From NCBI GenBank assembly GCA_903907995.1, contig CAIVQH010000013.1, positions 62,001-126,000 on the forward strand: DNA of 64,000 nucleotides. The letters are read 5' to 3'. The stretch comes from an uncultured Verrucomicrobiota bacterium. GTDB lineage: Bacteria; Verrucomicrobiota; Verrucomicrobiia; Limisphaerales; UBA9464. Shown piece by piece: positions 1 to 64,000 of this stretch. The notes beneath the pieces were generated by a model, which was not told the origin of the DNA, searched no databases, and worked only from the letters and a program-made list of their open reading frames with translations. Position 1 is the stretch's first letter. The number at the start of each line of letters is the position of its first letter. The position numbers and the translations under genes are program-made.

Positions 1-125
1 AGCACCCACCGCTCGACCCGCCATACCGTCTTGTCACCGTAGAACCGGACCCGGTGCATCGCTCTGAACTCGCGCGGAAGCCAGGCCAGCATGCGCTCCG
101 CATGATTTAGGTTTGCAGTGATCAT
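1..125 (-). CDS. Partial hypothetical protein (5' end only)
   Basis: An open frame read leftward from an ATG at 125 runs off the window edge. The visible 41 residues are basic and aromatic (for example RAMHRVRFYGDKTVWRVERW) and read like coding sequence, not low-complexity translation. No clear Shine-Dalgarno sequence precedes the ATG; a second in-frame ATG lies at 92. No family is recognised. It could be the start of a gene that continues to the left, or a chance frame. Confidence 0.35.
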   Translation of the reverse strand, partial: MITANLNHAERMLAWLPREFRAMHRVRFYGDKTVWRVERWV

Positions 126-176
126 TTTTCGCAGTTTGCGGCCGGTAGGGGACCGCTCGAGGGTTTGAGACCGGGT

Positions 177-416
177 TCAACTCTTCCTGCGGGCGCGACC
201 ACCCAGGCGGCCTCCCGTGCGGGCCGGCTCGTGATTCTCCTTCCGGCCGCGTCCGGAGCCGCTCTTTTTTCCCCCGCCGGTCATTTTGTTCACGGTCGCC
301 CAAGCCCGTCGCTCCGACTCTTTGACACTGAGACCACGGGCCTCATAGCCCGCCTCAATGTGGCCGGCCTGGCGCTTCTGCTTGTCCGTATAGCTCGATT
401 TGTCACCTTGTGGCAT
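177..416 (-). CDS. Small KGG-type / plasmid-stabilisation-like protein
   Basis: A basic, hydrophilic protein of 79 residues. It begins MPQGDKSSYTDKQKRQAGHI and contains a RAWATVNK segment followed by a Gly/Lys/Arg-rich tail (GGGKKSGSGRGRK). This matches a widespread family of tiny proteins, usually labelled plasmid stabilisation protein, whose function is not established. I chose the ATG at 416 because a GAGGAGAA ribosome-binding site sits about 9 bases upstream; the frame opens 16 codons earlier, but that extension overlaps the end of the SOD gene. It lies 26 bases after sodC on the same strand and could be co-transcribed with it. Confidence 0.75.
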   Translation of the reverse strand: MPQGDKSSYTDKQKRQAGHIEAGYEARGLSVKESERRAWATVNKMTGGGKKSGSGRGRKENHEPARTGGRLGGRARRKS

Positions 417-442
417 AGGGGATTCTCCTCGAAGGATGGGGG

Positions 443-988
443 TTACGGTTGTGGTACTGGCCATTGTCTCACAATGACTCCGCAGGCGATGCGGTCTCCC
501 GAATCGCCGGCCGGCTGCGTTTTCAGATCGTCGGCCTTGGCGTGGACCACGATCGATTTCCCGATGATGGAATACTCTCCGTCAATGGTCAGATCAGCGA
601 AGATTCTCGAGTAACTCGCGTTCCCGGAAGCGTCGGCCTGCAGATTGCCCAGATCGCCCAGGTGGCGGCTGGGGTCATCGGGGCCGGCGTGATGACCGGC
701 CATGGGGTTGAAGTGTCCCCCGGCCGACTTCGCATCCGGGGCCGAGCAGTCTCCATTCTCGTGGATGTGGAAGCCATGCAGGCCTGGACTCAGCCCACCG
801 AAGTTCGCCACAACCCAGACCCCTTGCCGGGCCCGGATGAACTTCACGGTACCGCCGACCACGCTGCCCGAGGACGCCGACAACACCGCTGTCGCCAGCA
901 CCTTATGGTGCGGCCTGTCAGTGGCACAACCCGCACCGAGCAGGAGAACCCCCAGGGCGCTCCCGGAGAGAAACAGATTTTTAAACAT
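443..988 (-). CDS. sodC: Cu/Zn superoxide dismutase, lipoprotein
   Basis: Converts superoxide to peroxide and oxygen in the periplasm. The 181 residues have an N-terminal hydrophobic segment ending in a lipobox-like LLGAGC (Cys21), so the enzyme is probably lipid-anchored. Copper/zinc ligands are visible: HIH (His74, His76), GGHFNP (His92), His100, His109, Asp112 and His149. Cys81 and Cys169 can form the family disulfide, and Arg166 in GDRIACG is the substrate-guiding arginine. Length and order fit bacterial SodC, and nothing essential is missing. It opens a run of stress-related genes on this strand (Ohr and Dps follow within 5 kb). Confidence 0.95.
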   Translation of the reverse strand: MFKNLFLSGSALGVLLLGAGCATDRPHHKVLATAVLSASSGSVVGGTVKFIRARQGVWVVANFGGLSPGLHGFHIHENGDCSAPDAKSAGGHFNPMAGHHAGPDDPSRHLGDLGNLQADASGNASYSRIFADLTIDGEYSIIGKSIVVHAKADDLKTQPAGDSGDRIACGVIVRQWPVPQP

Positions 989-1043
989 AGTCTTTTCAGC
1001 AAATGGTTCACCGAGCTTCCGACCGCGCCGAGACCAACGGAGG

Positions 1044-1592
1044 CTAGTTGGTACGGCGGATTATCCGTCCCGATCGCGAATCCAATCCGGAACGCTCGGG
1101 ACCGGCCGCCGGGCGGTTCGTCCATTCCGGTGGCAGGTTCATCTGCCAATCGGCCGGCACATCGTTCCATTGCTGTACCGGAACCGTGTTCCACCATTGG
1201 GGCGGAACATTGGTCAGCCACGCCGGTGGAATATTGGTCCATGCGTTCATCGGCACGTTCGTCCACCAGTTCGGCGGCAGATTCGTATAGCCGGGTGAAA
1301 CCCGGTTCCACCACTCCGGCGACGTGTTGGTCCACCACTGGGTGCGCGGGCGGAAATCATAGACGGGCAGAACTTGCACCGGTGTCGGCTGCTGCTGGTT
1401 CGGTGCCAGGGGAGCCAACGGGGCCAGCGGCGCCTGGGGATTTTGCGGCTGGGGTGCCACGCCCGGATTGGGCGGCGGTACCGGATTGGGTCGCGCAACC
1501 GGGGCCTGCGCCTGCACGGAGGATTGCTGAACGGTCACGAGCGTGACCAGGCCAACGGTCGCAAGGAGCATCAGGAGGCGTATGGGTTTCAT
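1044..1592 (-). CDS. Secreted Trp/Pro/Asn-rich repeat protein
   Basis: Unrecognised family, 182 residues. A signal peptide (about residues 1-29, ending VQA-QA) leads into a Pro/Ala/Gln-rich linker with three consecutive APL units (PLAPLAPLAP). From about residue 84 there is a run of roughly ten-residue repeats built on W-T/N-N-x-P-P (WWTNVP, AWTNIPP, WLTNVPP, WWNTVP, EWTNRP). Tryptophan is about 10% of that part. The protein is exported; the repeats could form a carbohydrate- or surface-binding structure, but that is a guess. It ends 55 bases before sodC begins and starts just after the DUF6515 gene, all on the same strand. Confidence 0.7.
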   Translation of the reverse strand: MKPIRLLMLLATVGLVTLVTVQQSSVQAQAPVARPNPVPPPNPGVAPQPQNPQAPLAPLAPLAPNQQQPTPVQVLPVYDFRPRTQWWTNTSPEWWNRVSPGYTNLPPNWWTNVPMNAWTNIPPAWLTNVPPQWWNTVPVQQWNDVPADWQMNLPPEWTNRPAAGPERSGLDSRSGRIIRRTN

Positions 1593-1599
1593 GGGCTGA

Positions 1600-2406
1600 T
1601 CAGGGGAGGAAAGTTTGGAATTGCGTCACACCGTCCACGAATACCGGCCGGTAATAGATGCCGTTGAACTGGTAGGCAGCCACACCACCAACGGATACCG
1701 TTGCCGCCCCCGGCGGCAGTTCCGGGACGATCACGCCCATCGGGGGCGCGGCAATGACGTAGTTATCGCCCTGGGCCACGTAGAACGCGCCGCCGGCATA
1801 GTAGTACGTGAGATTTCCGGCCATGACGACCACGGTCCCATCGGGCAACTGCGGGATGCCGATACCGATGGGCGGGTAAATCTCCTGATAATCCGGGCCG
1901 ACCTGCTGATAATAGATCCCGTCGTCGTAAAAGTAAGGCAGTCCACCGAACACGATCCGCACGTGTCCCGGACGAAGGGCATGCACATGCTCACCGTAGT
2001 GGAAATCGTGCCAGAAGTGGCGATGGCCAAAATCGACTTCGGCATCGTGATGCACATAGGCGCGATGATCCCCCTCCACCTCACGGTGGACTTCGGCGTC
2101 GTGGTGCACTTCCACCTCACGGTGGACGTCTGCCTCGTGGTGCTCCTCAACGGCACGGGGTTCGGCGTGGCGGATGGTGCCGTGATTCCCTCGGTCCACA
2201 ATGACCGGACGGGATGGCACCGGTGTCCGGGGGGCAACATGGGCCGGAGCGGGCGGCGGGGCGACGTGCGGAGCCGAATGCGGGGGGGCGCCACGGTCAC
2301 GGTCGTGTTCAGGCCGGCTTTGGGCGAGCGCCGGCAGGAACATGGCACCGGCCGCCAGGATTCCGAGGACGGCGTTTCTGAATGAAATTGAGGGCGGAAT
2401 GTTCAT
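1600..2406 (-). CDS. DUF6515-type secreted protein with His/Glu/Val-rich repeats
   Basis: A 268-residue exported protein. The signal peptide (MNIPPS to about ALAQS) is followed by an Ala/Pro/His-rich stretch, then a repetitive charged segment (EVHHDAEV, EVEGDHRAYVHHDAEV) at about residues 95-135. The C-terminal half is rich in Tyr/Gly and has paired PPIG/PPMG-type repeats (IYPPIGIGIPQLPDG, IAAPPMGVIVPELPPG) typical of DUF6515. The ATG at 2406 shares ATGA with the TGA of the upstream DUF2092 gene, so translation is probably coupled. The frame is open far upstream, but that part lies inside the DUF2092 gene. Function unknown; the histidines could bind metal. Confidence 0.8.
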   Translation of the reverse strand: MNIPPSISFRNAVLGILAAGAMFLPALAQSRPEHDRDRGAPPHSAPHVAPPPAPAHVAPRTPVPSRPVIVDRGNHGTIRHAEPRAVEEHHEADVHREVEVHHDAEVHREVEGDHRAYVHHDAEVDFGHRHFWHDFHYGEHVHALRPGHVRIVFGGLPYFYDDGIYYQQVGPDYQEIYPPIGIGIPQLPDGTVVVMAGNLTYYYAGGAFYVAQGDNYVIAAPPMGVIVPELPPGAATVSVGGVAAYQFNGIYYRPVFVDGVTQFQTFLP

Positions 2407-3272
2407 GGCTTCTTGGCCTCCCCATGCTGGGTTTCGAGTTTCGCCTTGATTTCGGCCACCTCGATCTTCCTTGCGGTCGTCGGCACCTCCAGATGAAACA
2501 CAGTGTCCGGCAGCGCCGTGGTGAAATCCCAATGCGAGAGGATGGCCGTGTATTGTGGTGAGCCGGGCTCGTTCTTGTAGGTGATGAGGACCTTGCGGGG
2601 CAGCGGTTTGGGTCCCAGTTCGATCCAGATCTGCCAGTCGATCGTGGCCTGCGAGAACGCAAGGTGCTCGCATCGGGTTCCCAGTACCGTCACCGGACCC
2701 AGATCGGTGCCGGAAAGCACCTTGTCCAAGGCGCTATGATAGGGGTCGCTGACCACCAGGTCCTCCAGCGGAAAGGCGATTCCGAAGCGTTCGGTGGCGG
2801 TGTCCAGCGCCTCATCCAGCGAGGCCGGTGCGGGCACGCTGCCGTAATAGTTCTGCGCCCGGTCGAAGAGGCTCAAAGTCTGGCCGTCATAAAACAGTCC
2901 CCGATTGCGGCGCGTCGAACGCACCTCGGCCCGAAAGCGATCCGGACGACGCACCTGGAGCTCGACGGTCCGTCCCGCCTGCACGCGCTGGCCCGAAGAC
3001 AGGTCCAGGTCCTGCCAGATTTCGGCGTTCACCGATAAAAACTGTGACTTGGCGAGCGCGTCGCTCATGCGATGCATCAGGGTGTCGGCCGCCGAATCCA
3101 AGATGGCAGCCGGAGCCGCAACCGGAGGCGTCGCTCCAGCCGGAGCCGGCGATTCCTGTTCTACCGTGGCGGCCAGTCCGGCCAGCGCACCGACGGCGGA
3201 GATCATCAGCCGGCGAACCCATCGGGAGGCCCAAACGGACTTCGCCATCAATCTGCTTGCAGGAGTGTTCAT
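2403..3272 (-). CDS. DUF2092 family secreted/lipoprotein-carrier-like protein
   Basis: About 289 residues with an N-terminal hydrophobic export segment (LMISAVGALAGLAATV). The body reads like DUF2092: an early amphipathic helix (LMHRMSDALAKSQFL), then alternating strands including ELQVRRPDRFRAEV and GLFYDGQTLSLFD, and a C-terminal strand region (LSHWDFTTALPDTVFHLEVP). The fold is expected to resemble the LolA/LppX half-barrel, which binds lipid acyl chains; the ligand here is not known. The start is uncertain: ATG at 3272 was chosen, while an ATG at 3305 is in the same frame. It overlaps the DUF6515 gene by four bases, and the pair probably acts together at the envelope. Confidence 0.75.
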   Translation of the reverse strand: MNTPASRLMAKSVWASRWVRRLMISAVGALAGLAATVEQESPAPAGATPPVAAPAAILDSAADTLMHRMSDALAKSQFLSVNAEIWQDLDLSSGQRVQAGRTVELQVRRPDRFRAEVRSTRRNRGLFYDGQTLSLFDRAQNYYGSVPAPASLDEALDTATERFGIAFPLEDLVVSDPYHSALDKVLSGTDLGPVTVLGTRCEHLAFSQATIDWQIWIELGPKPLPRKVLITYKNEPGSPQYTAILSHWDFTTALPDTVFHLEVPTTARKIEVAEIKAKLETQHGEAKKP

Positions 3273-3379
3273 GAACGGCTTTTGGATATTTGTCCTTGGG
3301 ATCATATTAGTCCCGGAGACAGGGGGACAACATGGGGGGAAACCCTACCACCGACTCAGGGGCACCCACTTTCCGGTGG

Positions 3380-3793
3380 CTAATCCACCACCAGGTTTAC
3401 TTCGGTGTCGCCCCGCAGCGCCTTCGAGTAGGGGCAGGTGCGATGCGCCTCCTCCATGATCTTCTGGGCTTGGGCGCGATCCGTTCCGGGCAACTGCGCA
3501 TGCAGTTCCACGGCCAGGCGGTAGCCGCCCTGGTCATCTTCAATCAGACTTACTAGCGCGCGTACCGTGACCGTGCCGGCCGGGCTGCCGAGCTTTTTGG
3601 CCGCATTACCAAGGGCGCCGTTGTAACAGGCCGAATAGGCACCCGCAAACAGCAGCTCGGGACTTGGGCCCCGCCGCTCGATCCCCTTCTCCAGGGGATT
3701 TCCCAGCGTGATATTGAGGATTTGATCCGGCGAGCGAACCGATCCTGAACGCCCACCTTTGGAAATCGCCTCCGCTGTGAACAAGGTTTTCAT
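3380..3793 (-). CDS. ohr: Organic hydroperoxide resistance protein (Ohr/OsmC)
   Basis: A thiol peroxidase of 137 residues that reduces organic hydroperoxides in the cytoplasm. Both catalytic cysteines are present: Cys56 in SACYNGA and Cys120 in CPYSKA. The N-terminal GGRSGSV carries the activating arginine and PSPELLFA carries its partner glutamate. Length matches Ohr (about 140) better than OsmC. It is a single gene with about 100 bases on the downstream side and 190 bases upstream. No MarR-type OhrR regulator is adjacent. It belongs functionally with SodC and Dps in this stretch. Confidence 0.93.
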   Translation of the reverse strand: MKTLFTAEAISKGGRSGSVRSPDQILNITLGNPLEKGIERRGPSPELLFAGAYSACYNGALGNAAKKLGSPAGTVTVRALVSLIEDDQGGYRLAVELHAQLPGTDRAQAQKIMEEAHRTCPYSKALRGDTEVNLVVD

Positions 3794-3923
3794 GATGCAA
3801 TCATCCTATATGCCAGCTAGAACATCAGAAATGGGGTCTTACCCCACCGACGATTCCTACAGGACGACTGACATCCCCAACTTCACAAGCCCATCAGTCC
3901 TGCCAAGAGCAGCATGGACGATA

Positions 3924-3942
3924 ACCCGCGCATGATGCGCGG
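3924..3942. repeat. Perfect 8-bp palindrome with TGA loop
   Basis: CCCGCGCA and TGCGCGGG flank a three-base loop in the space between ohr and the next gene. It is probably a small hairpin or repeat unit. No T-run follows on either strand, so it is not a classical terminator. Confidence 0.5.
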
Positions 3943-3982
3943 GCCCTATCGAACTGCCCGCCGGATCGCGCGGGGAGTGGGG

Positions 3983-4393
3983 CTAGCGCTCCGAACGGGA
4001 TGCCTGAACCATCTGGTCGTGCTCCGCCCCGGCGATGCCTTCCTCGACTAGCCGTTCCTGATCGCTGCGCCCCTCGGCGTCCTCGTCCTCGCCGGCCGCC
4101 ACGGGAATCTTCCGGCCTTCCGTGGCGGGGACCGCGTCCCAGCGCACAGATTCGGGGGCGTCCTCAAGCATGGCCTCCTTCGGATCCATGTCCGGCTCTC
4201 CCGTCAGTTCCCGCCTTGCCTGGTCCCAATCGGACTTGGAGGTTTCCTGCGAAAGACGGCCGTCGATGGCTGCCAGCTCCACGGCGCGTTTGCGGACCAT
4301 GCCGCGGGTCACGGCACCAATGCCGGCGGAGTTCTCCGTCAGAACCCCCACCTTCAAAGGATTGGTATTTTTTGGCGAAAAGTCAGTGTCCAT
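3983..4393 (-). CDS. DUF2934-like acidic protein
   Basis: 136 residues, very acidic at the C-terminus (AAGEDEDAEGRSDQERLVEEG). The central segment RKRAVELAAIDGR...SDWDQARREL follows the DUF2934 pattern (R-x2-A-x-EL, G, then DW-x-A-x3-L), a short helical domain of unknown function. A TGEPDMDPKEAMLEDAPE stretch follows. The ATG at 4393 gives a compact protein; the frame upstream is open but overlaps another small frame. A second, clearer DUF2934 gene lies at 5698-5955 in the same stress-related run. Confidence 0.65.
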   Translation of the reverse strand: MDTDFSPKNTNPLKVGVLTENSAGIGAVTRGMVRKRAVELAAIDGRLSQETSKSDWDQARRELTGEPDMDPKEAMLEDAPESVRWDAVPATEGRKIPVAAGEDEDAEGRSDQERLVEEGIAGAEHDQMVQASRSER

Positions 4394-4601
4394 GGGGAAG
4401 GGTCTGGGGGTTGTGGCAAGTCTTGATCTGCCTCTCCCCACGGTCCTCGCGCAAATCCCGGGACTGGGAGAAGATGTTGTCGCGCTTCGCGGCTTTCGCG
4501 CCGGGCTTGACCTCAGGGACGGGCGGACGAAACACATGCGAGACCTTGGGAAATACGGGTGGCAAGGCGGCTTTCTTGGTTTTTGGGGAATTTGTTTTCA
4601 T
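4383..4601 (-). CDS. Possible small basic protein
   Basis: 72 residues, basic and proline-rich at the start (MKTNSPKTKKAALPPVFPKV). It overlaps the start of the DUF2934-like gene by 11 bases, an arrangement that could couple translation. No family is recognised and no strong ribosome-binding site is seen. It may equally be non-coding leader sequence. Confidence 0.3.
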   Translation of the reverse strand: MKTNSPKTKKAALPPVFPKVSHVFRPPVPEVKPGAKAAKRDNIFSQSRDLREDRGERQIKTCHNPQTLPHGH

Positions 4602-4652
4602 CAGCTTGGTAAGGAACGGAATCGCGTTGGATAAATTTGCCCCTCGTGTCCG

Positions 4653-5108
4653 CTAAACGGACTTGCGGGGGAAGCTCGCCCGGTCATCCGCCTCCAACCA
4701 GTCAAACGTGCTGTTGGTGATGGGATTGAGTCCGAGCTTGTGGCAGTTCTCGATGAAACGCGTGCTCTTCTCCGGATTCTTTATCGGACTGCTGGCTTCC
4801 ACCTCATCCGACCAGGCCTTGATCTCGGCCGTGGTCCTGGGCGTGCCGTTGGCTACCAGCCAGGCACCCAGTGCCTCATTGGTGGCGGAGGCCTGAACTG
4901 CCGATTTGAACTGGTCGCCGCTGATTCCCTTGAAGGTGAACAGCTGGTTGTCCAACGGGCAGTCGTAATGATATTCCCCGAGGGCACCCGCCAGGCTGGC
5001 GCGGCATTTGTCGGCGGTGCGGGCGGCGATCACAAAGCCCGAGAGGCGGACTCGTGGGCTGTTCGGAGCCTGTTTGGTGAGGTCAAGGGACGTGATGATG
5101 GGATCCAT
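4653..5108 (-). CDS. DUF5069 family protein (copy 1)
   Basis: 151 residues without signal or membrane segment, so cytoplasmic. It opens with DLTKQAPNSPRVRLSGFVIAARTADK and contains GEYHYDCPLD, the characteristic start and central motif of DUF5069, found mostly in Verrucomicrobiota and relatives. Function unknown. It lies 22 bases downstream of dps on the same strand. A second DUF5069 gene is at 8555-8992 and is quite divergent, so this is not a recent duplication. Confidence 0.85.
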   Translation of the reverse strand: MDPIITSLDLTKQAPNSPRVRLSGFVIAARTADKCRASLAGALGEYHYDCPLDNQLFTFKGISGDQFKSAVQASATNEALGAWLVANGTPRTTAEIKAWSDEVEASSPIKNPEKSTRFIENCHKLGLNPITNSTFDWLEADDRASFPRKSV

Positions 5109-5130
5109 GCAGAGATGATTTCACGGACGC

Positions 5131-5652
5131 TTACTTCTTGGCCTGGGAGTGGGCCTCGACAAACCACAGCCACTTGTCGATGCCGCGAGACACCTCCGTG
5201 AACAGGTCCGCCGTGTCGGCGTCGTCCAGGGCGTTCGCCTCATCAATCGTGCTGCGGGCCGCCTGGCCAAAGGTGGAAAGCGCGCGCGCCACCGCTTCGA
5301 CGTGGGCCATGCCCTCCGCAATCTCGTTCGAATACTCCGGGAGCCGCGTCCGCGAGGCCGCCATGCGTACCGTGCCTTCCGCGACACCGCCCAGTTGGAC
5401 GATGCGTTCGGCGATCAGGTCCACGTAGTCCTCCACGGCCTCCGCCACCTTGTCGAAGAGCTCGTGCAGGCCGATGAAGCTCGGCCCCTTCACGTTCCAA
5501 TGCGCCTGCTTCATCTGCATCTGCAGGTCCACGGCGTCGGCGAGACGCTGGTTCATGAGCTCGTTCAGCGCCAGGCGCCGGTTCGGCGCGATGTCGTTCT
5601 CGGTTTCATAGGTCTGGGGGGCCTCGTCGGTTTTGGTAATGGCTTTGGTCAT
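5131..5652 (-). CDS. dps: Dps ferritin-like DNA-protection protein
   Basis: 173 residues. Dodecameric iron-storing protein that oxidises Fe(II) with peroxide and can coat DNA in starved or stressed cells. The intersubunit ferroxidase site is visible: His51 (QAHWNVKG), His63, Asp67 and Glu71 (HELFDKVAE). A Lys/Asp/Glu-rich N-terminal tail of about 25 residues precedes the fold; in some relatives such a tail contacts DNA. It sits 45 bases after a DUF2934 gene and 22 bases before DUF5069, all on the minus strand, so it is probably in one transcript with them. Confidence 0.95.
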   Translation of the reverse strand: MTKAITKTDEAPQTYETENDIAPNRRLALNELMNQRLADAVDLQMQMKQAHWNVKGPSFIGLHELFDKVAEAVEDYVDLIAERIVQLGGVAEGTVRMAASRTRLPEYSNEIAEGMAHVEAVARALSTFGQAARSTIDEANALDDADTADLFTEVSRGIDKWLWFVEAHSQAKK

Positions 5653-5697
5653 AAATGCTTTCTGTCGGCTGCGAAACGGGATGCGTTCGGAGCCGGA

Positions 5698-5955
5698 CTA
5701 CGTTTTGTTGTGATACCCATGCACCCGCGTGAGATTGCGTTCCGCGATGAGATCGGCCTCGGCCTGAAGCCAGTGCTGGACTTCGTGCCCGGGCAGGGAG
5801 CCCTGATTCTCATAGCAAAAGTAGGCCCTCCGGGCCACCTCGTCGGGGGGCGGCGAATAGGCCGCCTCGGCCTCAACGAGCCGGGCCGCAGCCGCCAGGG
5901 AAGCGGCATCAGCCGGCTTCGCGACGGGTTCGTGAGAATGCTTGTCGTGCTTCAT
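5698..5955 (-). CDS. DUF2934 domain protein
   Basis: 85 residues. The second half is a clear DUF2934 domain: DEVARRAYFCYENQGSLPGH then EVQHWLQAEADLIAERN. The first half is Ala/His-rich. The family is small and cytoplasmic with no established biochemical role, though such genes often sit beside general stress genes, as here between the PRC-barrel gene and dps. Confidence 0.85.
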   Translation of the reverse strand: MKHDKHSHEPVAKPADAASLAAAARLVEAEAAYSPPPDEVARRAYFCYENQGSLPGHEVQHWLQAEADLIAERNLTRVHGYHNKT

Positions 5956-5977
5956 AATGGAAAAATGGGTTCGGGTT

Positions 5978-6694
5978 TCACTCGTCCAGGGCGACGGGTG
6001 TCAAAATGTACTCAGGGCTGTGCTCGACCGACTCGGCGCTCAGGCTGACGAACACCGTGGACTCCTCGTAACTGATCCGGCTGACGCTGCCGGTCGGAAT
6101 CAGAACCTCTTTCCCGGAAAAGCGGTGGCCGATCTTGACGACCAGTTGGGCGATCACCCAGCTCCGTCCGTCCATCAGGAAATCACAGACATACCCGCTC
6201 ATCTGATCGCCGGCCTGGACATGGTAGCCGCTCACGGCCTGGGCACTGCGCAGATGGGCATCCTTGCGCGCTCCATCCGGCCGCTCGGGTTCGCCCCCTT
6301 TGCCCGGCAACGGCTCGTCGAGCACCCCAAGCAACGGCACGTCGCTCAGGCCGCACAGCCCGTCACCCTGCCAATAGCCAGGCCAGCCGTAATGGCGATG
6401 GTAGTCCTCCTCATATTGGCGTGAGACCGGCTTGTGCAAATCAATCGAGGGACAGCGTTCGATCTGCTGGCACGTCAGATTGACGGTTGGCAGTTTCTCC
6501 GAAAACTCAAGGGCACCAAACGCATGCGGCGCGATCAGCACTGGCCGGGGCACCAGCCAGTTCCCCGTATCAACCACCAGATACCGGATCGCCCACTGCT
6601 TCTGGTCTTCGAAGTAAACGTCCTTCACCTGACCAATCCCCCCGTCCAGTGCGGCGAGCTTCTGTCCGTATAATTGCTTAATACTGAGTAACAT
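5978..6694 (-). CDS. Double PRC-barrel domain protein
   Basis: 238 residues with two PRC-barrel domains. The first is at about residues 2-75 (MLLSIKQLYGQKLAALDGGI, KDVYFEDQKQWAIRYLVVD). The second is at about residues 145-225 (SGYHVQAGDQMSGYVCDFLM, VLIPTGSVSRISYEE). PRC barrels serve as protein or RNA interaction modules in photosynthetic reaction centres and RimM; stand-alone double copies are common near stress genes and have no known reaction. The ATG at 6694 was chosen because the first barrel begins there; the frame stays open further upstream with unconvincing sequence. It heads the run DUF2934-dps-DUF5069. Confidence 0.85.
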   Translation of the reverse strand: MLLSIKQLYGQKLAALDGGIGQVKDVYFEDQKQWAIRYLVVDTGNWLVPRPVLIAPHAFGALEFSEKLPTVNLTCQQIERCPSIDLHKPVSRQYEEDYHRHYGWPGYWQGDGLCGLSDVPLLGVLDEPLPGKGGEPERPDGARKDAHLRSAQAVSGYHVQAGDQMSGYVCDFLMDGRSWVIAQLVVKIGHRFSGKEVLIPTGSVSRISYEESTVFVSLSAESVEHSPEYILTPVALDE

Positions 6695-7187
6695 GGCGTT
6701 CGTCCGATCGGTGAATGGGTTCCCCTTGGTAAGCCGCATTTCTCGCGTGCCACTGCTGTCCCTTGAGGAACGGACTGCACAGGCTTCGCTTTCCCAGCCG
6801 GTGGGCATTGGGGAACTCACTCTCAACAGTCTTCGACGAAGGGTCGGCCACCGCCATGGGGTGTTCACCTACCTACGCGCCATCACGGCGGAACGCGCCA
6901 ACCCCGACATAATGGCCGCGGCGATCCCGACGGACTCTGCGTGCCGGAGCCGGCCAAGTTCACCCCGCCTCCACCAGCAACAACTCAAAAAGCATTTTCT
7001 TCGCCCGCAGCACTAACCATGATCGCACCCACCCGTTGAGCGCACCCGCCAATTCAGACCGCACCGCAGGCAGCCCGTCCCTGCCCCGGACGGAGTTTCC
7101 GACGACGCACTGGACGCTGGTGACACGGGTGCGGCACTTCGCAGCGCGAAGTCCCTACCAGCATGGCGCTTGCCTTTTCCGCACAGC
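6695..7187. other. 493-bp intergenic region, no gene seen
   Basis: It separates the stress run from the glycosidase gene; both flanking genes are on the minus strand. The open frames here have unlikely composition and no ribosome-binding site. The only clear structure is the dyad at 7116-7162. The promoter of the PRC-barrel/dps run should lie in its left part, but I cannot identify it. Confidence 0.5.
7116..7162. repeat. Dyad with central CTTCGC-AGC-GCGAAG hairpin
   Basis: An outer GCTGGT/ACCAGC pair encloses an inner perfect 6-bp stem with an AGC loop at 7137-7151. It lies 25 bases past the end of the glycosidase gene. Without a T-run it looks more like an intergenic palindromic repeat than a terminator. 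Confidence 0.45.
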
Positions 7188-8525
7188 TCAGGGCAGGCGC
7201 AGGAACAGGTAGAGCGGGGACTCGGTCAGCGGAACGGTGGGCGTGCCAGTGGCGAGCGTGACCACCGGGTCTTCGTCGGCGCGCAGGGGCATGCGTTCGG
7301 CGCGCTCGACGCGGCCGGGTGGCGTTGGCAGTTCCAGCGAGGCGGAGCGACCGCTGCCGGTGGGCGACCAGGCGACCCAGATGCGCCGTTTCGGATCGGT
7401 GGCGTGGGTGTACTCGTGGATCAGGGCTTCCCCGGGCCGGTCGAGCACCACGCGGGCGAAGCGGAAATCGCCGAGCGTATGCTGCAGGTGCGCGACGGCG
7501 TGGAAGGACGGCTTGGGCTGGAACTTCCGCGTCAACCCCGCCGCCCCATGGAGCTGCGGGGTGTCCTCGTCGTTGAAGAAGTAGAGGTAGGCCCGCTGGA
7601 TCGGCATGGTCGCAAAGACGAGCCACGAGCGGACGATCCACTGTGATTGCTGTTCGTCGGTGACGCCGACCCAGTCCTTAAAGTCGCCGGTGGGCTTCGG
7701 CTTTTGCGTCGAAGAGTCGTAGCCGAATTCCGTGAGCCACACCTCCTTGCCCGGCGCGTGGGCATCGCGCCATTCGCACACATGCCGAATGTCAGGCAGG
7801 TACTCCTTCAGCCGCGCATCCTCGGGGAAGCTGCGATGCCACGTCGGCCAGTTGTCGAGCTGCGCATAGCTGTGGACGTTCAGCACGTCGTAGAGGTCTT
7901 CGAGCCCCGAAATGCAGGTCACGGACTTGGCATAGTCGTGGCTTTTGCCGGTCGTGAGGTTGCCCGTGACGACCTTCAGCTTCGGATCGCCGGCGCGCAG
8001 GCCGCGCGCCATGGCCTCGAAAATCGTGCGGTAGTCGGCGTCGTTGTATTTCCCCGGCTCATTGCCGATCTCGGCGGACTCGACCAGGGCGTTTGGGGAG
8101 CTGGGCCCGAGGGCGCGGGCAAAACGTTCGGCATAGGCACGCGAGTCGGCGGCCAGGTCCTTCCACTGCGCGCGCGGCAGGGTCTCGATCATGAGGCTCA
8201 CATCCGTCCGCCAGCCCTCACGCTGCCAACCGCCGTACACCTGCCGCCAATCCACCCCGTTGCGAGCGGAGGGAAAGGGCGTCACAAAATCGGTGTCCTT
8301 GCCCAGATCCCACTCGACCGGATGGTAATCGCGCACGAGCGAGGCCACCGGCTGATAGAGCTTGGGTTTGAACTGGACGGTGTGCCCATTGATCCCGATG
8401 AAGTCGCGCATGAGCGGGCGGACCGGCTCGGCGGCACGCAGGGCTGTGGCACCGGCACAAGCGGCGGCCAACGCCACGGCAAGGACTCGTCCGGCGGCGG
8501 CCCGCAGAAGGGACAGATGGGTCAT
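7188..8525 (-). CDS. Secreted TIM-barrel glycoside hydrolase (clan A type)
   Basis: 445 residues with a signal peptide (about residues 1-32, ending LRAAEP). The fold is a glycosidase of the GH5/GH39/GH30-like superfamily. Glu156 in IGNEPGKY is the likely acid/base and Glu266 in WLTEFGYD the likely nucleophile, which would make it a retaining enzyme acting on an external or periplasmic polysaccharide. An HSY motif (NVHSYAQ) and a C-terminal all-beta segment (about residues 360-445) follow. The start is the ATG at 8525 because the signal peptide follows directly. It is 30 bases downstream of a DUF5069 gene. The substrate cannot be told from sequence. Confidence 0.8.
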   Translation of the reverse strand: MTHLSLLRAAAGRVLAVALAAACAGATALRAAEPVRPLMRDFIGINGHTVQFKPKLYQPVASLVRDYHPVEWDLGKDTDFVTPFPSARNGVDWRQVYGGWQREGWRTDVSLMIETLPRAQWKDLAADSRAYAERFARALGPSSPNALVESAEIGNEPGKYNDADYRTIFEAMARGLRAGDPKLKVVTGNLTTGKSHDYAKSVTCISGLEDLYDVLNVHSYAQLDNWPTWHRSFPEDARLKEYLPDIRHVCEWRDAHAPGKEVWLTEFGYDSSTQKPKPTGDFKDWVGVTDEQQSQWIVRSWLVFATMPIQRAYLYFFNDEDTPQLHGAAGLTRKFQPKPSFHAVAHLQHTLGDFRFARVVLDRPGEALIHEYTHATDPKRRIWVAWSPTGSGRSASLELPTPPGRVERAERMPLRADEDPVVTLATGTPTVPLTESPLYLFLRLP

Positions 8526-8554
8526 GGGCAAAGGTTCGCGAATTTTCGCCGGTC

Positions 8555-8992
8555 TCAAAGACGCTTTTCGTCGGCGTCGATGAAATCCACGAAGGTGCGA
8601 ATGTCCACACGGTGGGCCAGACCGGCCGATTCCTTGCGCTGCTTCAGGCGTTCCCGGAGTGCGTCGCCTTCGGGTCCGGGTTCGGTGCCATGCCCCAGCA
8701 GCGCCTGCTGGAAGGCCCCCTTTTCGGCAGGGGTTGTCCTCACATTCACCCGCACCCAGTCAAAGACCTGGCCATCCGTGACGGTGCCCTGCACCACCGC
8801 GATGAAGTCCTCGGCCTTCAGGCCGGCGGCAGCGAGCCACTTTGAATCGAAACCCCTGTGGGCGAAGTTGCCCTGGTAATCGGCGTGGAGCTTCCCGGCG
8901 AGGTGCAGGCGGATCTTGTCGATAAAGCGCGGAAGATAGATCCAGCCGTCAATGACTTCGCGCGGCGAGCGGGGATAGATGAGTTCAGCCAT
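8555..8992 (-). CDS. DUF5069 family protein (copy 2)
   Basis: 145 residues, cytoplasmic. MAELIYPRSPREVIDGWIYL, the RFIDKIRLHLAGKL segment and HADYQGNFAHRGFD correspond to DUF5069. The C-terminal part, with RVDIRTFVDFIDADEKRL, is also typical. The frame remains open far upstream only because the opposite strand encodes the reductase; the ATG at 8992 is where similarity starts. It shares only the general pattern with the copy at 4653-5108, so they are ancient paralogues or belong to different subfamilies. Function unknown. Confidence 0.85.
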   Translation of the reverse strand: MAELIYPRSPREVIDGWIYLPRFIDKIRLHLAGKLHADYQGNFAHRGFDSKWLAAAGLKAEDFIAVVQGTVTDGQVFDWVRVNVRTTPAEKGAFQQALLGHGTEPGPEGDALRERLKQRKESAGLAHRVDIRTFVDFIDADEKRL

Positions 8993-9061
8993 GGCGCGAG
9001 CCTGACGCGAACGACGGTGTGGACGAAAGGGAGAAACGGACGCGAGGGAGACGGAGTTTCT

Positions 9062-9165
9062 AATTTGGAAAACAGGAAAACAGGAAAGGAACGGAACTGA
9101 ACCGAACGGGCATCGAAGGATTCCAAATCCCTCTGCTCCGTTCCTGTTTTCCTGCTTTCCAAATT
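9062..9165. repeat. Inverted microrepeat with GAAAACAG words
   Basis: The left arm (9062-9095) repeats GGAAAACA-type words, and the right arm (9137-9165) is nearly its reverse complement. It sits between the divergent DUF5069 and reductase genes. A lone arm of the same type is at 32712-32747. Confidence 0.7.
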
Positions 9166-9226
9166 CGATTCCTCCCCTGCTGGCGCAGTGATTGCCTTCG
9201 TGTCCGTAGACCGCGAGAATGCCGGC

Positions 9227-10621
9227 ATGTCTTCGGAGCATTTCGACACGGTGGTCATCGGTGCGGGCAGCGCCGGCTATGCGGCGGCCCGCACCCTCTC
9301 GGCCGGCGGGGCCAAAGTGGCCGTGCTCGAAGGCGGCCGCGAGGTGGGCGGGCTGTGCATCCTGCGCGGCTGCATGCCGACCAAGGCATTGCTGCACGCG
9401 GCCGAGCTCCGCCAGGCGATCCGACAGGCGGAGGATTGGGGCATTACCACCGGCGAGGTGAAGACCGACCTGGCCAGGCTGTTTGCCAAGAAAGACGCGC
9501 TGATTGCGGAGTTTGCCGGTTATCGCCGGCAGCAACTGGAGCGGGGCAAATTCACGTTCATCCGCCGCAACGGCCACTTCACCGACGCCCACACGCTCGC
9601 GCTGGAGGATGGCCATCACCTGACCGCCACGCACTTCGTCATCGCCACCGGCTCGGTCATCGCGCCGCCCGTCGTGCCCGGGTTGACCGAGGCCTGCTAT
9701 CTCACCAGCGACGATGCCCTCGCGCTCCGTCACCTGCCAAAATCCTTGATCGTCCTCGGCGGTGGGGCGGTGGCGGTGGAGTTTGCGCAATTTTTCCTGC
9801 GCCTCGGCACCCGCGTGACCCTGGTTCAGCGGGGTCATCACCTGCTCCGTGGTCTGGATGAGGATGCGGCACGGGAACTGGAGAAGGCACTGCGTCGCGA
9901 AGGCATGACGATCTACACCGGCACAAAGATTTTGGGCACGGAAGCGACGCCCACCGGAAAGCAGATCCGCTTTGAACACGAGGCCGGCACCGTCACGGTC
10001 GAAGCGGAGGAAATTTTCTACGGCCTGGGCCGCACCCCGAACACCGCCAGCCTGTGTCTCCCCGCCGCCGGAGTGTCCACGCACGGTCACCGCATTATTG
10101 CAGACCTTCAGCAGCGGACCTCGGTGGAGCACATCTTCGCCGCCGGTGACTGCTGCGGGCCGCACGAGATCGTGCATATCGCCATCCTGCAGGCGGAGCT
10201 GGCGGCGCGGAACATACTCCGGCCCGGCCGGGCGGAGGAAATGGACTATCGGTTGCTGACCACGATCGTGTTCTCCGATCCCGCGGTCGCCCAGACCGGC
10301 CTGACCGAGCATGAGGCCGAGACCAGGGGAATTGACTTCATCAAGGCGAGCTATCCCCTCAACGACCACGGCAAGTCCATGATCCTGGGGGCGCAGGAAG
10401 GCTTCGTGAAACTCCTGGCCGACCGGCGCACGGGGGAACTGCTGGGCGGCACCTGTGTCGGTCCGCAGGGTGGCGAGCTGATCCACGAGATCACGGTGGC
10501 CCTCAGCCGGCGGATGACAGCAGCGGAGTTGGCGGCCGTGCCGCACTACCATCCGACCCTCGCGGAAATCTGGACGTATCCGGCGGAGGAGCTGGCCGAC
10601 GCCGTGGCGGCGGCAAAGTGA
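9227..10621 (+). CDS. FAD-dependent pyridine nucleotide-disulfide oxidoreductase
   Basis: 464 residues of the class I flavoprotein disulfide reductase family (dihydrolipoamide dehydrogenase/mercuric reductase group). FAD-binding VVIGAGSAGYAAA is at about residues 9-21. The redox disulfide is Cys44-Cys49 (GGLCILRGCMPTK), the NAD(P)-binding LIVLGGGAVAVEFAQ follows, then the second FAD motif (IFAAGDCCG). The dimer-interface base pair His442/Glu447 sits in HYHPTLAEI. The redox motif departs from the usual CVNVGC, so the substrate is probably not lipoamide. There is no N-terminal metal-binding domain and no Lpd complex genes nearby. Start at 9227 because GAGAA lies upstream; a GTG at 9188 is possible. 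Confidence 0.85.
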   Translation: MSSEHFDTVVIGAGSAGYAAARTLSAGGAKVAVLEGGREVGGLCILRGCMPTKALLHAAELRQAIRQAEDWGITTGEVKTDLARLFAKKDALIAEFAGYRRQQLERGKFTFIRRNGHFTDAHTLALEDGHHLTATHFVIATGSVIAPPVVPGLTEACYLTSDDALALRHLPKSLIVLGGGAVAVEFAQFFLRLGTRVTLVQRGHHLLRGLDEDAARELEKALRREGMTIYTGTKILGTEATPTGKQIRFEHEAGTVTVEAEEIFYGLGRTPNTASLCLPAAGVSTHGHRIIADLQQRTSVEHIFAAGDCCGPHEIVHIAILQAELAARNILRPGRAEEMDYRLLTTIVFSDPAVAQTGLTEHEAETRGIDFIKASYPLNDHGKSMILGAQEGFVKLLADRRTGELLGGTCVGPQGGELIHEITVALSRRMTAAELAAVPHYHPTLAEIWTYPAEELADAVAAAK

Positions 10622-10631
10622 CCCCTGAAAA

Positions 10632-10673
10632 CGAAAAGGCCGCCCTCCTCGACTCCCATCAAGGCGGGCGGCC
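10632..10673 (-). terminator. Rho-independent terminator for the prepilin-like gene
   Basis: GGCCGCCC (10638-10645) and GGGCGGCC (10666-10673) form an 8-bp stem. Read on the minus strand, the hairpin is followed by TTTTCGTTTT. It lies between two convergent genes and serves the minus-strand one. Confidence 0.7.
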
Positions 10674-10775
10674 CAACCCAGAACCAACCAACAGTGCCTG
10701 ACGCAACCCGCGTAGGCAGTTGAGAGAATCGCAAGCCCGATGCCAGCCTGCGGTCTTCGCAAATTTAAGAGCCCA

Positions 10776-11582
10776 TCAGTTGCTGCCCGAGTGACCCGAG
10801 TTCAGCGCGTTGGTACGCCAACGGTCCACAATCGCCCACAGGTTCAACGGGTAGAAGGAGCGCCCATTTTTCAGGAAACGGGTGCTGCCATCCGCAAACG
10901 CATAATCGGAACCGCCACCCAGCCCACCATTGTCGGTGCGCATTGTCGTGGCGTGGACGCCCTGGTTCAGTATCTCCACGTCATTGCCCAGAGGACCTTC
11001 CAAGAAATCCATGTAGAAATGACCCGTATTGTAGAGTTTTTCTCCAAAAGTGACGGTGTCTGCCGTCTCGCGAATGTTGGATTCGTTGATGGTTTTCCCC
11101 TGGATCGCAGACATGCTGAACTCAGCCCCCATCTGCTCCTGGAAGAAATCATTCCATCCGTTCATGATATAGGTACGGGGCGTGGAGTCGCCAATATGGT
11201 TGGTATCGTTATCCCCCACGGCGCGGCTGCCGGAAACCGGCGTGTTCTTGTTGCCGGGACCGAGATCGGCCGGGCAGACGAGAATCTTGGGCGAGCGATA
11301 ATAGGCATAGAGGCGCTGCCCCCAACGATCGACGCTGGCATTCAGCGGCCGCTCGGCAAAATCCCCGTGGTTATCACCCGCGTACATCGTGCTGGCGAGC
11401 CCGAGCTGATGCAGCTGGTTCACGCAGCCGATGCGTTTGGCGGCATCCTTCGCGCGACCGAGCGAGGGCAGCAGCATGCCCGCGAGAATCGCGATGATCG
11501 CGATGACCACCAGCAGCTCGATGAGGGTGAAGGCCCGCTCCGTGGAGCTTTTCAAGGCGGCGTTGTTCTGTTCAGATCCCAT
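10776..11582 (-). CDS. Prepilin-like protein with H-X9-DG C-terminus
   Basis: 268 residues. A short charged leader is followed by [18 protein letters not shown], the class III signal/methylation motif cleaved by prepilin peptidase, with the +5 glutamate present. The C-terminal region includes [15 protein letters not shown], the family's H-X9-DG-like end. Such pseudopilins are very numerous in Verrucomicrobiota and Planctomycetota and probably form type II-secretion-like fibres or surface structures. I chose ATG 11582 because AGGGAA lies just upstream. No pilus assembly genes are nearby; three such orphan genes occur in this window. Confidence 0.88.
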
Positions 11583-11694
11583 GGCAGTTCCCTTCGCGTT
11601 CAATGGATTTTCCGTCTTTTACCACCGCCGGGGCCGTTCCGACAAGATTGCTCGAATGGTTTTTCATCCGGGCCGTCTGCCCACGTTGAACAAG

Positions 11695-12138
11695 ATGACC
11701 AAGCAATCCTGGACCCTGCTCACACTGGCGATCGTACTGGGCGCGCTCTATGTCGCCCGCTTTACCGACTTGGGCCGCCAGCAGCGCATTCAAATCAATG
11801 TCGCCATTCGGCCGGTGCGGCTCAATGCCGGACCCGATGATGTGCTGCCCGTGATCTTCGGTCTCGACCGTGAATGGCCGCTGACCAGCGTGCGCCTTGC
11901 TCCCCTGTCGGAGGCGACGAATTCCAGGCCCAAGTGCATCTGGCAGCTCACCACCAAAAAAACCTCCACCCCCGTGCGCGGCTTTGCCTACGGCGAGAAG
12001 ATCAGCGGCATGGAATTCGTGGCGGGAGTGGCTCCGTCCAAGCTGGAAGCCGGTGTGACCTACCGCCTGGAAGTCGAGGCCGGTCACGCCAAGGGGCAGG
12101 CCGATTTCACCGCCCAGTCCGCCGCCCCGGCCAACTGA
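11695..12138 (+). CDS. Membrane-anchored hypothetical protein
   Basis: 147 residues, with one N-terminal membrane segment (SWTLLTLAIVLGALYVARF) and an exported domain. That domain has several predicted beta strands, including VAIRPVRL, DDVLPVIFGLD and VTYRLEVEAGHAKGQADF, suggesting an immunoglobulin-like fold. No family is recognised. The frame extends upstream, with a possible ATG at 11655, and the start is uncertain. It ends about 50 bases before a secreted cyclophilin on the same strand and may share its transcript. Confidence 0.6.
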   Translation: MTKQSWTLLTLAIVLGALYVARFTDLGRQQRIQINVAIRPVRLNAGPDDVLPVIFGLDREWPLTSVRLAPLSEATNSRPKCIWQLTTKKTSTPVRGFAYGEKISGMEFVAGVAPSKLEAGVTYRLEVEAGHAKGQADFTAQSAAPAN

Positions 12139-12189
12139 CGCAACTCCGGACGTGACACACCGCACCCGGTGTGGCTACTTGCGCGCTTT

Positions 12190-12867
12190 ATGAAACGATT
12201 CCTCGCAGCCCTGTCTGTGTGCGCCAACCTGGCCCTGTTCACGGCCATCCAAGCGAAAGATAAACCGGCGGAGAAAACCGATCCGGCCAAGCCCGTCGCC
12301 GGCTTCGCCGATCCGTCGAAGCTCACGGAAAAGGCTCCGGACACGTTCAAGGCGAAGTTCGAGACCACCAAGGGAGCTTTCACGGTCGAAGTCACCCGCT
12401 CGCTCGCGCCGAACGGTGCCGACCGGTTCTACAACCTCGTGAAATCGGGCTATTTCAAGGATATCGAATTTTTCCGCGTGATCCCCGGCTTCATGGCGCA
12501 GTTCGGTGTCCATGGTGATCCTGCGGTCTCCGCCGCCTGGCGGCCGGCCCGGATTCCTGATGATGCGGTGAAAGGGAGCAACGCGCGGGGTGCCCTCACC
12601 TTCGCCACGGCTGGACCGGGCACGCGCACGACCCAGCTGTTCATCAACCTCGTGGACAATTCCCGGCTCGACGGCATGGGCTTCTCCCCATTCGGCAAGG
12701 TCATCGAAGGCATGGACGTGGTGGACAAGCTCAACGGCGAATACGGTGAAGGCGCGCCCCGGGGCAGCGGACCCAACCAGGGCCGCATCCAGGCCGAGGG
12801 CAATGCCTACCTGAAAAAGGAATTCCCGAAACTCGATTCGATCAAGTCGGCCGCCCTTGTTCCCTGA
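12190..12867 (+). CDS. Secreted cyclophilin-type peptidyl-prolyl isomerase
   Basis: 225 residues. The signal peptide (MKRFLAALSVCANLALFTAI) is followed by a Lys/Pro-rich linker and a cyclophilin domain from about residue 55. Recognisable core motifs are FFRVIPGFMAQFG (catalytic Arg), TQLFINLVDN and FGKVIEGMDVVD. It should catalyse proline isomerisation during folding of exported proteins. An insert (VSAAWRPARIPDD) replaces the usual loop after the GD motif. It is followed 23 bases later by a second, cytoplasmic cyclophilin, so the cell gets one enzyme for each compartment from one locus. Confidence 0.9.
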   Translation: MKRFLAALSVCANLALFTAIQAKDKPAEKTDPAKPVAGFADPSKLTEKAPDTFKAKFETTKGAFTVEVTRSLAPNGADRFYNLVKSGYFKDIEFFRVIPGFMAQFGVHGDPAVSAAWRPARIPDDAVKGSNARGALTFATAGPGTRTTQLFINLVDNSRLDGMGFSPFGKVIEGMDVVDKLNGEYGEGAPRGSGPNQGRIQAEGNAYLKKEFPKLDSIKSAALVP

Positions 12868-12890
12868 GTGATCCAGCCCCTGATTTTCCC

Positions 12891-13418
12891 ATGAGCACTA
12901 CTGCAACCAACGAAGTCGCCGTCATCAAGACCACCAAGGGCGACCTGGTCCTCGAGTTCTGGTCCGACGTGGCCCCGAAGACGGTGGAAAACTTCAAGAA
13001 ACTGGCCCGCGAGGGTTTCTACAACGGCACGGCCTTTCACCGCATCGTGAAGGGCTTCATGGTCCAGGGAGGCGACCCGCTCACCAAGGACGCCAGCATG
13101 GAAAGCCGCTGGGGCACGGGTGATCCCGGCTACAAGATCAAGGCCGAGTTCAACGCCAAATCACACCAGATTGGCGTGATCTCGATGGCCCGCTCCGCGA
13201 GTCCCGACTCGGCCGGCTGCCAGTTCTTCATCTGCCTCGGCGACGCGTCGTTCCTCGACCGGCAGTACACCGCCTTCGGCAAGCTGATCAAGGGTGAGGA
13301 AGTGCTCAAGGCACTCGGCTCCGTGGAGACCAAGAGCAACGGCGGCGAGAAGAGTCGCCCCATCCAGCGTCAGGGCGTCGAGAGCGTCACCATCGTGGAC
13401 CGCGCGACGGTCGCCTGA
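12891..13418 (+). CDS. Cytoplasmic cyclophilin-type peptidyl-prolyl isomerase
   Basis: 175 residues without signal peptide. Complete cyclophilin core: FHRIVKGFMVQGGDP (catalytic Arg), SAGCQFFICLGD and YTAFGKLIKGEEVL. An insertion (LTKDASMESRWGTGDPGYKI) after the GGDP motif is typical of bacterial single-domain cyclophilins. It is cotranscribed in all likelihood with the secreted cyclophilin upstream (23-base gap), and the pair ends at a strong terminator at 13441. Confidence 0.93.
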   Translation: MSTTATNEVAVIKTTKGDLVLEFWSDVAPKTVENFKKLAREGFYNGTAFHRIVKGFMVQGGDPLTKDASMESRWGTGDPGYKIKAEFNAKSHQIGVISMARSASPDSAGCQFFICLGDASFLDRQYTAFGKLIKGEEVLKALGSVETKSNGGEKSRPIQRQGVESVTIVDRATVA

Positions 13419-13440
13419 AGTTTCACCGCCGATTTAACTG

Positions 13441-13473
13441 ACGGGCCGGATTGCCTCCGGCCCGTTTTTCTTT
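13441..13473 (+). terminator. Rho-independent terminator after the cyclophilin pair
   Basis: ACGGGCCGGA and TCCGGCCCGT form a perfect 10-bp stem around the loop TTGCC. The stem is followed by TTTTTCTTT. It ends transcription of the two cyclophilin genes. Confidence 0.92.
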
Positions 13474-13484
13474 ATCACCAGCCC

Positions 13485-13691
13485 ATGATTGACCCCGATC
13501 AGCTTGCCGAGCTGCTCACCGCTGTCGGCTGCCCCGCCGCCAAGTCCCGGGAAATGGCCGAACAGCTCGACAAACGGGCCCATCAGCTCGCCGAAGCCAA
13601 GGGCAAAACTCACGAGGAGGCGCTGGCACACCTGATCAAACTGATGGCCGGAGGCTGGGCCGCGCAGGCAAAGGCAAGCGACGATCGTTGA
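13485..13691 (+). CDS. Small hypothetical protein
   Basis: 68 residues: MIDPDQLAELLTAVGCPAAK, REMAEQLDKRAHQLAEAKGK and LAHLIKLMAGGWAAQ. It is predicted to be almost entirely helical with one cysteine, and soluble. No family is recognised. It starts 12 bases after the terminator, which itself sits close to the ATG; no good ribosome-binding site is seen (CACCAGCCC upstream). The regular helical pattern and good codon use suggest a real gene. Confidence 0.55.
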   Translation: MIDPDQLAELLTAVGCPAAKSREMAEQLDKRAHQLAEAKGKTHEEALAHLIKLMAGGWAAQAKASDDR

Positions 13692-13745
13692 AGCTTCATC
13701 GCCCGAAATGCAAACCGGTTGGGTGGGTACAAGGCGGCATTGAGG

Positions 13746-13879
13746 GTAGCGCAGATTTGCAATCTGCTGTATCGCAGGTTTTCAACCTGCAACGGCTCGA
13801 AACGAAGAAGACGCGCAAGCGATTCGGACGCCCTGCCGACTTTAAGTCGGCGATACAGCAGATTGCAAATCTGCGCTAC
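13746..13879. repeat. 134-bp terminal-inverted-repeat element (family B, copy 1)
   Basis: Perfect 29-bp terminal inverted repeats occupy 13746-13774 and 13851-13879 (outer end GTAGCGCAGATTTGC). Two inner hairpins, CAGGTTTTCAACCTG and GCCGACTTTAAGTCGGC, lie between them. No coding capacity. A second copy of the same length is at 19543-19676 and a half copy at 63541-63584. It lies just upstream of bioD. Confidence 0.9.
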
Positions 13880-13924
13880 AAAACGCCGCCGACTCGCATG
13901 GAAGCTCCAGAATCTCATCCCCAC

Positions 13925-14596
13925 ATGGCCAAAACTATTTGGTTCATCACCGGCTCCGACACCGGCGTGGGCAAGACCGTGCTCACGACGCTGCTGACGC
14001 GGCACCTGCTCGCGCAGGGCATTCGCGTGCGGGCCGTGAAGCCCTTCTGTTCCGGTGGACGCGATGATGCGGAAGCCCTGTTTGCGGCGCAGCTCGGCCA
14101 GGTTCCCTTGGACGCCATCAACCCGTGGCACTTTCGTGCCCCGCTGACTCCCCTGCTCGCCGCCCGGCGCGAACGAAAGCAGGTCACTCTTGCAGAAACC
14201 GTACAGTTCCTGAAGTACGCCGCCCAGCAGTGCGACGTGCTGCTCATCGAAGGTGCCGGCGGCGTGCTGAGCCCGCTGGGCGAAGGGTTTTCCGCACGCG
14301 ACCTGATCGCGCAGACCCGCGCCCGCCCGCTCGTGGTCTGTGCGGATCGTCTGGGCGTGATCAATCAGGGGCTGATGGCCCTCGCGACGCTTCCGCCGTA
14401 CCTCGCAGCACGGGCTCGGCTCATCCTGTCCGGCGGATCACCGCGTGACCTGTCGCAGGCCACCAATTCCAAGATGCTGATGGAATTGCTCGGGCCGGAT
14501 CGGGTTCACACGCTTCCCTGGGTGAAACCAGAGGAATTGGCGGGCATGCTTCCATCCCGGCTTCGGCAACGGCTCGCGGCGATCGTGGCCGGCTAA
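13925..14596 (+). CDS. bioD: Dethiobiotin synthetase
   Basis: 223 residues. Catalyses ATP-dependent ring closure of 7,8-diaminononanoate with CO2 to dethiobiotin, the penultimate step of biotin synthesis. The P-loop GSDTGVGKT is at residues 10-18, with VKPFCSGG (substrate lysine region) and IEGAGGVLSPLGE (the conserved EGAGG) following. No other bio genes are in the window, so the pathway is scattered. Its last four bases overlap the end of the convergent MBL-fold gene. The ATG at 13925 follows directly on family-B repeat debris, so its promoter must be very short or lie in the repeat. Confidence 0.92.
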   Translation: MAKTIWFITGSDTGVGKTVLTTLLTRHLLAQGIRVRAVKPFCSGGRDDAEALFAAQLGQVPLDAINPWHFRAPLTPLLAARRERKQVTLAETVQFLKYAAQQCDVLLIEGAGGVLSPLGEGFSARDLIAQTRARPLVVCADRLGVINQGLMALATLPPYLAARARLILSGGSPRDLSQATNSKMLMELLGPDRVHTLPWVKPEELAGMLPSRLRQRLAAIVAG

Positions 14597-15537
14597 AATT
14601 TCTCCGGCACGCCCTCTTCCAGCACGCGCAGGTGCTTGGTCAGCTTCTCGGTTTCCGTGAGCTCGCGCAGCCAGCGCTCCGGTTCGTCCATTTCCTCGAA
14701 GCTGAGCTTGAACGTGCCGTAGTGCATCGGCACGAGCCAGTCGGCGCGCAGGTCGCGGAACGCCTTTACCGCTTCGTCCGGCCCCATGTGCGTGTGCCGG
14801 AACGAATCGGGGAAATAGGCGCCGATGGGCAGCAGGGCCACCTCGGGCTTCAGCCGGGTGCCGATCTCCTTGAAGCCGTCGAAATAGGCGGAGTCGCCCG
14901 CGTGATAAATGCGGCGGCCACGATGCTCGAGCACATAGCCGCCCCAGCCGCGGTGCCCATCACGCAACGTGCGGGCGCCCCAGTGCTTGCCGGGCACGAG
15001 CGTCACCTTCCAGTCACCGTGGCCGAAACTCTCCCACCACTGGAGTTCCACCACGCGTTCGAAGCCGAGGCTCTTGGCCAGCGAACCACAGCCCCAGGGG
15101 AGCACGGCGATCTTCGTGGAAGGCAGTTTGCGGAGGCTCGGCTTGTGGAAGTGGTCGAAGTGCGCGTGCGTGAGCAGGACGAGGTCGATGGGCGGCAGAT
15201 CGCGGGCGTGCAGCCCCGGGCGCTTGAGCCGCTTCAGGAGGAAGAGCCAGTTGGCGAAGTTGGGGTCGATGATGACGTTCAGGTCGGTGAACTGAAGGAG
15301 GAACGACGCGTGGCCGATCCAGGTGAGGGCCAGTTCCGAATCTTTCAGCGTGGGAAAGCGCGGCACCTTGGTCGAACCGCTGCGCGGGGTGAAAAACGCC
15401 TTCCACACCATCTCGCGGAAAAACGTGCGCGGATTGAAATGGTTGCTGGGAGTGAGGTCCTTGAACGAACGAGGTATTCGCCGCGGCCGGCGCGGGGTCG
15501 CGTCGGCGGCGGCTGGACTGCCAGAAGGGTGGCTCAC
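14593..15537 (-). CDS. MBL-fold metallohydrolase (UlaG/NAPE-PLD-like)
   Basis: 314 residues. The metallo-beta-lactamase core has TWIGHASFLLQ, the metal motif THAHFDHFH, the LPWG strand, GKHWGAR, the HAGDSAYFDGF motif (metal-bridging Asp) and a final HYGTFKLSFEE. This is the pattern of the L-ascorbate-6-phosphate lactonase/NAPE-PLD-like group, which cleaves phosphodiester or lactone bonds. Neither an ascorbate operon nor N-acyl lipid genes are near, so the substrate is open. A Pro/Arg-rich N-terminus of about 50 residues precedes the domain. Convergent with bioD, four-base overlap. Confidence 0.88.
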   Translation of the reverse strand: MSHPSGSPAAADATPRRPRRIPRSFKDLTPSNHFNPRTFFREMVWKAFFTPRSGSTKVPRFPTLKDSELALTWIGHASFLLQFTDLNVIIDPNFANWLFLLKRLKRPGLHARDLPPIDLVLLTHAHFDHFHKPSLRKLPSTKIAVLPWGCGSLAKSLGFERVVELQWWESFGHGDWKVTLVPGKHWGARTLRDGHRGWGGYVLEHRGRRIYHAGDSAYFDGFKEIGTRLKPEVALLPIGAYFPDSFRHTHMGPDEAVKAFRDLRADWLVPMHYGTFKLSFEEMDEPERWLRELTETEKLTKHLRVLEEGVPEKF

Positions 15538-15681
15538 ATCCCCATTATGGCAGCGGGCACAACCGAAGCAATACCAGCGGTTTCCACGCCTGCCCGGAAC
15601 GGGGCGGACAGCGCCCCTGATGAATAAATCTGCGGGGGGCCAGTCTGACCTCGCGTTGGTGAAAGTAAGGAAACCGAAATT

Positions 15682-16041
15682 ATGAAGACCGCAGTATTAG
15701 CCGTCACGATTCTGAGTTTGGGTGCCGCCTCGCTGACCTCCGTGCAGGCCGGCGACCGCGAATGGGCCACCGCCGGCAAGGTGCTCACCGGGGTGGTTGC
15801 CGCCGGGGTGATCGCCAATGCGTTCCAGCCTCATTACGAGCGCACGGTGGTTTACCAGCCCGCACCGACCGTGGTGTACCAGGCGCCTCCACCGACTGTG
15901 GTTTACGCGCCGGCCCCGTGCGCCCCCGCACCTACCACGGTAGTGTACTACCCTGCGCCCGCACCACATCGGGTGGTGTACGTTGAGGCCCCGCGTTACC
16001 GGTACCATCACCCGTACGTCCATTTTGGTGTCTGCCGTTGA
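15682..16041 (+). CDS. Secreted Tyr/Pro/Val repeat protein
   Basis: 119 residues. Signal peptide (MKTAVLAVTILSLGAASLTS, ending VQAG), then a hydrophobic Gly/Ala patch (VLTGVVAAGVIANAF). Tandem TVVYQPAP-like repeats (TVVYQPAP, TVVYQAPPP, TVVYAPAP, TTVVYYPAP) and a Tyr/His-rich end follow. AAGGA lies about 11 bases upstream of the ATG. No function known; similar short Pro/Tyr-rich exported proteins are common in this phylum. The low-complexity tail may bind metal or other envelope proteins. Confidence 0.75.
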   Translation: MKTAVLAVTILSLGAASLTSVQAGDREWATAGKVLTGVVAAGVIANAFQPHYERTVVYQPAPTVVYQAPPPTVVYAPAPCAPAPTTVVYYPAPAPHRVVYVEAPRYRYHHPYVHFGVCR

Positions 16042-16252
16042 GTTGCGGTGTACACCGGCATAGGAGAACCGAGGCCCGCTGGCGGAAACGCTGGCGGGCT
16101 TCATGCTTTTGCCGGCCCGTGCGTTTCTGAGCCGGCACACCACGAATTTTTTCACGGGAAGCGAATCGCAATGAAGAACTGGACAAACGCTTCCGTCTCT
16201 GTTCCCGCGCCGCACGACTGCTGCTTGTAGTCCGCGCCGGGCGCCGTTAACC

Positions 16253-18952
16253 ATGCCCGCCGATGCGATTGATCTCAGACGCGTTTCGCCCGCGAATTCC
16301 GCGGGGCGCTTCGCCCGGGCCATTGGATTGCCAGAACGGAAGCCGGCCGGCTCCCTTTCGGTGCGCCGCCGCCTGCCCACGGCTTACGAACCCCCGGTCC
16401 GGCCACAGGCTTCCCCGCTTCCAAGCGTGAGCGTTCCCACCGCCAATCCGCGCGGACGCGTCACGGTGGACGGCAAGTTCTTCCGGCTGGAGTCCCGCAA
16501 GTTTTTCCCGAAGGGCGTCACCTACGGGCCGTTCGCCCCGAACGATGCGGGCGAGTTTTTCGCCTCACGCGAGCAAACCGTCCGCGACTTCGCGTTGGTG
16601 AAGGAGCTGGGGGCGAATCTGCTCCGGGTCTATTACGTCCCTCCGCGCTGGTTCCTCGATCTCGCGCAGGAACACGGCCTGAAGCTGCTGGTGGATGTAC
16701 CGTGGAACAAGCACCTGTGCTTCCTGGATAGCGAACCGATGCGGCAGGCTGGCAAGGATGCCGTCCGCGCCGCGGCCAAGGCCTGCGCGGCGCATCCGGC
16801 CGTCTTCGCGCTCTCGGTTGCCAACGAGTTCCCCGCCGACATCGTGCGCTGGAGCGGCCACGAGGCGGTCTGCGACTATGTGGACGAGTTGGTGGCCGTG
16901 GCGAAGGCCGAGGACCCCGAGTGCCTCTGCACCTTCGGCAATTTTCCCCCGACCGAGTTTCTCCGGCCCCGGACCGTGGATTTCTTCTGCTGGAACGTCT
17001 ATCTGCACCAGCAGCGGCCGTTTGAAAACTACCTTTCCCGCCTGCAGATGCTGGCCGACACGAAGCCGGTGATGCTGGGTGAGTTCGGCATCGATTCGCT
17101 CCGCGAGGGCGAGGAGAAGCAGGCCGAAATCCTCTCGTGGAAGATCGAGACCTCCTTCCGCTGCGGCATGGCCGGTGCGGTCGTGTACGCGTTCACCGAC
17201 GACTGGTACAAGGACAACCGGCAGGTCAACGACTGGCAGTTCGGCGTGACCACCCGGGCGCGCCAGCCCAAGGCCGCGTTTGCGGTGGTGCAGCGGCAGT
17301 TCCGCATCGCGCCGTATTTCCCGCTGCCCCAGACGCCCCGCGTCTCCATCGTCGTCGCCAGTTACAACGGCGCCAGCACGCTCAAGACCTGCCTCCAGTC
17401 GCTGGAGCAGCTGAACTACCCGAACTACGAGGTCATCCTCGTGGACGACGGCTCCAAGGACACGACACCGGAGATCGCGGCGCAGTTCCCCGGCATCCGC
17501 AACATCCGGCATCCGAAGAACCAGGGCCTTTCCGTCGCGCGCAATACGGGCATCCACGCCGCCACGGGCGACATCGTCGCCTTCACCGACAGCGACTGCC
17601 GGGCAGATGAGGACTGGCTGTATTACCTCGTCGGCGACCTGCTGAACTCGCGCTTCGCCGGCATCGGCGGCCACAATTTCCTGCCGCCCGACGATTCGCC
17701 CGTCGCCGCCGCCGTGATGGTCTCGCCGGGCGGTCCCGCACACGTGATGCTCACGGACCGGCTCGCCGAGCACATCCCCGGGTGCAACATGGCCTTCTAC
17801 AAATGGGCGCTGGTCGAGATCGGCGGCTTTGACCCCATTTACTGGAAAGCCGGCGATGATGTGGATGTCTGCTGGCGGCTCCAGCAGCGCGGCTACAAGA
17901 TTGGCTTCAGCTCCGCCGGCTTCGTCTGGCATTACCGCCGCAACAACGTCCGGGCCTACCTGAAACAGCAGGCCGGCTACGGCGAGGCAGAATCGCTGCT
18001 GGAACGCCGACATCCGGAGAATTTCAACCAGTTCGGCGGCTCCCGCTGGTCGGGACGCATTTACACCCCTGCCAAGATCGGCGTCGAGACCCGCGCCCCG
18101 ATCATCTACCACGGCCTGTTTGGCAGCGCCTTTTTTCAGAGCATCTATGCCGCGAACCCGAGCCTTCTGCTCGTGATCGTCACCAGCATCGAGTACTACG
18201 CCATCATCTCCCTGCCCCTGCTCGTGCTCGGCACCGTCGTGCGCCCCCTCGAATCCATCGGCCTGGCCAGCGTGCTCTTCAGCTTCATCCTGTGCGGTGT
18301 CGCCGGTGCCCAGGCCGACATCACCGCCAACAAGCGCCGGTGGTGGTCGCGTCCGCTCGTCGCCCTGCTCTTCCTGCTGCAGCCGGTTGTCCGGGGCTGG
18401 GCCCGCCACCGCTCCAACCTGCGCGACCAGCAGACGCCGCTGAGTGCCCGGGAGAATCTCGATTCGCTCAGCCTGGAAAACAGCGGGGCCAGCCTCGAAC
18501 AGCTCCTGTTCTGGAACGATGGCGGCACGACGGACCGCCTGCAGTTCCTCTCGCGCGTGATCCAGCGGCTTGATGAGCGCGGCTGGCAGAACAAGCCCGA
18601 CACCGGCTGGAGCACCTTCGATGTCGAGGTTTATGGCTCCCGCTGGGCCCGGCTGGAACTCACCACCGCCGCCGAATTTCACGAGGGCGGCGGCCAGGTC
18701 ATCCGCTGCCGGATGAAGAGCTCCTGGACCTTCCTTTCCCGCGTCGTGTTCTGGTCCATCGCCGGCGTGGAAATCCTGATCGTCGCCGCCATCGACCACT
18801 GGTGGGCCTGGCTCAACCTCGTCACGCTGCTCCTGCTGATCTATCTGCTCAACGCTTCCAAGCGCGACCTGGTCCGGGTATTCGCCACCTTCCTCAGCGA
18901 GCAGGCGAAAGACCTGGGGCTGACCCTGATGGACGCCTCGAAGCTGAAGTGA
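16253..18952 (+). CDS. Glycoside hydrolase fused to membrane glycosyltransferase family 2
   Basis: 899 residues. Residues about 65-350 form a GH TIM barrel related to GH2/GH5, with acid/base Glu192 (SVANEFPADI) and nucleophile Glu277 (VMLGEFGIDS). Residues about 362-600 form a GT2 (GT-A) domain: SIVVASYNGAS, DDGS (398-401) and the metal-binding DSD (446-448). A RLQQRGYKIG acceptor motif follows. Two hydrophobic pairs come next (IEYYAIISLPLLVLG, then a C-terminal pair around VEILIVAAIDHWWAWL), so the GT is membrane-bound. A polysaccharide-building and -trimming enzyme in one chain is likely; the product is unknown. There are no neighbouring polysaccharide genes. The first ~60 residues are Pro/Arg-rich and unassigned. 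Confidence 0.9.
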   Translation: MPADAIDLRRVSPANSAGRFARAIGLPERKPAGSLSVRRRLPTAYEPPVRPQASPLPSVSVPTANPRGRVTVDGKFFRLESRKFFPKGVTYGPFAPNDAGEFFASREQTVRDFALVKELGANLLRVYYVPPRWFLDLAQEHGLKLLVDVPWNKHLCFLDSEPMRQAGKDAVRAAAKACAAHPAVFALSVANEFPADIVRWSGHEAVCDYVDELVAVAKAEDPECLCTFGNFPPTEFLRPRTVDFFCWNVYLHQQRPFENYLSRLQMLADTKPVMLGEFGIDSLREGEEKQAEILSWKIETSFRCGMAGAVVYAFTDDWYKDNRQVNDWQFGVTTRARQPKAAFAVVQRQFRIAPYFPLPQTPRVSIVVASYNGASTLKTCLQSLEQLNYPNYEVILVDDGSKDTTPEIAAQFPGIRNIRHPKNQGLSVARNTGIHAATGDIVAFTDSDCRADEDWLYYLVGDLLNSRFAGIGGHNFLPPDDSPVAAAVMVSPGGPAHVMLTDRLAEHIPGCNMAFYKWALVEIGGFDPIYWKAGDDVDVCWRLQQRGYKIGFSSAGFVWHYRRNNVRAYLKQQAGYGEAESLLERRHPENFNQFGGSRWSGRIYTPAKIGVETRAPIIYHGLFGSAFFQSIYAANPSLLLVIVTSIEYYAIISLPLLVLGTVVRPLESIGLASVLFSFILCGVAGAQADITANKRRWWSRPLVALLFLLQPVVRGWARHRSNLRDQQTPLSARENLDSLSLENSGASLEQLLFWNDGGTTDRLQFLSRVIQRLDERGWQNKPDTGWSTFDVEVYGSRWARLELTTAAEFHEGGGQVIRCRMKSSWTFLSRVVFWSIAGVEILIVAAIDHWWAWLNLVTLLLLIYLLNASKRDLVRVFATFLSEQAKDLGLTLMDASKLK

Positions 18953-18956
18953 GGGG

Positions 18957-18990
18957 AATTTCGAGTTGCGAGTTTAGAATTTCGAGTTCC
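18957..18990. repeat. TTCGAGTT microrepeat arm
   Basis: Degenerate tandem words (TTTCGAGTTGCGAGTTTAG, then TTTCGAGTTCC) directly after the fusion gene's stop codon. It is one of about ten such loci in the window. No function seen. Confidence 0.5.
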
Positions 18991-19088
18991 AGACAGTGAA
19001 GTTCCGGATTTTGACAGGATTTACCGGATGGACCCGATGAGCGGGTGGAAACTTGCCCGAATATGACCGCCGGCGCATTCTCGCCCCC

Positions 19089-19508
19089 ATGGCAAAGCAA
19101 CACTGGCTGGTGAAGTCGGAACCCGAGTCTTACTCGTGGACGAAATTTGTCGCCGACGGTCGCACCGCCTGGACCGGTGTCCGGAATTTCACGGCCCGGC
19201 TCAATCTGCGCGCGATGAAGGTCGGCGATCTCGTGCTGTTTTACCACAGCGTCACCGGCAAGGACGTCGTAGGCATCGCCAAGGTGGCCCGCGAGGCCTA
19301 TCCCGATGCGACGGCCAAGGAGGGCGACTGGTCCTGCGTGGACTTGGTGCCCCACAAGGCGCTGAAGCAGCCAGTCACGCTCGATACGATGAAGACCGAC
19401 GAGGTGACCAGGGACATGGTGTTCATCCGCCAATCCCGCCTCAGCGTCAGCCCGCTCACCGAAAAACAGTTTGCCCGTATTTTGGAATTGGGCGGCACGA
19501 AGGCGTGA
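19089..19508 (+). CDS. EVE domain protein
   Basis: 139 residues, the whole being one EVE domain (PUA-like fold, related to YTH). Diagnostic motifs are HWLVKSEPESYSW at the start, then WTGVRNFTARLNLRAMKVGD, VLFYHS and VGIAKV. EVE proteins are thought to read modified nucleic-acid bases; the bound base for stand-alone bacterial copies is mostly unknown. The ATG at 19089 is preferred because the domain begins within four residues of it. It stands alone between the fusion gene and a repeat element. Confidence 0.93.
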   Translation: MAKQHWLVKSEPESYSWTKFVADGRTAWTGVRNFTARLNLRAMKVGDLVLFYHSVTGKDVVGIAKVAREAYPDATAKEGDWSCVDLVPHKALKQPVTLDTMKTDEVTRDMVFIRQSRLSVSPLTEKQFARILELGGTKA

Positions 19509-19542
19509 ACTGCCTACAAGCAAGCACTGGGAAGCATAGATT

Positions 19543-19676
19543 GTAGCGCAGATTTGTAATCTGTTGTATCGCAGGTTTCCAACCTGCCAGGCGCCGTGCT
19601 TACCGGTGCCCGACCGAGTTCTTCACGCCTTGCCGATTGAAAATCGGCGATACAGCAGATTACAAATCTGCGCTAC
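19543..19676. repeat. 134-bp terminal-inverted-repeat element (family B, copy 2)
   Basis: Same length and plan as copy 1. The outer 29 bases match as inverted repeats with one mismatch, and inner hairpins CAGGTTTCCAACCTG and GCCGATTGAAAATCGGC lie between. Its right end contains the TAG stop codon of the adjacent RNA methyltransferase gene (19673-19675). Confidence 0.9.
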
Positions 19677-20503
19677 AGCCGAGGACTGTCCCACCGCCGC
19701 GAACGCTGCCGCTGCACTTCGGCGAAGCACACCGCCGAGGCTGCCGCCACGTTGAGTGAATCCACACCAGCATGCATGGGGATCACCGCTGCCGTATCAC
19801 AGGCCGCCAGCACTTCGGGCCGGATACCGTTACCCTCGGAGCCCAGCACGAGGCAGAGGTCTCCGGTCAGGTCGAGGTCCCAAAGCGTCGCCTGGTCCGT
19901 ATGCGGATGCGCCGCCACGCAGCAGATGCCTCCGGCGCGCAGTTGCCGCAGCGTTTCCGGCAGATCGGTCGCGAGCAGGTACGACAGCTTAAAGACGGTT
20001 CCCATGGAGCCCCGCACCGCGCGCCGCAGATAGGGATGCGAGGACATCTCGCCCACGATCAGCGCCTGGCTGCCGAAGGCCACCGCGTTACGGACCACTG
20101 CCCCCGCGTTCTCCGCCCCACTGAGCCCATCCAGCGCTACGAACAGGCGCGGCCCGGGCAGTGCGAGCATTTGCTCCATTGTCGCGATCTTCGGCACGCG
20201 CCCGAGACCGAGCACGCCCTGATACATCGAAAACCCTGTGAGCTGCTCCAGAACCTCTTTGGGCGCGACGAAGAGGTCAACGCGCTCGGGGCGCGCGGCC
20301 AGCAGCGCCTCGTACTCCGGCTGCCACTTGGGCGGCAGCAGCACCGACACGATCTCCAGCGAAGATTCGACCAACCGCCGGACGACCTTCTCACCCTCGG
20401 CGACAAACACCCCGTCGTTCAGGTGGTCAATCTGCACCCGCATGTTGCGGAACGGCGCCAACCGCGGATCGGCGAAATCGGTGATGGACTCGACGGTGAA
20501 CAC
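19673..20503 (-). CDS. SpoU/TrmH-family RNA 2'-O-methyltransferase
   Basis: 276 residues. N-terminal substrate-binding domain (VFVAEGEKVVRRLVESS), then a SPOUT trefoil-knot domain with the three SpoU motifs: LDGLSGAENAGAVVRNA (about 123-139), LVLGSEGNGI and IPMHAGVDSLNVAAASAV. It transfers methyl from SAM to a ribose 2'-OH of tRNA or rRNA; the exact target (TrmH-like or RlmB-like) cannot be assigned. The TAG stop codon lies inside the end of a family-B repeat, suggesting that insertion trimmed or reset the C-terminus. Confidence 0.92.
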   Translation of the reverse strand: MFTVESITDFADPRLAPFRNMRVQIDHLNDGVFVAEGEKVVRRLVESSLEIVSVLLPPKWQPEYEALLAARPERVDLFVAPKEVLEQLTGFSMYQGVLGLGRVPKIATMEQMLALPGPRLFVALDGLSGAENAGAVVRNAVAFGSQALIVGEMSSHPYLRRAVRGSMGTVFKLSYLLATDLPETLRQLRAGGICCVAAHPHTDQATLWDLDLTGDLCLVLGSEGNGIRPEVLAACDTAAVIPMHAGVDSLNVAAASAVCFAEVQRQRSRRWDSPRL

Positions 20504-20514
20504 GGGGGATCAGT

Positions 20515-20580
20515 GGAACAACCAAGGCGCGAAGACACAAAGAGAGGCGGTCCCTTTGCGTCTTTGCGTCTTCGTTGTTC
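20515..20580. repeat. Inverted microrepeat between TrmH-like gene and cysS
   Basis: The left arm (GAACAACCAAGGCGCGAAGA onward) and right arm (20552-20580, ending CTTCGTTGTTC) are imperfect inverted copies. They carry CTTTGCGTCTTTGCGTCTTC words. It fills the 75-bp gap between two minus-strand genes. Confidence 0.7.
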
Positions 20581-22018
20581 AGATTTTTTTCAGCTTCGGT
20601 CCCTTGGCGGTGTCTTCCACCACCCAGCCCTTGGCCTTCAGCTCGGCGCGGATGGCATCCGCACGCGCGAAGTCCTTCGCTTTCTTGGCGGCGACGCGTT
20701 CGTTGGCAAGAGCAACGATGTCGGCGGGGGCTTCCCCGGTGGGCTTCGCGCCCAGGCCCAGTACTGTGTCCAGCCGCTCCCACGCGGCCAGCGCGGCGGT
20801 GGCCAGGGCCGGCGTCAGCTCGTTCGCGGCCAAAGAGCGGTTCGTGTCGCGCACCCAATCGAACACCACGGCCCAAGCGGCGGAAACGTTCAGGTCGGAA
20901 TCCATCGCGGCGGTGAACCCGGTCACGAGCGCGGGCACGGACGGTGAAGCGGAGGCGACCGTGCTTCCGGCCAGTTCGCGCAGCTTGCCCACGCACTCAT
21001 CAATCCGCGCCAATTGCGCGCGTGCGCCTTCCAGCCCGGCGAGCGTGAAGTTGAACGTCTCGCGGTAGGAGGCGCTGAGCAGCAGGCAGCGGATTTCGCG
21101 GCCGGTAAAACCCTTCGCCAGCAGGTCGCGCACGGTGAAGTAGTTGCCCAGCGACTTGCTCATCTTCTTGCCCTCGACGAGCAGGTGCGCGCCGTGGAGC
21201 CAGTGCTTCACAAACGGGCGGCCGGCAGGCTGTACGCCGGCGCCCTCGCTCTGGGCGATCTCGTCCTCGTGGTGCGGGAAGGTGAGATCCTCGCCGCCAA
21301 GATGCAGGTCGAAGCTGGGGCCCAGCAGCGCCATGCTCATCGCGGAACATTCGATGTGCCACCCGGGGCGGCCCTCGCCCCACGGACTGGGCCAGAACAC
21401 GTCGCCATCGTCGGGCACACGCGCCTTCCAGAGCGCGAAGTCGGCGACGGATTCCTTGTCGTACTCGTCGCTCGCGACGCGTTCGCCCACGCGCATGGCC
21501 TCGAAGTTCAGGTTCACGAGCTGGCCGTAGCGGCAGCCGCAGCCGCGATACTTCTCGATGCTGAAATAGACCGAGCCGTCGGTCGCCCGGTAGGCGATGC
21601 CGCGCGCCACCAGCTTCTCGATGAGGTCGATGATCTGGGGGATATGCTCGGTCGCGCGCGGCAGGTTCTTCTCCTCCGGCACGAGGCAGTTCAGTTCCTT
21701 CAGGTCCTGCAGGAACACGTCGGTATAACCGGCGGTGAACTCCTTGAGCGACTTCCCGGTCTCGCGCACACGGCGGATGATCTTGTCCTCCACGTCGGTG
21801 ATGTTCATGACGTGGTTCACCTTGAACCCGCGAAACTCAAGGTAGCGCCGCACCAGGTCGGCAAAGACGAAGGTGCGAAAGTTCCCAATGTGACCGAAGT
21901 CGTAAACGGTCGGGCCGCAGCAATACATGCCGACAGTCTTGCCCGCTTCGTCGAACGGGCGGAACTCCTCCACTTGACGGGTGAGCGTGTTGAACAGATG
22001 CAGGCGCGTTTCTTCCAT
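20579..22018 (-). CDS. cysS: Cysteinyl-tRNA synthetase
   Basis: 479 residues, class I aminoacyl-tRNA synthetase charging tRNA-Cys. HIGH-type motif HIGNFRTF, the KMSKSLGN signature at about residue 283, and the zinc ligands Cys (YCCGPTVY), Cys (WHIECSAM), His and Glu (HHEDE) are all present. The C-terminal DALR-like domain ends KAKGWVVEDTAKGPKLKKI. The ATG at 22018 gives the standard start (ETRLHLFNTLTRQVEEF); frame extension upstream is not conserved-looking. No clear Shine-Dalgarno is seen. An essential single-copy gene, useful for phylogenetic placement. Confidence 0.97.
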   Translation of the reverse strand: MEETRLHLFNTLTRQVEEFRPFDEAGKTVGMYCCGPTVYDFGHIGNFRTFVFADLVRRYLEFRGFKVNHVMNITDVEDKIIRRVRETGKSLKEFTAGYTDVFLQDLKELNCLVPEEKNLPRATEHIPQIIDLIEKLVARGIAYRATDGSVYFSIEKYRGCGCRYGQLVNLNFEAMRVGERVASDEYDKESVADFALWKARVPDDGDVFWPSPWGEGRPGWHIECSAMSMALLGPSFDLHLGGEDLTFPHHEDEIAQSEGAGVQPAGRPFVKHWLHGAHLLVEGKKMSKSLGNYFTVRDLLAKGFTGREIRCLLLSASYRETFNFTLAGLEGARAQLARIDECVGKLRELAGSTVASASPSVPALVTGFTAAMDSDLNVSAAWAVVFDWVRDTNRSLAANELTPALATAALAAWERLDTVLGLGAKPTGEAPADIVALANERVAAKKAKDFARADAIRAELKAKGWVVEDTAKGPKLKKI

Positions 22019-22224
22019 GAGTTGGAGGCAGGAAACTAGGAGCCCGTCCGGCGGTTGGGAAGGATGGATGATCAAGCGCGGAGCGGGGAGTACGGAGCGC
22101 AGAGCTGGTGGCATCCGGTCGTCGATTTTGGAGCCGGGACCCGGGACTCATGATCAGCCCGGATTGGCCAAAAAGCGCTTTACAATCGTAAACCGGATTG
22201 CAGCTTGGCTCAGACAGACACGCC

Positions 22225-23055
<831 letters not shown>

Positions 23056-23097
23056 TCCGGTGACAGCGGCCTTCAGATTCGCTAAGCGTCCCTCCGG

Positions 23098-23730
23098 ATG
23101 TCTGACACCCCGCCCAGCCCGCCCCCTGCCCCGTCCAACGGCACCCCGGCCTCCAATGCGCCGGGAACGCTGCGCGTCAGCCTGCAGCAGTTGCCCGCCT
23201 GCCACGGTTCGGTCGCCCGCGCACTCGGCGAGGCCGGGTTCAGCGGTCAGGAGATCGGCGTGCTCTTCGCCAGCGGGTTGCGCGCCACCTGCGTGGGTTG
23301 CGGCATGGTGCTCACCGGCGAGGAGCTGGGCCGCCTGGCGGTGGTGGAAAGCGACACGGGCGAATCCGTCGGAACCTTGCCCCCGAAACTGGAGCGCCTC
23401 CGCCTCGGGTTCTGCCCGCGCAATGGCTGCGAGGCCCGCTTTTACCAGCTGCAGCTCGATCCCCTGCCCCGCGGTGACGCGGCCCAGATCATCGCCCAGG
23501 CCGGGGCGATCCTGCGCGGCGAAGTGTCCGCCAAGCCGCTCATCACCATCGAACTCCCCAAATCACGCCGGCAGATCCAGCGGCTGGCGATGATCGCGGC
23601 GGCTACCCTGCTGGTGTGGTTGGTGGTGTACCGGCTGGTGTTCTACCGCAGCCAGATTATCCCGTTCGTGAAACCATCGTCCCCCTTCCAGGTGGACCCG
23701 AAGACAGTTGAGCAGCCTGTCCGACGGTGA
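23098..23730 (+). CDS. Zinc-ribbon-like protein with C-terminal membrane anchor
   Basis: 210 residues. A Pro/Ser-rich N-terminus, then CVGCGMVL and CPRNGC (about residues 66-110), which together could form a four-cysteine zinc site. A C-terminal membrane helix (AMIAAATLLVWLVVYRLVFY) comes before a 30-residue tail. No family is recognised. It starts 43 bases after the prepilin-like gene and may be cotranscribed with it. The domain order suggests a cytoplasmic zinc domain tethered to the membrane. Confidence 0.65.
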   Translation: MSDTPPSPPPAPSNGTPASNAPGTLRVSLQQLPACHGSVARALGEAGFSGQEIGVLFASGLRATCVGCGMVLTGEELGRLAVVESDTGESVGTLPPKLERLRLGFCPRNGCEARFYQLQLDPLPRGDAAQIIAQAGAILRGEVSAKPLITIELPKSRRQIQRLAMIAAATLLVWLVVYRLVFYRSQIIPFVKPSSPFQVDPKTVEQPVRR

Positions 23731-23738
23731 AGGGAGGC

Positions 23739-23816
23739 AATTTGCGATTTACGAATTACGAGTTCCCGGCTTGCCGGGCAGCACCTTCGCCGCTCGTAAA
23801 TCGTAAATCTTAAATT
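23739..23816. repeat. A+T-rich inverted microrepeat (GTAAATC words)
   Basis: The left arm at 23739-23762 and right arm at 23793-23816 are imperfect inverted copies built from TTTACGA/TCGTAAA words. They flank a CCCGGCTTGCCGGG hairpin. It separates two convergent genes and could work as a bidirectional terminator. Confidence 0.7.
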
Positions 23817-25026
23817 AATCACCCAGCAGCTTCGCCAGCGCCGCCTTCGGATCGTCCACCAGCTCGCGGGTCACGGAGAAGCGGCGCACCTCGGTCGAGG
23901 GCAGCTCGAACTTGAAATCCCGCAGCGCCCGTTCGCAAACGGTCATCAGGCCGCGGGCGCCGGTGCCTTCGGTCGCGGCCAGGCGGGCGATGCGGCGCAG
24001 GCCGTCGGCGCGCCATTTCACCTCGATTCCGTAGGCGGCAAAGGCGCGTTCGTATTGGCGCAGCAGGCTGCTCTCGCTGCGGCGCATCACGTCATAGAGG
24101 TCGTTCTCGCCCAGCGGCTGGCAGGCCACCCGGACAGGCAGCCGGCCGATGAATTCCGGCTCGAAGCCGTAGGCGATGAAGTCGGAGGTCACGGCGAGAT
24201 CCAACAGGTCGGCATCACGGCCACCGGGGATTTCCTTGCCCGCCAGGGCGAGCCGCTGGCGGATGTGGCTGGTGAGGCCCGCAAACGCGCCGCTCACGAT
24301 GAACAGGATGTGTCGCGTGTTGATGGTCGCGCCCGCCTCGCGCGGCGGCTGGCCCGGGCGCGGCATGATGGACTGCATCTGCCCCATGATGTCGTTCGGC
24401 GAGACCACGGGTACATCCGCGTCTTCCATGAGCTTGAGCAGGTTGATCTGCACGCCCTTGCCGCTCACATCGCGACCGCCGGTGTCGGAGCCGGCCAGCT
24501 TGTCCACCTCGTCGAGGTAGATGATGCCGTGCTCGGCCTTCGACACGTCGCCACCGACCCGCCGGATCAGGTCGCGCACGAGGTCCTCGACATCGCCGCC
24601 GACGTAGCCGGTCTCGCTGAATTTCGTGGCGTCAGCCTTCACAAAGGGCACGCCGATCAGTTCCGCGGCCGAACGGATGAGGTGCGTCTTGCCTACGCCG
24701 GTCGGGCCAAGCAGGAGCACGTTTTGCTTGGTGTAAAATGGCGCTTTCTGCCCCGCCAAGGTCAACCGGACGTGTTGAAAATGATCGCAAAGGGCGACAC
24801 TCAGGACCTTCTTCGCCTCGTCCTGCTGGATCACGAAGCGGTCGAGATGCGTCTTCACGTCGCGCGGCTTCAGTTCGAAGTGAAAGCCGGGAGCGGGGCT
24901 GGCCGAACCCACCTCCGCCGCCGGCGGCGTGGACCGGTCCGGGCGGGACTTCCTGAACCTGGCCGATTCGAGGCCGCGGGAGACGGGTCCAAGATCAGCG
25001 GACGAGACGAGGGTGGAGGCGGCCAT
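23815..25026 (-). CDS. ClpX-like AAA+ ATPase lacking zinc domain and IGF loop
   Basis: 403 residues. The AAA+ core is ClpX-like: Walker A GPTGVGKT (107-114), pore loop GYVG (140-143), Walker B IIYLDEVDK, FIVSGAFAGL, arginine finger region PEFIGRLPV (Arg295) and sensor-2 TGARGL. Two standard ClpX parts are missing. The N-terminal four-cysteine zinc-binding domain is replaced by about 50 Ser/Pro/Arg-rich residues. The segment between GAFAGL and EFIGRLP is short and contains no IGF/LGF tripeptide that docks on ClpP. It is therefore probably a ClpP-independent unfoldase or a partner of another protease. No clpP or trigger factor gene is adjacent. Confidence 0.85.
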   Translation of the reverse strand: MAASTLVSSADLGPVSRGLESARFRKSRPDRSTPPAAEVGSASPAPGFHFELKPRDVKTHLDRFVIQQDEAKKVLSVALCDHFQHVRLTLAGQKAPFYTKQNVLLLGPTGVGKTHLIRSAAELIGVPFVKADATKFSETGYVGGDVEDLVRDLIRRVGGDVSKAEHGIIYLDEVDKLAGSDTGGRDVSGKGVQINLLKLMEDADVPVVSPNDIMGQMQSIMPRPGQPPREAGATINTRHILFIVSGAFAGLTSHIRQRLALAGKEIPGGRDADLLDLAVTSDFIAYGFEPEFIGRLPVRVACQPLGENDLYDVMRRSESSLLRQYERAFAAYGIEVKWRADGLRRIARLAATEGTGARGLMTVCERALRDFKFELPSTEVRRFSVTRELVDDPKAALAKLLGD

Positions 25027-25233
25027 GTCGCGCAACGGTAGGCGGAGCGGCGGCCACGGCAAGCGGGGGATTCGACGGCGATGAATCTGGCTCCCGGGCC
25101 GGATCTGCGATGATTTATTCTTCGTGGCATTGGGCAGCCGGCATGAACAATGCAGACTAGGACAAGCCTCTGGCGGCCGGTACGGTAGGAATACCAGAGG
25201 GGAGCCCATGGAAACGGTGAATCGTTCAAGCCT

Positions 25234-25716
25234 ATGGCCCTGATCCAATGTCCCGATTGTGGCAAGGAAGTCAGCGAGCTGGCGCCGGTCTGCATCCATT
25301 GCGGCCGTCCCCTGCCCGCCCGGCCCGCTACTACCGAGGAGGAAATCAAGGAAGACGGGGCCACCGTCCTCCAATCCAAGAGGGAGCCGGTCCCGGCGGA
25401 AATTGCGCCCACGGAGCCTCCCCGCGGCACTGATCCTATTGCGCCAGAATCGCGCATCACGACTTCCAACGGCATTGCCGCCTTCTGCGGCGTGCTCATT
25501 CCCGGCCTCGGCCACCTGGTGCAAGGGCGGGCCGTCGCCGCCCTGGCGATCTTTGGAAGCTCCGCCATTTGCTGGGGAATCGCCGTGGCGAACCTGGGGG
25601 ATCGCCTTGCCGGCAAACTGGTGGCGCAGCCCGCCGTTTACGTGGCGCTGGTGATACAGTTTCTGGGTGTCCTCAGCGTCGCCCTGTGGCGAGGGCCAAC
25701 GAAGCAAAAGACCTAG
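25234..25716 (+). CDS. Zinc-ribbon membrane protein
   Basis: 160 residues. An N-terminal zinc ribbon (CPDCGKEVSELAPVCIHCGR, four cysteines) is followed by an acidic linker of about 45 residues. A membrane part with two to three helices closes it (GIAAFCGVLIPGLGHLVQG, VAALAIFGSSAICWGIAV, VYVALVIQFLGVLSVAL). The PGLGHLVQGR motif resembles TM2/DUF5683-type small membrane proteins. Function unknown. It is followed by proC after about 80 bases. The divergent neighbour is the ClpX-like gene. Confidence 0.75.
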   Translation: MALIQCPDCGKEVSELAPVCIHCGRPLPARPATTEEEIKEDGATVLQSKREPVPAEIAPTEPPRGTDPIAPESRITTSNGIAAFCGVLIPGLGHLVQGRAVAALAIFGSSAICWGIAVANLGDRLAGKLVAQPAVYVALVIQFLGVLSVALWRGPTKQKT

Positions 25717-25793
25717 TCCGGCCCGGCCAGGTGGAAAATGCCGCGAAAAATCCCGTTCGCCGCGCCGGGTCCACGCTGATACACACCAGCGCG

Positions 25794-26606
25794 ATGTCTG
25801 CCTCCACCATCGGCTTTCTCGGCGCGGGCAAGATGGCCACCGCGCTAGCCAAGGGCTTTCTGCATGCCGGGCTCGTCACCGCCGACCGCCTCGTCGCCAG
25901 CGACGTGCATCCGGGCGCACGGGACGCCTTTACCAAGGAAACCGGCGGCAAGGTCAGCGCCTCCAATTCCGAGATCGCCGCGGCGGCGGATGTCCTGTTC
26001 CTCGCCGTGAAGCCTGATCAGGTGTGCGCCCTGCTTACCGAGTTGCAGCCCCACCTCGACTCGAAGCGACATCTGCTCATCTCCATCGCTGCCGGCGTGA
26101 CCCTGGCCCGGCTGGAGGCCGCCGCGCCCGGCAACCGCTTCATCCGCGTGATGCCCAACACCCCCGCGCTCGTCAGCGCGAGCGCCAGTGCCTATTCGCC
26201 CGGCAGCCACGCGACGAAGGGCGACAGCGAACTGGCGCAGAAACTCCTCGGCAGCGTGGGCATCGCGCTCGAACTGAAGGAAAAGCTGCTGGACGCCGTG
26301 ACCGGCCTCAGCGGCAGCGGGCCGGCCTATGCTTTCATCATGATCGAGGCGCTCGCCGATGGGGGTGTGGCTTCGGGCTTGCCACGCGACATCGCGCAGA
26401 AGCTGGCGGCCCAGACACTGCTGGGGGCGGCCAAGATGGTGCTCGAAACCGGCCAGCATCCCGCCGCCCTGAAAGACGCGGTCTGCAGTCCCGGGGGAAC
26501 GACCATCGAGGCCGTCCATGAGCTGGAGAAGGCGGGCCTCCGGGCCGGCCTCATCAACGCCGTGCGCGCCTCGACGGAAAAGTCGAAGAAATTGGGCCAA
26601 GCCTGA
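25794..26606 (+). CDS. proC: Pyrroline-5-carboxylate reductase
   Basis: 270 residues. NAD(P)H-dependent reduction of pyrroline-5-carboxylate, the last step of proline synthesis. Rossmann motif IGFLGAGKMATALAKG at the start, then VKPDQ, RVMPNTPALVSASAS and TGLSGSGPAYAFIMIEAL, followed by VCSPGGTTIEAVHELEK near the end; all are ProC signatures. Start chosen at ATG 25794 at the Rossmann strand; the open frame upstream overlaps the previous gene. The next gene begins one base after the stop, so the two are probably cotranscribed. Confidence 0.95.
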   Translation: MSASTIGFLGAGKMATALAKGFLHAGLVTADRLVASDVHPGARDAFTKETGGKVSASNSEIAAAADVLFLAVKPDQVCALLTELQPHLDSKRHLLISIAAGVTLARLEAAAPGNRFIRVMPNTPALVSASASAYSPGSHATKGDSELAQKLLGSVGIALELKEKLLDAVTGLSGSGPAYAFIMIEALADGGVASGLPRDIAQKLAAQTLLGAAKMVLETGQHPAALKDAVCSPGGTTIEAVHELEKAGLRAGLINAVRASTEKSKKLGQA

Positions 26607-26607
26607 C

Positions 26608-27831
26608 ATGGACACCCACGGACCCACGCGGAAACAGGCGCACATCATCTGGTTTGCGCTCACCACGCTGGCCGTGACCCTGACCCTGATCATCATTGGC
26701 GCGGTGCTCTGGGGACTGGGCCAGGTGCTCAACCTCCTTTCACCGGTTCTGCTGCCCCTGGCCGTGGCCGTCGTGCTCGCCTATCTGCTGGACCCGGTCG
26801 TGGACTGGCTGGGGTCCCGGCGCATATCGCGGGCCCGGGCCATCGTCTGCGTTTTTGCCCTCGGTCTGGTTCTGATTGTGGCCGTGTTGAGCACGATCAT
26901 CCCCCGGGTGGTCGTCGAATCCCGCGAACTGGCCGGTCGCATTCCCAGCTACGCCCAGAGGTTACAGGGGCGGGTGGAGCACTGGCTGGACAATCCCCCC
27001 GCCCCGCTGGTGCGGTTTCTGCCCCCGGCCTGGCAGCATCGGTTGAATCCTTCGCAAGCACCGGAAGGCAGCACCAGTCCGGCTCCTGAGCCGCCGCCCA
27101 AGCCGATCCCGGCGGACGCCCCGTGGTGGCTCAAGGCGCTGGACCCGGCGACGATCAAGTCGGCCGGCGGGTCGCTAGGCGCGGTGCTGCCGGCCCTCGG
27201 CGAATGGCTGTTCGGCCAGGCCTCGAAGGTCGCCTCATGGTTCGGCCTGCTGGTGGGTCTCGCCTTGGTGCCCGTGTACACCTTCTACTTCCTGCTGGAG
27301 AAGCGGGGCATCAAGCAGCAGTGGACCGACTACCTGCCGGTGCAGGATTCCCGCTTCAAGGACGAGATGGTCTTCGTGATCACCAACATCAACGACTGCC
27401 TGATCGTCTTTTTCCGCGGGCAGGTGCTGGTGGCCCTGTGCGATGGCGTGCTCTACACGACCGGCTTCCTCATCATCGGCATGCCGTACGCCATGCTGCT
27501 CGGCCTGATGGCAACGATGCTCACGATGATCCCGTTCCTCGGGGCGATCACCACCTGCGCCACCGCTTCGGTGATTGCCCTGGTCCAGTTCGGCGACTGG
27601 AAGCATTTCCTGCTCGTGCTGGGCGTCTTCGGCGTGGTGCAGGTCACGGAAGGTCTGGTGTTCCAGCCCAAGATCATCGGCAACCGCGTCGGTCTCCACC
27701 CGATGACGATCATCGTCGGGCTGATGGTCGGCACCACGCTCCTGGGCGGCGTCCTGGGTGGCATCCTCGCGATTCCGCTCACGGCCGCCCTGCGGGTGCT
27801 GATGCTGCGCTACGTGTGGAAGCGCAAGTGA
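26608..27831 (+). CDS. AI-2E family transporter (PerM/YdgG type)
   Basis: 407 residues. Eight or so hydrophobic segments in the family layout: two to three N-terminal helices, a soluble loop of about 100 residues (Pro-rich, including SPAPEPPPKPIP), and the conserved C-terminal block. That block has PFLGAITTCATA, VFQPKIIGNRVGLHPM and GILAIPLTAALRVL. The family is annotated as autoinducer-2 exporters, but several members are Na+/H+ or uncharacterised permeases, so substrate is not claimed. ATG 26608 begins one base after proC's stop. Confidence 0.88.
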   Translation: MDTHGPTRKQAHIIWFALTTLAVTLTLIIIGAVLWGLGQVLNLLSPVLLPLAVAVVLAYLLDPVVDWLGSRRISRARAIVCVFALGLVLIVAVLSTIIPRVVVESRELAGRIPSYAQRLQGRVEHWLDNPPAPLVRFLPPAWQHRLNPSQAPEGSTSPAPEPPPKPIPADAPWWLKALDPATIKSAGGSLGAVLPALGEWLFGQASKVASWFGLLVGLALVPVYTFYFLLEKRGIKQQWTDYLPVQDSRFKDEMVFVITNINDCLIVFFRGQVLVALCDGVLYTTGFLIIGMPYAMLLGLMATMLTMIPFLGAITTCATASVIALVQFGDWKHFLLVLGVFGVVQVTEGLVFQPKIIGNRVGLHPMTIIVGLMVGTTLLGGVLGGILAIPLTAALRVLMLRYVWKRK

Positions 27832-28022
27832 TCGCGGATCTGCGATTTACGGCTTTTGATTCGAGCGTGAGGGATGGGTTCGGTGCCTCGGGCTGCGGAA
27901 AGCGGTAACCAGTGAGGAAAGTGGCGGTCAGATGGGAAAGAACCGGAGGCGCTTGCGGGAGCAAACTTGAACAGGAACTCCCCGCTGGCGTCTGACTCAG
28001 TAACTTGCATATTACGTCGCGC

Positions 28023-30590
28023 ATGAAATTTAGGCTGCTCGTCCTGACCATCCTCGCTGCTTCGCTCCTCCGAGCCGCCGATCTTCCCTCGGGCACCATC
28101 ACGGTCGACCCGCCCAAGGTCACGGTGGGCCACCGTGAGACCAGTCCGGATGACATCTTCCTCATCACGGCCAAGTACACAAACACGCTCACGCTGGAGC
28201 CGGGGGCCGATGACAGCCGCATCGCCAAGACCGTCGCCCGCTTCCTGCAGACGATGCACTACACGCGCCACAAGTTCGACCGCGAGATCGGCCAGAAGAT
28301 GTTCGACCGCTACATGGACGCGCTGGACCCGCAGAAGCTCTATTTCCTGCAGAGCGACCTGGCCGAGTTCGCCACCGTGCGCGACACGCTCGACGACCTC
28401 ACGCTGCGCCTGGGCGACACCGCCCCCGCCTACGACATCTTCAACCGCTTCCTCCAGCGCTTCGACCAGTCTTACACGCTGGTGATCGGTCAGCTGCGGA
28501 AGGGCAATTTCGAGTTCAACTCCGACGACACCTTCCTGGTGAACCGGAAGGACGCGCCCCGGCCGAAGGATCTGGCCGACGCAAAGAAGCTCTGGACCGA
28601 CCGGCTGCGTTACGAGTTCCTTTCGGAAAAGCTGAACGCCGGTGACCGCGACACCCTCCTCGGCCAGTTCAGGACCCACCTCAAGGATGCCAGCTACGAC
28701 AAGCTGACCACCTCGCTGACCAACACCTTCAGCCCCGAAAAGGCCGCCGAGCTCACCCAGTTTGCCAGGAAGCAGTATGAGACCGCGCAGTCGGCCGCCA
28801 AGGGCGCCGCGTCGGCCAAGGGCAAATCGATCGATCTCGCCGTGAACCTGGTCAGCCAGCGTCTCGCCGGGGACGAGCGCGACGAGATCATCAAGAAGCT
28901 CACCCGCCGCTATCAGCGCACGCTGCGGAACCTGAAGCAGTTTGAATCCGACGAGGTGCTCCAGCTCTGGCTCGACTCGCTCGGCCACGCCTTCGATCCC
29001 CACACCGATTTCATGGGCAAGCGCGAGCTGGACCAGTTCGCCATGCAGATGAACCTCCGCCTCTTCGGCATCGGGGCCACGCTCGCCGCCGAGGATGGCT
29101 ACACGGTCATCCGCGAGATCCGCCCCGGCACGCCGGCGGAAAAGAGCAAGCAGATCAAGGTCGGCGACAAGGTCGTCGGCGTGGCGCAGGCCAAGAACGA
29201 TTTCGTGGACGTCATCGACGAGAAGCTCACCAAGGTCGTCGAGCAGATCCGCGGTCCGAAGGGCACCGAGGTCCGGCTGGCGATCATCCCGTCCGGGGCT
29301 GATTCCTCCGTGCGCAAGATCGTCTCGATCATCCGTGACGAGATCAAACTCGAGGACTCCGAGGCCAAGGGCAAACTGGTCGAGATGACCGATGACCACG
29401 GCAAACCAATGCGTGTGGGCGTGATCGACCTGCCGAGTTTCTACGCGAATTTCTCGGTCGGTGGCATCCGCGGCTCCGGCAAGACCACCACCGGTGACGT
29501 CGCGAAGCTGCTCAAGAAGCTTACGGAAGAACACGCCGAGGGCATCATCCTCGACCTGCGCCGCAACGGCGGCGGCTCGTTGGAAGAGGCGATCAATCTC
29601 GCCGGCCTCTTCATCAAGTCCGGCCCGGTCGTGCAGATCCGGAATTACGATGGCAGCATCCAGGTGGATGAGGATACCGACGATTCCATCGCCTACGACG
29701 GGCCGCTGGTCGTGCTGACGAGCCGCTTCAGCGCGAGCGCCAGCGAGATCGTGGCGGCCGCCTTGCAGGATTATGGCCGGGCGGTGCTGGTCGGTGATTC
29801 CTCCACGCACGGCAAGGGCACCGTGCAGACCGTACAGGAGCTGGCCCCTTACCTGCGTGGCACCGACAACCCGGGTGCGGTGAAGGTGACGATCCGGAAA
29901 TTCTACCGTGCCAGTGGCGCTAGCACACAGCTCAAGGGCGTCACGCCTGACATCGCGCTCCCGAGCATCAACAACTACGCCGACGTCGGCGAGACCTCCC
30001 TCGACAACGCCCTGGCCTGGGACACGATCCCCAGCGCGAAGTTCGACAAGGTCAACCGCGTGCAACCCTATCTTGCTGAGCTCACCAAGCGGTCCACCCA
30101 GCGCGTCAGCAAGGATAAGGACTTCGACTATGTCCGCGAGGACATCGAGCGTTACCGTAAGCTGCTTGCCGACAAGAACGTTTCGCTGAACGAGGACAAG
30201 CGCCGCGCCGAAAAGGCGGCGGACAAGGCCCGGGCTGACGCCCGTAAGAAGGAGCTGGCCGCCCGCCATGAGGCGCAACCGACCGCCTACGAGATCACGC
30301 TGAAGCAGGCGGACCTGCCCGGCCTGCCGGCCCCGATGACAAACCACCTCGCGAGTCTGGGCGCTCACGGTTCGCCCGTGACGACGGGCACCTCGACCAA
30401 CGCCTTGGCCAATGTCCCGGCGGCCCAGCCTGCTTCCGCCGAGAAGTCGGCAGCCGACACGGACGACGAGGACGAGCTGCAGGATTCCACCATCGCCACC
30501 GATGTCCCGCTGAAGGAAGCCCAGCGTATCCTGCTCGACCTGATCCAACTTTCCGCCGGCAAGTCCGGGGTGGCCGCCAAGCTGCCCTGA
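28023..30590 (+). CDS. prc: Tail-specific S41 protease (Prc/Tsp type)
   Basis: 855 residues. Signal peptide (1-18, ending LLRAAD), long N-terminal helical domain, PDZ domain at about 342-435, and S41 catalytic core at about 460-640. The core has DLRRNGGGSLEEA, SRFSASASEIVAAALQDYGR (serine at about 572) and HGKGTVQ (Lys598), the Ser-Lys dyad. A C-terminal charged helical domain carries an Ala/Ser/Thr-rich acidic tail. It degrades misfolded or tagged periplasmic proteins and trims envelope enzymes. Length and order match Prc (about 680) with a longer C-terminus. GNAT or Spr partner genes are not adjacent. A weak GTAACTTGC-type leader precedes the ATG. Confidence 0.93.
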   Translation: MKFRLLVLTILAASLLRAADLPSGTITVDPPKVTVGHRETSPDDIFLITAKYTNTLTLEPGADDSRIAKTVARFLQTMHYTRHKFDREIGQKMFDRYMDALDPQKLYFLQSDLAEFATVRDTLDDLTLRLGDTAPAYDIFNRFLQRFDQSYTLVIGQLRKGNFEFNSDDTFLVNRKDAPRPKDLADAKKLWTDRLRYEFLSEKLNAGDRDTLLGQFRTHLKDASYDKLTTSLTNTFSPEKAAELTQFARKQYETAQSAAKGAASAKGKSIDLAVNLVSQRLAGDERDEIIKKLTRRYQRTLRNLKQFESDEVLQLWLDSLGHAFDPHTDFMGKRELDQFAMQMNLRLFGIGATLAAEDGYTVIREIRPGTPAEKSKQIKVGDKVVGVAQAKNDFVDVIDEKLTKVVEQIRGPKGTEVRLAIIPSGADSSVRKIVSIIRDEIKLEDSEAKGKLVEMTDDHGKPMRVGVIDLPSFYANFSVGGIRGSGKTTTGDVAKLLKKLTEEHAEGIILDLRRNGGGSLEEAINLAGLFIKSGPVVQIRNYDGSIQVDEDTDDSIAYDGPLVVLTSRFSASASEIVAAALQDYGRAVLVGDSSTHGKGTVQTVQELAPYLRGTDNPGAVKVTIRKFYRASGASTQLKGVTPDIALPSINNYADVGETSLDNALAWDTIPSAKFDKVNRVQPYLAELTKRSTQRVSKDKDFDYVREDIERYRKLLADKNVSLNEDKRRAEKAADKARADARKKELAARHEAQPTAYEITLKQADLPGLPAPMTNHLASLGAHGSPVTTGTSTNALANVPAAQPASAEKSAADTDDEDELQDSTIATDVPLKEAQRILLDLIQLSAGKSGVAAKLP

Positions 30591-30640
30591 AAGGGCCGGG
30601 CCGCTCGTCGGGCCGTCCAAGCCTGTTCCAAAACAATCTC

Positions 30641-30664
30641 GGGAGGGCGCGGTTCCACCCGCGC
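30641..30664. repeat. Single arm of family-A inverted repeat
   Basis: A GGGAGGGCGCGGTTCC-type arm identical to the ends of the three family-A elements, here without a partner arm. An ACCTTGGACCCGGAACCCG word-repeat (about 30709-30735) follows. Confidence 0.7.
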
Positions 30665-30743
30665 CCCATCTCTTTCCAGAGCCCGGAGCCGGTGGCGCGG
30701 CCATCGACCTGGGACCTTGGACCCGGAACCCGGGACGCAGGCA

Positions 30744-31775
30744 TCACATCCCGTTGAGCACGTCGATGAGCTGACGCAGCCGGCCGTACTCGCGGCGGTT
30801 GAAGCCGAAGGCCAGCCGCGTGAGTTCCACGTGGTCATTGTCCTCGATCTCCTCCGGAGTCACCGGGACCACCCGGAACGGTTCGCCACTGATGATGCCG
30901 GCGAAATCCTCGTTCAGAGCCATTACGGCGGAATCGGTCGGGCGGTTCTTCAGGCGGATGACCAGATTTTCCCGCACGAAGCGCGCGGAATGGTAGTTGC
31001 GGTAGAAGCGCGTGACCCACTTCACCGCCTCGTCCGCGTTGTCCGTGAACTGGTAGAGATGCACGTCATCAGGTGAGATCAGCCCGTTGCGGAGGAGGTG
31101 GGCCTCGACGTAGTGCTGGAAGGCCTTCCAGTAGGTGCCGCCCGGCCGCTCCATAAGTACCAGTGGCATCAGCCGGCTCTTGCCGGTCTGCATGAGCGTG
31201 AGCGCCTCGAAGCCCTCGTCGAGCGTGCCGAAGCCGCCCGGGAACAGCACGATCGCGTCGCTTTGGCGCACGAAGGTGAATTTGCGGGTGAAGAAGTATT
31301 TGAACGTCATCAGCTTCTTGTCCTGCTCCAGGACCGGGTTGGCCGACTGTTCCCACGGCAGGCGGATGTTCGCCCCGAAACTGTTCTCCGGCCCCGCGCC
31401 CTCGTTACCGGCCTGCATGATGCCCGGCCCTGCCCCGGTGAAGACCATGAAGCCCGCCTCCACCATCTTTTTGGCGAACAGGCTGGCGAGCACGTATTCC
31501 GGCTCGCCTGGCTTGGTGCGCGCCGAGCCGAAGATGCAGACCCGCCGCTTGCCCGCATAGCCCGAGAAGAGGCGGAACTGATAACGCAGTTCGCGCAGCG
31601 CCGTCTGGATTACCCGCGCATCGCCCCGCGAGCGCACATCGGAGAGCATCTTGAGGGCGTTCTCGACCACGTCGGCGACGATCTCCTCATTATGGCCACC
31701 CCCCTTGAAGCGGATGAGATCCTCGACCCGGCGACGAAGTTCGGGATCGGCGAGCGGTCGTTTGGTCTTTTCCAC
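30744..31775 (-). CDS. LOG-family Rossmann nucleotide-binding protein
   Basis: 343 residues. N-terminal helical extension of about 75 residues, then the LOG core: VCIFGSARTKPGEP, MVFTGAGPGIMQAGNEGA and PGGFGTLDEGFEALTLMQTGK. The PGGxGTxxE signature is that of lysine-decarboxylase-like/LOG phosphoribohydrolases that release cytokinin-type bases from nucleotide 5'-monophosphates. The long N-terminus and a C-terminal extension after residue 270 set it apart from plant-type LOG and match the TIGR00730-like bacterial group whose substrates are AMP-type nucleotides. Stands alone. Confidence 0.88.
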   Translation of the reverse strand: MEKTKRPLADPELRRRVEDLIRFKGGGHNEEIVADVVENALKMLSDVRSRGDARVIQTALRELRYQFRLFSGYAGKRRVCIFGSARTKPGEPEYVLASLFAKKMVEAGFMVFTGAGPGIMQAGNEGAGPENSFGANIRLPWEQSANPVLEQDKKLMTFKYFFTRKFTFVRQSDAIVLFPGGFGTLDEGFEALTLMQTGKSRLMPLVLMERPGGTYWKAFQHYVEAHLLRNGLISPDDVHLYQFTDNADEAVKWVTRFYRNYHSARFVRENLVIRLKNRPTDSAVMALNEDFAGIISGEPFRVVPVTPEEIEDNDHVELTRLAFGFNRREYGRLRQLIDVLNGM

Positions 31776-31857
31776 GGAAAGATGTTACCCCGGAATCCTG
31801 ACCGCGCCAATCTCCTAGATTCCTGAGCTGGATGTGCGGGAGTGCTCACGGCCATTC

Positions 31858-31950
31858 GAAAGCAGCCTGCTTCCGGCCCGGAGGGCCAACGGAACTTAGC
31901 CGGGGGCAACGCCCCCGGAAACCAGCCTCAGATCCCCTCGCACCCTGAAA
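31858..31950. repeat. Intergenic hairpin repeat (family D)
   Basis: Contains a perfect dyad CCGGGGGC-AAC-GCCCCCGG (31900-31918), preceded by GGCCCGGAGGGCC, and then CACCCTGAAAAGGGTG. No coding sense. It looks like one copy of a dispersed palindromic repeat; no second copy is in the window. Confidence 0.5.
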
Positions 31951-32039
31951 AGGGTGCTGGAAATGCAGCCTTCGAAAGACCATCGAAATTCTCGGCTGCA
32001 CGCCGCGCCCTGCCTGATGCGGGAATGCAGCTCGAACCA

Positions 32040-32471
32040 TCACGCCATCTCGCCCAGCATCAGCCGGCGGATCAGCCGACGCCGGGTGATCGGGACCAAC
32101 CCGAAGGCCACCCCCGCGGCAGCCCCGTTCACCATCACCATCCAAAAAACGAGGTGATCCGCATCGCGGAGCAGTGAACAGGTCACGCTGCCCACCACGA
32201 GGCTCACCATGGGCAGGCAATGGAGCAGGAACGACGGCCAGCTGAAGTAGAACTTCCGCAAACGGGCCATCTGCCCGGCGGAGACCTGAGCCGCTTGCAG
32301 GTCTGCCTCCGAAGGTCGCCTGCCCAGGACGCAGATAACGGCCTCCCGGGTCAGCAGTCGCCGTGTTCCCATCACGCCATACCAAATCAGCGTCAGCACG
32401 CCGGTCCATCCCAGCAGAATGAGAACCTCACTCAAAGAGGTGACGGGATGATGTATCGTGACGGGTTCCAT
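32040..32471 (-). CDS. Small membrane protein
   Basis: 143 residues with three hydrophobic segments (LSEVLILLGWTGVLTLIWYGV, WPSFLLHCLPMVSLVVGSVTC, FWMVMVNGAAAGVAFGLV) and basic loops (VPITRRRLIRRLMLGEMA). No family recognised. The composition and a plausible three-helix topology support a real gene, although the start is uncertain and no strong ribosome-binding site is seen. Flanked on both sides by repeat sequence. Confidence 0.5.
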   Translation of the reverse strand: MEPVTIHHPVTSLSEVLILLGWTGVLTLIWYGVMGTRRLLTREAVICVLGRRPSEADLQAAQVSAGQMARLRKFYFSWPSFLLHCLPMVSLVVGSVTCSLLRDADHLVFWMVMVNGAAAGVAFGLVPITRRRLIRRLMLGEMA

Positions 32472-32556
32472 ACCAATCTGGGCACATTCCTAGAGCGGCC
32501 AACCCAAACCCGTCAAATTCCAAAGCGACCGGCCCGCCAGGCAAACCCTGTATACC

Positions 32557-32696
32557 GGGAGGGCGCGGTTCCACCCGCGTCCCATATTCTTCAGCGACGG
32601 GAGCGCTGGATACCTACATCGTGAAGCGCGCCGATTGATCACCTGAACGTACCGGACGCGAAGATATGAACGGCGCGGGTGGAACCGCGCCCTCCC
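32557..32696. repeat. 140-bp inverted-repeat mini-element (family A, copy 1)
   Basis: Perfect 23-bp terminal inverted repeats (32557-32579 and 32674-32696; outer end GGGAGGGCGCGG) enclose about 94 bp with no coding frame. Copies 2 and 3 are at 39169-39311 and 41307-41441. The form is that of a MITE or a large intergenic palindrome. Confidence 0.88.
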
Positions 32697-32711
32697 AATG
32701 AGCGGCCTCAG

Positions 32712-32747
32712 CCCGTTCCCTTCCTGCTTTCCTGTTTTCCAGATTCA
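32712..32747. repeat. Lone CCTGCTTTCCTGTTTTCC microrepeat arm
   Basis: Matches the right arm of the inverted microrepeat at 9137-9165 in word content, without a partner nearby. It is upstream of the fumarase alpha gene. Confidence 0.5.
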
Positions 32748-32811
32748 ACACCTCCTCCCCCTCGTCCGCCGCGTTGACGCTGCCGTCCGGTCGTCGCATC
32801 TTTCGCCAGCC

Positions 32812-33690
32812 ATGTCCGCCCTGCTCGAATCGCTCGTCGAACTTATCCGCCGCACGTCCGCCGAACTGCCCGACGACGTGAACGCCGCGCTCGTCCGCTC
32901 CCTGGAGACCGAGAAGAAAGGCACCATCGCCGAAAGCGCGCTCAAGATCATCGAGCGCAACATCGAGCTGGCGAAGCGCAAATCGCAGCCCATCTGCCAG
33001 GACACCGGCAGCGTCATCTTCTACGTCGAGTGTCCGGTCGGTACCGACCAGATCACCTTCGAGGAGACCGCCCGCGAGGCGGTGAAAGAGGCGACCAAGA
33101 AGGGCTTCCTCCGCCAGAACTCGGTGGATTCCATCACCGGGAAAAACGACGGCACCAACCTCGGCCCCGGCGCGCCGGCCATGCACTTCCACCAGCACCG
33201 CTCGCCCGAACTCGCCGTACGGCTCGTGCTGAAAGGCGGCGGCTGCGAGAACGTCGGCGCGCAATACTCGCTGCCCGCCGAGAAGCTCCACGCCAACCGT
33301 GATCTCGACGGCTGCCGCAAGGTCATCCTCGACGCCGTGCTCCAGGCCCAGGGTAAGGGCTGCGGCCCGGGCATCCTCGGCATCTGCATCGGTGGCGACC
33401 GCGCGACCGGCTACGAATTCAGCAAGCAGCAGTTCCTCCGCCTTCTCGACGACCGCAATCCCGACCCGCAGCTCGACGCCTTGGAACAGGACATCCTCAA
33501 GACCGCCAACGAACTCGGCATCGGCCCCATGGGCTTCGGCGGCAAGACCACCCTGCTCGGCGTGAAGATCTGCGCCGCCAACCGCGTGCCCGCCTCGTAC
33601 TTCGTGAGCATCAGCTACATGTGCTGGGCGTACCGCCGGCAAGGGGTGGTCCTGGATGCCGACAGCAAGATTGGGAAATGGTTGTATTGA
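32812..33690 (+). CDS. Class I fumarate hydratase, alpha subunit
   Basis: 292 residues. Oxygen-sensitive [4Fe-4S] hydratase half that interconverts fumarate and malate (or tartrate dehydratase type). The cluster cysteines sit in PICQDTGS, GGGCENVG and GCGPGILGICIGG. GPGAPAMHFHQ and IGPMGFGGKTTLLGVKI are also alpha-subunit motifs. The beta subunit gene is 1.15 kb further on (34840), separated by three inserted genes instead of being directly adjacent as is usual. The ATG at 32812 begins the conserved N-terminus. In-frame extension upstream is repeat sequence. Confidence 0.93.
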   Translation: MSALLESLVELIRRTSAELPDDVNAALVRSLETEKKGTIAESALKIIERNIELAKRKSQPICQDTGSVIFYVECPVGTDQITFEETAREAVKEATKKGFLRQNSVDSITGKNDGTNLGPGAPAMHFHQHRSPELAVRLVLKGGGCENVGAQYSLPAEKLHANRDLDGCRKVILDAVLQAQGKGCGPGILGICIGGDRATGYEFSKQQFLRLLDDRNPDPQLDALEQDILKTANELGIGPMGFGGKTTLLGVKICAANRVPASYFVSISYMCWAYRRQGVVLDADSKIGKWLY

Positions 33691-33695
33691 TCGCC

Positions 33696-34169
33696 ATGAA
33701 ACTTGACCGAAAAATCAAACCCGGAAAATGCGAGGCCAAGGAAGAGATTGCCAAAGATTTAGAGGTGATTCTGGACGCGAAAATCTCTCCGAAAATGAAG
33801 GCTCGAGTTTGCAATCTCGTCACCTGGGCTTGGGCGGAACTTCCAGGGAAAAAATCCAAGGCGAATTACTGGTCAAGACGCGCATTGGAGGACCAAAGCA
33901 AACTAGGGATAAAATTAGTCTTCGAACACGTTGTGCCTCGAAAAATTGTCATCGAACGCCTGCTAGGCTTAGAGTCAGCCACGAAAGAAGAAATAACGAA
34001 AGTCTTAAACAAATTCTGCTTTGGCTGTGTTATAACTAAAGACGAAGATATTCGCCTCAACAGGGCTGGTTGGCGGGAAAAAATGCCTCCGGATTGGGGA
34101 AAAAATGATGATGTTTGGGCACGTTACAAGATTGTTATGCCGGCAATCGAACCAGTCCCACCCGCGTGA
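33696..34169 (+). CDS. A+T-rich hypothetical protein inside the fumarase locus
   Basis: 157 residues, Lys-rich (MKLDRKIKPGKCEAKEEIAK) with an LVFEHVVPRKIVIERL segment, two cysteines in FCFGCVITK, and a C-terminal KMPPDWGKNDD...WARYKIV. The EHVVP and CxxC-like residues recall HNH-type nuclease or restriction accessory proteins, but I cannot assign a family. G+C is clearly lower than the neighbours (roughly 45% by eye), and codon use differs. It starts five bases after the fumarase alpha stop. Probably horizontally acquired. Confidence 0.7.
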   Translation: MKLDRKIKPGKCEAKEEIAKDLEVILDAKISPKMKARVCNLVTWAWAELPGKKSKANYWSRRALEDQSKLGIKLVFEHVVPRKIVIERLLGLESATKEEITKVLNKFCFGCVITKDEDIRLNRAGWREKMPPDWGKNDDVWARYKIVMPAIEPVPPA

Positions 34170-34259
34170 TTTTTCCGGCTCCAAAAAGTGAGCTCAAACG
34201 GGGCCACATCTTGCAACTTTCCTGATTGCCCACCCCATCACGTTCTCTAAGTTCCAACA

Positions 34260-34505
34260 ATGACCGCAATTGAGGCTCATTTCGACGGCAAGGTTTTCGT
34301 GCCGGAGCAGCCTGTGAACCTTCCAGTGAACCAACCGCTGCGCCTGCTGCTGTTGCCAGTGACACCTGCCTTAACCTGCGAAGAACCCACTGAGACGGAA
34401 TGGCTGCAATCGGCTGGTGCGAACGGGGTCTTCGACTTCCTGAAGGATGAAGCCGAGAACATCTACCTTCCCACCGACGGAAAGCCGTTTATCGATGAGC
34501 GGTAA
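34260..34505 (+). CDS. Antitoxin-like protein (DUF104/AF2212-like)
   Basis: 81 residues. MTAIEAHFDGKVFVPEQPVN then LRLLLLPV is the short two-strand start seen in DUF104-type antitoxins, which cap a PemK/MazF-like or RelE-like partner. The C-terminal tail is acidic (FLKDEAENIYLPTDGKPFID), as expected of a toxin-wrapping segment. It overlaps the next gene, a MazF/PemK-like toxin, by 11 bases. Antitoxin first, toxin second is the usual order. No obvious DNA-binding domain, so autoregulation may differ. Confidence 0.8.
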   Translation: MTAIEAHFDGKVFVPEQPVNLPVNQPLRLLLLPVTPALTCEEPTETEWLQSAGANGVFDFLKDEAENIYLPTDGKPFIDER

Positions 34506-34836
34506 AGTCGTCCTCGTCCCATTTCCGTTCGACGATCTGTCAGGCACCAAACTGCGGCCTGCGGTCTGTCTTACCGATCCCATCGGAATTCATCGCCATG
34601 TCATCCTGGCCTTTATCACCAGCAACACGGCTGCTGCGACGGAAACCTCGGATCTGAGGTTGGGCATTTCGCATCCTGATTTTGCCAGGACGGGACTGAA
34701 AGTGGATTCGGCTTTGCGCCTGCATCGCCTGATGACAGTCAATACGACCCTGATCCAACGCGTGCTGGGTGAATTGTCGCCCAATCTTCAGACCCTGGTC
34801 GAAAGCCGCCTGAAACAGCTCTTCAAAATCCGCTGA
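34495..34836 (+). CDS. mazF: MazF/PemK-type mRNA interferase toxin
   Basis: 113 residues. MSGKVVLVPFPFDDLSGTKL, RPAVCL, VILAFITSN, LKVDSALRLHRLMTV and LTP-like LSPNLQTLVESRLKQL correspond in order to the MazF/PemK fold, including the conserved PFPF/D-L and KRPA-like RPAV motifs. It would cleave mRNA and stall growth when its antitoxin is lost. It starts inside the antitoxin gene and ends three bases before the fumarase beta start codon, so fumarase beta translation now depends on this transcript or read-through from the alpha gene. Confidence 0.88.
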   Translation: MSGKVVLVPFPFDDLSGTKLRPAVCLTDPIGIHRHVILAFITSNTAAATETSDLRLGISHPDFARTGLKVDSALRLHRLMTVNTTLIQRVLGELSPNLQTLVESRLKQLFKIR

Positions 34837-34839
34837 CTT

Positions 34840-35415
34840 ATGATCGCCCTCACCACCCCCATTTCCGAAGCTACCATCCGCTCGCTCAAGGTCGGCGACG
34901 AGGTTCTGATTTCCGGCGTCGTTTTCACCGGACGCGACGCGGTCCACAAATACCTGCACGAGGGCGGTGCCCTGCCCCCGGGCGTAAGCCTGCAAGGCGG
35001 CATCATTTACCACTGCGGCCCGGTGATGATGAAGCAGCCCGACGGCTCCTACGTTTGCACCGCCGCCGGCCCGACGACCTCCATCCGCGAGGAGCCCTAT
35101 CAGGGACAGATCATCCACGATTTCGGCGTGCGCGCCGTCATCGGCAAGGGCGGCATGGGCGACCGCACGGCCGAGGCCTGCAAGGATGACGGCTGCGTGT
35201 ACCTGCATGCCATCGGCGGTGCGGCCCAGGTGCTCGCGGAGTGCGTTAAGAAGGTTCGGAACGTTTATTTCGCCGAAGAATTCGGCTCACCCGAGGCCAT
35301 TTGGGAACTCGAGGTGGTGGATTTCCCCGCCGTCGTCACCATTGATGCCCACGGCCATTCCCTGCACCGCGAGATCATGGCGGCGAGCAAGGCGGAGCTG
35401 GAAAAACGGCTCTGA
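34840..35415 (+). CDS. Class I fumarate hydratase, beta subunit
   Basis: 191 residues. C-terminal swivelling domain of the class I enzyme: LKVGDEVLISGVVFTGRDAV, HKYLHEGGALPPGV, IIYHCGPVM, TAAGPTTSIREEPYQ, VRAVIGKGGMGDRT and LHAIGGAAQVLAE. All are classic beta-subunit motifs. It pairs with the alpha subunit at 32812. The three intervening genes are cargo. With no obvious promoter in the three-base gap, it is probably co-transcribed with the toxin. Confidence 0.95.
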   Translation: MIALTTPISEATIRSLKVGDEVLISGVVFTGRDAVHKYLHEGGALPPGVSLQGGIIYHCGPVMMKQPDGSYVCTAAGPTTSIREEPYQGQIIHDFGVRAVIGKGGMGDRTAEACKDDGCVYLHAIGGAAQVLAECVKKVRNVYFAEEFGSPEAIWELEVVDFPAVVTIDAHGHSLHREIMAASKAELEKRL

Positions 35416-35423
35416 TTGCTCGG

Positions 35424-35660
35424 GCCCAATCCCGACGGGATTGAATCATTCAGCCCAGCGTTGCGCGACGAAGTCGGGCTACGCTGGGAAAGGCCATCAA
35501 CGAGGGATCTACCCTGTAGGGGTAGAATCAAATTTCCATGGCGACAGATACAACCCGCGTTGGGGTTGAAGATCCTGTTGACGGAGAACCCAGGGTAGTC
35601 CCGCGTGGCGGTCCAACCCTGGGCTGAAGGATGGAATCCCTTTGGGATTCTGGTAAATGT
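35424..35660. repeat. Chain of six short hairpins (family C)
   Basis: Successive palindromes: AATCCCGACGGGATT, CCAGCGT/ACGCTGG around CGACGAAGTCG, CTACCCTGTAGGGGTAG, CAACCCGCGTTGGGGTTG, CCCAGGGT/ACCCTGGG and GAATCCCTTTGGGATTC. No coding sense. Similar word-chains occur between genes in this phylum. It is directly after the fumarase beta gene. Confidence 0.75.
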
Positions 35661-35734
35661 GGTTCGAAAGTGGATGGGCTGATCGTTGGCTGCTTAATGA
35701 CTGCAAACCGGGCCCGTTCTGCCCTTCGGCATTA

Positions 35735-35782
35735 CCAACAAAAAAGCAGAGGCCCCGGCAGTCCTTTCGGACCACCGGGGCC
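35735..35782 (-). terminator. Strong rho-independent terminator on the minus strand
   Basis: GGCCCCGG (35751-35758) pairs with CCGGGGCC (35775-35782) around an inner GTCC-TTTC-GGAC stem with a symmetric CA/CA internal loop. Read on the minus strand it is followed by TCTGCTTTTTTG. No protein gene lies upstream of it on that strand for over 4 kb. Confidence 0.85.
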
Positions 35783-36600
35783 AAAGCGGGGGTGGGAGCT
35801 CGCCACGCTCTCTTTCCCAATCACCGTCATTTGGCGCCAAATGGCTGACGGCTTCCCGACGCTGTTCTCCACGGCAAGCGGAGTTGTCGGCCTCGCAGCA
35901 GGGCCGTCCGTCACCTTGCGGTGTACGGATTGTTGAGTGAGGCCTCTGTGCCCGCTTGAGTCCGGCGTTTGCGGCGCCGGGTTGCGGACAAGGTCAAGAC
36001 GTGTTTGCCACTTCGGTTCACGTCTTGACCGCTTCTCCCCAGGACGGCCACCGCTTTTGGCGGTGCGTTGGCCCGGGTTGACGGGTCTGACCTCTTATCT
36101 CTCAGGCTGCGTTCAGTTGACAGGCCGGCGGTGCGGTTTTTCGCATCGCCGACGTTGTGGAAGGTTTCCTCGCCTTGCCCGGCGGGGCCTCCCCGGCCCA
36201 AGCGTTCGCTTTGTCACGCCGTTGGGCGTGGTTTGGGGTCGTCCAATGAAGTCCGACCGACGATACGTCTGGGCTCGTGCTGGTACGCGGTAGCAGCCAT
36301 CTACCCTCTGGGTAACCGCGATTCACCGGACGTCGAAACGCCGCCCGGATACTTGACCCGGCTCGGAATGGTTTCTAATCACCCCTTGCCGCTCAGCTCC
36401 TGAATCGCGTAGCTGACGGAGCGCGAACTCCGCCAGAGGAGCTGGTGAATACTGCCTCCGTCCCCCGGCTTGAGCCGTGTTCAAGAGGAGCCGCGCGAAC
36501 CAGCCTCGCCCGGCCTTTCCCCAGTCGCCTGGGATTATCTTCGAGCCTCGCGCAGGGTTCTTTCGTTCGCTGCCGTCCGACTCAGTGCTTTCAATGAACG
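35783..36600 (-). ncRNA. Possible structured non-coding RNA
   Basis: On the minus strand this stretch is bounded by a -10-like TATAAA (36611-36606) and the terminator at 35782. It contains many complementary segments. These include two interleaved stems forming a possible pseudoknot (36394-36401 with 36437-36444, and 36415-36421 with 36456-36462) and a 16-base perfect palindrome CATTTGGCGCCAAATG (about 35831-35846). RNase P and tmRNA signatures were looked for and not found. The extent and strand are inferred. Confidence 0.35.
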
Positions 36601-36605
36601 ATTCA

Positions 36606-36611
36606 TTTATA
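36606..36611 (-). promoter_or_regulatory. Candidate -10 box of the minus-strand transcript
   Basis: TATAAA on the minus strand, next to a palindrome AATGAA-CGA-TTCATT (36593-36607). The -35 region is weak. It is the most A+T-rich spot in the 1.6-kb gap and would start a transcript running to the terminator at 35735-35782. Confidence 0.3.
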
Positions 36612-36651
36612 GCTCATTTTCCGCATTTGCCCACCGATTGATATGCACCGC

Positions 36652-36682
36652 TTGTTCACCGGACGGCGGGAATTGTTCACCG
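36652..36682. promoter_or_regulatory. Direct repeat TTGTTCACCG, 21-bp period
   Basis: Two identical copies of TTGTTCACCG (36652-36661 and 36673-36682) are 21 bp apart, two turns of DNA, so both face the same side. Degenerate TTCACCGG copies occur at 36322 and 36739. It may be an operator upstream of the minus-strand transcript or of the fusion gene at 37012. Confidence 0.4.
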
Positions 36683-37011
36683 CCGGCCACTACGGCTTAA
36701 GGCTGCAAACACTGATGATTCTGACCGATGGCGAAACTCATTCACCGGCCGTCTCGATGGGAAAAACCGCGTGGTGAACAACCCGCCTCCGTTTCCCCGG
36801 CGGGAATTTCAGGCCACGAGTTGGGAATCAGCTCCGCCGAAAGCGATCGGTGGAATGTGGCGAGACAGGGGCAAGAGCATGAGCTTGAGCAAGAAGCGCG
36901 AGCCGGCTTTCCTCTGCTCCGCCGCCCCCCTGCCCCCCCCGCCTCATCCCTGGTGGCACTACGCCTTGACCGTGCGCCCGGCGAAACTCACCTTCCCGGC
37001 TTCGCGTCGGC

Positions 37012-39156
<2,145 letters not shown>

Positions 39157-39168
39157 ACAGCCCTGCAT

Positions 39169-39311
39169 GGGAGGGCGCGGTTCCACCCGCGCCTAAATTC
39201 CTTCGGGCCGCATGCGCACGGAACTTCCCCCCCTTGCGGGATATCGTGTCTTGGGTGCCCACGGACTAGATGAAGAAGCATATGGGGGGGTGGTTGGAAC
39301 CGCGCCCTCCC
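39169..39311. repeat. 143-bp inverted-repeat mini-element (family A, copy 2)
   Basis: The left end (GGGAGGGCGCGG onward) starts 12 bases after the fusion gene. The right end reads GGAACCGCGCCCTCCC and is slightly degenerate. Interior sequence resembles copy 3 (AAGTTCCGT/GAAGG... against AAATCCGT/GAAGA... on the minus strand). No coding frame. Confidence 0.85.
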
Positions 39312-39388
39312 TGCGGTGATGGTCGATTGCCGCAGCGGGCCAAAGATTTCACGTTCGACGAAACCGCGCTGAAGAGCATTCTTTCGCC

Positions 39389-40303
39389 GTGAAATCCACC
39401 CTTTGCCGTCGCTTACTCATGGCCGCGCTCTGCCTCACCACCGTCCCTTCGCTGATGGCGGCCCCGCTCAAGCCCATCGACCTGTGGCCCGGCAGTATGC
39501 CGGGTGACAATGCGGCGAAGGGCGAGGAGAAGGACACTAGCAAGCCCAATGAAGGCCTGGTCGCGGGAAAGCCCCTGATCCGGCTCGGTAATGTGTCCCA
39601 TCCGACTCTTCAGGTTTTCCGTCCGCCCGCGGACAAGGACACGGGCACGGCAGTCGTGGTCTGCCCGGGCGGCGGTTACTATATCCTCGCGATGGATCTG
39701 GAGGGTTCCGAGATTTGCGAATGGCTGAACTCCATCGGGGTTACCGGCGTGCTCGTGAAGTATCGCGTCCCACGTCCCGACGGACAGAATGCGCCCATCG
39801 GTCCGCTGATGGACGCCCAGCGCGCCCTCGGCCTTACGCGTGCCCACGCCGCCGAATGGGGGCTGAATCCGCAACGGATCGGGGTGCTTGGCTTTTCCGC
39901 CGGCGGGCATCTCGCCGCCCGGTTGAGCAACAACTTCAAGGAGCGCGCCTACGCCGCTCTCGACGACGCGGACAAGGTAAGCTGCCGTCCCGACTTCACC
40001 GTGCTGATCTATCCGGCGTACCTCACGGACAAGGACAAGGGCGATGCCCTGCGGCCCGAGATGGCGGTCACCTCCGAGACTTCACCCACCTTCCTCGCCA
40101 TCGCCCAAGACGATCCTGTGCGGGTCGAGAACGTACTCCACTACTCGGTCGCGCTGCAGGCGGCCAAGGTCCCGTTCGAAATGCACGTGTATCCCACCGG
40201 TGGCCATGGCTACGGCCTGCGTCGCACCAAGGAGGCGGTCACGAGCTGGCCTGACCGAGCCACCGACTGGCTGCGCAGCCGTGGCCTGCTGGAGAGGAAG
40301 TGA
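39389..40303 (+). CDS. Secreted alpha/beta-hydrolase (esterase)
   Basis: 304 residues. Signal peptide (1-24, ending SLMAAP), then the BD-FAE/dienelactone-like hydrolase fold. VVVCPGGGYYIL is the oxyanion part, GFSAGGHLAAR holds the nucleophile Ser170, QDDPVRVEN the acid and PTGGHGYGL the histidine. Close in motif order to acetyl-xylan esterases of Verrucomicrobiota and Bacteroidota (CE10-like). It acts outside the cytoplasm, possibly removing acyl groups from plant polysaccharides. Not clustered with a glycosidase here. Confidence 0.88.
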   Translation: MKSTLCRRLLMAALCLTTVPSLMAAPLKPIDLWPGSMPGDNAAKGEEKDTSKPNEGLVAGKPLIRLGNVSHPTLQVFRPPADKDTGTAVVVCPGGGYYILAMDLEGSEICEWLNSIGVTGVLVKYRVPRPDGQNAPIGPLMDAQRALGLTRAHAAEWGLNPQRIGVLGFSAGGHLAARLSNNFKERAYAALDDADKVSCRPDFTVLIYPAYLTDKDKGDALRPEMAVTSETSPTFLAIAQDDPVRVENVLHYSVALQAAKVPFEMHVYPTGGHGYGLRRTKEAVTSWPDRATDWLRSRGLLERK

Positions 40304-40307
40304 GCCG

Positions 40308-40355
40308 GTAGGCGAGTAAGCCAGTAAGCCAGTAGGTCAGTGAGAAAGTGGGCCG
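40308..40355. repeat. Six-unit tandem 8-bp repeat
   Basis: Units GTAGGCGA, GTAAGCCA, GTAAGCCA, GTAGGTCA, GTGAGAAA and GTGGGCCG follow each other without gaps right after the esterase stop. Two are identical. It is a slippage-prone minisatellite, not coding. Confidence 0.85.
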
Positions 40356-40389
40356 GCCGAACAGTCTGCGCGACCGTGGACTGCGCCCC

Positions 40390-41223
40390 TCAGGCCTTGA
40401 TAAACTTCGCCGCCTCGGTTGCCGTCGCGCCGTCGTGGACGATGGCCATCAGCGCCCGCGTCATTCCGGCAGGATCGGCGTGCTGGATGATGTTGCGGCC
40501 GTAAACAATCCCGGCCGCGCCCTGCTGGATGAGCGCCTCGGTACGGGCGAGGATCTCGGCATCCGCCGCCTTGCCGCCGCCCCGCACGAGCACCGGTATG
40601 CGGCCGGCGATTTGCACGACCTTGGAATAGACCGACACGTCATCGGTCGGATCAGCCTTGATGATGTCCGCGCCGAGTTCGACCGCCTGGCGGACGAGCG
40701 GGAGAATCTTGTCGAGATCTCCATCCACCATGTAACCGCCGGCCTTGGTGTTCGACTGGAAGACGAGCGGCTCGATCATCAGCGGCATCGCGTAACGGTC
40801 GCATTCCGGCTTGATCCGGAGAATGTTTTGGATGCATTGGTCCATGACCTCGGGTTCACCGGGGATGCGGAAGAGATTCACGACCACACAGGTCGCATCG
40901 AGGCGCAACGCCTGCTCGACGGGGTTCTCAATCATCCGGCTGAAGAGCGCGCGAGGGAGCTGGGTACCATAGACGTTGGCCACGTCGGTGCGGAGCACGA
41001 GCGAGGGCTTCTGGCGGCCGGGCAGCGACTGGAGGTAGTGCGCCTGACCCACGGTGAGCTGCACGGCGTCGGGCGCGGCGGACACGACCGTCTTCACGGC
41101 CTGCTCCAGATTCTCGATGCCTTGGAGAAAGCCGCGTTCATTGAAGAAGCCATGGTCGATGGCGACGTCGAAGCAGCGGTTGGACTTGGCGTTGAAAAGA
41201 CGGTTCTGGCGGTAGGACTTCAT
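40390..41223 (-). CDS. Class I fructose-bisphosphate aldolase-like (DhnA/FbaB family)
   Basis: 277 residues. TIM-barrel Schiff-base aldolase of the archaeal-type FbaB/DhnA group. FDVAIDHGFF is the N-terminal phosphate/metal region, ADIIKADPTDD carries the Schiff-base lysine, and PVLVRGGGKAAD with GIVYGRNIIQHADP forms the C-terminal phosphate site. It may cleave fructose-1,6-bisphosphate or act as a 2-amino-3,7-dideoxy-heptulosonate synthase-type aldolase. The ATG at 41223 starts the conserved part; frame extension upstream is family-A repeat sequence. Stands alone between repeats. Confidence 0.85.
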   Translation of the reverse strand: MKSYRQNRLFNAKSNRCFDVAIDHGFFNERGFLQGIENLEQAVKTVVSAAPDAVQLTVGQAHYLQSLPGRQKPSLVLRTDVANVYGTQLPRALFSRMIENPVEQALRLDATCVVVNLFRIPGEPEVMDQCIQNILRIKPECDRYAMPLMIEPLVFQSNTKAGGYMVDGDLDKILPLVRQAVELGADIIKADPTDDVSVYSKVVQIAGRIPVLVRGGGKAADAEILARTEALIQQGAAGIVYGRNIIQHADPAGMTRALMAIVHDGATATEAAKFIKA

Positions 41224-41306
41224 GATGCGCGGGCACAGTCTGAAGGTGGCCCGCGTCAGAACGCCAACCGGAAATTCCCCGGCATCGTGCCGGCGTAAGT
41301 CCCCTT

Positions 41307-41441
41307 GGGAGGGCGCGCCCCCCGCGCCGTAACTTTCTTCGTCCCGGGCACGGACGGATTTGCCCTGAACGGAAATCACATCGCGGGTTTCCCAAGGCCT
41401 GGGTGGAGAAAATAGGGGCGCGGGTGGAACCACGCCCTCCC
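41307..41441. repeat. 135-bp inverted-repeat mini-element (family A, copy 3)
   Basis: Ends GGGAGGGCGCG (left, degenerate after 11 bases) and GGTGGAACCACGCCCTCCC (right). It lies 83 bases upstream of the aldolase start. Interior homologous to copy 2. The third such element within 9 kb. Confidence 0.8.
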
Positions 41442-41488
41442 GTACGAACATTTCAGATGCTGCCAGCGGGGGACAGCCCCCTCCCCAC

Positions 41489-43621
41489 TCAGGGCAGCAG
41501 CTTCAGCCGGTAGAAGCGCGGTGCGGCGTCCATCGGCAGGTCCAGCGACTGCGAGCCGCTCGTGAGCGGTCGCGGCGGGCCATATGCCGCCGTCGGTTCG
41601 TAGGGGCCTGAGGGCGAGGATGCCTCCTCCAGCCGGGCATTTTGCCCGGGCATTCCGAGCCAGACGAGCCGCAGCGTTCCGTTCCGCAGATTCAGCGCCC
41701 GCAGCGAAACCGGGTCGCGCGGATGCGTGGCGGCTAGAAATTCCGCCAGATTGGAAACCCCATCGCCATCGGGATCGCCGTTCGGACCATCGGCTCCCGT
41801 GGCCACGCGCGGGTCCAAGGCATGAACGAACTCCCAGCCGTCGGGCAGGCCGTCGCCGTCGGTGTCCGGATCGTTGGGGTCGGTGCCGAGCAGCTTCTCC
41901 ATGTCGCTGCCCAGCCCATCTCCGTCGGGATCGTCCGAATCAGGCGGTGTCCGGCGAAATTCGAGCGCATCAAAGACCTCCCCCTGGGTGCCGATGGCGA
42001 GCAGGCGCAGGGTGTCACCCCGGATCTGGACGGAGGTCAAGTGGTAGCGGGATTGGAACTGCGCGGCATTCGCATCCCACTCGCTCAGCCGGTGGAGAAT
42101 GCTGCCGCCGCCGCCGCTGACGATGTGGTGGACGCCATTCACCGGATGGAACCGCTGGTAGTCGTGGTCGTGACCGCCAAAGACGATCTGGACCCCGTAC
42201 TTGGCCGCCACCGGATAGAGCAGCGCCGCCAATTCATTCATGTCGCGCAGGCCGTTGAAATTGTAGTCATCGAAGCGGTGCCCACCCGAAGACGCCAGCG
42301 GGTGGTGCATGGCCATGAATTTCCAGGGCTTCGTGCTCTGGGCGAGATCGTTCGTCAGCCACGCATACTGGGGCGAATTGGTCGTCAGCTCGTACTGGGA
42401 AAAATACGGGCAGAACAGCACGGCGAAATGCGCGTCGCCCTGGTCGAAGGAATAGTAGAATTCAGGCCGGGTGTGATCGCGCTGATGGTCCGCAAGCGAC
42501 ACGGAATTGGTCGGCTGGCGCAGCGCCTCGATGAGCGGATCGGTGCCGGCGTAGAGATCGTGGTTACCCCAGGCGACGAACCAGGGCACGGATCTCATCA
42601 GCTGCCGGTAAACACTCAGAAACCGGGTGTCGGTGTAGGGAAAGCTGAACTGCGGATAAACCACGTCTCCCAAGTGCAACACCAGGTCGGGATCACGTAC
42701 GGCCAGCTGGCGCGCCACCGCCATTTGGCCGGCCGAACCGGCCCCCGAATCACCTAGCACCACGAAGGAGACATCACCTTCCGGCTTCAGCGTGCGGAAG
42801 GAGAAGATCGGCGACCGCACGGCCTGATCCCCTTCCCCGGCCTGGACGCGATAATAGGTCCGGCTGCCCGGGGCGAGATTGGTGAGCATGACCGCCTGAT
42901 TGGTGGTGGCCACCGTGTTCGTCAGGCTCAGCCCCAACGCCTCCGTCGGTCCGTAATCCACGACGCCGCTGGTGAGCTGTTGGGTCGCCCACACGATCCA
43001 GGCGCTATTGGACGAGACGTTTTGCACCATCGGCCCACGGGTGAAATTGGCCACCAGCTCCGGAACCAGCACCAGCCGGGAACCAAAATCGCCCGCCCCG
43101 TTGACCTGGATCGCCAGGAGGTTCGTGCCGGAGGTCAGCCAGTTTGTGGCGGCGGTCAGATTGAAGTCCACCGCTCCGCCCGGACTCCGTTCCTCCGCCA
43201 GCTGATTGAAGGGCACATAGCCCACCGGATTGTTCGTCAGGTTTTGCCGGAGCACTTCGTGCCCGTTCAGGAAGGCGACGAAACCGCCCTGCCAGTCGAG
43301 CCGCAGGATCAGGGAACGGATGGACACGGCATCCGTCACCGTAAATGACTTCCGAAAATAGGCGGAGGTGAAAAGCCCTGAGGCGTCGTTCAGGAGTGTG
43401 TCCTCACCCCACACCGTGTAGCCGAAACCGGATTCGCCGAGCAGCCATGTCTGGTCATTGAACCCCGGCTCCCGCCAGAGGGTGGGAGGACTGGAAGGCT
43501 CAATGGTGCCGGGTGTGTAGCGCCATTCTTCGCCAATCCCGACCAAAGCGATCTCATCCGCCCGGGCCAGCAGCAGAGTGGCCAAAATCAACAGCAAGCT
43601 GATTGGGCCGGGGCGTAACAT
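41489..43621 (-). CDS. Secreted purple-acid-phosphatase-like metallophosphoesterase with Ca-binding repeats
   Basis: About 710 residues. Signal peptide (ISLLLILATLLLARADE), a jelly-roll or carbohydrate-binding-like domain (about 25-195) and a fibronectin-like PAP N-domain (about 195-285). The metallophosphoesterase core follows, with metal motifs GDSGAG, HLGDVVY, WGNHDLY, MHHP and GGHDHDYQ. Then come thrombospondin type 3-like calcium loops (DSDDPDGDGLGSD, DPNDPDTDGDGLPD, GDPDGDGVSNLAE) and a C-terminal beta domain. It hydrolyses phosphate esters outside the cell. ATG 43621 is preferred to the GTG three codons upstream. Confidence 0.9.
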   Translation of the reverse strand: MLRPGPISLLLILATLLLARADEIALVGIGEEWRYTPGTIEPSSPPTLWREPGFNDQTWLLGESGFGYTVWGEDTLLNDASGLFTSAYFRKSFTVTDAVSIRSLILRLDWQGGFVAFLNGHEVLRQNLTNNPVGYVPFNQLAEERSPGGAVDFNLTAATNWLTSGTNLLAIQVNGAGDFGSRLVLVPELVANFTRGPMVQNVSSNSAWIVWATQQLTSGVVDYGPTEALGLSLTNTVATTNQAVMLTNLAPGSRTYYRVQAGEGDQAVRSPIFSFRTLKPEGDVSFVVLGDSGAGSAGQMAVARQLAVRDPDLVLHLGDVVYPQFSFPYTDTRFLSVYRQLMRSVPWFVAWGNHDLYAGTDPLIEALRQPTNSVSLADHQRDHTRPEFYYSFDQGDAHFAVLFCPYFSQYELTTNSPQYAWLTNDLAQSTKPWKFMAMHHPLASSGGHRFDDYNFNGLRDMNELAALLYPVAAKYGVQIVFGGHDHDYQRFHPVNGVHHIVSGGGGSILHRLSEWDANAAQFQSRYHLTSVQIRGDTLRLLAIGTQGEVFDALEFRRTPPDSDDPDGDGLGSDMEKLLGTDPNDPDTDGDGLPDGWEFVHALDPRVATGADGPNGDPDGDGVSNLAEFLAATHPRDPVSLRALNLRNGTLRLVWLGMPGQNARLEEASSPSGPYEPTAAYGPPRPLTSGSQSLDLPMDAAPRFYRLKLLP

Positions 43622-43680
43622 GGACGTCACACTACTGGGAAGACGCGCCGACGCAACGGCACAGGTACCGCACCAGCCAC

Positions 43681-44424
43681 TTAAGCCTGGAGACTGGCGA
43701 GCACCTCGGGATCGCGCACGTCCACCCAGCGGCCGGCAATCTTCAGGCCGGCGATGGTCTGGCCGGCGGCGATCATCGCGATGATGGCATCCGTCAGCTC
43801 GTATTCGCCGCGCGGCGATTTTTGCAGGCGGGCAGTGAACTCGAAAACCTGCGGGCGAAACAGGTAGATGCCGGCATTGTACCAGACCGGCTGCCCGGGT
43901 TTCAGCCAGCCCGTGGCGCGCAGCTCCTCGAGCTGCGCCGGGCTGGGCTTCTCCACCAGCCGCGTGAGGTTGAACTGGTCGTCAAAGAAGTTGAGGCCGC
44001 CCTTGGTGACATCCTCGCCCTCGGTGACGGTCAGCAGGCCGGAGAATGGCTGCTCCTGCCAGCGCGCGACCATCTGCCGATAGGTCTCAGGCTTCACGAG
44101 GATGTCGCCGTAGGTCAGCAGGAAATCATCACCGCCCAGGAAGTCCTTCGCGTACTCCGGGGCCTTGCCGGTGCCGTCCTGCACCACCTGACGCGCATAA
44201 ACAATGCGGGCACCGAAGCGGCTGCCATCGCCGAAATGGGACTCGATGACCTCGGCCCGCCAACCGGTGATGATGCACACCTCACGGATGCCCGCGCCGA
44301 GCAGCCCTTCCAGGATGTGCTCCAAGATGGGCCGGCCATGGACCGGCAGCATGGGCTTGGGAAGCTCGTTGGTGAGTTCCCGCATCCGTGTGCCCTTGCC
44401 TGCCGCCAGAATGACCGCCTTCAT
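43681..44424 (-). CDS. Sugar-phosphate nucleotidyltransferase (RmlA/GCD1-like)
   Basis: 247 residues. ILAAGKGTRMRELTNELPKP is the NTP-binding loop and LPVHGRPILEHILEGLLGAG the dimer helix. LLTYGDILVK (metal Asp), VVQDGTGKAPEYAK and WVDVRDPE follow. This is the architecture of glucose-1-phosphate/mannose-1-phosphate nucleotidyltransferases, which make NDP-sugars for cell-surface polysaccharides. Which sugar and nucleotide are used is not decided by sequence. No glycan cluster is next to it; start at ATG 44424 directly before the NTP loop. Confidence 0.9.
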   Translation of the reverse strand: MKAVILAAGKGTRMRELTNELPKPMLPVHGRPILEHILEGLLGAGIREVCIITGWRAEVIESHFGDGSRFGARIVYARQVVQDGTGKAPEYAKDFLGGDDFLLTYGDILVKPETYRQMVARWQEQPFSGLLTVTEGEDVTKGGLNFFDDQFNLTRLVEKPSPAQLEELRATGWLKPGQPVWYNAGIYLFRPQVFEFTARLQKSPRGEYELTDAIIAMIAAGQTIAGLKIAGRWVDVRDPEVLASLQA

Positions 44425-44493
44425 GCGGCGCGAATCGAAACCGCAAGCCGGGGGCGAAGGCAATCTTTGTCGCGGCCACCTACGGACGCGGGC

Positions 44494-45228
44494 TCAGCGG
44501 AGCGGCAGGCGCAGCAGGCGCGGGCCAACACAGGTCACGGCGGTGTGAAAGCGGGCCGCCCGGGCCAGCGGCCCCAGAAAGGGTTGCCGCCCGATTTCAC
44601 AGCCAGCGGCCCACATGGAAAACGCGGGCAGCACCATCAGATCATCTGCGAGGAGGAAGGCGGGACAGCGCACGCGCGAACTCACGCCGTCATCCAAGGC
44701 GATGCACGGATGTTCGTGACCGACGAGGCGGCGTATCGGCGAATCCAATCGGAAAACCGTTCCATCCGAGGCTGCCAAAGACTCGGTGTCACCGTGCAGC
44801 AGGCGGCAGGAATCGAGTTCCAATTCGCGGTGACACGTGATCGGCAGCTTCCACTCGGTCAACAGCCGGTCCAATTTGCGATCGTGGTTGCCGAGGCAGA
44901 ACTTCAGCTCGCTCTCCGCGCCCAGACGTTCGCAAAATTCCCGGAACAACCTTTCGAGCACCGGCAGCGCGACAGCCTCGTGGATGACATCCCCCAAGAC
45001 GACGATGCGTGTTGCCCGATGGTCACGCTGCAACTCGGCTAGGCGGTCCGTCGTGTCATCCGGCGCCGAGACCGGCAACAAGGCTCCCCGCGCGCGTTTG
45101 GCCCACGCATAGCCTAGGTGCAGGTCGGCGACGACCAGCGTGCGGGAATCCGGCAGGAAAATCGCCCGACGCGCATCCAGTACCAAGCCGTCGACCAGCA
45201 TTGTCCTGGCGTTTGAGGGTGAGGCCAT
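44494..45228 (-). CDS. PdeM-like metallophosphoesterase
   Basis: 244 residues. VVADLHLGYAWAKRARGALLP, VLGDVIH, CLGNHDRKLDRLLTEWKLP, LLHGD and LVGHEHPCIAL are the five metallophosphoesterase metal motifs in the order of the DNA-ligase-associated phosphoesterase PdeM/COG1407 group. PdeM normally accompanies a helicase and an ATP-dependent ligase; none is here, so this is an isolated copy. Start ATG 45228; an upstream in-frame TTG is less likely. Confidence 0.88.
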   Translation of the reverse strand: MASPSNARTMLVDGLVLDARRAIFLPDSRTLVVADLHLGYAWAKRARGALLPVSAPDDTTDRLAELQRDHRATRIVVLGDVIHEAVALPVLERLFREFCERLGAESELKFCLGNHDRKLDRLLTEWKLPITCHRELELDSCRLLHGDTESLAASDGTVFRLDSPIRRLVGHEHPCIALDDGVSSRVRCPAFLLADDLMVLPAFSMWAAGCEIGRQPFLGPLARAARFHTAVTCVGPRLLRLPLR

Positions 45229-45234
45229 GATGGG

Positions 45235-45272
45235 GAAAAACAAAACGGGCGCCGGTTTTCGCCGACGCCCGT
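45235..45272 (-). terminator. Rho-independent terminator for the TIM-barrel isomerase gene
   Basis: ACGGGCG (45245-45251) pairs with CGCCCGT (45266-45272). Read on the minus strand the hairpin is followed by TTTGTTTTTC, a good T-run. It lies between the end of the isomerase gene and the start of the PdeM-like gene. Confidence 0.75.
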
Positions 45273-45294
45273 TCGAAAGTGTCTGACGGGCGAT

Positions 45295-46323
45295 TTACGC
45301 TCCCATGCCGTCCTCGAAGCTGCCGCCCGCCTGCGGGAAGCAGAGGTTTTTGGCGACGTAAGCGATGCCGTCCGCCGAGCAGTAGTCGAGTTCCTTGTGA
45401 GCGGACTCGGCCTCGACCACCAGCGGCGCGGAAGCGGTGCCCATGAGCTTCGTGTAGCGTTCCTTGTAGCCCACGGCGAGGAGCAGCTCGACGTAACGCT
45501 GGAGGTTGATGTCGCCGCTGCCGAGGTCGGTGAACTGCATCGCGCGCTTCGGCCACGACGGCTGCATCGCGCGCAGAGGGAAGCCGGAGCGGATGACAAA
45601 ATTCTTAACGTGGGCGGCGTAGATGCGGCTGCCGACCTTCAGGAAGCGCTGTTCCCAGGATTCCCCTTCCCAGCAATGGGAAGGATCGGCGTTCACGGCG
45701 AGCGAGTCGTCACCGCCGCAGATGCTCACCAGCAGGTTGAAATCATCCGCGGTCGAGGCGGCCGTCCCAGGATGGATCTCGTGGGCGAGCTTGATGCCGA
45801 GCTTGTTCGCGTGCGCGCGTAGCTTGGCGGTCTTCTTCACGAAGCGCTCCTTGCCCTCTTCCAGCAGATCAAAACCGCTGCCGGCCCAGAAGCCCCAAGG
45901 ATAGCCCGTTGCGAGTTCCCAGCCAAAGGCCACGCCCCAGAACATGGGCACGATCTTCACGCCCAGTTCGGCGGAGAGGTCGAGCAGCTTGAGCAGGTAC
46001 GTCTCGTGCCACTTCTCGATCTTCTCGGGCGAGAGTTTGACGACGTCCGCGGGGATGAACGGGTTGCCGGATTTGGTGCCGGTCCAGATCGAGGTGTGCA
46101 CCCAGAACGGACAGTGCGCGCTGATGCCGTCGAGGGACAGATTGCGCTCTTCGAAGGTGGCCTTGATTTCCTTGACCGATTTGAAGCCCTTGGGCCCGTT
46201 GAGCATGTAGTTGCTCGGTTGTGCTCCCGCAGCACCCGAGGCCTTGGCGTAATCAAGGAACTGGGCAAGGGACTTGGCGCCGTGCTGGGCGCCCTCGATC
46301 GAGGCGTGGTAGGCGTTGGCCAT
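45295..46323 (-). CDS. Sugar phosphate isomerase/epimerase-like TIM-barrel protein
   Basis: 342 residues, cytoplasmic. AP2/xylose-isomerase-type TIM barrel: IKLAHEIHPGT (metal Glu), VNADPSHCWEG (Asp/His), AHVKNFVI (His) and APLVVEAESAH (Glu) are the four metal-ligand strands. DGISAHCPFWVHTSIWTG is the N-terminal substrate strand. It is a sugar or inositol isomerase/epimerase; the exact substrate is unknown. It ends at the terminator at 45235. Confidence 0.88.
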   Translation of the reverse strand: MANAYHASIEGAQHGAKSLAQFLDYAKASGAAGAQPSNYMLNGPKGFKSVKEIKATFEERNLSLDGISAHCPFWVHTSIWTGTKSGNPFIPADVVKLSPEKIEKWHETYLLKLLDLSAELGVKIVPMFWGVAFGWELATGYPWGFWAGSGFDLLEEGKERFVKKTAKLRAHANKLGIKLAHEIHPGTAASTADDFNLLVSICGGDDSLAVNADPSHCWEGESWEQRFLKVGSRIYAAHVKNFVIRSGFPLRAMQPSWPKRAMQFTDLGSGDINLQRYVELLLAVGYKERYTKLMGTASAPLVVEAESAHKELDYCSADGIAYVAKNLCFPQAGGSFEDGMGA

Positions 46324-46511
46324 AGATTTAGCGCATTCGACCGTGTGTACGAAAAGCGCGGATTCCGGGAGCGTTCACAACCGATGATCTCAATCCAAGC
46401 CGAAAATGAGCATAAAATTTCAGCCGCCAAATGGCTGCCATTTCACCCCGGCCCACAGCTCTCCAACCTCGATCAATTGCATTTCGGATGTTCACCGGTC
46501 ACCGCCCCTGC

Positions 46512-48002
46512 TCAGGGGGTGCCCGCTGGAGCCGGCCACACGGCGGCCGTGCCGCGCCCCCCCGTCCGACCGACGGGCACGAGTCGCACCTCGTCGGGGA
46601 TCGCCAGGCCGCGACGACGGTCGAATTCGCGATAACCCGCCTGGGCCGGCAGGATTCCCTGCTGCCATTGAGTCCCATAGCGGGTCTGCAGCACCAGCAC
46701 GCTCACCGGGTCATTGGTCCCCACCTTCCACTTCAGCGAGAGGAAACCCTGATTCGGTTTCAGGGTCCCGGTAAGCTCCGGAGTGGGCGGTTCGGCCGCC
46801 CGCAACCAGGGCGTTTCCGGCACGAGCGCAGGCTGGTCAAAGACCCCACCCGCCAAAAGGTTCGCCACTCCGCCCAAGTTGTCCCGCAGGCTGCTGGCAT
46901 TCCAGAAAACGACCCCCTTCGCCCCGCCATCCTTGCGGCTCAGCTGGACCTGGTTGATGACGTCCCCGGACTGACGGTCCTTGCCCACGCTGGCGCTGGC
47001 AATGCCGGGCACCAGCAGCCGGCCCGAGGTGTTTTGTTCGCCCCACCAGTGCAGCAGGCCCTGAAAGCTCTGTTCACGCCGGCTCGTCGGCCAGTAGAGC
47101 TGGGGAGCCATGTAATCGCACCAACCAGCATTCAGCCACTGCCGGGAGTCGGCGCTCAGGATGGTGTACGCGTCGAGGCCCTTGATGCCGGCCGGGAACC
47201 CCGGTCGCCAGATGCCGAAGGGACTGAGGCCGAATTTCACCCACGGCTTTTCCGCATGGATCGCCGTATATAGCCGCTGCACAAACCCGTTGATGTTGTC
47301 GCGCCGCCAATCTTCGCGGATCAGCCGCCCGCCGTTGCGCCGGTAGCGGTCATAGGTGACGTCATCCACGAACGGCAGCCCCACCCCATCGAGCGTTTCC
47401 GGGTAGGGATAGAAATAATCGTCCAAGTGCAGGCCATCGATATCGTAGCGGCGCACGATGTCGGTCAGGACCTTGAGGGACCAGTCGCGGGCGTCGGAAT
47501 TGCCCGGGTCGAGCCAGTAGAAGCGGCCGTAAGGGATGACCCACTCAGGATGTCGCCGGGTGACATGATCTGCGGAAACGGGCGAAACCGCCTGATGATA
47601 GCGGGCCCGGAACGGGTTCGCCCAGGCATGCAGCTCCAGCCCACGCGCATGGGCCTCTTCGCAGGCAAATTGGAGCGGGTCCCATTTCGGCAAGGGTGCC
47701 TGCCCCATCCGGCCGGAAAGATACTCGCTCCACGGCTCATAGGGGGAGGCATAGAGCGCATCACAGCTGGGCCGGACCTGCAGGATGACCACGTTCAGGT
47801 TCAGCCGCTTCGCCATGTCCAGCATGCCGCGCAGCTGCGCCTGCTGCGTGGCGACCGGCAGGCCCGGCCTGGTCGGCCAGTCAATGTTCCCCACCGAGGC
47901 GACCCACATGCCGCGAAATTCCTGCGGCAATTCCGGCGGTTCGGAAACCGCCGCCGTGACGGACAGGCCGGCCAGCAGGGACAATAGGGCGAGGAAACGC
48001 AT
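46512..48002 (-). CDS. Secreted DUF187/GHL10 family glycoside hydrolase
   Basis: 496 residues. Signal peptide (MRFLALLSLLAGLSVTAAVS), then the DUF187 (glycosyl hydrolase-like 10, YngK) barrel: EFRGMWVASVGNIDWPTRPG, RPSCDALYAS, LHAWANPFRARY, DGLHLDDYFYPYPE (acidic catalytic cluster), VKFGLSPFGIWRPG and MAPQLYWPTSR. A C-terminal beta-sandwich of about 120 residues follows. Family members cleave bacterial or plant glycans outside the cell; substrate unproven. ATG at 48002 gives the signal peptide; the frame upstream has none. Confidence 0.9.
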   Translation of the reverse strand: MRFLALLSLLAGLSVTAAVSEPPELPQEFRGMWVASVGNIDWPTRPGLPVATQQAQLRGMLDMAKRLNLNVVILQVRPSCDALYASPYEPWSEYLSGRMGQAPLPKWDPLQFACEEAHARGLELHAWANPFRARYHQAVSPVSADHVTRRHPEWVIPYGRFYWLDPGNSDARDWSLKVLTDIVRRYDIDGLHLDDYFYPYPETLDGVGLPFVDDVTYDRYRRNGGRLIREDWRRDNINGFVQRLYTAIHAEKPWVKFGLSPFGIWRPGFPAGIKGLDAYTILSADSRQWLNAGWCDYMAPQLYWPTSRREQSFQGLLHWWGEQNTSGRLLVPGIASASVGKDRQSGDVINQVQLSRKDGGAKGVVFWNASSLRDNLGGVANLLAGGVFDQPALVPETPWLRAAEPPTPELTGTLKPNQGFLSLKWKVGTNDPVSVLVLQTRYGTQWQQGILPAQAGYREFDRRRGLAIPDEVRLVPVGRTGGRGTAAVWPAPAGTP

Positions 48003-48224
48003 GACGATGCCGTAACCTTGGCCAGCCCCGGAGGGAAGGCAAGTGTTGACGCCCGCGAACATCCATCCGGCGGAGCGGGATCGGTGGAAACTGCCCATGC
48101 CGAGAAGGCTGGATAAGGAAGCCTCCCTAAGAAAACCACTGCATCAACCAAGGCGATTCAGGGCATCGCCTAAAAGCCGGAGGGTTCCAAAACCGGACAT
48201 TTCTTCCGAAATTACACCCGTCCG

Positions 48225-48947
48225 ATGAACCTGGTTCAACAGTCTCTCCAATGCCTCCCGCTGCTGGGCGCGCTCGCGCTGGCCGGCGGCGTTGCACGTG
48301 CAGAGACGGCCCACGTGACGGCCGACAACCACTACGGCCTCTATTACGGCCTCGCGGACGGTTCCAACCTGACACTGATCGGCCGGAACGAGCTGACCGA
48401 TGTGGGTTCCAGCGGCGGCAGCGCCTGGAGCAATGCCGAAACGTGGAATTACGCCAGCCCGGGCCCCAATTACCGCATCTACGTGGTCGCCTGGGATGAG
48501 GGCGCCCAGCAAATGTGGGCCGGCGACTTCACCTCCCCGACGGGGCTGAAAGTCTCGGACACGACCAGCTGGCAGTCCTGGGTCTCCACGGGCACGAACG
48601 ACAATCCCGTGAACAGCGGTGGCGCTCTTCCGTTGGTGACCACGCTCGCCGCCCAGATTACTGCGGCCAATTCGGCGGGTTGGGGTGGCATCGGCGCTTC
48701 CGCTCCCAATGGCACGGCTCCCTGGGGCAACATTGCCACGCTCAATGCCGCCGACCAGTTCATCTGGCACGACACGCTGGACACCACCTCCTCCAGCGAT
48801 TCGCACTACGTGATCTACCGCAGCACCTTCGCGGTGCCGGAAGCATCGCCGGGTTGGGGACTGGCCGCATTGGCCGGAGTCGGTTTGGGCTTCAAGCTCT
48901 GGCAGCAAAAGCGTCGTGCCTCGGCTCCGACCGCCAAGACGGCCTAA
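48225..48947 (+). CDS. PEP-CTERM-type surface protein
   Basis: 240 residues. Signal peptide (residues 1-26, ending GVARAE), a Gly/Ser/Asn/Trp-rich body without recognised domain, and a C-terminal sorting tail. In the tail, VPEASPGWGLAALAGVGLG comes before the basic end FKLWQQKRR. That is the Pro-Glu, hydrophobic helix, basic tail pattern of PEP-CTERM substrates, processed by an exosortase (not in this window). Presumably exported in connection with exopolysaccharide. Divergent from the glycosidase gene, with a 220-bp gap. Confidence 0.8.
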   Translation: MNLVQQSLQCLPLLGALALAGGVARAETAHVTADNHYGLYYGLADGSNLTLIGRNELTDVGSSGGSAWSNAETWNYASPGPNYRIYVVAWDEGAQQMWAGDFTSPTGLKVSDTTSWQSWVSTGTNDNPVNSGGALPLVTTLAAQITAANSAGWGGIGASAPNGTAPWGNIATLNAADQFIWHDTLDTTSSSDSHYVIYRSTFAVPEASPGWGLAALAGVGLGFKLWQQKRRASAPTAKTA

Positions 48948-49112
48948 TGCCGCTGCCCGCCTGGATGCCGTTGGGGTTTTGCTAACGGACAAGACCGGCA
49001 CAAAGACGTCCAAGAGGGCGTGCCGTTACAATTTGGCGGGCCGCTTGACGAAAACGCGCCTCACCTTCGAGCATTGACCAGTGTCGGCCGAACCCTTCGC
49101 TGCGTCACCTGC

Positions 49113-49976
49113 ATGATTTCGCTCCAGCGCAATTTCGCCAAACTGCAAAGGCGCAGGAACCTCCGCGGTTTCACCCTCATCGAATTGCTGGTCGTCATTG
49201 CCATCATCGCCGTCCTGGCCGCGATGCTCCTGCCCGCGCTCGCCCGGGCCAAGCAGAAGGCAAATCAGGTGGTCTGCCTGAACAATCTGAAACAATGGGG
49301 GCTTGCGATGACCATGTACGCGGACGACCACGATCAGTTTTTCCCCGCGACCCGTGACACCAACTACGTGGCGACGCCCGACCACAATCCGGTCTGGACA
49401 GAAATGTACGCCGACGAAATGCAAAACCTGTCCGGCGGCGGGTCGATCGGAAGGTCAGCGTGGTTCAATACCCTGCCACCTTATGTATCTGGCCTGCCTC
49501 TTTGGAAATACGGGGCAAATGCCGGTTCCGTTGCCAGCTTTGTCAATGGACGTTCAATTTTCAATTGCCCCACAGCCGTGGCGACTCCCCGGAACCCGAA
49601 CCTTGACCCCGATCCGCTCTTCAGCACGGCGTTTCATTACGGGATCAACGCCCGCATCAACTATCCATCGCCCCCTGAAACTCCCTTCAAGCTCACCTCC
49701 GCGGCCAACCCATCCGCCTTCGTGGTTTTTTCAGAACAAAGGGCGCACTCCAGTGAGACCCCGTATTTTGGTAGCAATCCCAGCGATGTCAGCAGTTCGT
49801 ACAGCTTCACGACCCGCTTCTCCGGCCGGCACAATGCCGGTGGCAATATCGTGTTTGGTGAAGGACACGCGGCCTGGTTCCGTTACGACTACGTCTGTGT
49901 CTCCCGCAACAGCCAGCCAGCGGACCCTGGACGCCCGGATATTCAGTGGGCGGCCAGCGGTGTTCAAATTCCCTGA
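49113..49976 (+). CDS. Prepilin-like protein
   Basis: 287 residues. A 19-residue leader with several Arg/Lys residues, then the prepilin site [20 protein letters not shown] with +5 Glu and a long N-terminal helix ([20 protein letters not shown]). The body has the conserved [19 protein letters not shown], the H-X9-DG-like box near the C-terminus. Same family as the proteins at 10776 and 22225 but a different subgroup. An orphan pseudopilin. Confidence 0.88.
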
Positions 49977-50054
49977 CCATCAAACCCGGCTCGGCCGAAA
50001 CTCGTCCTGGCCACAGGACCATGCTGGCGCTCGTGTGCGGCTGCCTGATTTGTA

Positions 50055-51257
50055 TTAGCCGGCGTCGGACCTGAAGCCAGACTGCGCCCGCTCAAACGAC
50101 GCTACCAACCGTTTCACATAGGCAGTCGGATGGAACTCCGCATAGCGCCGCTTCGCCGCGGTGGCCATCGCGTCGCTCAGGGCCGGCTCCGTGAGCAACC
50201 GCCGGATCGCTCCAGCAAATGCCGCCGGCGTCCGTTCATCCACGCGCAGGCCGGTCTCGCCCGGCCAGAGCCATTCGTCCACGGCACCGCCGGCGAACGC
50301 CACGATGGGTTTGCCGTAGGCGAGCGCCTCGACCCCGATGAGCCCGAACGGCTCCTGCCGCAGCACGGGAAACAGGACGAATTGCGCCCGCGCATACCAC
50401 GGCGCCAGCTGGGCCGGCACGATCTCGCCGAGAAACGTCACCCGTTCGGCAAGGCCGAGCCGCCGGGCCTGCGCCTCCAGCGCAGCTCGATGCCAGCCTT
50501 CACCGGCCACCACCAGCCGCCATGGCAGGTCTTTCAACTGGCCGAGCGCCTCCAGAGCGACCTGCACGCCCTTGGCCGGCACCAGCCGTGAGGGCAGCAG
50601 GATCAGCCCGGGTTCGGTCGCCGCCTCGGCGGGTGGCGGTTCGGAATAGAGCGGGATCACGTCCACCCGCCCGAGATCGAAGCCGTTTTCCTTCAGCCCG
50701 GTGGTCATGAAGCGCGAGGCCACCTGGATGCGGGCGGTCGGCAGGGACTTCAGCACCATCAGCCGTTGGGTGCGTTTCCAGCGTGCCCAGTTCAGCAGCG
50801 GATTCTTGGCCCCACAGCCCTGTGCGTAGTTCCAGAACAGGCACGCCAACCCGTGCGGACGATGACAGGGATTGAAGTGGCGGTCCGCCCGGTCGCCCGC
50901 GAGGCAGAACCACGTCTGGTCATGCAGGAAGACGGACGTGGGCACTCGTGCAGCCAGTTCGGGAAGTCGTTCCGGCCGCGCCACGTAGTGGACCTGGACG
51001 ACGTCGGGCCGGAATTCGTCGAGCACCATCGCCAACTGCTCCTGGGTGCCCCCGTCGGGCAGGTGAAAGGTGCGGCAGCCGACCTCGACCGGTCCGCCAT
51101 GCTGAAAGGCCAGCGAGACCTCATGTCCGGCGCGGGCGAGCCAGTCACACGTCTCGACGACAACCCGATTGGCGCCTCCGTTATGGAAGCGGGCCGTCTC
51201 GCCAAGCAGCAGGATGCGCACGCGGTGACGATGGCGGCGCGAAGGGCCCTTGGTCAA
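50055..51257 (-). CDS. Glycosyltransferase family 4 protein
   Basis: 400 residues. GT-B fold: GGANRVVVETCDWLARAGHE (Gly-rich N-terminal loop), LDEFRPDVVQVHY, VFLHDQTWFCLAGDR and LILLPSRLVPAKGVQ. The C-terminal EPFGLIGVEALAYGKPIVAF (E-x7-E donor site) and a VDERTPAAFAGAI ending follow. It transfers a sugar from an NDP-donor, probably for surface polysaccharide. The start is uncertain: the frame opens with TTG at 51257 and a GTG at 51221 is also possible; there is no in-frame ATG before the fold. Confidence 0.85.
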   Translation of the reverse strand: MTKGPSRRHRHRVRILLLGETARFHNGGANRVVVETCDWLARAGHEVSLAFQHGGPVEVGCRTFHLPDGGTQEQLAMVLDEFRPDVVQVHYVARPERLPELAARVPTSVFLHDQTWFCLAGDRADRHFNPCHRPHGLACLFWNYAQGCGAKNPLLNWARWKRTQRLMVLKSLPTARIQVASRFMTTGLKENGFDLGRVDVIPLYSEPPPAEAATEPGLILLPSRLVPAKGVQVALEALGQLKDLPWRLVVAGEGWHRAALEAQARRLGLAERVTFLGEIVPAQLAPWYARAQFVLFPVLRQEPFGLIGVEALAYGKPIVAFAGGAVDEWLWPGETGLRVDERTPAAFAGAIRRLLTEPALSDAMATAAKRRYAEFHPTAYVKRLVASFERAQSGFRSDAG

Positions 51258-51287
51258 CTTGTGGGCGCAAACCAGGAAAGGATGAAG

Positions 51288-51388
51288 TAGGAATGATGAA
51301 TGATGAACACGCCGAAAGAACTCCCAGACCGGTGACGCTACGTACCGTCCGCTCCCTGATCACTGATTACTGATCACTGATTACTGCA
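51288..51388. repeat. Tandem microrepeats upstream of the glycosyltransferase
   Basis: Two word-repeats: GAATGATGAATGATGA (about 51291-51306) and two exact copies of TGATCACTGATTAC (51358-51371 and 51372-51385). They fill the gap between two minus-strand genes. Confidence 0.7.
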
Positions 51389-51424
51389 CCCGCAGGATGC
51401 AGCAACGGCGTTCCAAACCAAACC

Positions 51425-52204
51425 TCAGGGCACAAAGGCCCGCTGCGGATCAAATGGGTCCTCCAGCCACGGGACGGTCTCACCGCGCAGAAAGGCCTCG
51501 AAGGCCGGTTCGGGCGGCGAGGTGAATTCCCGCTCCTCGCCCGCCCACGGCAGCCACAGCTTCGCGGCATGCAGGGCCTGGTTGGCCAGGAGGAGTTGCT
51601 GCTTCCCCTCAGCGGTCAGCCGGCGTTCCACGAAGGCGAGGTACAGCTGCTCGTCCGCGCCATAGAGCTTGTCGCCGACCAGCGGATGCCCCTGATGCGC
51701 CAGATGGATGCGGATCTGGTGCTTCCGGCCCGTGTCCAGACGCACGCGCAGCAGCGTGAATTTCCCTTCGGGCCGGGCAATGTTCTGCACCTGCCACCAG
51801 TAGGTGCGCGCGGGCGAGCCATCCGGCCGCACGCAATCGCGGACGGACACGGCACTGGCCTCATGCTTACCGAGTGGTGCATCGACCACCCCCGCATCAG
51901 CCAGCACGCGGCCATGCACGATGGCGAGGTATTCCTTGGTCACCAACCCGGCCTGCCAGAGCCGCCGCAGTTCCTCGGCGGCCACCGGCGTCTTGCCGAA
52001 GATCATCACACCGCTCGTCTCGCGATCCAGGCGGTGAACCATCTGGGGTTCGGCGGCCAGCCCGAGATGCTGGCGAACACGACCGATCAGGCTGGAGTAC
52101 TCGTCGCCCTTCGTCGGATGGCACACGAGCCCCGCCGGCTTGTGCAGCACCAGCAGGTCGGAATCTTCGTGGAGAACAGGGAACAGCGTCACGCGTCCCC
52201 GCAT
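51425..52204 (-). CDS. RluA-family pseudouridine synthase
   Basis: 259 residues. Domain start VLHEDSDLLVLHKPAGLVCH, catalytic MVHRLDRETSGVMIF (Asp), then EYLAIVHGRV, RLDTGRKHQIRIHLAHQGHPL and GDKLYGA: the RluA/RluC/RluD fold. No S4 domain is present at the N-terminus, which favours an RluA-type enzyme acting on rRNA or tRNA. ATG 52204 is preferred over the TTG nine codons upstream, which lies in repeat words. Confidence 0.92.
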   Translation of the reverse strand: MRGRVTLFPVLHEDSDLLVLHKPAGLVCHPTKGDEYSSLIGRVRQHLGLAAEPQMVHRLDRETSGVMIFGKTPVAAEELRRLWQAGLVTKEYLAIVHGRVLADAGVVDAPLGKHEASAVSVRDCVRPDGSPARTYWWQVQNIARPEGKFTLLRVRLDTGRKHQIRIHLAHQGHPLVGDKLYGADEQLYLAFVERRLTAEGKQQLLLANQALHAAKLWLPWAGEEREFTSPPEPAFEAFLRGETVPWLEDPFDPQRAFVP

Positions 52205-52254
52205 TGGCAATTGAAAATTGGCAATTGGCAATCCGTCGCTAAGCTCCGCGTCCG

Positions 52255-52893
52255 GTGAAGGACCGTGTCCGCCAACTATTGCCCCTTGTCTTTCTCGTGC
52301 TGGTCGCCTTGTCGCGCTGGCCGGGACTGATGCCCCTGAACTTCAGCGCCGTCTATGCGCTGGTGTTCTGTGCCGGCGCGTTTTTCCCCGATCGGCTGAC
52401 GTGGCGCGCGCCGTTCGCGATGCTTGTGGTCACCGATCTGGCGCTGAACTGCTTCTACCAGTTCGTCCGGGGCTATGAGGTCTTCACCCCTGCCGGACTA
52501 CTGTTCCAGGCCTGCAATTACGGCGGTTATGCCGTGCTGTGGTGGCTGGGGCGGCGCTTCCGGGGCACCCGCAATCTGGTCGGCCTGCTGGGCGGCGGGA
52601 TGCTCGGAGCCATCATTTTCTACCTCGTCACGAACACGACCGCCTGGCTGCTCAACCCCTTCCATAATCCGGAATATACCAAAACGCTCACGGGATGGCT
52701 CATCGCGCTGACTTCCGGCACCAAGGGCTGGCCGCAGACGTGGGAGTTCTTCCGCAACACGCTGCTCAGCGGCGGGCTTTTCACCGCCCTGTTCGGGGCC
52801 GCCTGGAAGCTGACGACTTCCGAATCGCCCGCCGAAAAGGGTGAGTCGGCCGAGGGGGAGACGGAAGCCGAACCGGAGGAAGCCCAGGCGTGA
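52255..52893 (+). CDS. DUF6580 family membrane protein
   Basis: 212 residues, GTG start. Five or six hydrophobic segments. MPLNFSAVYALVFCAGAFFP early on and YLVTNTTAWLLNPFHNPEYTKTL with its NxxxW core are characteristic of DUF6580, an ECF-like putative transporter S-component family. A charged C-terminal tail follows (EKGESAEGETEAEPEEAQA). Overlaps the next gene by four bases (GTGA). Substrate unknown. Confidence 0.8.
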   Translation: MKDRVRQLLPLVFLVLVALSRWPGLMPLNFSAVYALVFCAGAFFPDRLTWRAPFAMLVVTDLALNCFYQFVRGYEVFTPAGLLFQACNYGGYAVLWWLGRRFRGTRNLVGLLGGGMLGAIIFYLVTNTTAWLLNPFHNPEYTKTLTGWLIALTSGTKGWPQTWEFFRNTLLSGGLFTALFGAAWKLTTSESPAEKGESAEGETEAEPEEAQA

Positions 52894-53354
52894 GGATCGG
52901 AGTCATTTCCGACACGCACGGCCACCTCGATCCCCAGGTCTTCCCCCTGTTCGAGGGCGTGGACCATATCCTGCATGCGGGCGACATCGGGTATCCCAGC
53001 CTCATCCTGGAACTGGAAGACATTGCGCCGGTGACCGCCGTGCTGGGCAACAACGACGCCGGCCTCGATTTCCGCGAGAGCGAGATCATCGATCTCGGCG
53101 GGCGGAAGTTCTTCGTCCACCACATCGTCAATCCGCGTTCGCTCACGGAAAACCTGGCCCAGCGGCTCGCCCGGGTGAAACCGGATGTGGTGGTGTTCGG
53201 CCATACGCACCAGCGCTTCTGCGAGACCGTCGGCAGCACCCTGTTCTTCAATCCCGGCTACTCGGGCAAACCACGCCTCAATTTGGAACGCAGCGTGGCC
53301 GTGCTCGACCTCACCGGCGATGAGGTCACGGCAGAGTTTCATCCGCTGGGTTAG
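52890..53354 (+). CDS. YfcE/MJ0936-family phosphodiesterase
   Basis: 154 residues, GTG start inside the stop region of the preceding gene (GTGA overlap). Metallophosphoesterase of the YfcE group: ISDTHGH, HILHAGDIG, VLGNNDAGLD, VHHIVN and VVFGHTHQ, all metal ligands present. Such enzymes hydrolyse phosphodiesters (including 2',3'-cNMP in vitro); the in vivo substrate is usually unknown. Translationally coupled to the DUF6580 gene, which may hint at a shared small substrate. Confidence 0.92.
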   Translation: MRIGVISDTHGHLDPQVFPLFEGVDHILHAGDIGYPSLILELEDIAPVTAVLGNNDAGLDFRESEIIDLGGRKFFVHHIVNPRSLTENLAQRLARVKPDVVVFGHTHQRFCETVGSTLFFNPGYSGKPRLNLERSVAVLDLTGDEVTAEFHPLG

Positions 53355-53471
53355 GCACCCAGTTCAATTTTGGTACCTGCGGGTGAGGTCTTGGGATTTC
53401 ATCCGGCCACGCATTCGCCTCCGCACTCCGCAAACGGCGGCTCCGGTGACTTCCGGGCGAATCAAAATGAA

Positions 53472-53948
53472 ATGAACGCCACCCTTTCCTTGCAAACTGT
53501 CCGCGCCCGCATCGTGGCGGGCCATCAGGTTGCCTCGGGGTTGAATGGGAACCCGCGCTTTCCCGGCGGCACGCTGCGGATGCAGACGGCCTTCTTCCAC
53601 GCGCTGGGCCTCGACCTCGCGGCCTATCATGGCGGCACGCTGAACGTGAGCATCGCGCCGTGCCGCTATCGTGTGATCCGGGCACCGATCACCTTCCGTC
53701 AGGTGAAGTGGCATCCGACGGAACCGGCGGAAGACTTTTCGTTCTTCGATGTCCAGATGACGCCCGCAGGCGGCCCGCCGGTCGCGGGCAAAATCTATTA
53801 CCCGCATCCCGACACGAAGCCGGAGCACTTCCAGCAGCCGGAGGTTCTGGAGCTGCTTCTGCCCTTCGTGGCGGGCGTGAAATACGGCGATGAAATCCAG
53901 CTCGGTGTTCCCGCCGGGCAGATGGTTTTTGAAACGGCGATCCCCTGA
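53472..53948 (+). CDS. Hypothetical beta-rich protein, faint DUF120 likeness
   Basis: 158 residues, cytoplasmic. RARIVAGHQVASGLNGNPRF, then YHGGTLNVSIAPCRYRV and LGVPAGQMVFE. The GGTLNV box and a beta-barrel pattern faintly recall CTP-dependent riboflavin kinases (DUF120, PGTLN), but the rest does not align in my reading. I therefore give no function. Gene is supported by good composition and a start at ATG 53472 after an A-rich leader (AATCAAAATGAA). Confidence 0.6.
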   Translation: MNATLSLQTVRARIVAGHQVASGLNGNPRFPGGTLRMQTAFFHALGLDLAAYHGGTLNVSIAPCRYRVIRAPITFRQVKWHPTEPAEDFSFFDVQMTPAGGPPVAGKIYYPHPDTKPEHFQQPEVLELLLPFVAGVKYGDEIQLGVPAGQMVFETAIP

Positions 53949-54116
53949 GATTCCGGAGCGCGAGCGTAGGCAGCGCCCCACCCGCAGCAACTTCAGATGG
54001 CCGGATCACCATTTGGGAACCGCACGCTTCCGGTGCGAGTCCCGCCGCTGCGGCTGGTCCTCCGGACACAGCCGCGCCCCCCGCTCGAAACCGTTCAGCG
54101 CACCGCCTCTCCAACC

Positions 54117-54683
54117 CTAGAAATGCTGGCGCAATTTGAGTAGGGCGACGGTGCCCAGGATCAGGCTCACATTGGCCAGCAGGGCGGCCGCCAGGTCATC
54201 GACCACCACGCCCCAGCCGCCGGGAAGATTTTGGAGCGAACGAACCGGCCACGGCTTCCAGATGTCGAAGAGGCGAAAGAGAAGAAAGCCTGCGAACAGG
54301 ACCGGCCAGGTGTTGGGGATGCCGGTTGTCTCCGGGATCTCGGTCCCTGCAAAGCGGACATTCCGCCAGGGCATAAATTCCAAAGAGGCCGATATCCAGA
54401 CGGCAAGTGCCCAAATTCCGGCATAGACAACCGGCAGGGCGACAATCTCATCCAATACGATGGATCCGGGATCTTTCTGACCGAGGATCTGTTCCGCGCG
54501 GCCGCAAACCCAGACGGCCACAGGCACGCTTAGCACCATCAGGAGCAACACCGCGCTGGGCGGAAACATGACCACCAACAGCACCGACCACACCACGCCC
54601 AGCATCGAGCCCCACGTCCCAGGCGCGAACGGGATACGGCCGATGCCGAATCCCTGGGCCACCCACACGATGAATTTGGGCAT
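54117..54683 (-). CDS. pgpA: Phosphatidylglycerophosphatase A
   Basis: 188 residues. Removes the phosphate from phosphatidylglycerol-phosphate. FGIGRIPFAPGTWGS at the N-terminus, SIVLDEIVALP, FRLFDIWKPWPVRSL and GGWGVVVDDLAAAL are the PgpA signatures, with about four membrane segments. It directly follows pgsA, whose stop overlaps its start by one base (TGATG). Together they make phosphatidylglycerol from CDP-diacylglycerol. An insertion near residues 105-125 (LEFMPWRNVRFAGTEIPETT) is longer than usual. Confidence 0.9.
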   Translation of the reverse strand: MPKFIVWVAQGFGIGRIPFAPGTWGSMLGVVWSVLLVVMFPPSAVLLLMVLSVPVAVWVCGRAEQILGQKDPGSIVLDEIVALPVVYAGIWALAVWISASLEFMPWRNVRFAGTEIPETTGIPNTWPVLFAGFLLFRLFDIWKPWPVRSLQNLPGGWGVVVDDLAAALLANVSLILGTVALLKLRQHF

Positions 54684-55273
54684 CACATGTCCGACAGATA
54701 CAACGCCCGGTTGCGCCACAGATAGATGCTGCCGCTGAAGAGCGTCAGCGCCACCGTGATCCACTTGGCCAGTTCCGCGAAGCGCACGATCCAGGGGATG
54801 CCAAAGAGGTGCCAGCCAAAGACAAATTCCCCCGCCACACCCCATTGCGTGTAACTCAGCATGGTCAGGATGGAGATGATGGTCGTGAGCTGCCAGGCCG
54901 TCTTGTGCTTCCCAAAGCGCTCGGCCGCGAGAATGACGTTCTGGGAGGCGGCCAGCAGGCGCAACCCGGTGATGGCCAGTTCGCGCGCCACGATGATGAT
55001 CACCACCCACGGCTCGATCAGCCGGGGCTCGATGAAGGCGATGAAAGCCGAGCAGGTAAGGATCTTGTCCGCCAGCGGGTCCATGAGGATGCCGAAGTTC
55101 GTGATCAGCCCGCGCCGCCGGGCGATGCTGCCATCCAGATAGTCCGTGATCGCCGCCAGCCACATGAGGATCACCGCCACGGACTCGTACCCGCGAAAGC
55201 CCGTGAACATCACCGCCAGAAAAAGCACGGTGAGCACCATGCGCGAGACGGTCAGCTTGTTGGGCAGGTTCAC
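54683..55273 (-). CDS. pgsA: CDP-diacylglycerol-glycerol-3-phosphate phosphatidyltransferase
   Basis: 196 residues, five or six membrane helices. Makes phosphatidylglycerol-phosphate. The CDP-alcohol phosphotransferase motif DYLDGSIARRRG...GILMDPLADK is complete (D-x2-DG-x2-AR-x8-G-x3-D-x3-D). MNLPNKLTVSRM is the usual start. It is coupled to pgpA. Confidence 0.95.
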   Translation of the reverse strand: MNLPNKLTVSRMVLTVLFLAVMFTGFRGYESVAVILMWLAAITDYLDGSIARRRGLITNFGILMDPLADKILTCSAFIAFIEPRLIEPWVVIIIVARELAITGLRLLAASQNVILAAERFGKHKTAWQLTTIISILTMLSYTQWGVAGEFVFGWHLFGIPWIVRFAELAKWITVALTLFSGSIYLWRNRALYLSDM

Positions 55274-55391
55274 AGGGAGAGCGAGACGCGCCGGGAATAG
55301 CGGCGGTGACAGGGAACGGCGAACAGAAAATGCAACCGTCCGGGGATCAGGTCACATCGTTTCATGGTGGACAGCCGTGATATCAGGGAGT

Positions 55392-55468
55392 TGGTGGGGC
55401 GAGCGTCCTCGCGAGCCGGAGCGGGATATGGCGGGGGGGCCACGGCTCGCGAGGGCGCTCGCCCCACC
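55392..55468. repeat. 77-bp inverted repeat (GGTGGGGCGAGC arms)
   Basis: The left arm 55392-55416 and right arm 55444-55468 are reverse complements with few mismatches (outer end GGTGGGGCGAGCG, against CGCTCGCCCCACC). It lies in a 254-bp gap between pgsA and the YqeY gene. A MITE-like or attenuator-like structure without T-run. Confidence 0.8.
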
Positions 55469-55527
55469 GCGATTTTTCCCGTGCGCCGCCAACCGGTCAG
55501 AATAGGCACTAGAGGGATGGGTCCCGC

Positions 55528-55974
55528 TCAGGGCAGGAGCTTGTTGACGAGCGTGCTCAGGGAGCGTCCGTCGATCCGGCCCGCCGCCTTGGCCTGGGCG
55601 ATCTTCATCACGGCACCCATGTCCTTCTTGCTGGTCGCGCCGGCCTCGGCAATGGCGGCCATCACCAGCGCCTCGGTCTCCTCGGGCGTAAGCTGCTTGG
55701 GCAGAAGTTCCTCCAGGACTTTCAGCTCGCCCCGTTCCTTCGCGGCGAGTTCGGGCCGGCCGCCCTTTTCGAACTCCTCGCTGGAATCCCGGCGCTTCTT
55801 CGCCTCCTTCTGGACGACCGCCAACACGTCGGCATCACTGAGGGCGTCCACCTTCTTCTCGATCTGGACGTAGCCAATGGCCGACTTGAGCATCCGCAGG
55901 GTACCGGTGCGTTCGGCATCCTTCGCCATCATGGAGGCTTTGAGTTCGGCGGAGATTTTTTCGGTCAGGGTCAT
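55528..55974 (-). CDS. YqeY/GatB C-terminal-like domain protein
   Basis: 148 residues. The YqeY family signature runs through the whole chain: TEKISAELKASMMAKDAERT, LRMLKSAIGYVQIEKK, DVLAVVQKEAKKRRDSSEEF, LLPKQLTPEETEALV and SKKDMGAVMKIAQAKAAGR. It resembles the tail domain of GatB, which binds the tRNA elbow, so a tRNA-binding role is likely. Twenty bases separate it from the UVR-motif gene upstream. Confidence 0.93.
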   Translation of the reverse strand: MTLTEKISAELKASMMAKDAERTGTLRMLKSAIGYVQIEKKVDALSDADVLAVVQKEAKKRRDSSEEFEKGGRPELAAKERGELKVLEELLPKQLTPEETEALVMAAIAEAGATSKKDMGAVMKIAQAKAAGRIDGRSLSTLVNKLLP

Positions 55975-55993
55975 AATTGAAAACGGACGGGGA

Positions 55994-56758
55994 TCACTTG
56001 TCGGAGGCGGACAGCTTCTTCATCTGGTCGCGCACCTGGGCAGCCTTTTCGTAGTCTTCCACCTGGATGGCCTCGTCGAGAGCGCGCTGCAGCTTCTCCA
56101 GCTCGGAGAGCGGTTTCTTCTGCTGCACCTCGGACATCCATCCGCGCAGGGAGGAGATTTCGCCGCTGTTTTCCAGCAGGTCCTCGCGTTCGTTCTCCCG
56201 GTAAAAGGATTCCAGCTCCTCGATGCCTTCCTCGATGGCCTTGATGGCCGCCGTGAAGCGCTTCTTGCGGAGCGCCGCCGTGCCCCGGGCGCGGGTGCGG
56301 ATCATGAGCAGCTGCGGGGCGAACTGCAGAAGCGACCAGGCGAGCTCGTCGGTCTCGGCAAATTCGGCGGCGAACTCGAAGAGCTGCAGGTTGCGCTCGC
56401 AGTCGCGTTCCACCGCCTTGAAATCCTCCAACTGGAAGTAGCAGATGTAGCGGTGGTGGTACTGGATGGACTCCTGCTGCAGCTTGGCACACGCCTCGGA
56501 GTCGAGGGCAAACTCCTCGTCATCACCGTCGTTGTCCTCGCGGTGCTGGCGCAGGCGGTCCTGCTGGAAATCAAACCAGGACTCGTGTCCGAGCGGGCGC
56601 TTCCCGTCAGGGCGGCCCTCGGCGTTCATCTGGAGAATGCCCAGATCCACGCGGAGCTGGACCTTCTCGGTGCCGTCCTTGCCCTTGAAACGACGCGCCA
56701 CCACCTGTCCCGGTTGATAATCCCAGTTGGCGAGGAGCTCGCTGATATCGAAACTCAT
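55994..56758 (-). CDS. UVR-motif (UvrB/UvrC-like) protein
   Basis: 254 residues. The C-terminal end contains a clear UVR motif: PLSELEKLQRALDEAIQVED, then YEKAAQVRDQMKKL. In UvrB, UvrC and McsA this motif mediates protein contacts. The rest is helical and acidic (REDNDGDDEEFALDSEACAK, FAAEFAETDELAW) without zinc cysteines, so it is not a standard McsA. Function unknown; possibly a stress or repair adaptor. Upstream of yqeY on the same strand. Confidence 0.75.
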   Translation of the reverse strand: MSFDISELLANWDYQPGQVVARRFKGKDGTEKVQLRVDLGILQMNAEGRPDGKRPLGHESWFDFQQDRLRQHREDNDGDDEEFALDSEACAKLQQESIQYHHRYICYFQLEDFKAVERDCERNLQLFEFAAEFAETDELAWSLLQFAPQLLMIRTRARGTAALRKKRFTAAIKAIEEGIEELESFYRENEREDLLENSGEISSLRGWMSEVQQKKPLSELEKLQRALDEAIQVEDYEKAAQVRDQMKKLSASDK

Positions 56759-56849
56759 GTTTCGGCCAAGATGGGTGGCGCGGGGAGGCGAGTCAATTCC
56801 ACCCCGCTACGATCCTCCGTCCCACCCGGATGCCGATAAGAGAGATATT

Positions 56850-57605
56850 TTATTCGGTCAGCTCCTCCGTTGGCCGCTCCGCCAGCTCGCACACAGGTCC
56901 GACGCAGACGACGAACTCACCCTTGCGCGGACGTGCCTGCAATTGCGTCAGCAGCTCGGCGGGAGTGCCCCGCAGCCACTCCTCAAACTTCTTGGAAAGT
57001 TCCCGCGCGAGCACCACCGGACGCATCGGGTAGGCCAACGTCAATTCTGTGACCAGCCGTTCGATGCGGAAGGGAGACTCGTAGAACACCAGCGTGCCCG
57101 GGACCGCCGCCAGGGCCGCCAAACGGTTCGCGCGCTGTCCCGACTTATGCGGCAGGAAGCCCACGAAATGAAACTCATCCGTGGGCAGGCCGCTGGCGGT
57201 CAGTCCCGCCACGAGCGCGCAAGCGCCCGGCACCGGCTCGATCCGGCAGCCCGCCGCGACCGCCGCCGCGACCACCCGCTGACCGGGATCGCTGATGCCC
57301 GGGGAGCCGGCGTCGGTCACCAGGGCGATTATCTCGCCGCGCTGAAGCCGGCCGACAAATTCCGCGCTGCGCCGGGCCTCGTTGAACTTGAAGTAGCTGA
57401 GCAGCGGCTTGGTGATGCCAAAGTGCCGGAGGAGCTGCCCGGTATGCCGCGTGTCCTCCGCCGCCACCACATCGCACTCGCGCAGCACCCTTAAGGCCCG
57501 CAGGGTGATGTCCTCCAAGTTCCCGATCGGTGTGGCGACAAGGTACAGCGTCCCCGGAATGAGCGGGGGAGGCGCGGAAGGCGCAGGGGAAGCCGGAGTG
57601 TCCAC
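56850..57605 (-). CDS. rsmI: 16S rRNA (cytidine-1402-2'-O)-methyltransferase
   Basis: 251 residues, GTG start. Tetrapyrrole-methylase-fold SAM enzyme modifying C1402 of the decoding centre. LYLVATPIGNLEDITLRAL, VVAAEDTRHTGQLL, LVTDAGSPGISDPG, VPGACALVAGLTASGLP and VFYESPFRI are the RsmI signatures. The N-terminus before LYLVATP is Pro/Ala-rich, hinting that the true start could be internal. Confidence 0.95.
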   Translation of the reverse strand: MDTPASPAPSAPPPLIPGTLYLVATPIGNLEDITLRALRVLRECDVVAAEDTRHTGQLLRHFGITKPLLSYFKFNEARRSAEFVGRLQRGEIIALVTDAGSPGISDPGQRVVAAAVAAGCRIEPVPGACALVAGLTASGLPTDEFHFVGFLPHKSGQRANRLAALAAVPGTLVFYESPFRIERLVTELTLAYPMRPVVLARELSKKFEEWLRGTPAELLTQLQARPRKGEFVVCVGPVCELAERPTEELTE

Positions 57606-57984
57606 ACGGGAGATTTAGAGGAACTTGGGGTGGTTTGCGAGTGTTGGGGCACCTTTTTCAATCGGGGACCGCTCAGTGCCGGGGCAGCCAGTTTCCGGTT
57701 TTCGGTTTTCGGTTTTCAGCGCAGCCGGCCCTTAGCGGCCGAGGGCGACAGGCGGGATTCGTACCGCCCGAAACGGAGTTCTGAGAAATGTCCGGCCCGA
57801 ACACCCACGGCTTTTGACCCGAAAACTGAAAACCGATAACCGAAACAGCGGCATTGAACGCCGGCTTGCCCAAATCGCTCCATCCCCACTGAATTGCGTT
57901 TGGTGGTTGCGTGCCGGGTGTCAGATTGAGTTTGATCCGCCATCTCTGACCGAAACCGGAGTTGTGGAAGCTGTGCCGACAACG
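57606..57984. other. 379-bp intergenic region between rsmI and bamA
   Basis: Between divergent genes. It holds the inverted microrepeat (57691-57719 with 57819-57846), with TTTTCGGTTTTC words on the left and GAAAACTGAAAACC on the right. The region must also contain the promoters of rsmI and bamA, which I cannot point to. No protein gene seen. Confidence 0.5.
57691..57846. repeat. Inverted microrepeat (GGTTTTC words)
   Basis: Left arm 57691-57719 and right arm 57819-57846 are imperfect inverted copies made of GTTTTCGG-type units. About 100 bases of ordinary sequence lie between. Word-repeats of this kind recur across the window, each with its own word. Confidence 0.7.
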
Positions 57985-60516
57985 ATGAAATACGTCTCTC
58001 CCCGCTGGCTGCGCGTTAGCGCGGTGGTGCTTGCCTGCCTGCAGTTCGCCGCCATGGCCCAACAGGCCGAGGCGCCGGTCGCGCCACCGATCGAAAAGAT
58101 CATCATCAAGCACATCGGCCCGCCGGCCGTGAGCGATGAGCTGATCCGGGCCAACATCCGCGTCAAGGAAGGCGACCCCTTCAGCCAGGTCAGCCTGGAC
58201 GACGATGTGCGCAACCTCATCGGGACCGGCTACTTCTACAACGTGCGCGTCGGTGAGGAACGCGGCGAGAAGGGCCTGACCGTCACCTATGCCGTGCAGG
58301 GCAAACCGGTGCTTACCGAGATCCGCTTCACCGGCAACAAGAAGTACAGCTACAGCAAATTGCGCAAGAAGGTGACTTCCAAGGCCGGCGACCCGCTGGA
58401 TGAGCGAAAGCTCTTCAATGACGCCCAGGAAATCCTGAAGATGTACCAGAAGGCCGGGATGCAGAAGACCACGGTCGAGTACAAGCCGAGCATCAACGAA
58501 AACCTCGGCAAGGGCACCGTCACCTTCGAGATCACCGAGGCGCCGAAGGTCCGGATCAAGGACGTCGTCTTCGATGGCGCGACCCATTTCAAGCAGTCCA
58601 AGCTGCGCAAGACGATCAAGACCCGGCGCTGGTGGATGTGGTCGTGGCTCACCGGCAGCGGCAAGCTCAAGGACGAGGAGTTCGAAGAGGACAAGGAGAA
58701 GCTCCACGACTTCTACGCCGAGAACGGCTACATCGACTTCGAGCTGAAGGACGTGAAGTTCGACTACCTGAGGACGAACCGCATGGTCCTGCACCTCGAC
58801 GTCAGCGAGGGCACGCAGTACAAGGTCGGCGGTGTCGAGTTCAAGGGCAACGAGCTCTTCAAGCGCGAGGAGATCGTCGCCAACCTGCGTTCCAAAGATA
58901 ACGAGAAGAACTACCGCGGCCTGCAGCTCAAGCCGGGTGCCGTTTTCACCCCCAAGAAGCTGGAAAAGGACACCGAGGCCATCGAGGACTTCTACGGCAG
59001 CCAGGGCTACATTGAAAGCCGGGCCAACCCGCAGAAGATCGCGAACATCGAGAAGGGCACGCTCGACCTCCAGTACAACATCCGTGAGGGCGACAAGTTC
59101 TACATCGAGCGCATCGACATCAAGGGCAACACCAAGACCAAGGACAAGGTCATCCGCCGCGAGCTGGCCATCACGCCGGGCGAACCGTTTGACATGGTCC
59201 GAGTGAAGATCAGCAAGGCCCGCCTCGAGCAGATGCAGTATTTCGAGAAGGTTGACGCCAAGCCCGAGGATACCGCCATCGCCAACCGGAAGAACCTCGT
59301 CATCGGCGTCGAGGAGAAGAACACCGGCAACATCGCGGTCGGCGCGGGCTTCAGCTCGGTGGACAGCATCGTCGGCTTTGTCGAGGTCACGCAGGGCAAC
59401 TTTGACCTCTTCAATCCGCCCTACTTCACCGGTGGCGGCGAAAAGGCCCGCATCCGGGCCCAGTACGGTTCCCAACGGCAGGACTACATCATCGGCTTCA
59501 CCGAGCCATGGTTCCTCGGCCGGCGCCTGCGGCTCGACACCGAGGTGTATTACCGCCAGCTCAACTACCTGTCGGACAACTACCAGCAGACCCAGGTGGG
59601 CGGTCACGTCGGGCTGACCAAGCAGCTGCCGTTCAACCTCACCGGCGGCATCAATTACACGCTGGAAAACATCGGGATCAAGTTCTCGGACACCTACAAG
59701 GCGACGTACCCGGCGCAGGTCACGAACATCAGCAGCGTCAACCTGCCTGGCGGACAGGTCGGCAGCGTGACCAACGTGGTGGCCGGCCCGCAGCCGCAGC
59801 TGCTGCAGGAAGAGGGCGACCGGCTGGTCTCCCGCCTCGACTTCTCGCTGGCGCACGACACGCGAAACAGCGCGCTGCTGCCCACCCGCGGCCACCGCAT
59901 CGAGTTCGCCCCCGAACTGGTCGGCGGCCCGCTCGGCGGCGACGTGGACTTCTACAAGCTGGAGCTGCGCGTCGCCCAGTACTGGACTCCGCAACGGCTC
60001 GCGCCGCCCTCCAGCGTGTGGCAGGACATCCTCGAGGGGCACGTGCTTGAACTCACCGGCAAGGTTGGCGTCGTGGATGCCTACGGCAACGGTGACCGCG
60101 GCGACAAGAACCGCGTGCCGCTCTTCGACCGCAACTACCTCGGCGGCCTCTACTCCCTGCGCGGCTACAAGTACCGCAAGATCGGTCCCGTGGATGAGCT
60201 GACCGGTGAGCCCATCGGCGGCGACACCTATTGGACCGGCACCGCCGAGTACAGCATCCCCATCATTGAACGCCTGCGCTTCGCCGTGTTCTATGATGCT
60301 GGCATGGTTTACAAGTCGCCCTACAGCTTCACGCCCTACAAGTACTCGGACGGCTCGACGACCGGCACCTACGCCGACAACTTCGGCTTCGGCATCCGCC
60401 TGAACCTGCCCATCGGCCCGCTGCGGCTCGACTACGGCATCCCCATCACCCACGACAAGTATTCGGGCAATGGCGGCCAGTTCCAATTCGGCGTTGGCTA
60501 CACCCGCGATTTCTGA
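57985..60516 (+). CDS. bamA: Outer membrane protein assembly factor BamA
   Basis: 843 residues. Signal peptide (about 1-25, ending AAMAQ), five POTRA domains (about 35-420, each with GN or G-x-F turns such as RFTGNKKYSY and VDFKGNELF-like EFKGNELFKRE), and a 16-strand barrel ending in F (FQFGVGYTRDF). The barrel has the lateral-gate/L6 region with GLYSLRGYKYRKIGP, the VRGF-like motif here reading LRGY. It inserts outer-membrane proteins. The Skp-like chaperone gene follows 31 bases later, and ispD comes after that. Confidence 0.95.
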   Translation: MKYVSPRWLRVSAVVLACLQFAAMAQQAEAPVAPPIEKIIIKHIGPPAVSDELIRANIRVKEGDPFSQVSLDDDVRNLIGTGYFYNVRVGEERGEKGLTVTYAVQGKPVLTEIRFTGNKKYSYSKLRKKVTSKAGDPLDERKLFNDAQEILKMYQKAGMQKTTVEYKPSINENLGKGTVTFEITEAPKVRIKDVVFDGATHFKQSKLRKTIKTRRWWMWSWLTGSGKLKDEEFEEDKEKLHDFYAENGYIDFELKDVKFDYLRTNRMVLHLDVSEGTQYKVGGVEFKGNELFKREEIVANLRSKDNEKNYRGLQLKPGAVFTPKKLEKDTEAIEDFYGSQGYIESRANPQKIANIEKGTLDLQYNIREGDKFYIERIDIKGNTKTKDKVIRRELAITPGEPFDMVRVKISKARLEQMQYFEKVDAKPEDTAIANRKNLVIGVEEKNTGNIAVGAGFSSVDSIVGFVEVTQGNFDLFNPPYFTGGGEKARIRAQYGSQRQDYIIGFTEPWFLGRRLRLDTEVYYRQLNYLSDNYQQTQVGGHVGLTKQLPFNLTGGINYTLENIGIKFSDTYKATYPAQVTNISSVNLPGGQVGSVTNVVAGPQPQLLQEEGDRLVSRLDFSLAHDTRNSALLPTRGHRIEFAPELVGGPLGGDVDFYKLELRVAQYWTPQRLAPPSSVWQDILEGHVLELTGKVGVVDAYGNGDRGDKNRVPLFDRNYLGGLYSLRGYKYRKIGPVDELTGEPIGGDTYWTGTAEYSIPIIERLRFAVFYDAGMVYKSPYSFTPYKYSDGSTTGTYADNFGFGIRLNLPIGPLRLDYGIPITHDKYSGNGGQFQFGVGYTRDF

Positions 60517-60547
60517 CAGCCTTTCCGCTCTGTTTTTGAAAACGAAT

Positions 60548-61177
60548 ATGAAAAAGACTCTGATCAAATTCCTCGCCCTGGCCGGCGCCGCACTGATGGC
60601 CACCTCCGCCCACGCCCAGACCAAGGTAGGCGTGGTGGACCTCAAGAAGGTGTTCGACGGCTACTGGCGCACCAAGCAGGCCGACACCCAGCTCAAGGAG
60701 CGTGCGGCCGACTTCGACAAGGCCCGGAACGGCCTCATCGAGGACTACAAGAAGGCCAATGAGGACTTCCGCAAGCTGATCGAGGCCGCCAACGACCAGG
60801 CCGTCGCCGCCGACGAGCGCGACAAGCGCAAGAAGGACCTGGAGAAGAAGCAGGCCGACCTGAAGGAGCAGGAAAACAGCATCCGCACCTTCGACCAGAA
60901 TTCCCGCCAGTCGCTGGGCGAGCAGCAGGGCCGCATGCGTGAGAGCGTGCTCCGCGACATCAAGGGCGCCCTCGAGGAGAAGGCCCGTGGTGGTGGCTAC
61001 CAGATGGTGCTCGACATCGCCGCCGTCTCCGCGAACCAGACGCCGGTCGTCATGTTCACCACGCTCACCGGCTCCGAGAACGACCTCTCCGACGCCGTGC
61101 TGAAGCAGCTGAATGCCAACGCCCCGCCCGAAGGCGCCAAGCCCGAGGAAAAGAAGGAAGAGAAGAAGGACAAGTAA
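60548..61177 (+). CDS. OmpH/Skp-like periplasmic chaperone
   Basis: 209 residues. Signal peptide (MKKTLIKFLALAGAALMATS, ending AHAQ), then KVGVVDLKKVFDGYWRTKQA and two long charged helices (DFDKARNGLIEDYKKANEDF, KKDLEKKQADLKEQENSIRT) typical of Skp, with a return strand (GGGYQMVLDIAAV). The C-terminal tail is Lys/Glu/Pro-rich (GAKPEEKKEEKKDK) and extends beyond the family. It carries unfolded outer-membrane proteins to BamA. Ends at the terminator at 61200. Confidence 0.9.
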   Translation: MKKTLIKFLALAGAALMATSAHAQTKVGVVDLKKVFDGYWRTKQADTQLKERAADFDKARNGLIEDYKKANEDFRKLIEAANDQAVAADERDKRKKDLEKKQADLKEQENSIRTFDQNSRQSLGEQQGRMRESVLRDIKGALEEKARGGGYQMVLDIAAVSANQTPVVMFTTLTGSENDLSDAVLKQLNANAPPEGAKPEEKKEEKKDK

Positions 61178-61199
61178 GCTTCTCCCCATCACCCTTTCA

Positions 61200-61226
61200 G
61201 GCGCGGACCGGTGTCCGCGCCTTTTT
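61200..61226 (+). terminator. Rho-independent terminator after bamA-skp
   Basis: GGCGCGGAC (61200-61208) and GTCCGCGCC (61213-61221) form a 9-bp stem with loop CGGT, followed by TTTTT. It ends the bamA-skp transcript; ispD begins 43 bases further. Confidence 0.92.
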
Positions 61227-61268
61227 CGTGCTCGCCACCGGCCGCGTTCTCCCCGAAACCAAGCCAAC

Positions 61269-61952
61269 ATGACTTCCGCCGTAATCGTCGCCGCCGGTCG
61301 CGGCACCCGCATGGGACCGGGCATCGACAAGCTCTTCCTCGAGGTCGCCGGCGAGCCGGTCATCGTCCATACTTGGCGGCGTTTCGACGCCTGCGCGGCC
61401 GTGGATGAACTGGTGCTGGTCGTGCGCGAGGGCCTGCAGGAAGCCTTTCGCGAGCTGGCGGCCCAGCATGGCTTCCGGAAGCCCTTCCGTTTCGTCGTGG
61501 GCGGGGCCGAGCGGCAGGATTCGGTCTGGAACGGCCTTTCCGCGCTTTCCGCCGAAACGGAGCTGGTGGCCATTCAGGACGGCGCGCGCCCCTGCACACC
61601 CACCGAGGTCATTACCCGCTGCCTTGCCGCCGCCCGCGATCACGGAGCCTCCGTCGCCGCGCAACGCAGCGTGGACACGATCAAGGAATCCGACGGCGGC
61701 ACGCGCATCGCCCGGCATCTCGACCGCTCGCGCCTCTGGGCCGTGCAAACACCCCAATGCTTCCGAGTGGCAGTCATCCGTCGGGCGCTGGAAGCGGTGC
61801 GCTCCGCCGGCAAACAGGTCACCGACGACACCGCCGCCTGTGAACTGATCGGGCAGCCGGTCGAACTGGTCGAATGCGCCGGGCCCAATCCGAAGGTCAC
61901 CGCACCGTCGGATCTGCCGTTCATCGAACTGCTGCTCCGACAGCAGGTGTGA
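61269..61952 (+). CDS. ispD: 2-C-methyl-D-erythritol 4-phosphate cytidylyltransferase
   Basis: 227 residues. Third step of the non-mevalonate isoprenoid pathway: transfers CMP to methylerythritol phosphate. IVAAGRGTRMG (CTP loop), KLFLEVAGEPVI, VVGGAERQDSVWNGL, AIQDGARPCT, WAVQTPQCFRV and TDDTAACEL are IspD signatures. IspF is not adjacent. It starts after the terminator, so it has its own promoter. Confidence 0.95.
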   Translation: MTSAVIVAAGRGTRMGPGIDKLFLEVAGEPVIVHTWRRFDACAAVDELVLVVREGLQEAFRELAAQHGFRKPFRFVVGGAERQDSVWNGLSALSAETELVAIQDGARPCTPTEVITRCLAAARDHGASVAAQRSVDTIKESDGGTRIARHLDRSRLWAVQTPQCFRVAVIRRALEAVRSAGKQVTDDTAACELIGQPVELVECAGPNPKVTAPSDLPFIELLLRQQV

Positions 61953-62018
61953 AGTGAACCTGGTGAGGAATGGTCGGGTTCTTCGCGCCCCACACCTCTT
62001 CTCTCCGGGACTGAACAC

Positions 62019-63239
62019 CTACTTGCGGGCGGTGGGCGCGGCGACAAATGGCGCGTGCCAGGGCGACCAACCCGGCTCGCCCACCTGACGGACGCGCAAC
62101 CAGCCGATGGTCCCGGCGGCCAGTGAAAGTTTGCCCGCGCGGCTGCCGGTGAAAATCCCCTGCCCCGCGCCGATCGTCAGGACCCGGCCTTTTCCTTCTC
62201 CCGGTATCGATTGCCACACGATGTCCCGACCCTCCGCGTCGGTGGCGACCTGGGCTTCCCATGCCGGGGCATCGTCCGGCCCGGTCCGGGACACTGTCGG
62301 GGTGGCTTCGGCCACGACCGGCCCGATAGGGCGGGTGCTGATGACGAAGTTGTCGAACCAGCGGGCCTGCCGTTTCACAGAGCCACGCCCATCCGTGTTG
62401 CAGTAGTTCTCCAGAAAGACGGCATTGATGCCGTACTCCTGCCACTCCCCATGCCAGTCCAGATCCGTGCGCGCCGCTTCGAGCTTGCCATCCACCCACA
62501 GCTCGAACACGCCATCCGCCCGGCCGGGCGTGTTGAGCCGCACGTGCGACTCCACGCAGACCCACCGGCCCGATTCCGCCGGACTGAAGATGGACGTCTG
62601 CGTATTCCGCGAACCCAGCCATTTCAGGTTGGCGAAATCGTTGTAGCGGGTCGTCACCTTGCGGCTGTCGCGAATGCCGGTCGCCGGGTCGATGCAGAGC
62701 ACGTCGCCCTTGCCGCCCCAGACGTGGGCAATCATGCCCTGGCTGTAGTCGCGCCCCGCCATGCAGGTCGCGCGCGCGAGCTTCGCCGGATTGCCCTGCC
62801 AGCCTGGCTCGTGACGGACATAGACCCGCCAGTAAACCTCGCGGAAGGTTTCCTCCGGCCGATGTCCGGCCCCGATCGGGTTCCGCCCCAGCAGCACGTG
62901 AAGGGCGCCGGCGGCAACCTGATCCTTCTCAAACTGGCAGCGCATGGCCCCACCCCGCAACCCGCCGTCGGGGGTCCAGAGAAAGCTGCCCTTCTCCGAA
63001 ACGACTTCGTTGTAACGGACGGGCTCCGTGGGCGCCTGGCTGAAATCGTCGTAAAAGATTACCGCCCCGTCCTGCTCCTGCGGCTGGACCGCCGCCGGCG
63101 TGACCGACGCCACGCGAAGGGCCGACGCTGCCTCCTGGGCATCGGCGACGACGCCTAGGAAACCGGATGCGGCCAAAGCAAGCCCGAGAACGATGGCGTG
63201 GAGAAAATCACGGCAGGTGCATGGATTCATGGTATCCAT
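62019..63239 (-). CDS. Secreted protein with jelly-roll/lyase-like domain
   Basis: 406 residues. A Cys-containing start (MDTMNPCTCRDF), then a signal-type hydrophobic stretch (AIVLGLALAASGFLGVVADA). The main domain includes AVIFYDDFSQ, then EVYWRVYVRHEPGWQG, GRWVCVESHVRLNTPGRADG, VFELWVDGKLEAARTDLDWH and RQARWFDNFVISTRPIG. That reads like a concanavalin-type jelly roll (polysaccharide lyase or binding domain), with a C-terminal beta domain (ATDAEGRDIVWQSIPGEGKG). Enzymatic function not shown. Start uncertain (63239 or 63230). Confidence 0.7.
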   Translation of the reverse strand: MDTMNPCTCRDFLHAIVLGLALAASGFLGVVADAQEAASALRVASVTPAAVQPQEQDGAVIFYDDFSQAPTEPVRYNEVVSEKGSFLWTPDGGLRGGAMRCQFEKDQVAAGALHVLLGRNPIGAGHRPEETFREVYWRVYVRHEPGWQGNPAKLARATCMAGRDYSQGMIAHVWGGKGDVLCIDPATGIRDSRKVTTRYNDFANLKWLGSRNTQTSIFSPAESGRWVCVESHVRLNTPGRADGVFELWVDGKLEAARTDLDWHGEWQEYGINAVFLENYCNTDGRGSVKRQARWFDNFVISTRPIGPVVAEATPTVSRTGPDDAPAWEAQVATDAEGRDIVWQSIPGEGKGRVLTIGAGQGIFTGSRAGKLSLAAGTIGWLRVRQVGEPGWSPWHAPFVAAPTARK

Positions 63240-63420
63240 TGGAATCGGAGACGAACGCTCGCGAGGAATCTGCATGTCGTCACGGCTTTCCGAAGTGTTT
63301 GGTCGGGAGAAATGGGGGCAAGTGGCTGATTCCAAGTCGACGCACGGCGCGAAGATGGCTCAGCAACGTTTTCACTCTATAGAGATTTTGCCGATGGCGA
63401 ACGAACCGCACCTTCACTGC

Positions 63421-63487
63421 GTACCAGCCGACGTGAGGAGGCTCCATTTCTCATTCCAAGTCAGAGCCTTCTCACGTCGGCTGCTAC
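63421..63487. repeat. 67-bp inverted repeat (GTACCAGCCGACGTGAGG arms)
   Basis: The arm at 63421-63444 and its inverted copy at 63464-63487 differ at three or four bases, with about 19 bases between. No T-run. Another dispersed-palindrome type; it is present once in this window. Confidence 0.8.
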
Positions 63488-63540
63488 GAAACTGTAAGGC
63501 GTCCGGAAATTACGGACGTGTCCTTCGTTTTAACGCGTTG

Positions 63541-63584
63541 CAGGTCGGATACCTGCGATACAGCAGATTGAAAATCTGCGCTAC
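63541..63584. repeat. Half family-B element
   Basis: Only the right half: a CAGGTCGGATACCTG hairpin and then CGATACAGCAGATTG to GCGCTAC, as in the right ends of the two complete elements (13746 and 19543). The left half is missing. It lies 22 bases past the tsaD stop. Confidence 0.8.
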
Positions 63585-63606
63585 GGGCCCAGCCAACCCC
63601 TTTCGT

Positions 63607-64000
63607 TCACGCCGCCAGAGCCCAACCTGGCTTGATCTCCTCGTCGAAGGGAGTCGGCGCGTGGCCGGCCCGCAGCTTGCGCTCGGCGAGGATGCCTACC
63701 ATCGCGGCGTTGTCGGTGCAGAGCGAACGGTCAGCGAGGCGCAGCCGCAGACCGCGCTTCGCGCAGCGCGCCTCCAGCTCCCGCCGGAGGGCAGAATTGC
63801 AGGTCACCCCGCCGCTGGCCGTGACGCATTTCACCCCGAGCATCCGGGCGGCCCGGACGGTCTTCGCCGCCAGCACCTCGACGATGGCCGCCTGCACGCT
63901 CGCGCATAGGTCCCGCAGCGCCTGCGGGTCGTCCGCAAGGCCGGGCCGCTTCTCGAGGAAGTAGCGCACGCTCGTCTTCAGGCCGCTGAAGCTGAAGTCA
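63607..64000 (-). CDS. tsaD: tRNA threonylcarbamoyladenosine transferase, C-terminal part
   Basis: The window edge cuts the gene; about 131 residues remain. Upstream of the first internal Met it reads DFSFSGLKTSVRYFLEKRPG, the TsaD signature. VTASGGVTCNSALRREL and CTDNAAMVGILAERK are typical for the ASKHA C-terminal domain. TsaD adds threonylcarbamoyl to A37 of ANN-reading tRNAs with TsaB/TsaC/TsaE. The 5' part lies beyond the window. Confidence 0.93.
   Translation of the reverse strand, partial: DFSFSGLKTSVRYFLEKRPGLADDPQALRDLCASVQAAIVEVLAAKTVRAARMLGVKCVTASGGVTCNSALRRELEARCAKRGLRLRLADRSLCTDNAAMVGILAERKLRAGHAPTPFDEEIKPGWALAA

Follow-up and report, generated by a model that had tools for sequence, protein, structure and literature searches.

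A MISL RNA gene of the Verrucomicrobiota with candidate pseudoknots and a promoter box also found at mraZ

Introduction

What is encoded by an intergenic interval that starts at a promoter-like box, ends in a strong terminator and is full of complementary segments between the two? Such an interval lies at 35735-36611 on the minus strand of a 64,000-nucleotide stretch of DNA from an uncultured Verrucomicrobiota bacterium (the whole stretch is called the window here). An earlier note, made from the letters of the sequence, had read it as either an undescribed large non-coding RNA or decayed sequence that happens to be structured. The interval coincides almost exactly with one gene, and the general expectation was borne out: the RNA is large and structured, is apparently non-coding, and has a promoter and a terminator of its own. 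Both of the more specific readings were refuted, as set out below.

Sequences and measures

The relatives comprise 146 locus units, from which five second fetches of the same place had been removed beforehand and in which short-fragment matches and some others are not included. Leaving aside 14 loci for length, short flanks, identity or a missing 5' hairpin, and a further 17 that were more than 93% identical, gave 115 sequences, which were aligned without structure in one MAFFT alignment. All 5-bp windows were ranked by covariation; these ranks depend on that alignment, and sums below about 30 to 40 are noise. Both-side changes are parsimony counts on one FastTree tree, and in slid controls one side of a helix was shifted by 1 to 3. 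RNA positions equal 36541 minus the window position.

Identity of the RNA

A cmscan search of the whole window matched the interval to the MISL RNA (Rfam RF03079) with 526.2 bits against a cut-off of 274.6 (E 7.9e-159). Model positions 1-751 are complete in the window copy, which is no fragment, and MISL was the sole match at gathering score when the window was scanned against all Rfam families. It is virtually beyond doubt that the gene is a MISL RNA. MISL is an already catalogued bacterial family and not new as a family, so the Rfam scan proposed in the earlier note disposes of an undescribed RNA. The covariance models of OLE, GOLLD, ROOL, RNase P and tmRNA gave no match at gathering score in the window, and ARAGORN detected neither tRNA nor tmRNA there, which confirms the absence of RNase P and tmRNA that had been read from missing motifs.

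MISL is reportedly linked to Weinberg et al. 2017 as its original publication. The limited collection of literature searched gave, in the portions available, no stated function for MISL and one structure-probing data set that uses it as an example. Rfam 14 imported families from the Weinberg group's database, and MISL is not named in the accessible part of that description (PMC7779021).

Limits of the gene

Judged from the aligned loci, the gene extends beyond the Rfam model on both sides: around the core lie a sigma-70-like putative promoter, a conserved hairpin and a stem predicted at the 5' end, and a terminator that covaries (Table 1). An upstream alignment of 142 of the 146 loci shows a -35 pattern of the form TTGNC, a -10 pattern of the form TANNNT and, some 58 bases ahead of the Rfam start, the segment GTTCNTTGAAAGAAC, which hardly varies. 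Four loci stand outside this logo; the 5' hairpin segment is present in two, with upstream sequence too short there. The TATAAA that had been pointed out at 36611 is present and forms part of the -35/-10 pattern in the 142 loci, and a simple sigma-70 consensus scan gave no site at the MISL promoter. The 5' stem carries 61 both-side changes on the tree, and only 58 of 114 sequences have a canonical outermost pair.

Table 1. Positions of the gene's features in the window
Feature	Position	Strand	Evidence
Upstream tandem box GGTGAACAAGCGGTGCATATC (GTGNAYAA-N-GTGNATAW type), upstream of -35	36640..36660	minus	Pattern and logo; also upstream of mraZ
-35-like hexamer TGGGCA, 16 bp from -10	36628..36633	minus	TTGNC-type position, logo of 142 loci
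-10 box TATAAAT (contains the TATAAA noted earlier)	36605..36611	minus	Logo of 142 loci
Conserved 5' hairpin segment GUUCAUUGAAAGCAC, outside Rfam model	36585..36599	minus	Logo, 142/146 loci
5' stem, RNA -43..-38 with -6..-1, outside Rfam model	36542..36584	minus	Both-side changes
MISL RNA core, RF03079 model 1-751	35795..36540	minus	cmscan and alignment
PK1, hairpin loop 36499-36504 with 36279-36284 (RNA 37-42/257-262)	36279..36504	minus	Covariation
Helix 36437-36444/36394-36401 enclosing hairpin 36428-36435/36414-36421 and PK2	36394..36444	minus	Both-side changes
PK2, 36422-36426 with 36405-36409 (RNA 115-119/132-136)		minus	Covariation
PK4, long range, 36293-36298 with 36105-36110 (RNA 243-248/431-436)	36105..36298	minus	Covariation
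PK5, 36118-36123 with hairpin loop 36005-36010 (RNA 418-423/531-536), crosses PK4	36005..36123	minus	Covariation
PK6, hairpin loop 35896-35900 with 35860-35864 (RNA 641-645/677-681)	35860..35900	minus	Covariation
Intrinsic terminator, stem 35751-35782 then T-run, downstream of Rfam model	35740..35782	minus	Covariation

At the other end, the minus-strand terminator described earlier is real: its stem of 14 pairs, with a loop of 4 and a T-run, covaries in the 115 aligned relatives, whereas the simple terminator scan by itself carries no weight, since it gave 3 sites where shuffles predict 2.0. Together, the promoter pattern, the 5' segment and the covarying terminator point to a transcript that probably runs from about 36600 to 35740, some 860 nt, with its start probably at or next to 36599. 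MISL would be transcribed as a free-standing unit of that length, from a sigma-70-like promoter to an intrinsic terminator.

Fold and covariation

The wealth of complementary segments corresponds to an excess of structure, with a minimum free energy of -398.6 against -351.9 (sd 9.7) in 20 shuffles (z -4.8); the 16-base palindrome listed in the earlier note lies at 35828-35843. The covariation ranking is headed by Rfam helices, together with the terminator and a small number of new helices; of its 140 leading 5-bp windows, 45 share three or more of their five pairs with Rfam helices. The MISL consensus helices are backed by compensatory change in the 115 relatives, the kind of change that the earlier note had named as a check, and its presence in helix after helix refutes the reading as decayed sequence.

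Covariation further suggests five pseudoknot helices (PK1, PK2, PK4, PK5 and PK6) which do not figure in the structure line printed by Rfam. Since pseudoknots lie outside what a covariance model can represent, others may already have drawn these helices. The long-range PK4 (29 both-side changes; covariation sum 206 against at most 45 in slid controls) and PK5 (30; 204 against at most 12) have the highest sums, followed by PK2 (18; 110 against at most 15), PK6 (11; 77 against at most 24) and PK1 (13; 68 against at most 14). Five of the six PK5 pairs are canonical in the window copy, with one mismatch, while in PK6 four of the five pairs are canonical in all 115 sequences and one in 114. A helix at RNA 389-393/412-416, which extends an Rfam hairpin, is also supported by covariation. 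The loop-loop candidate PK3 (36371-36375/36335-36339) was not accepted, as its slid control scored higher (46 against 40). The contact 36450/36321 covaries singly, and its neighbours form no well-supported helix.

The H-type pseudoknot proposed earlier was half right. Its first, outer stem is real, with 49 both-side changes on the tree. Its second, inner stem (36456-36462/36415-36421) is complementary in the window copy but only 57% canonical in the relatives, with a covariation sum of -13; its place is taken by a local hairpin with 87 both-side changes (Table 1), whose loop forms PK2. As judged from these changes, an H-type pseudoknot does exist here, though not the proposed one.

The core of Rfam helices would thus be tied together by five pseudoknot helices into a compact RNA. 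Could such a core be the active site of a large ribozyme? The large size, the pseudoknotted core and highly conserved unpaired stretches in the consensus speak for it, and the same argument is made for OLE in the available part of PMC11332333. We nonetheless regard a ribozyme as unlikely, given that no known ribozyme family matches the window in the Rfam scan and that a protein scaffold or an RNA-only multimer would look alike.

Coding potential and genomic context

The window copy contains 12 frames of at least 60 aa (60-124 aa), which could in principle belong to a protein or small peptide gene misread by the RNA search. These frames are stop-free in 1 to 34 of the 115 relatives, so that even the best-conserved one is open in 34, and the helices carry compensatory changes; a coding gene is hardly credible here, in agreement with the earlier observation that no gene lies upstream of the terminator.

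The window MISL has a fumarase gene on one side and, on the other, a gene for a fusion of LMW phosphatase, RpiB and serine hydroxymethyltransferase. The latter is one 714-aa frame at 37012-39156 on the plus strand (LMWPc + RpiB + serine hydroxymethyltransferase), matched over at least query positions 1-712 in 10 of 11 relatives; the eleventh (G722) runs off its contig end. Many large RNA motifs are leaders, and a lipoprotein or M23 peptidase gene lies upstream of MISL in 21 of the 56 loci with 2.5 kb of upstream sequence (one member of each neighbour family was scanned with Pfam, and the lipoprotein, without a Pfam match over cut-off, was named by eye). MISL might accordingly be taken for a cis-regulatory part of some neighbouring gene, either a long leader or a 3' element. 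However, these upstream genes are divergent rather than downstream, the element closes with a covarying terminator, and the downstream genes vary by locus (cysK-like in 17, rho in 8 and typA in 6 of the 50 loci with 2.5 kb downstream), with the 3' end of the convergent fumarase gene in the window. A cis-acting role is therefore very improbable. By this survey of loci, MISL has no fixed neighbour gene.

In the congener G169 the same two flanking genes lie 678 bases apart, against 1609 in the window, with no remnant of MISL; the gene can therefore be missing while the rest of the locus stays as it is. From this genomic setting, MISL is very probably a free-standing, trans-acting RNA. The compact molecule would act alone, as a multimer or with a protein, and not as the leader of a nearby gene.

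Separately, Acido-Lenti-1-like (RF01687) elements, both below cut-off, occur on the minus strand of the window at 35428-35488 and 31874-31918. The window's own genome has 17 RF01687 matches at E 0.001 or better, of which 3 are over the cut-off and some form close inverted pairs; these elements are perhaps a dispersed palindromic repeat.

Distribution and copy number

The window's own genome carries one MISL copy. At E 0.001 or better, matches were found in 5/8 genomes of the genus, 6/50 of the family, 128/293 sampled from the order (122 over the family cut-off), 68/286 from the class and 24/288 from the phylum; these samples overlap, and the larger searches apply stricter filters. MISL is thus patchy, as the 6 of 50 genomes in its own family show, and is therefore not needed by every cell. 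No match was found in 14 control genomes. A pattern scan of named genomes returned at least 118 stretches, and among the matches listed a Verrucomicrobiota group is named in 79 of 80 titles, the remaining one being 'bacterium' only.

Some relatives depart from the usual form. Two genomes, G422 and G511 (L158, L159, L166 and L167), have two full-length copies each instead of the usual single copy. In several members of family f24 (L109, L120, L128, L136, L139 and L146) the MISL matches extend over about 940 bases, so that the RNA would carry insertions of roughly 190 bases.

MISL in contigs of single-stranded RNA phages

Three IMG/VR contigs join MISL to genes of ssRNA phages. L320 (1-5357) has a full MISL (543 bits), then a maturation-like ORF (below the Pfam cut-off) and a replicase; in L321 a MISL of 254.5 bits, which is below cut-off and truncated at the 5' end, precedes a maturation gene; and in L322 maturation and replicase genes follow the 5' part of MISL. 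In all three MISL lies in the phage plus-strand sense. MISL inside ssRNA-phage contigs would have been read from RNA, which suggests that homologues of the window gene were present as RNA.

These joins raise the question of whether MISL is a mobile or phage-borne RNA, and the RNase P control, in which none of 42 stretches with the pattern was hit by five leviviral proteins, yielded no contig of this kind. Nevertheless, each of the three MISL parts has a different bacterial copy as its nearest (80%, 86% and 82%), and they break at different points, at or near the phage 5' end; in L320 and L321, the two whose 5' ends were compared with relatives, the join falls within the phage 5' hairpin or directly at it. 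A search of 193 viral loci, phage relatives included, gave MISL in these three only, and neither 50,697 phage records nor 72,556 plasmid records contain a match. Bacterial SRP RNA is found in a like position, at 1-253 of a leviviral contig (L558, 1 of 14 stretches in the SRP RNA control) with leviviral genes after it, and on L569 a piece of MISL adjoins a tail-sheath-like ORF. A phage-borne MISL is consequently highly improbable. The contigs are probably chimeric cDNA or assembly, because SRP RNA is joined likewise; template switching in vivo may be an alternative origin of the joins.

Two further observations were made on viral contigs. Twenty leviviral contigs, mostly with long leaders and drawn from 158 fetched by protein search, gave no Rfam match at gathering score. 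On L569, a viral contig of 15 kb, the 5' part of MISL occupies 1-166 and the tail-sheath-like ORF was named by eye.

A promoter box common to MISL and mraZ

In 78 of the 142 MISL upstream regions a tandem box was recognized by pattern, consisting of GTGNANAA, 2 or 3 bases, and then a GTGNANAW half; by this pattern it is absent from the other 64. The box lies mostly 62 or 63 bases ahead of the 5' hairpin in the 78 regions, and the pattern occurred in none of 50 shuffles. A related pattern has three sites in the window's own genome (G000): at MISL, in the interval between mraZ and a queuosine gene, and inside an ORF near a uvrA-like gene. Of 22 other MISL-bearing genomes, 9 contain the strict box, at 10 sites in total; 8 of these sites are at MISL, and 2 lie upstream of mraZ (in G095 and in G098, the latter confirmed by Pfam with a MraW gene behind). 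In the remaining 13 genomes it is found nowhere, MISL included.

Scored with a weight matrix from the 78 boxes, 15 of 28 mraZ upstream regions reach 10 or more, compared with 7 of 2023 control segments, a contrast flattered by controls that are flanks of MISL loci and mostly coding; the strict genome-wide pattern is free of this weakness. In the other 13 mraZ regions the score stays under 10; the test excludes three rows (L199-L201) that were second matches to genes already represented. In most of the mraZ regions inspected, the box stands upstream of a TTGAC-type -35, as it does at MISL. The mraZ-side box of G000 and G095 is oriented to the queuosine gene rather than to mraZ, and G249 and G090 have MISL and no MraZ match. 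On balance we consider control of MISL shared with mraZ fairly probable.

Which protein would bind the box? The promoter of mraZ and its dcw cluster resembles that of MISL in its tandem GTGAATAA-type box upstream of the -35, but differs from it in repeated AGTGG-type boxes around the -10. The latter resemble the MraZ repeats of Mollicutes, given as AAAGTG[T/G] in the available part of PMC8475190. In MISL promoter cores, AAAGTG occurs in only 6 of 142 and a GTGGG pair in none of 142. MraZ is disfavoured as the common regulator because its repeats sit near the mraZ -10 and are missing at MISL. The tandem box looks like a pair of DnaA boxes, the DnaA box being TTATCCACA in the part of PMC4072686 at hand. 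Exact TGTGGATAA is present in only 3 of 142 MISL upstream regions, and within one mismatch in 48 of 142 (shuffle mean 0.97). DnaA is the leading candidate binder, albeit a doubtful one. The tandem, DnaA-box-like element would link MISL transcription to the control of mraZ, and growth- or cell-cycle-linked expression of MISL may follow from it.

Proposed function and significance

The explanation that accounts best for the whole, and to which we lean slightly, is a single-copy MISL gene for a pseudoknotted trans-acting RNA whose promoter box is common with mraZ. A bolder version, in which MISL is a cell-cycle-regulated RNA machine with five pseudoknots, co-switched with the mraZ division and cell-wall cluster via a tandem DnaA-type box and acting during chromosome replication or division, is speculative and rather improbable. 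If true, it would be the first sequence-based lead to a cellular process for a large ornate RNA in Verrucomicrobiota. The promoter box common with mraZ points to growth or division control, and the tertiary map, with its five pseudoknots and probable true 5' and 3' ends, defines a construct to express, probe and image.

Comparison with known large RNAs

The nearest system is Rfam RF03079 itself, which the window gene matches over its full length; the window copy is single, intergenic and without a conserved frame of 60 aa or more. The gene differs from the model in being longer, by the 5' hairpin, the stem and the terminator, and in its five pseudoknot helices that the printed structure does not include. 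Nearest in kind, and to judge by covariance searches not relatives by sequence, are OLE, GOLLD and ROOL.

OLE, also a bacterial RNA, shares with MISL a large size, a free-standing form and a high degree of structure, and its function too is unsettled, according to the available parts of PMC12054373 and PMC11332333. Unlike MISL it is mostly confined to Bacillota (PMC12054373, in the same part), and its model has no match in the window; moreover, OLE has known protein partners, whereas none was found for MISL. GOLLD and ROOL resemble MISL as large ornate bacterial RNAs, again with no covariance match in the window. Both form RNA-only multimers by cryo-EM, as described in the accessible part of PMC12286853, where MISL is not named, and these multimers provide a testable model for MISL.
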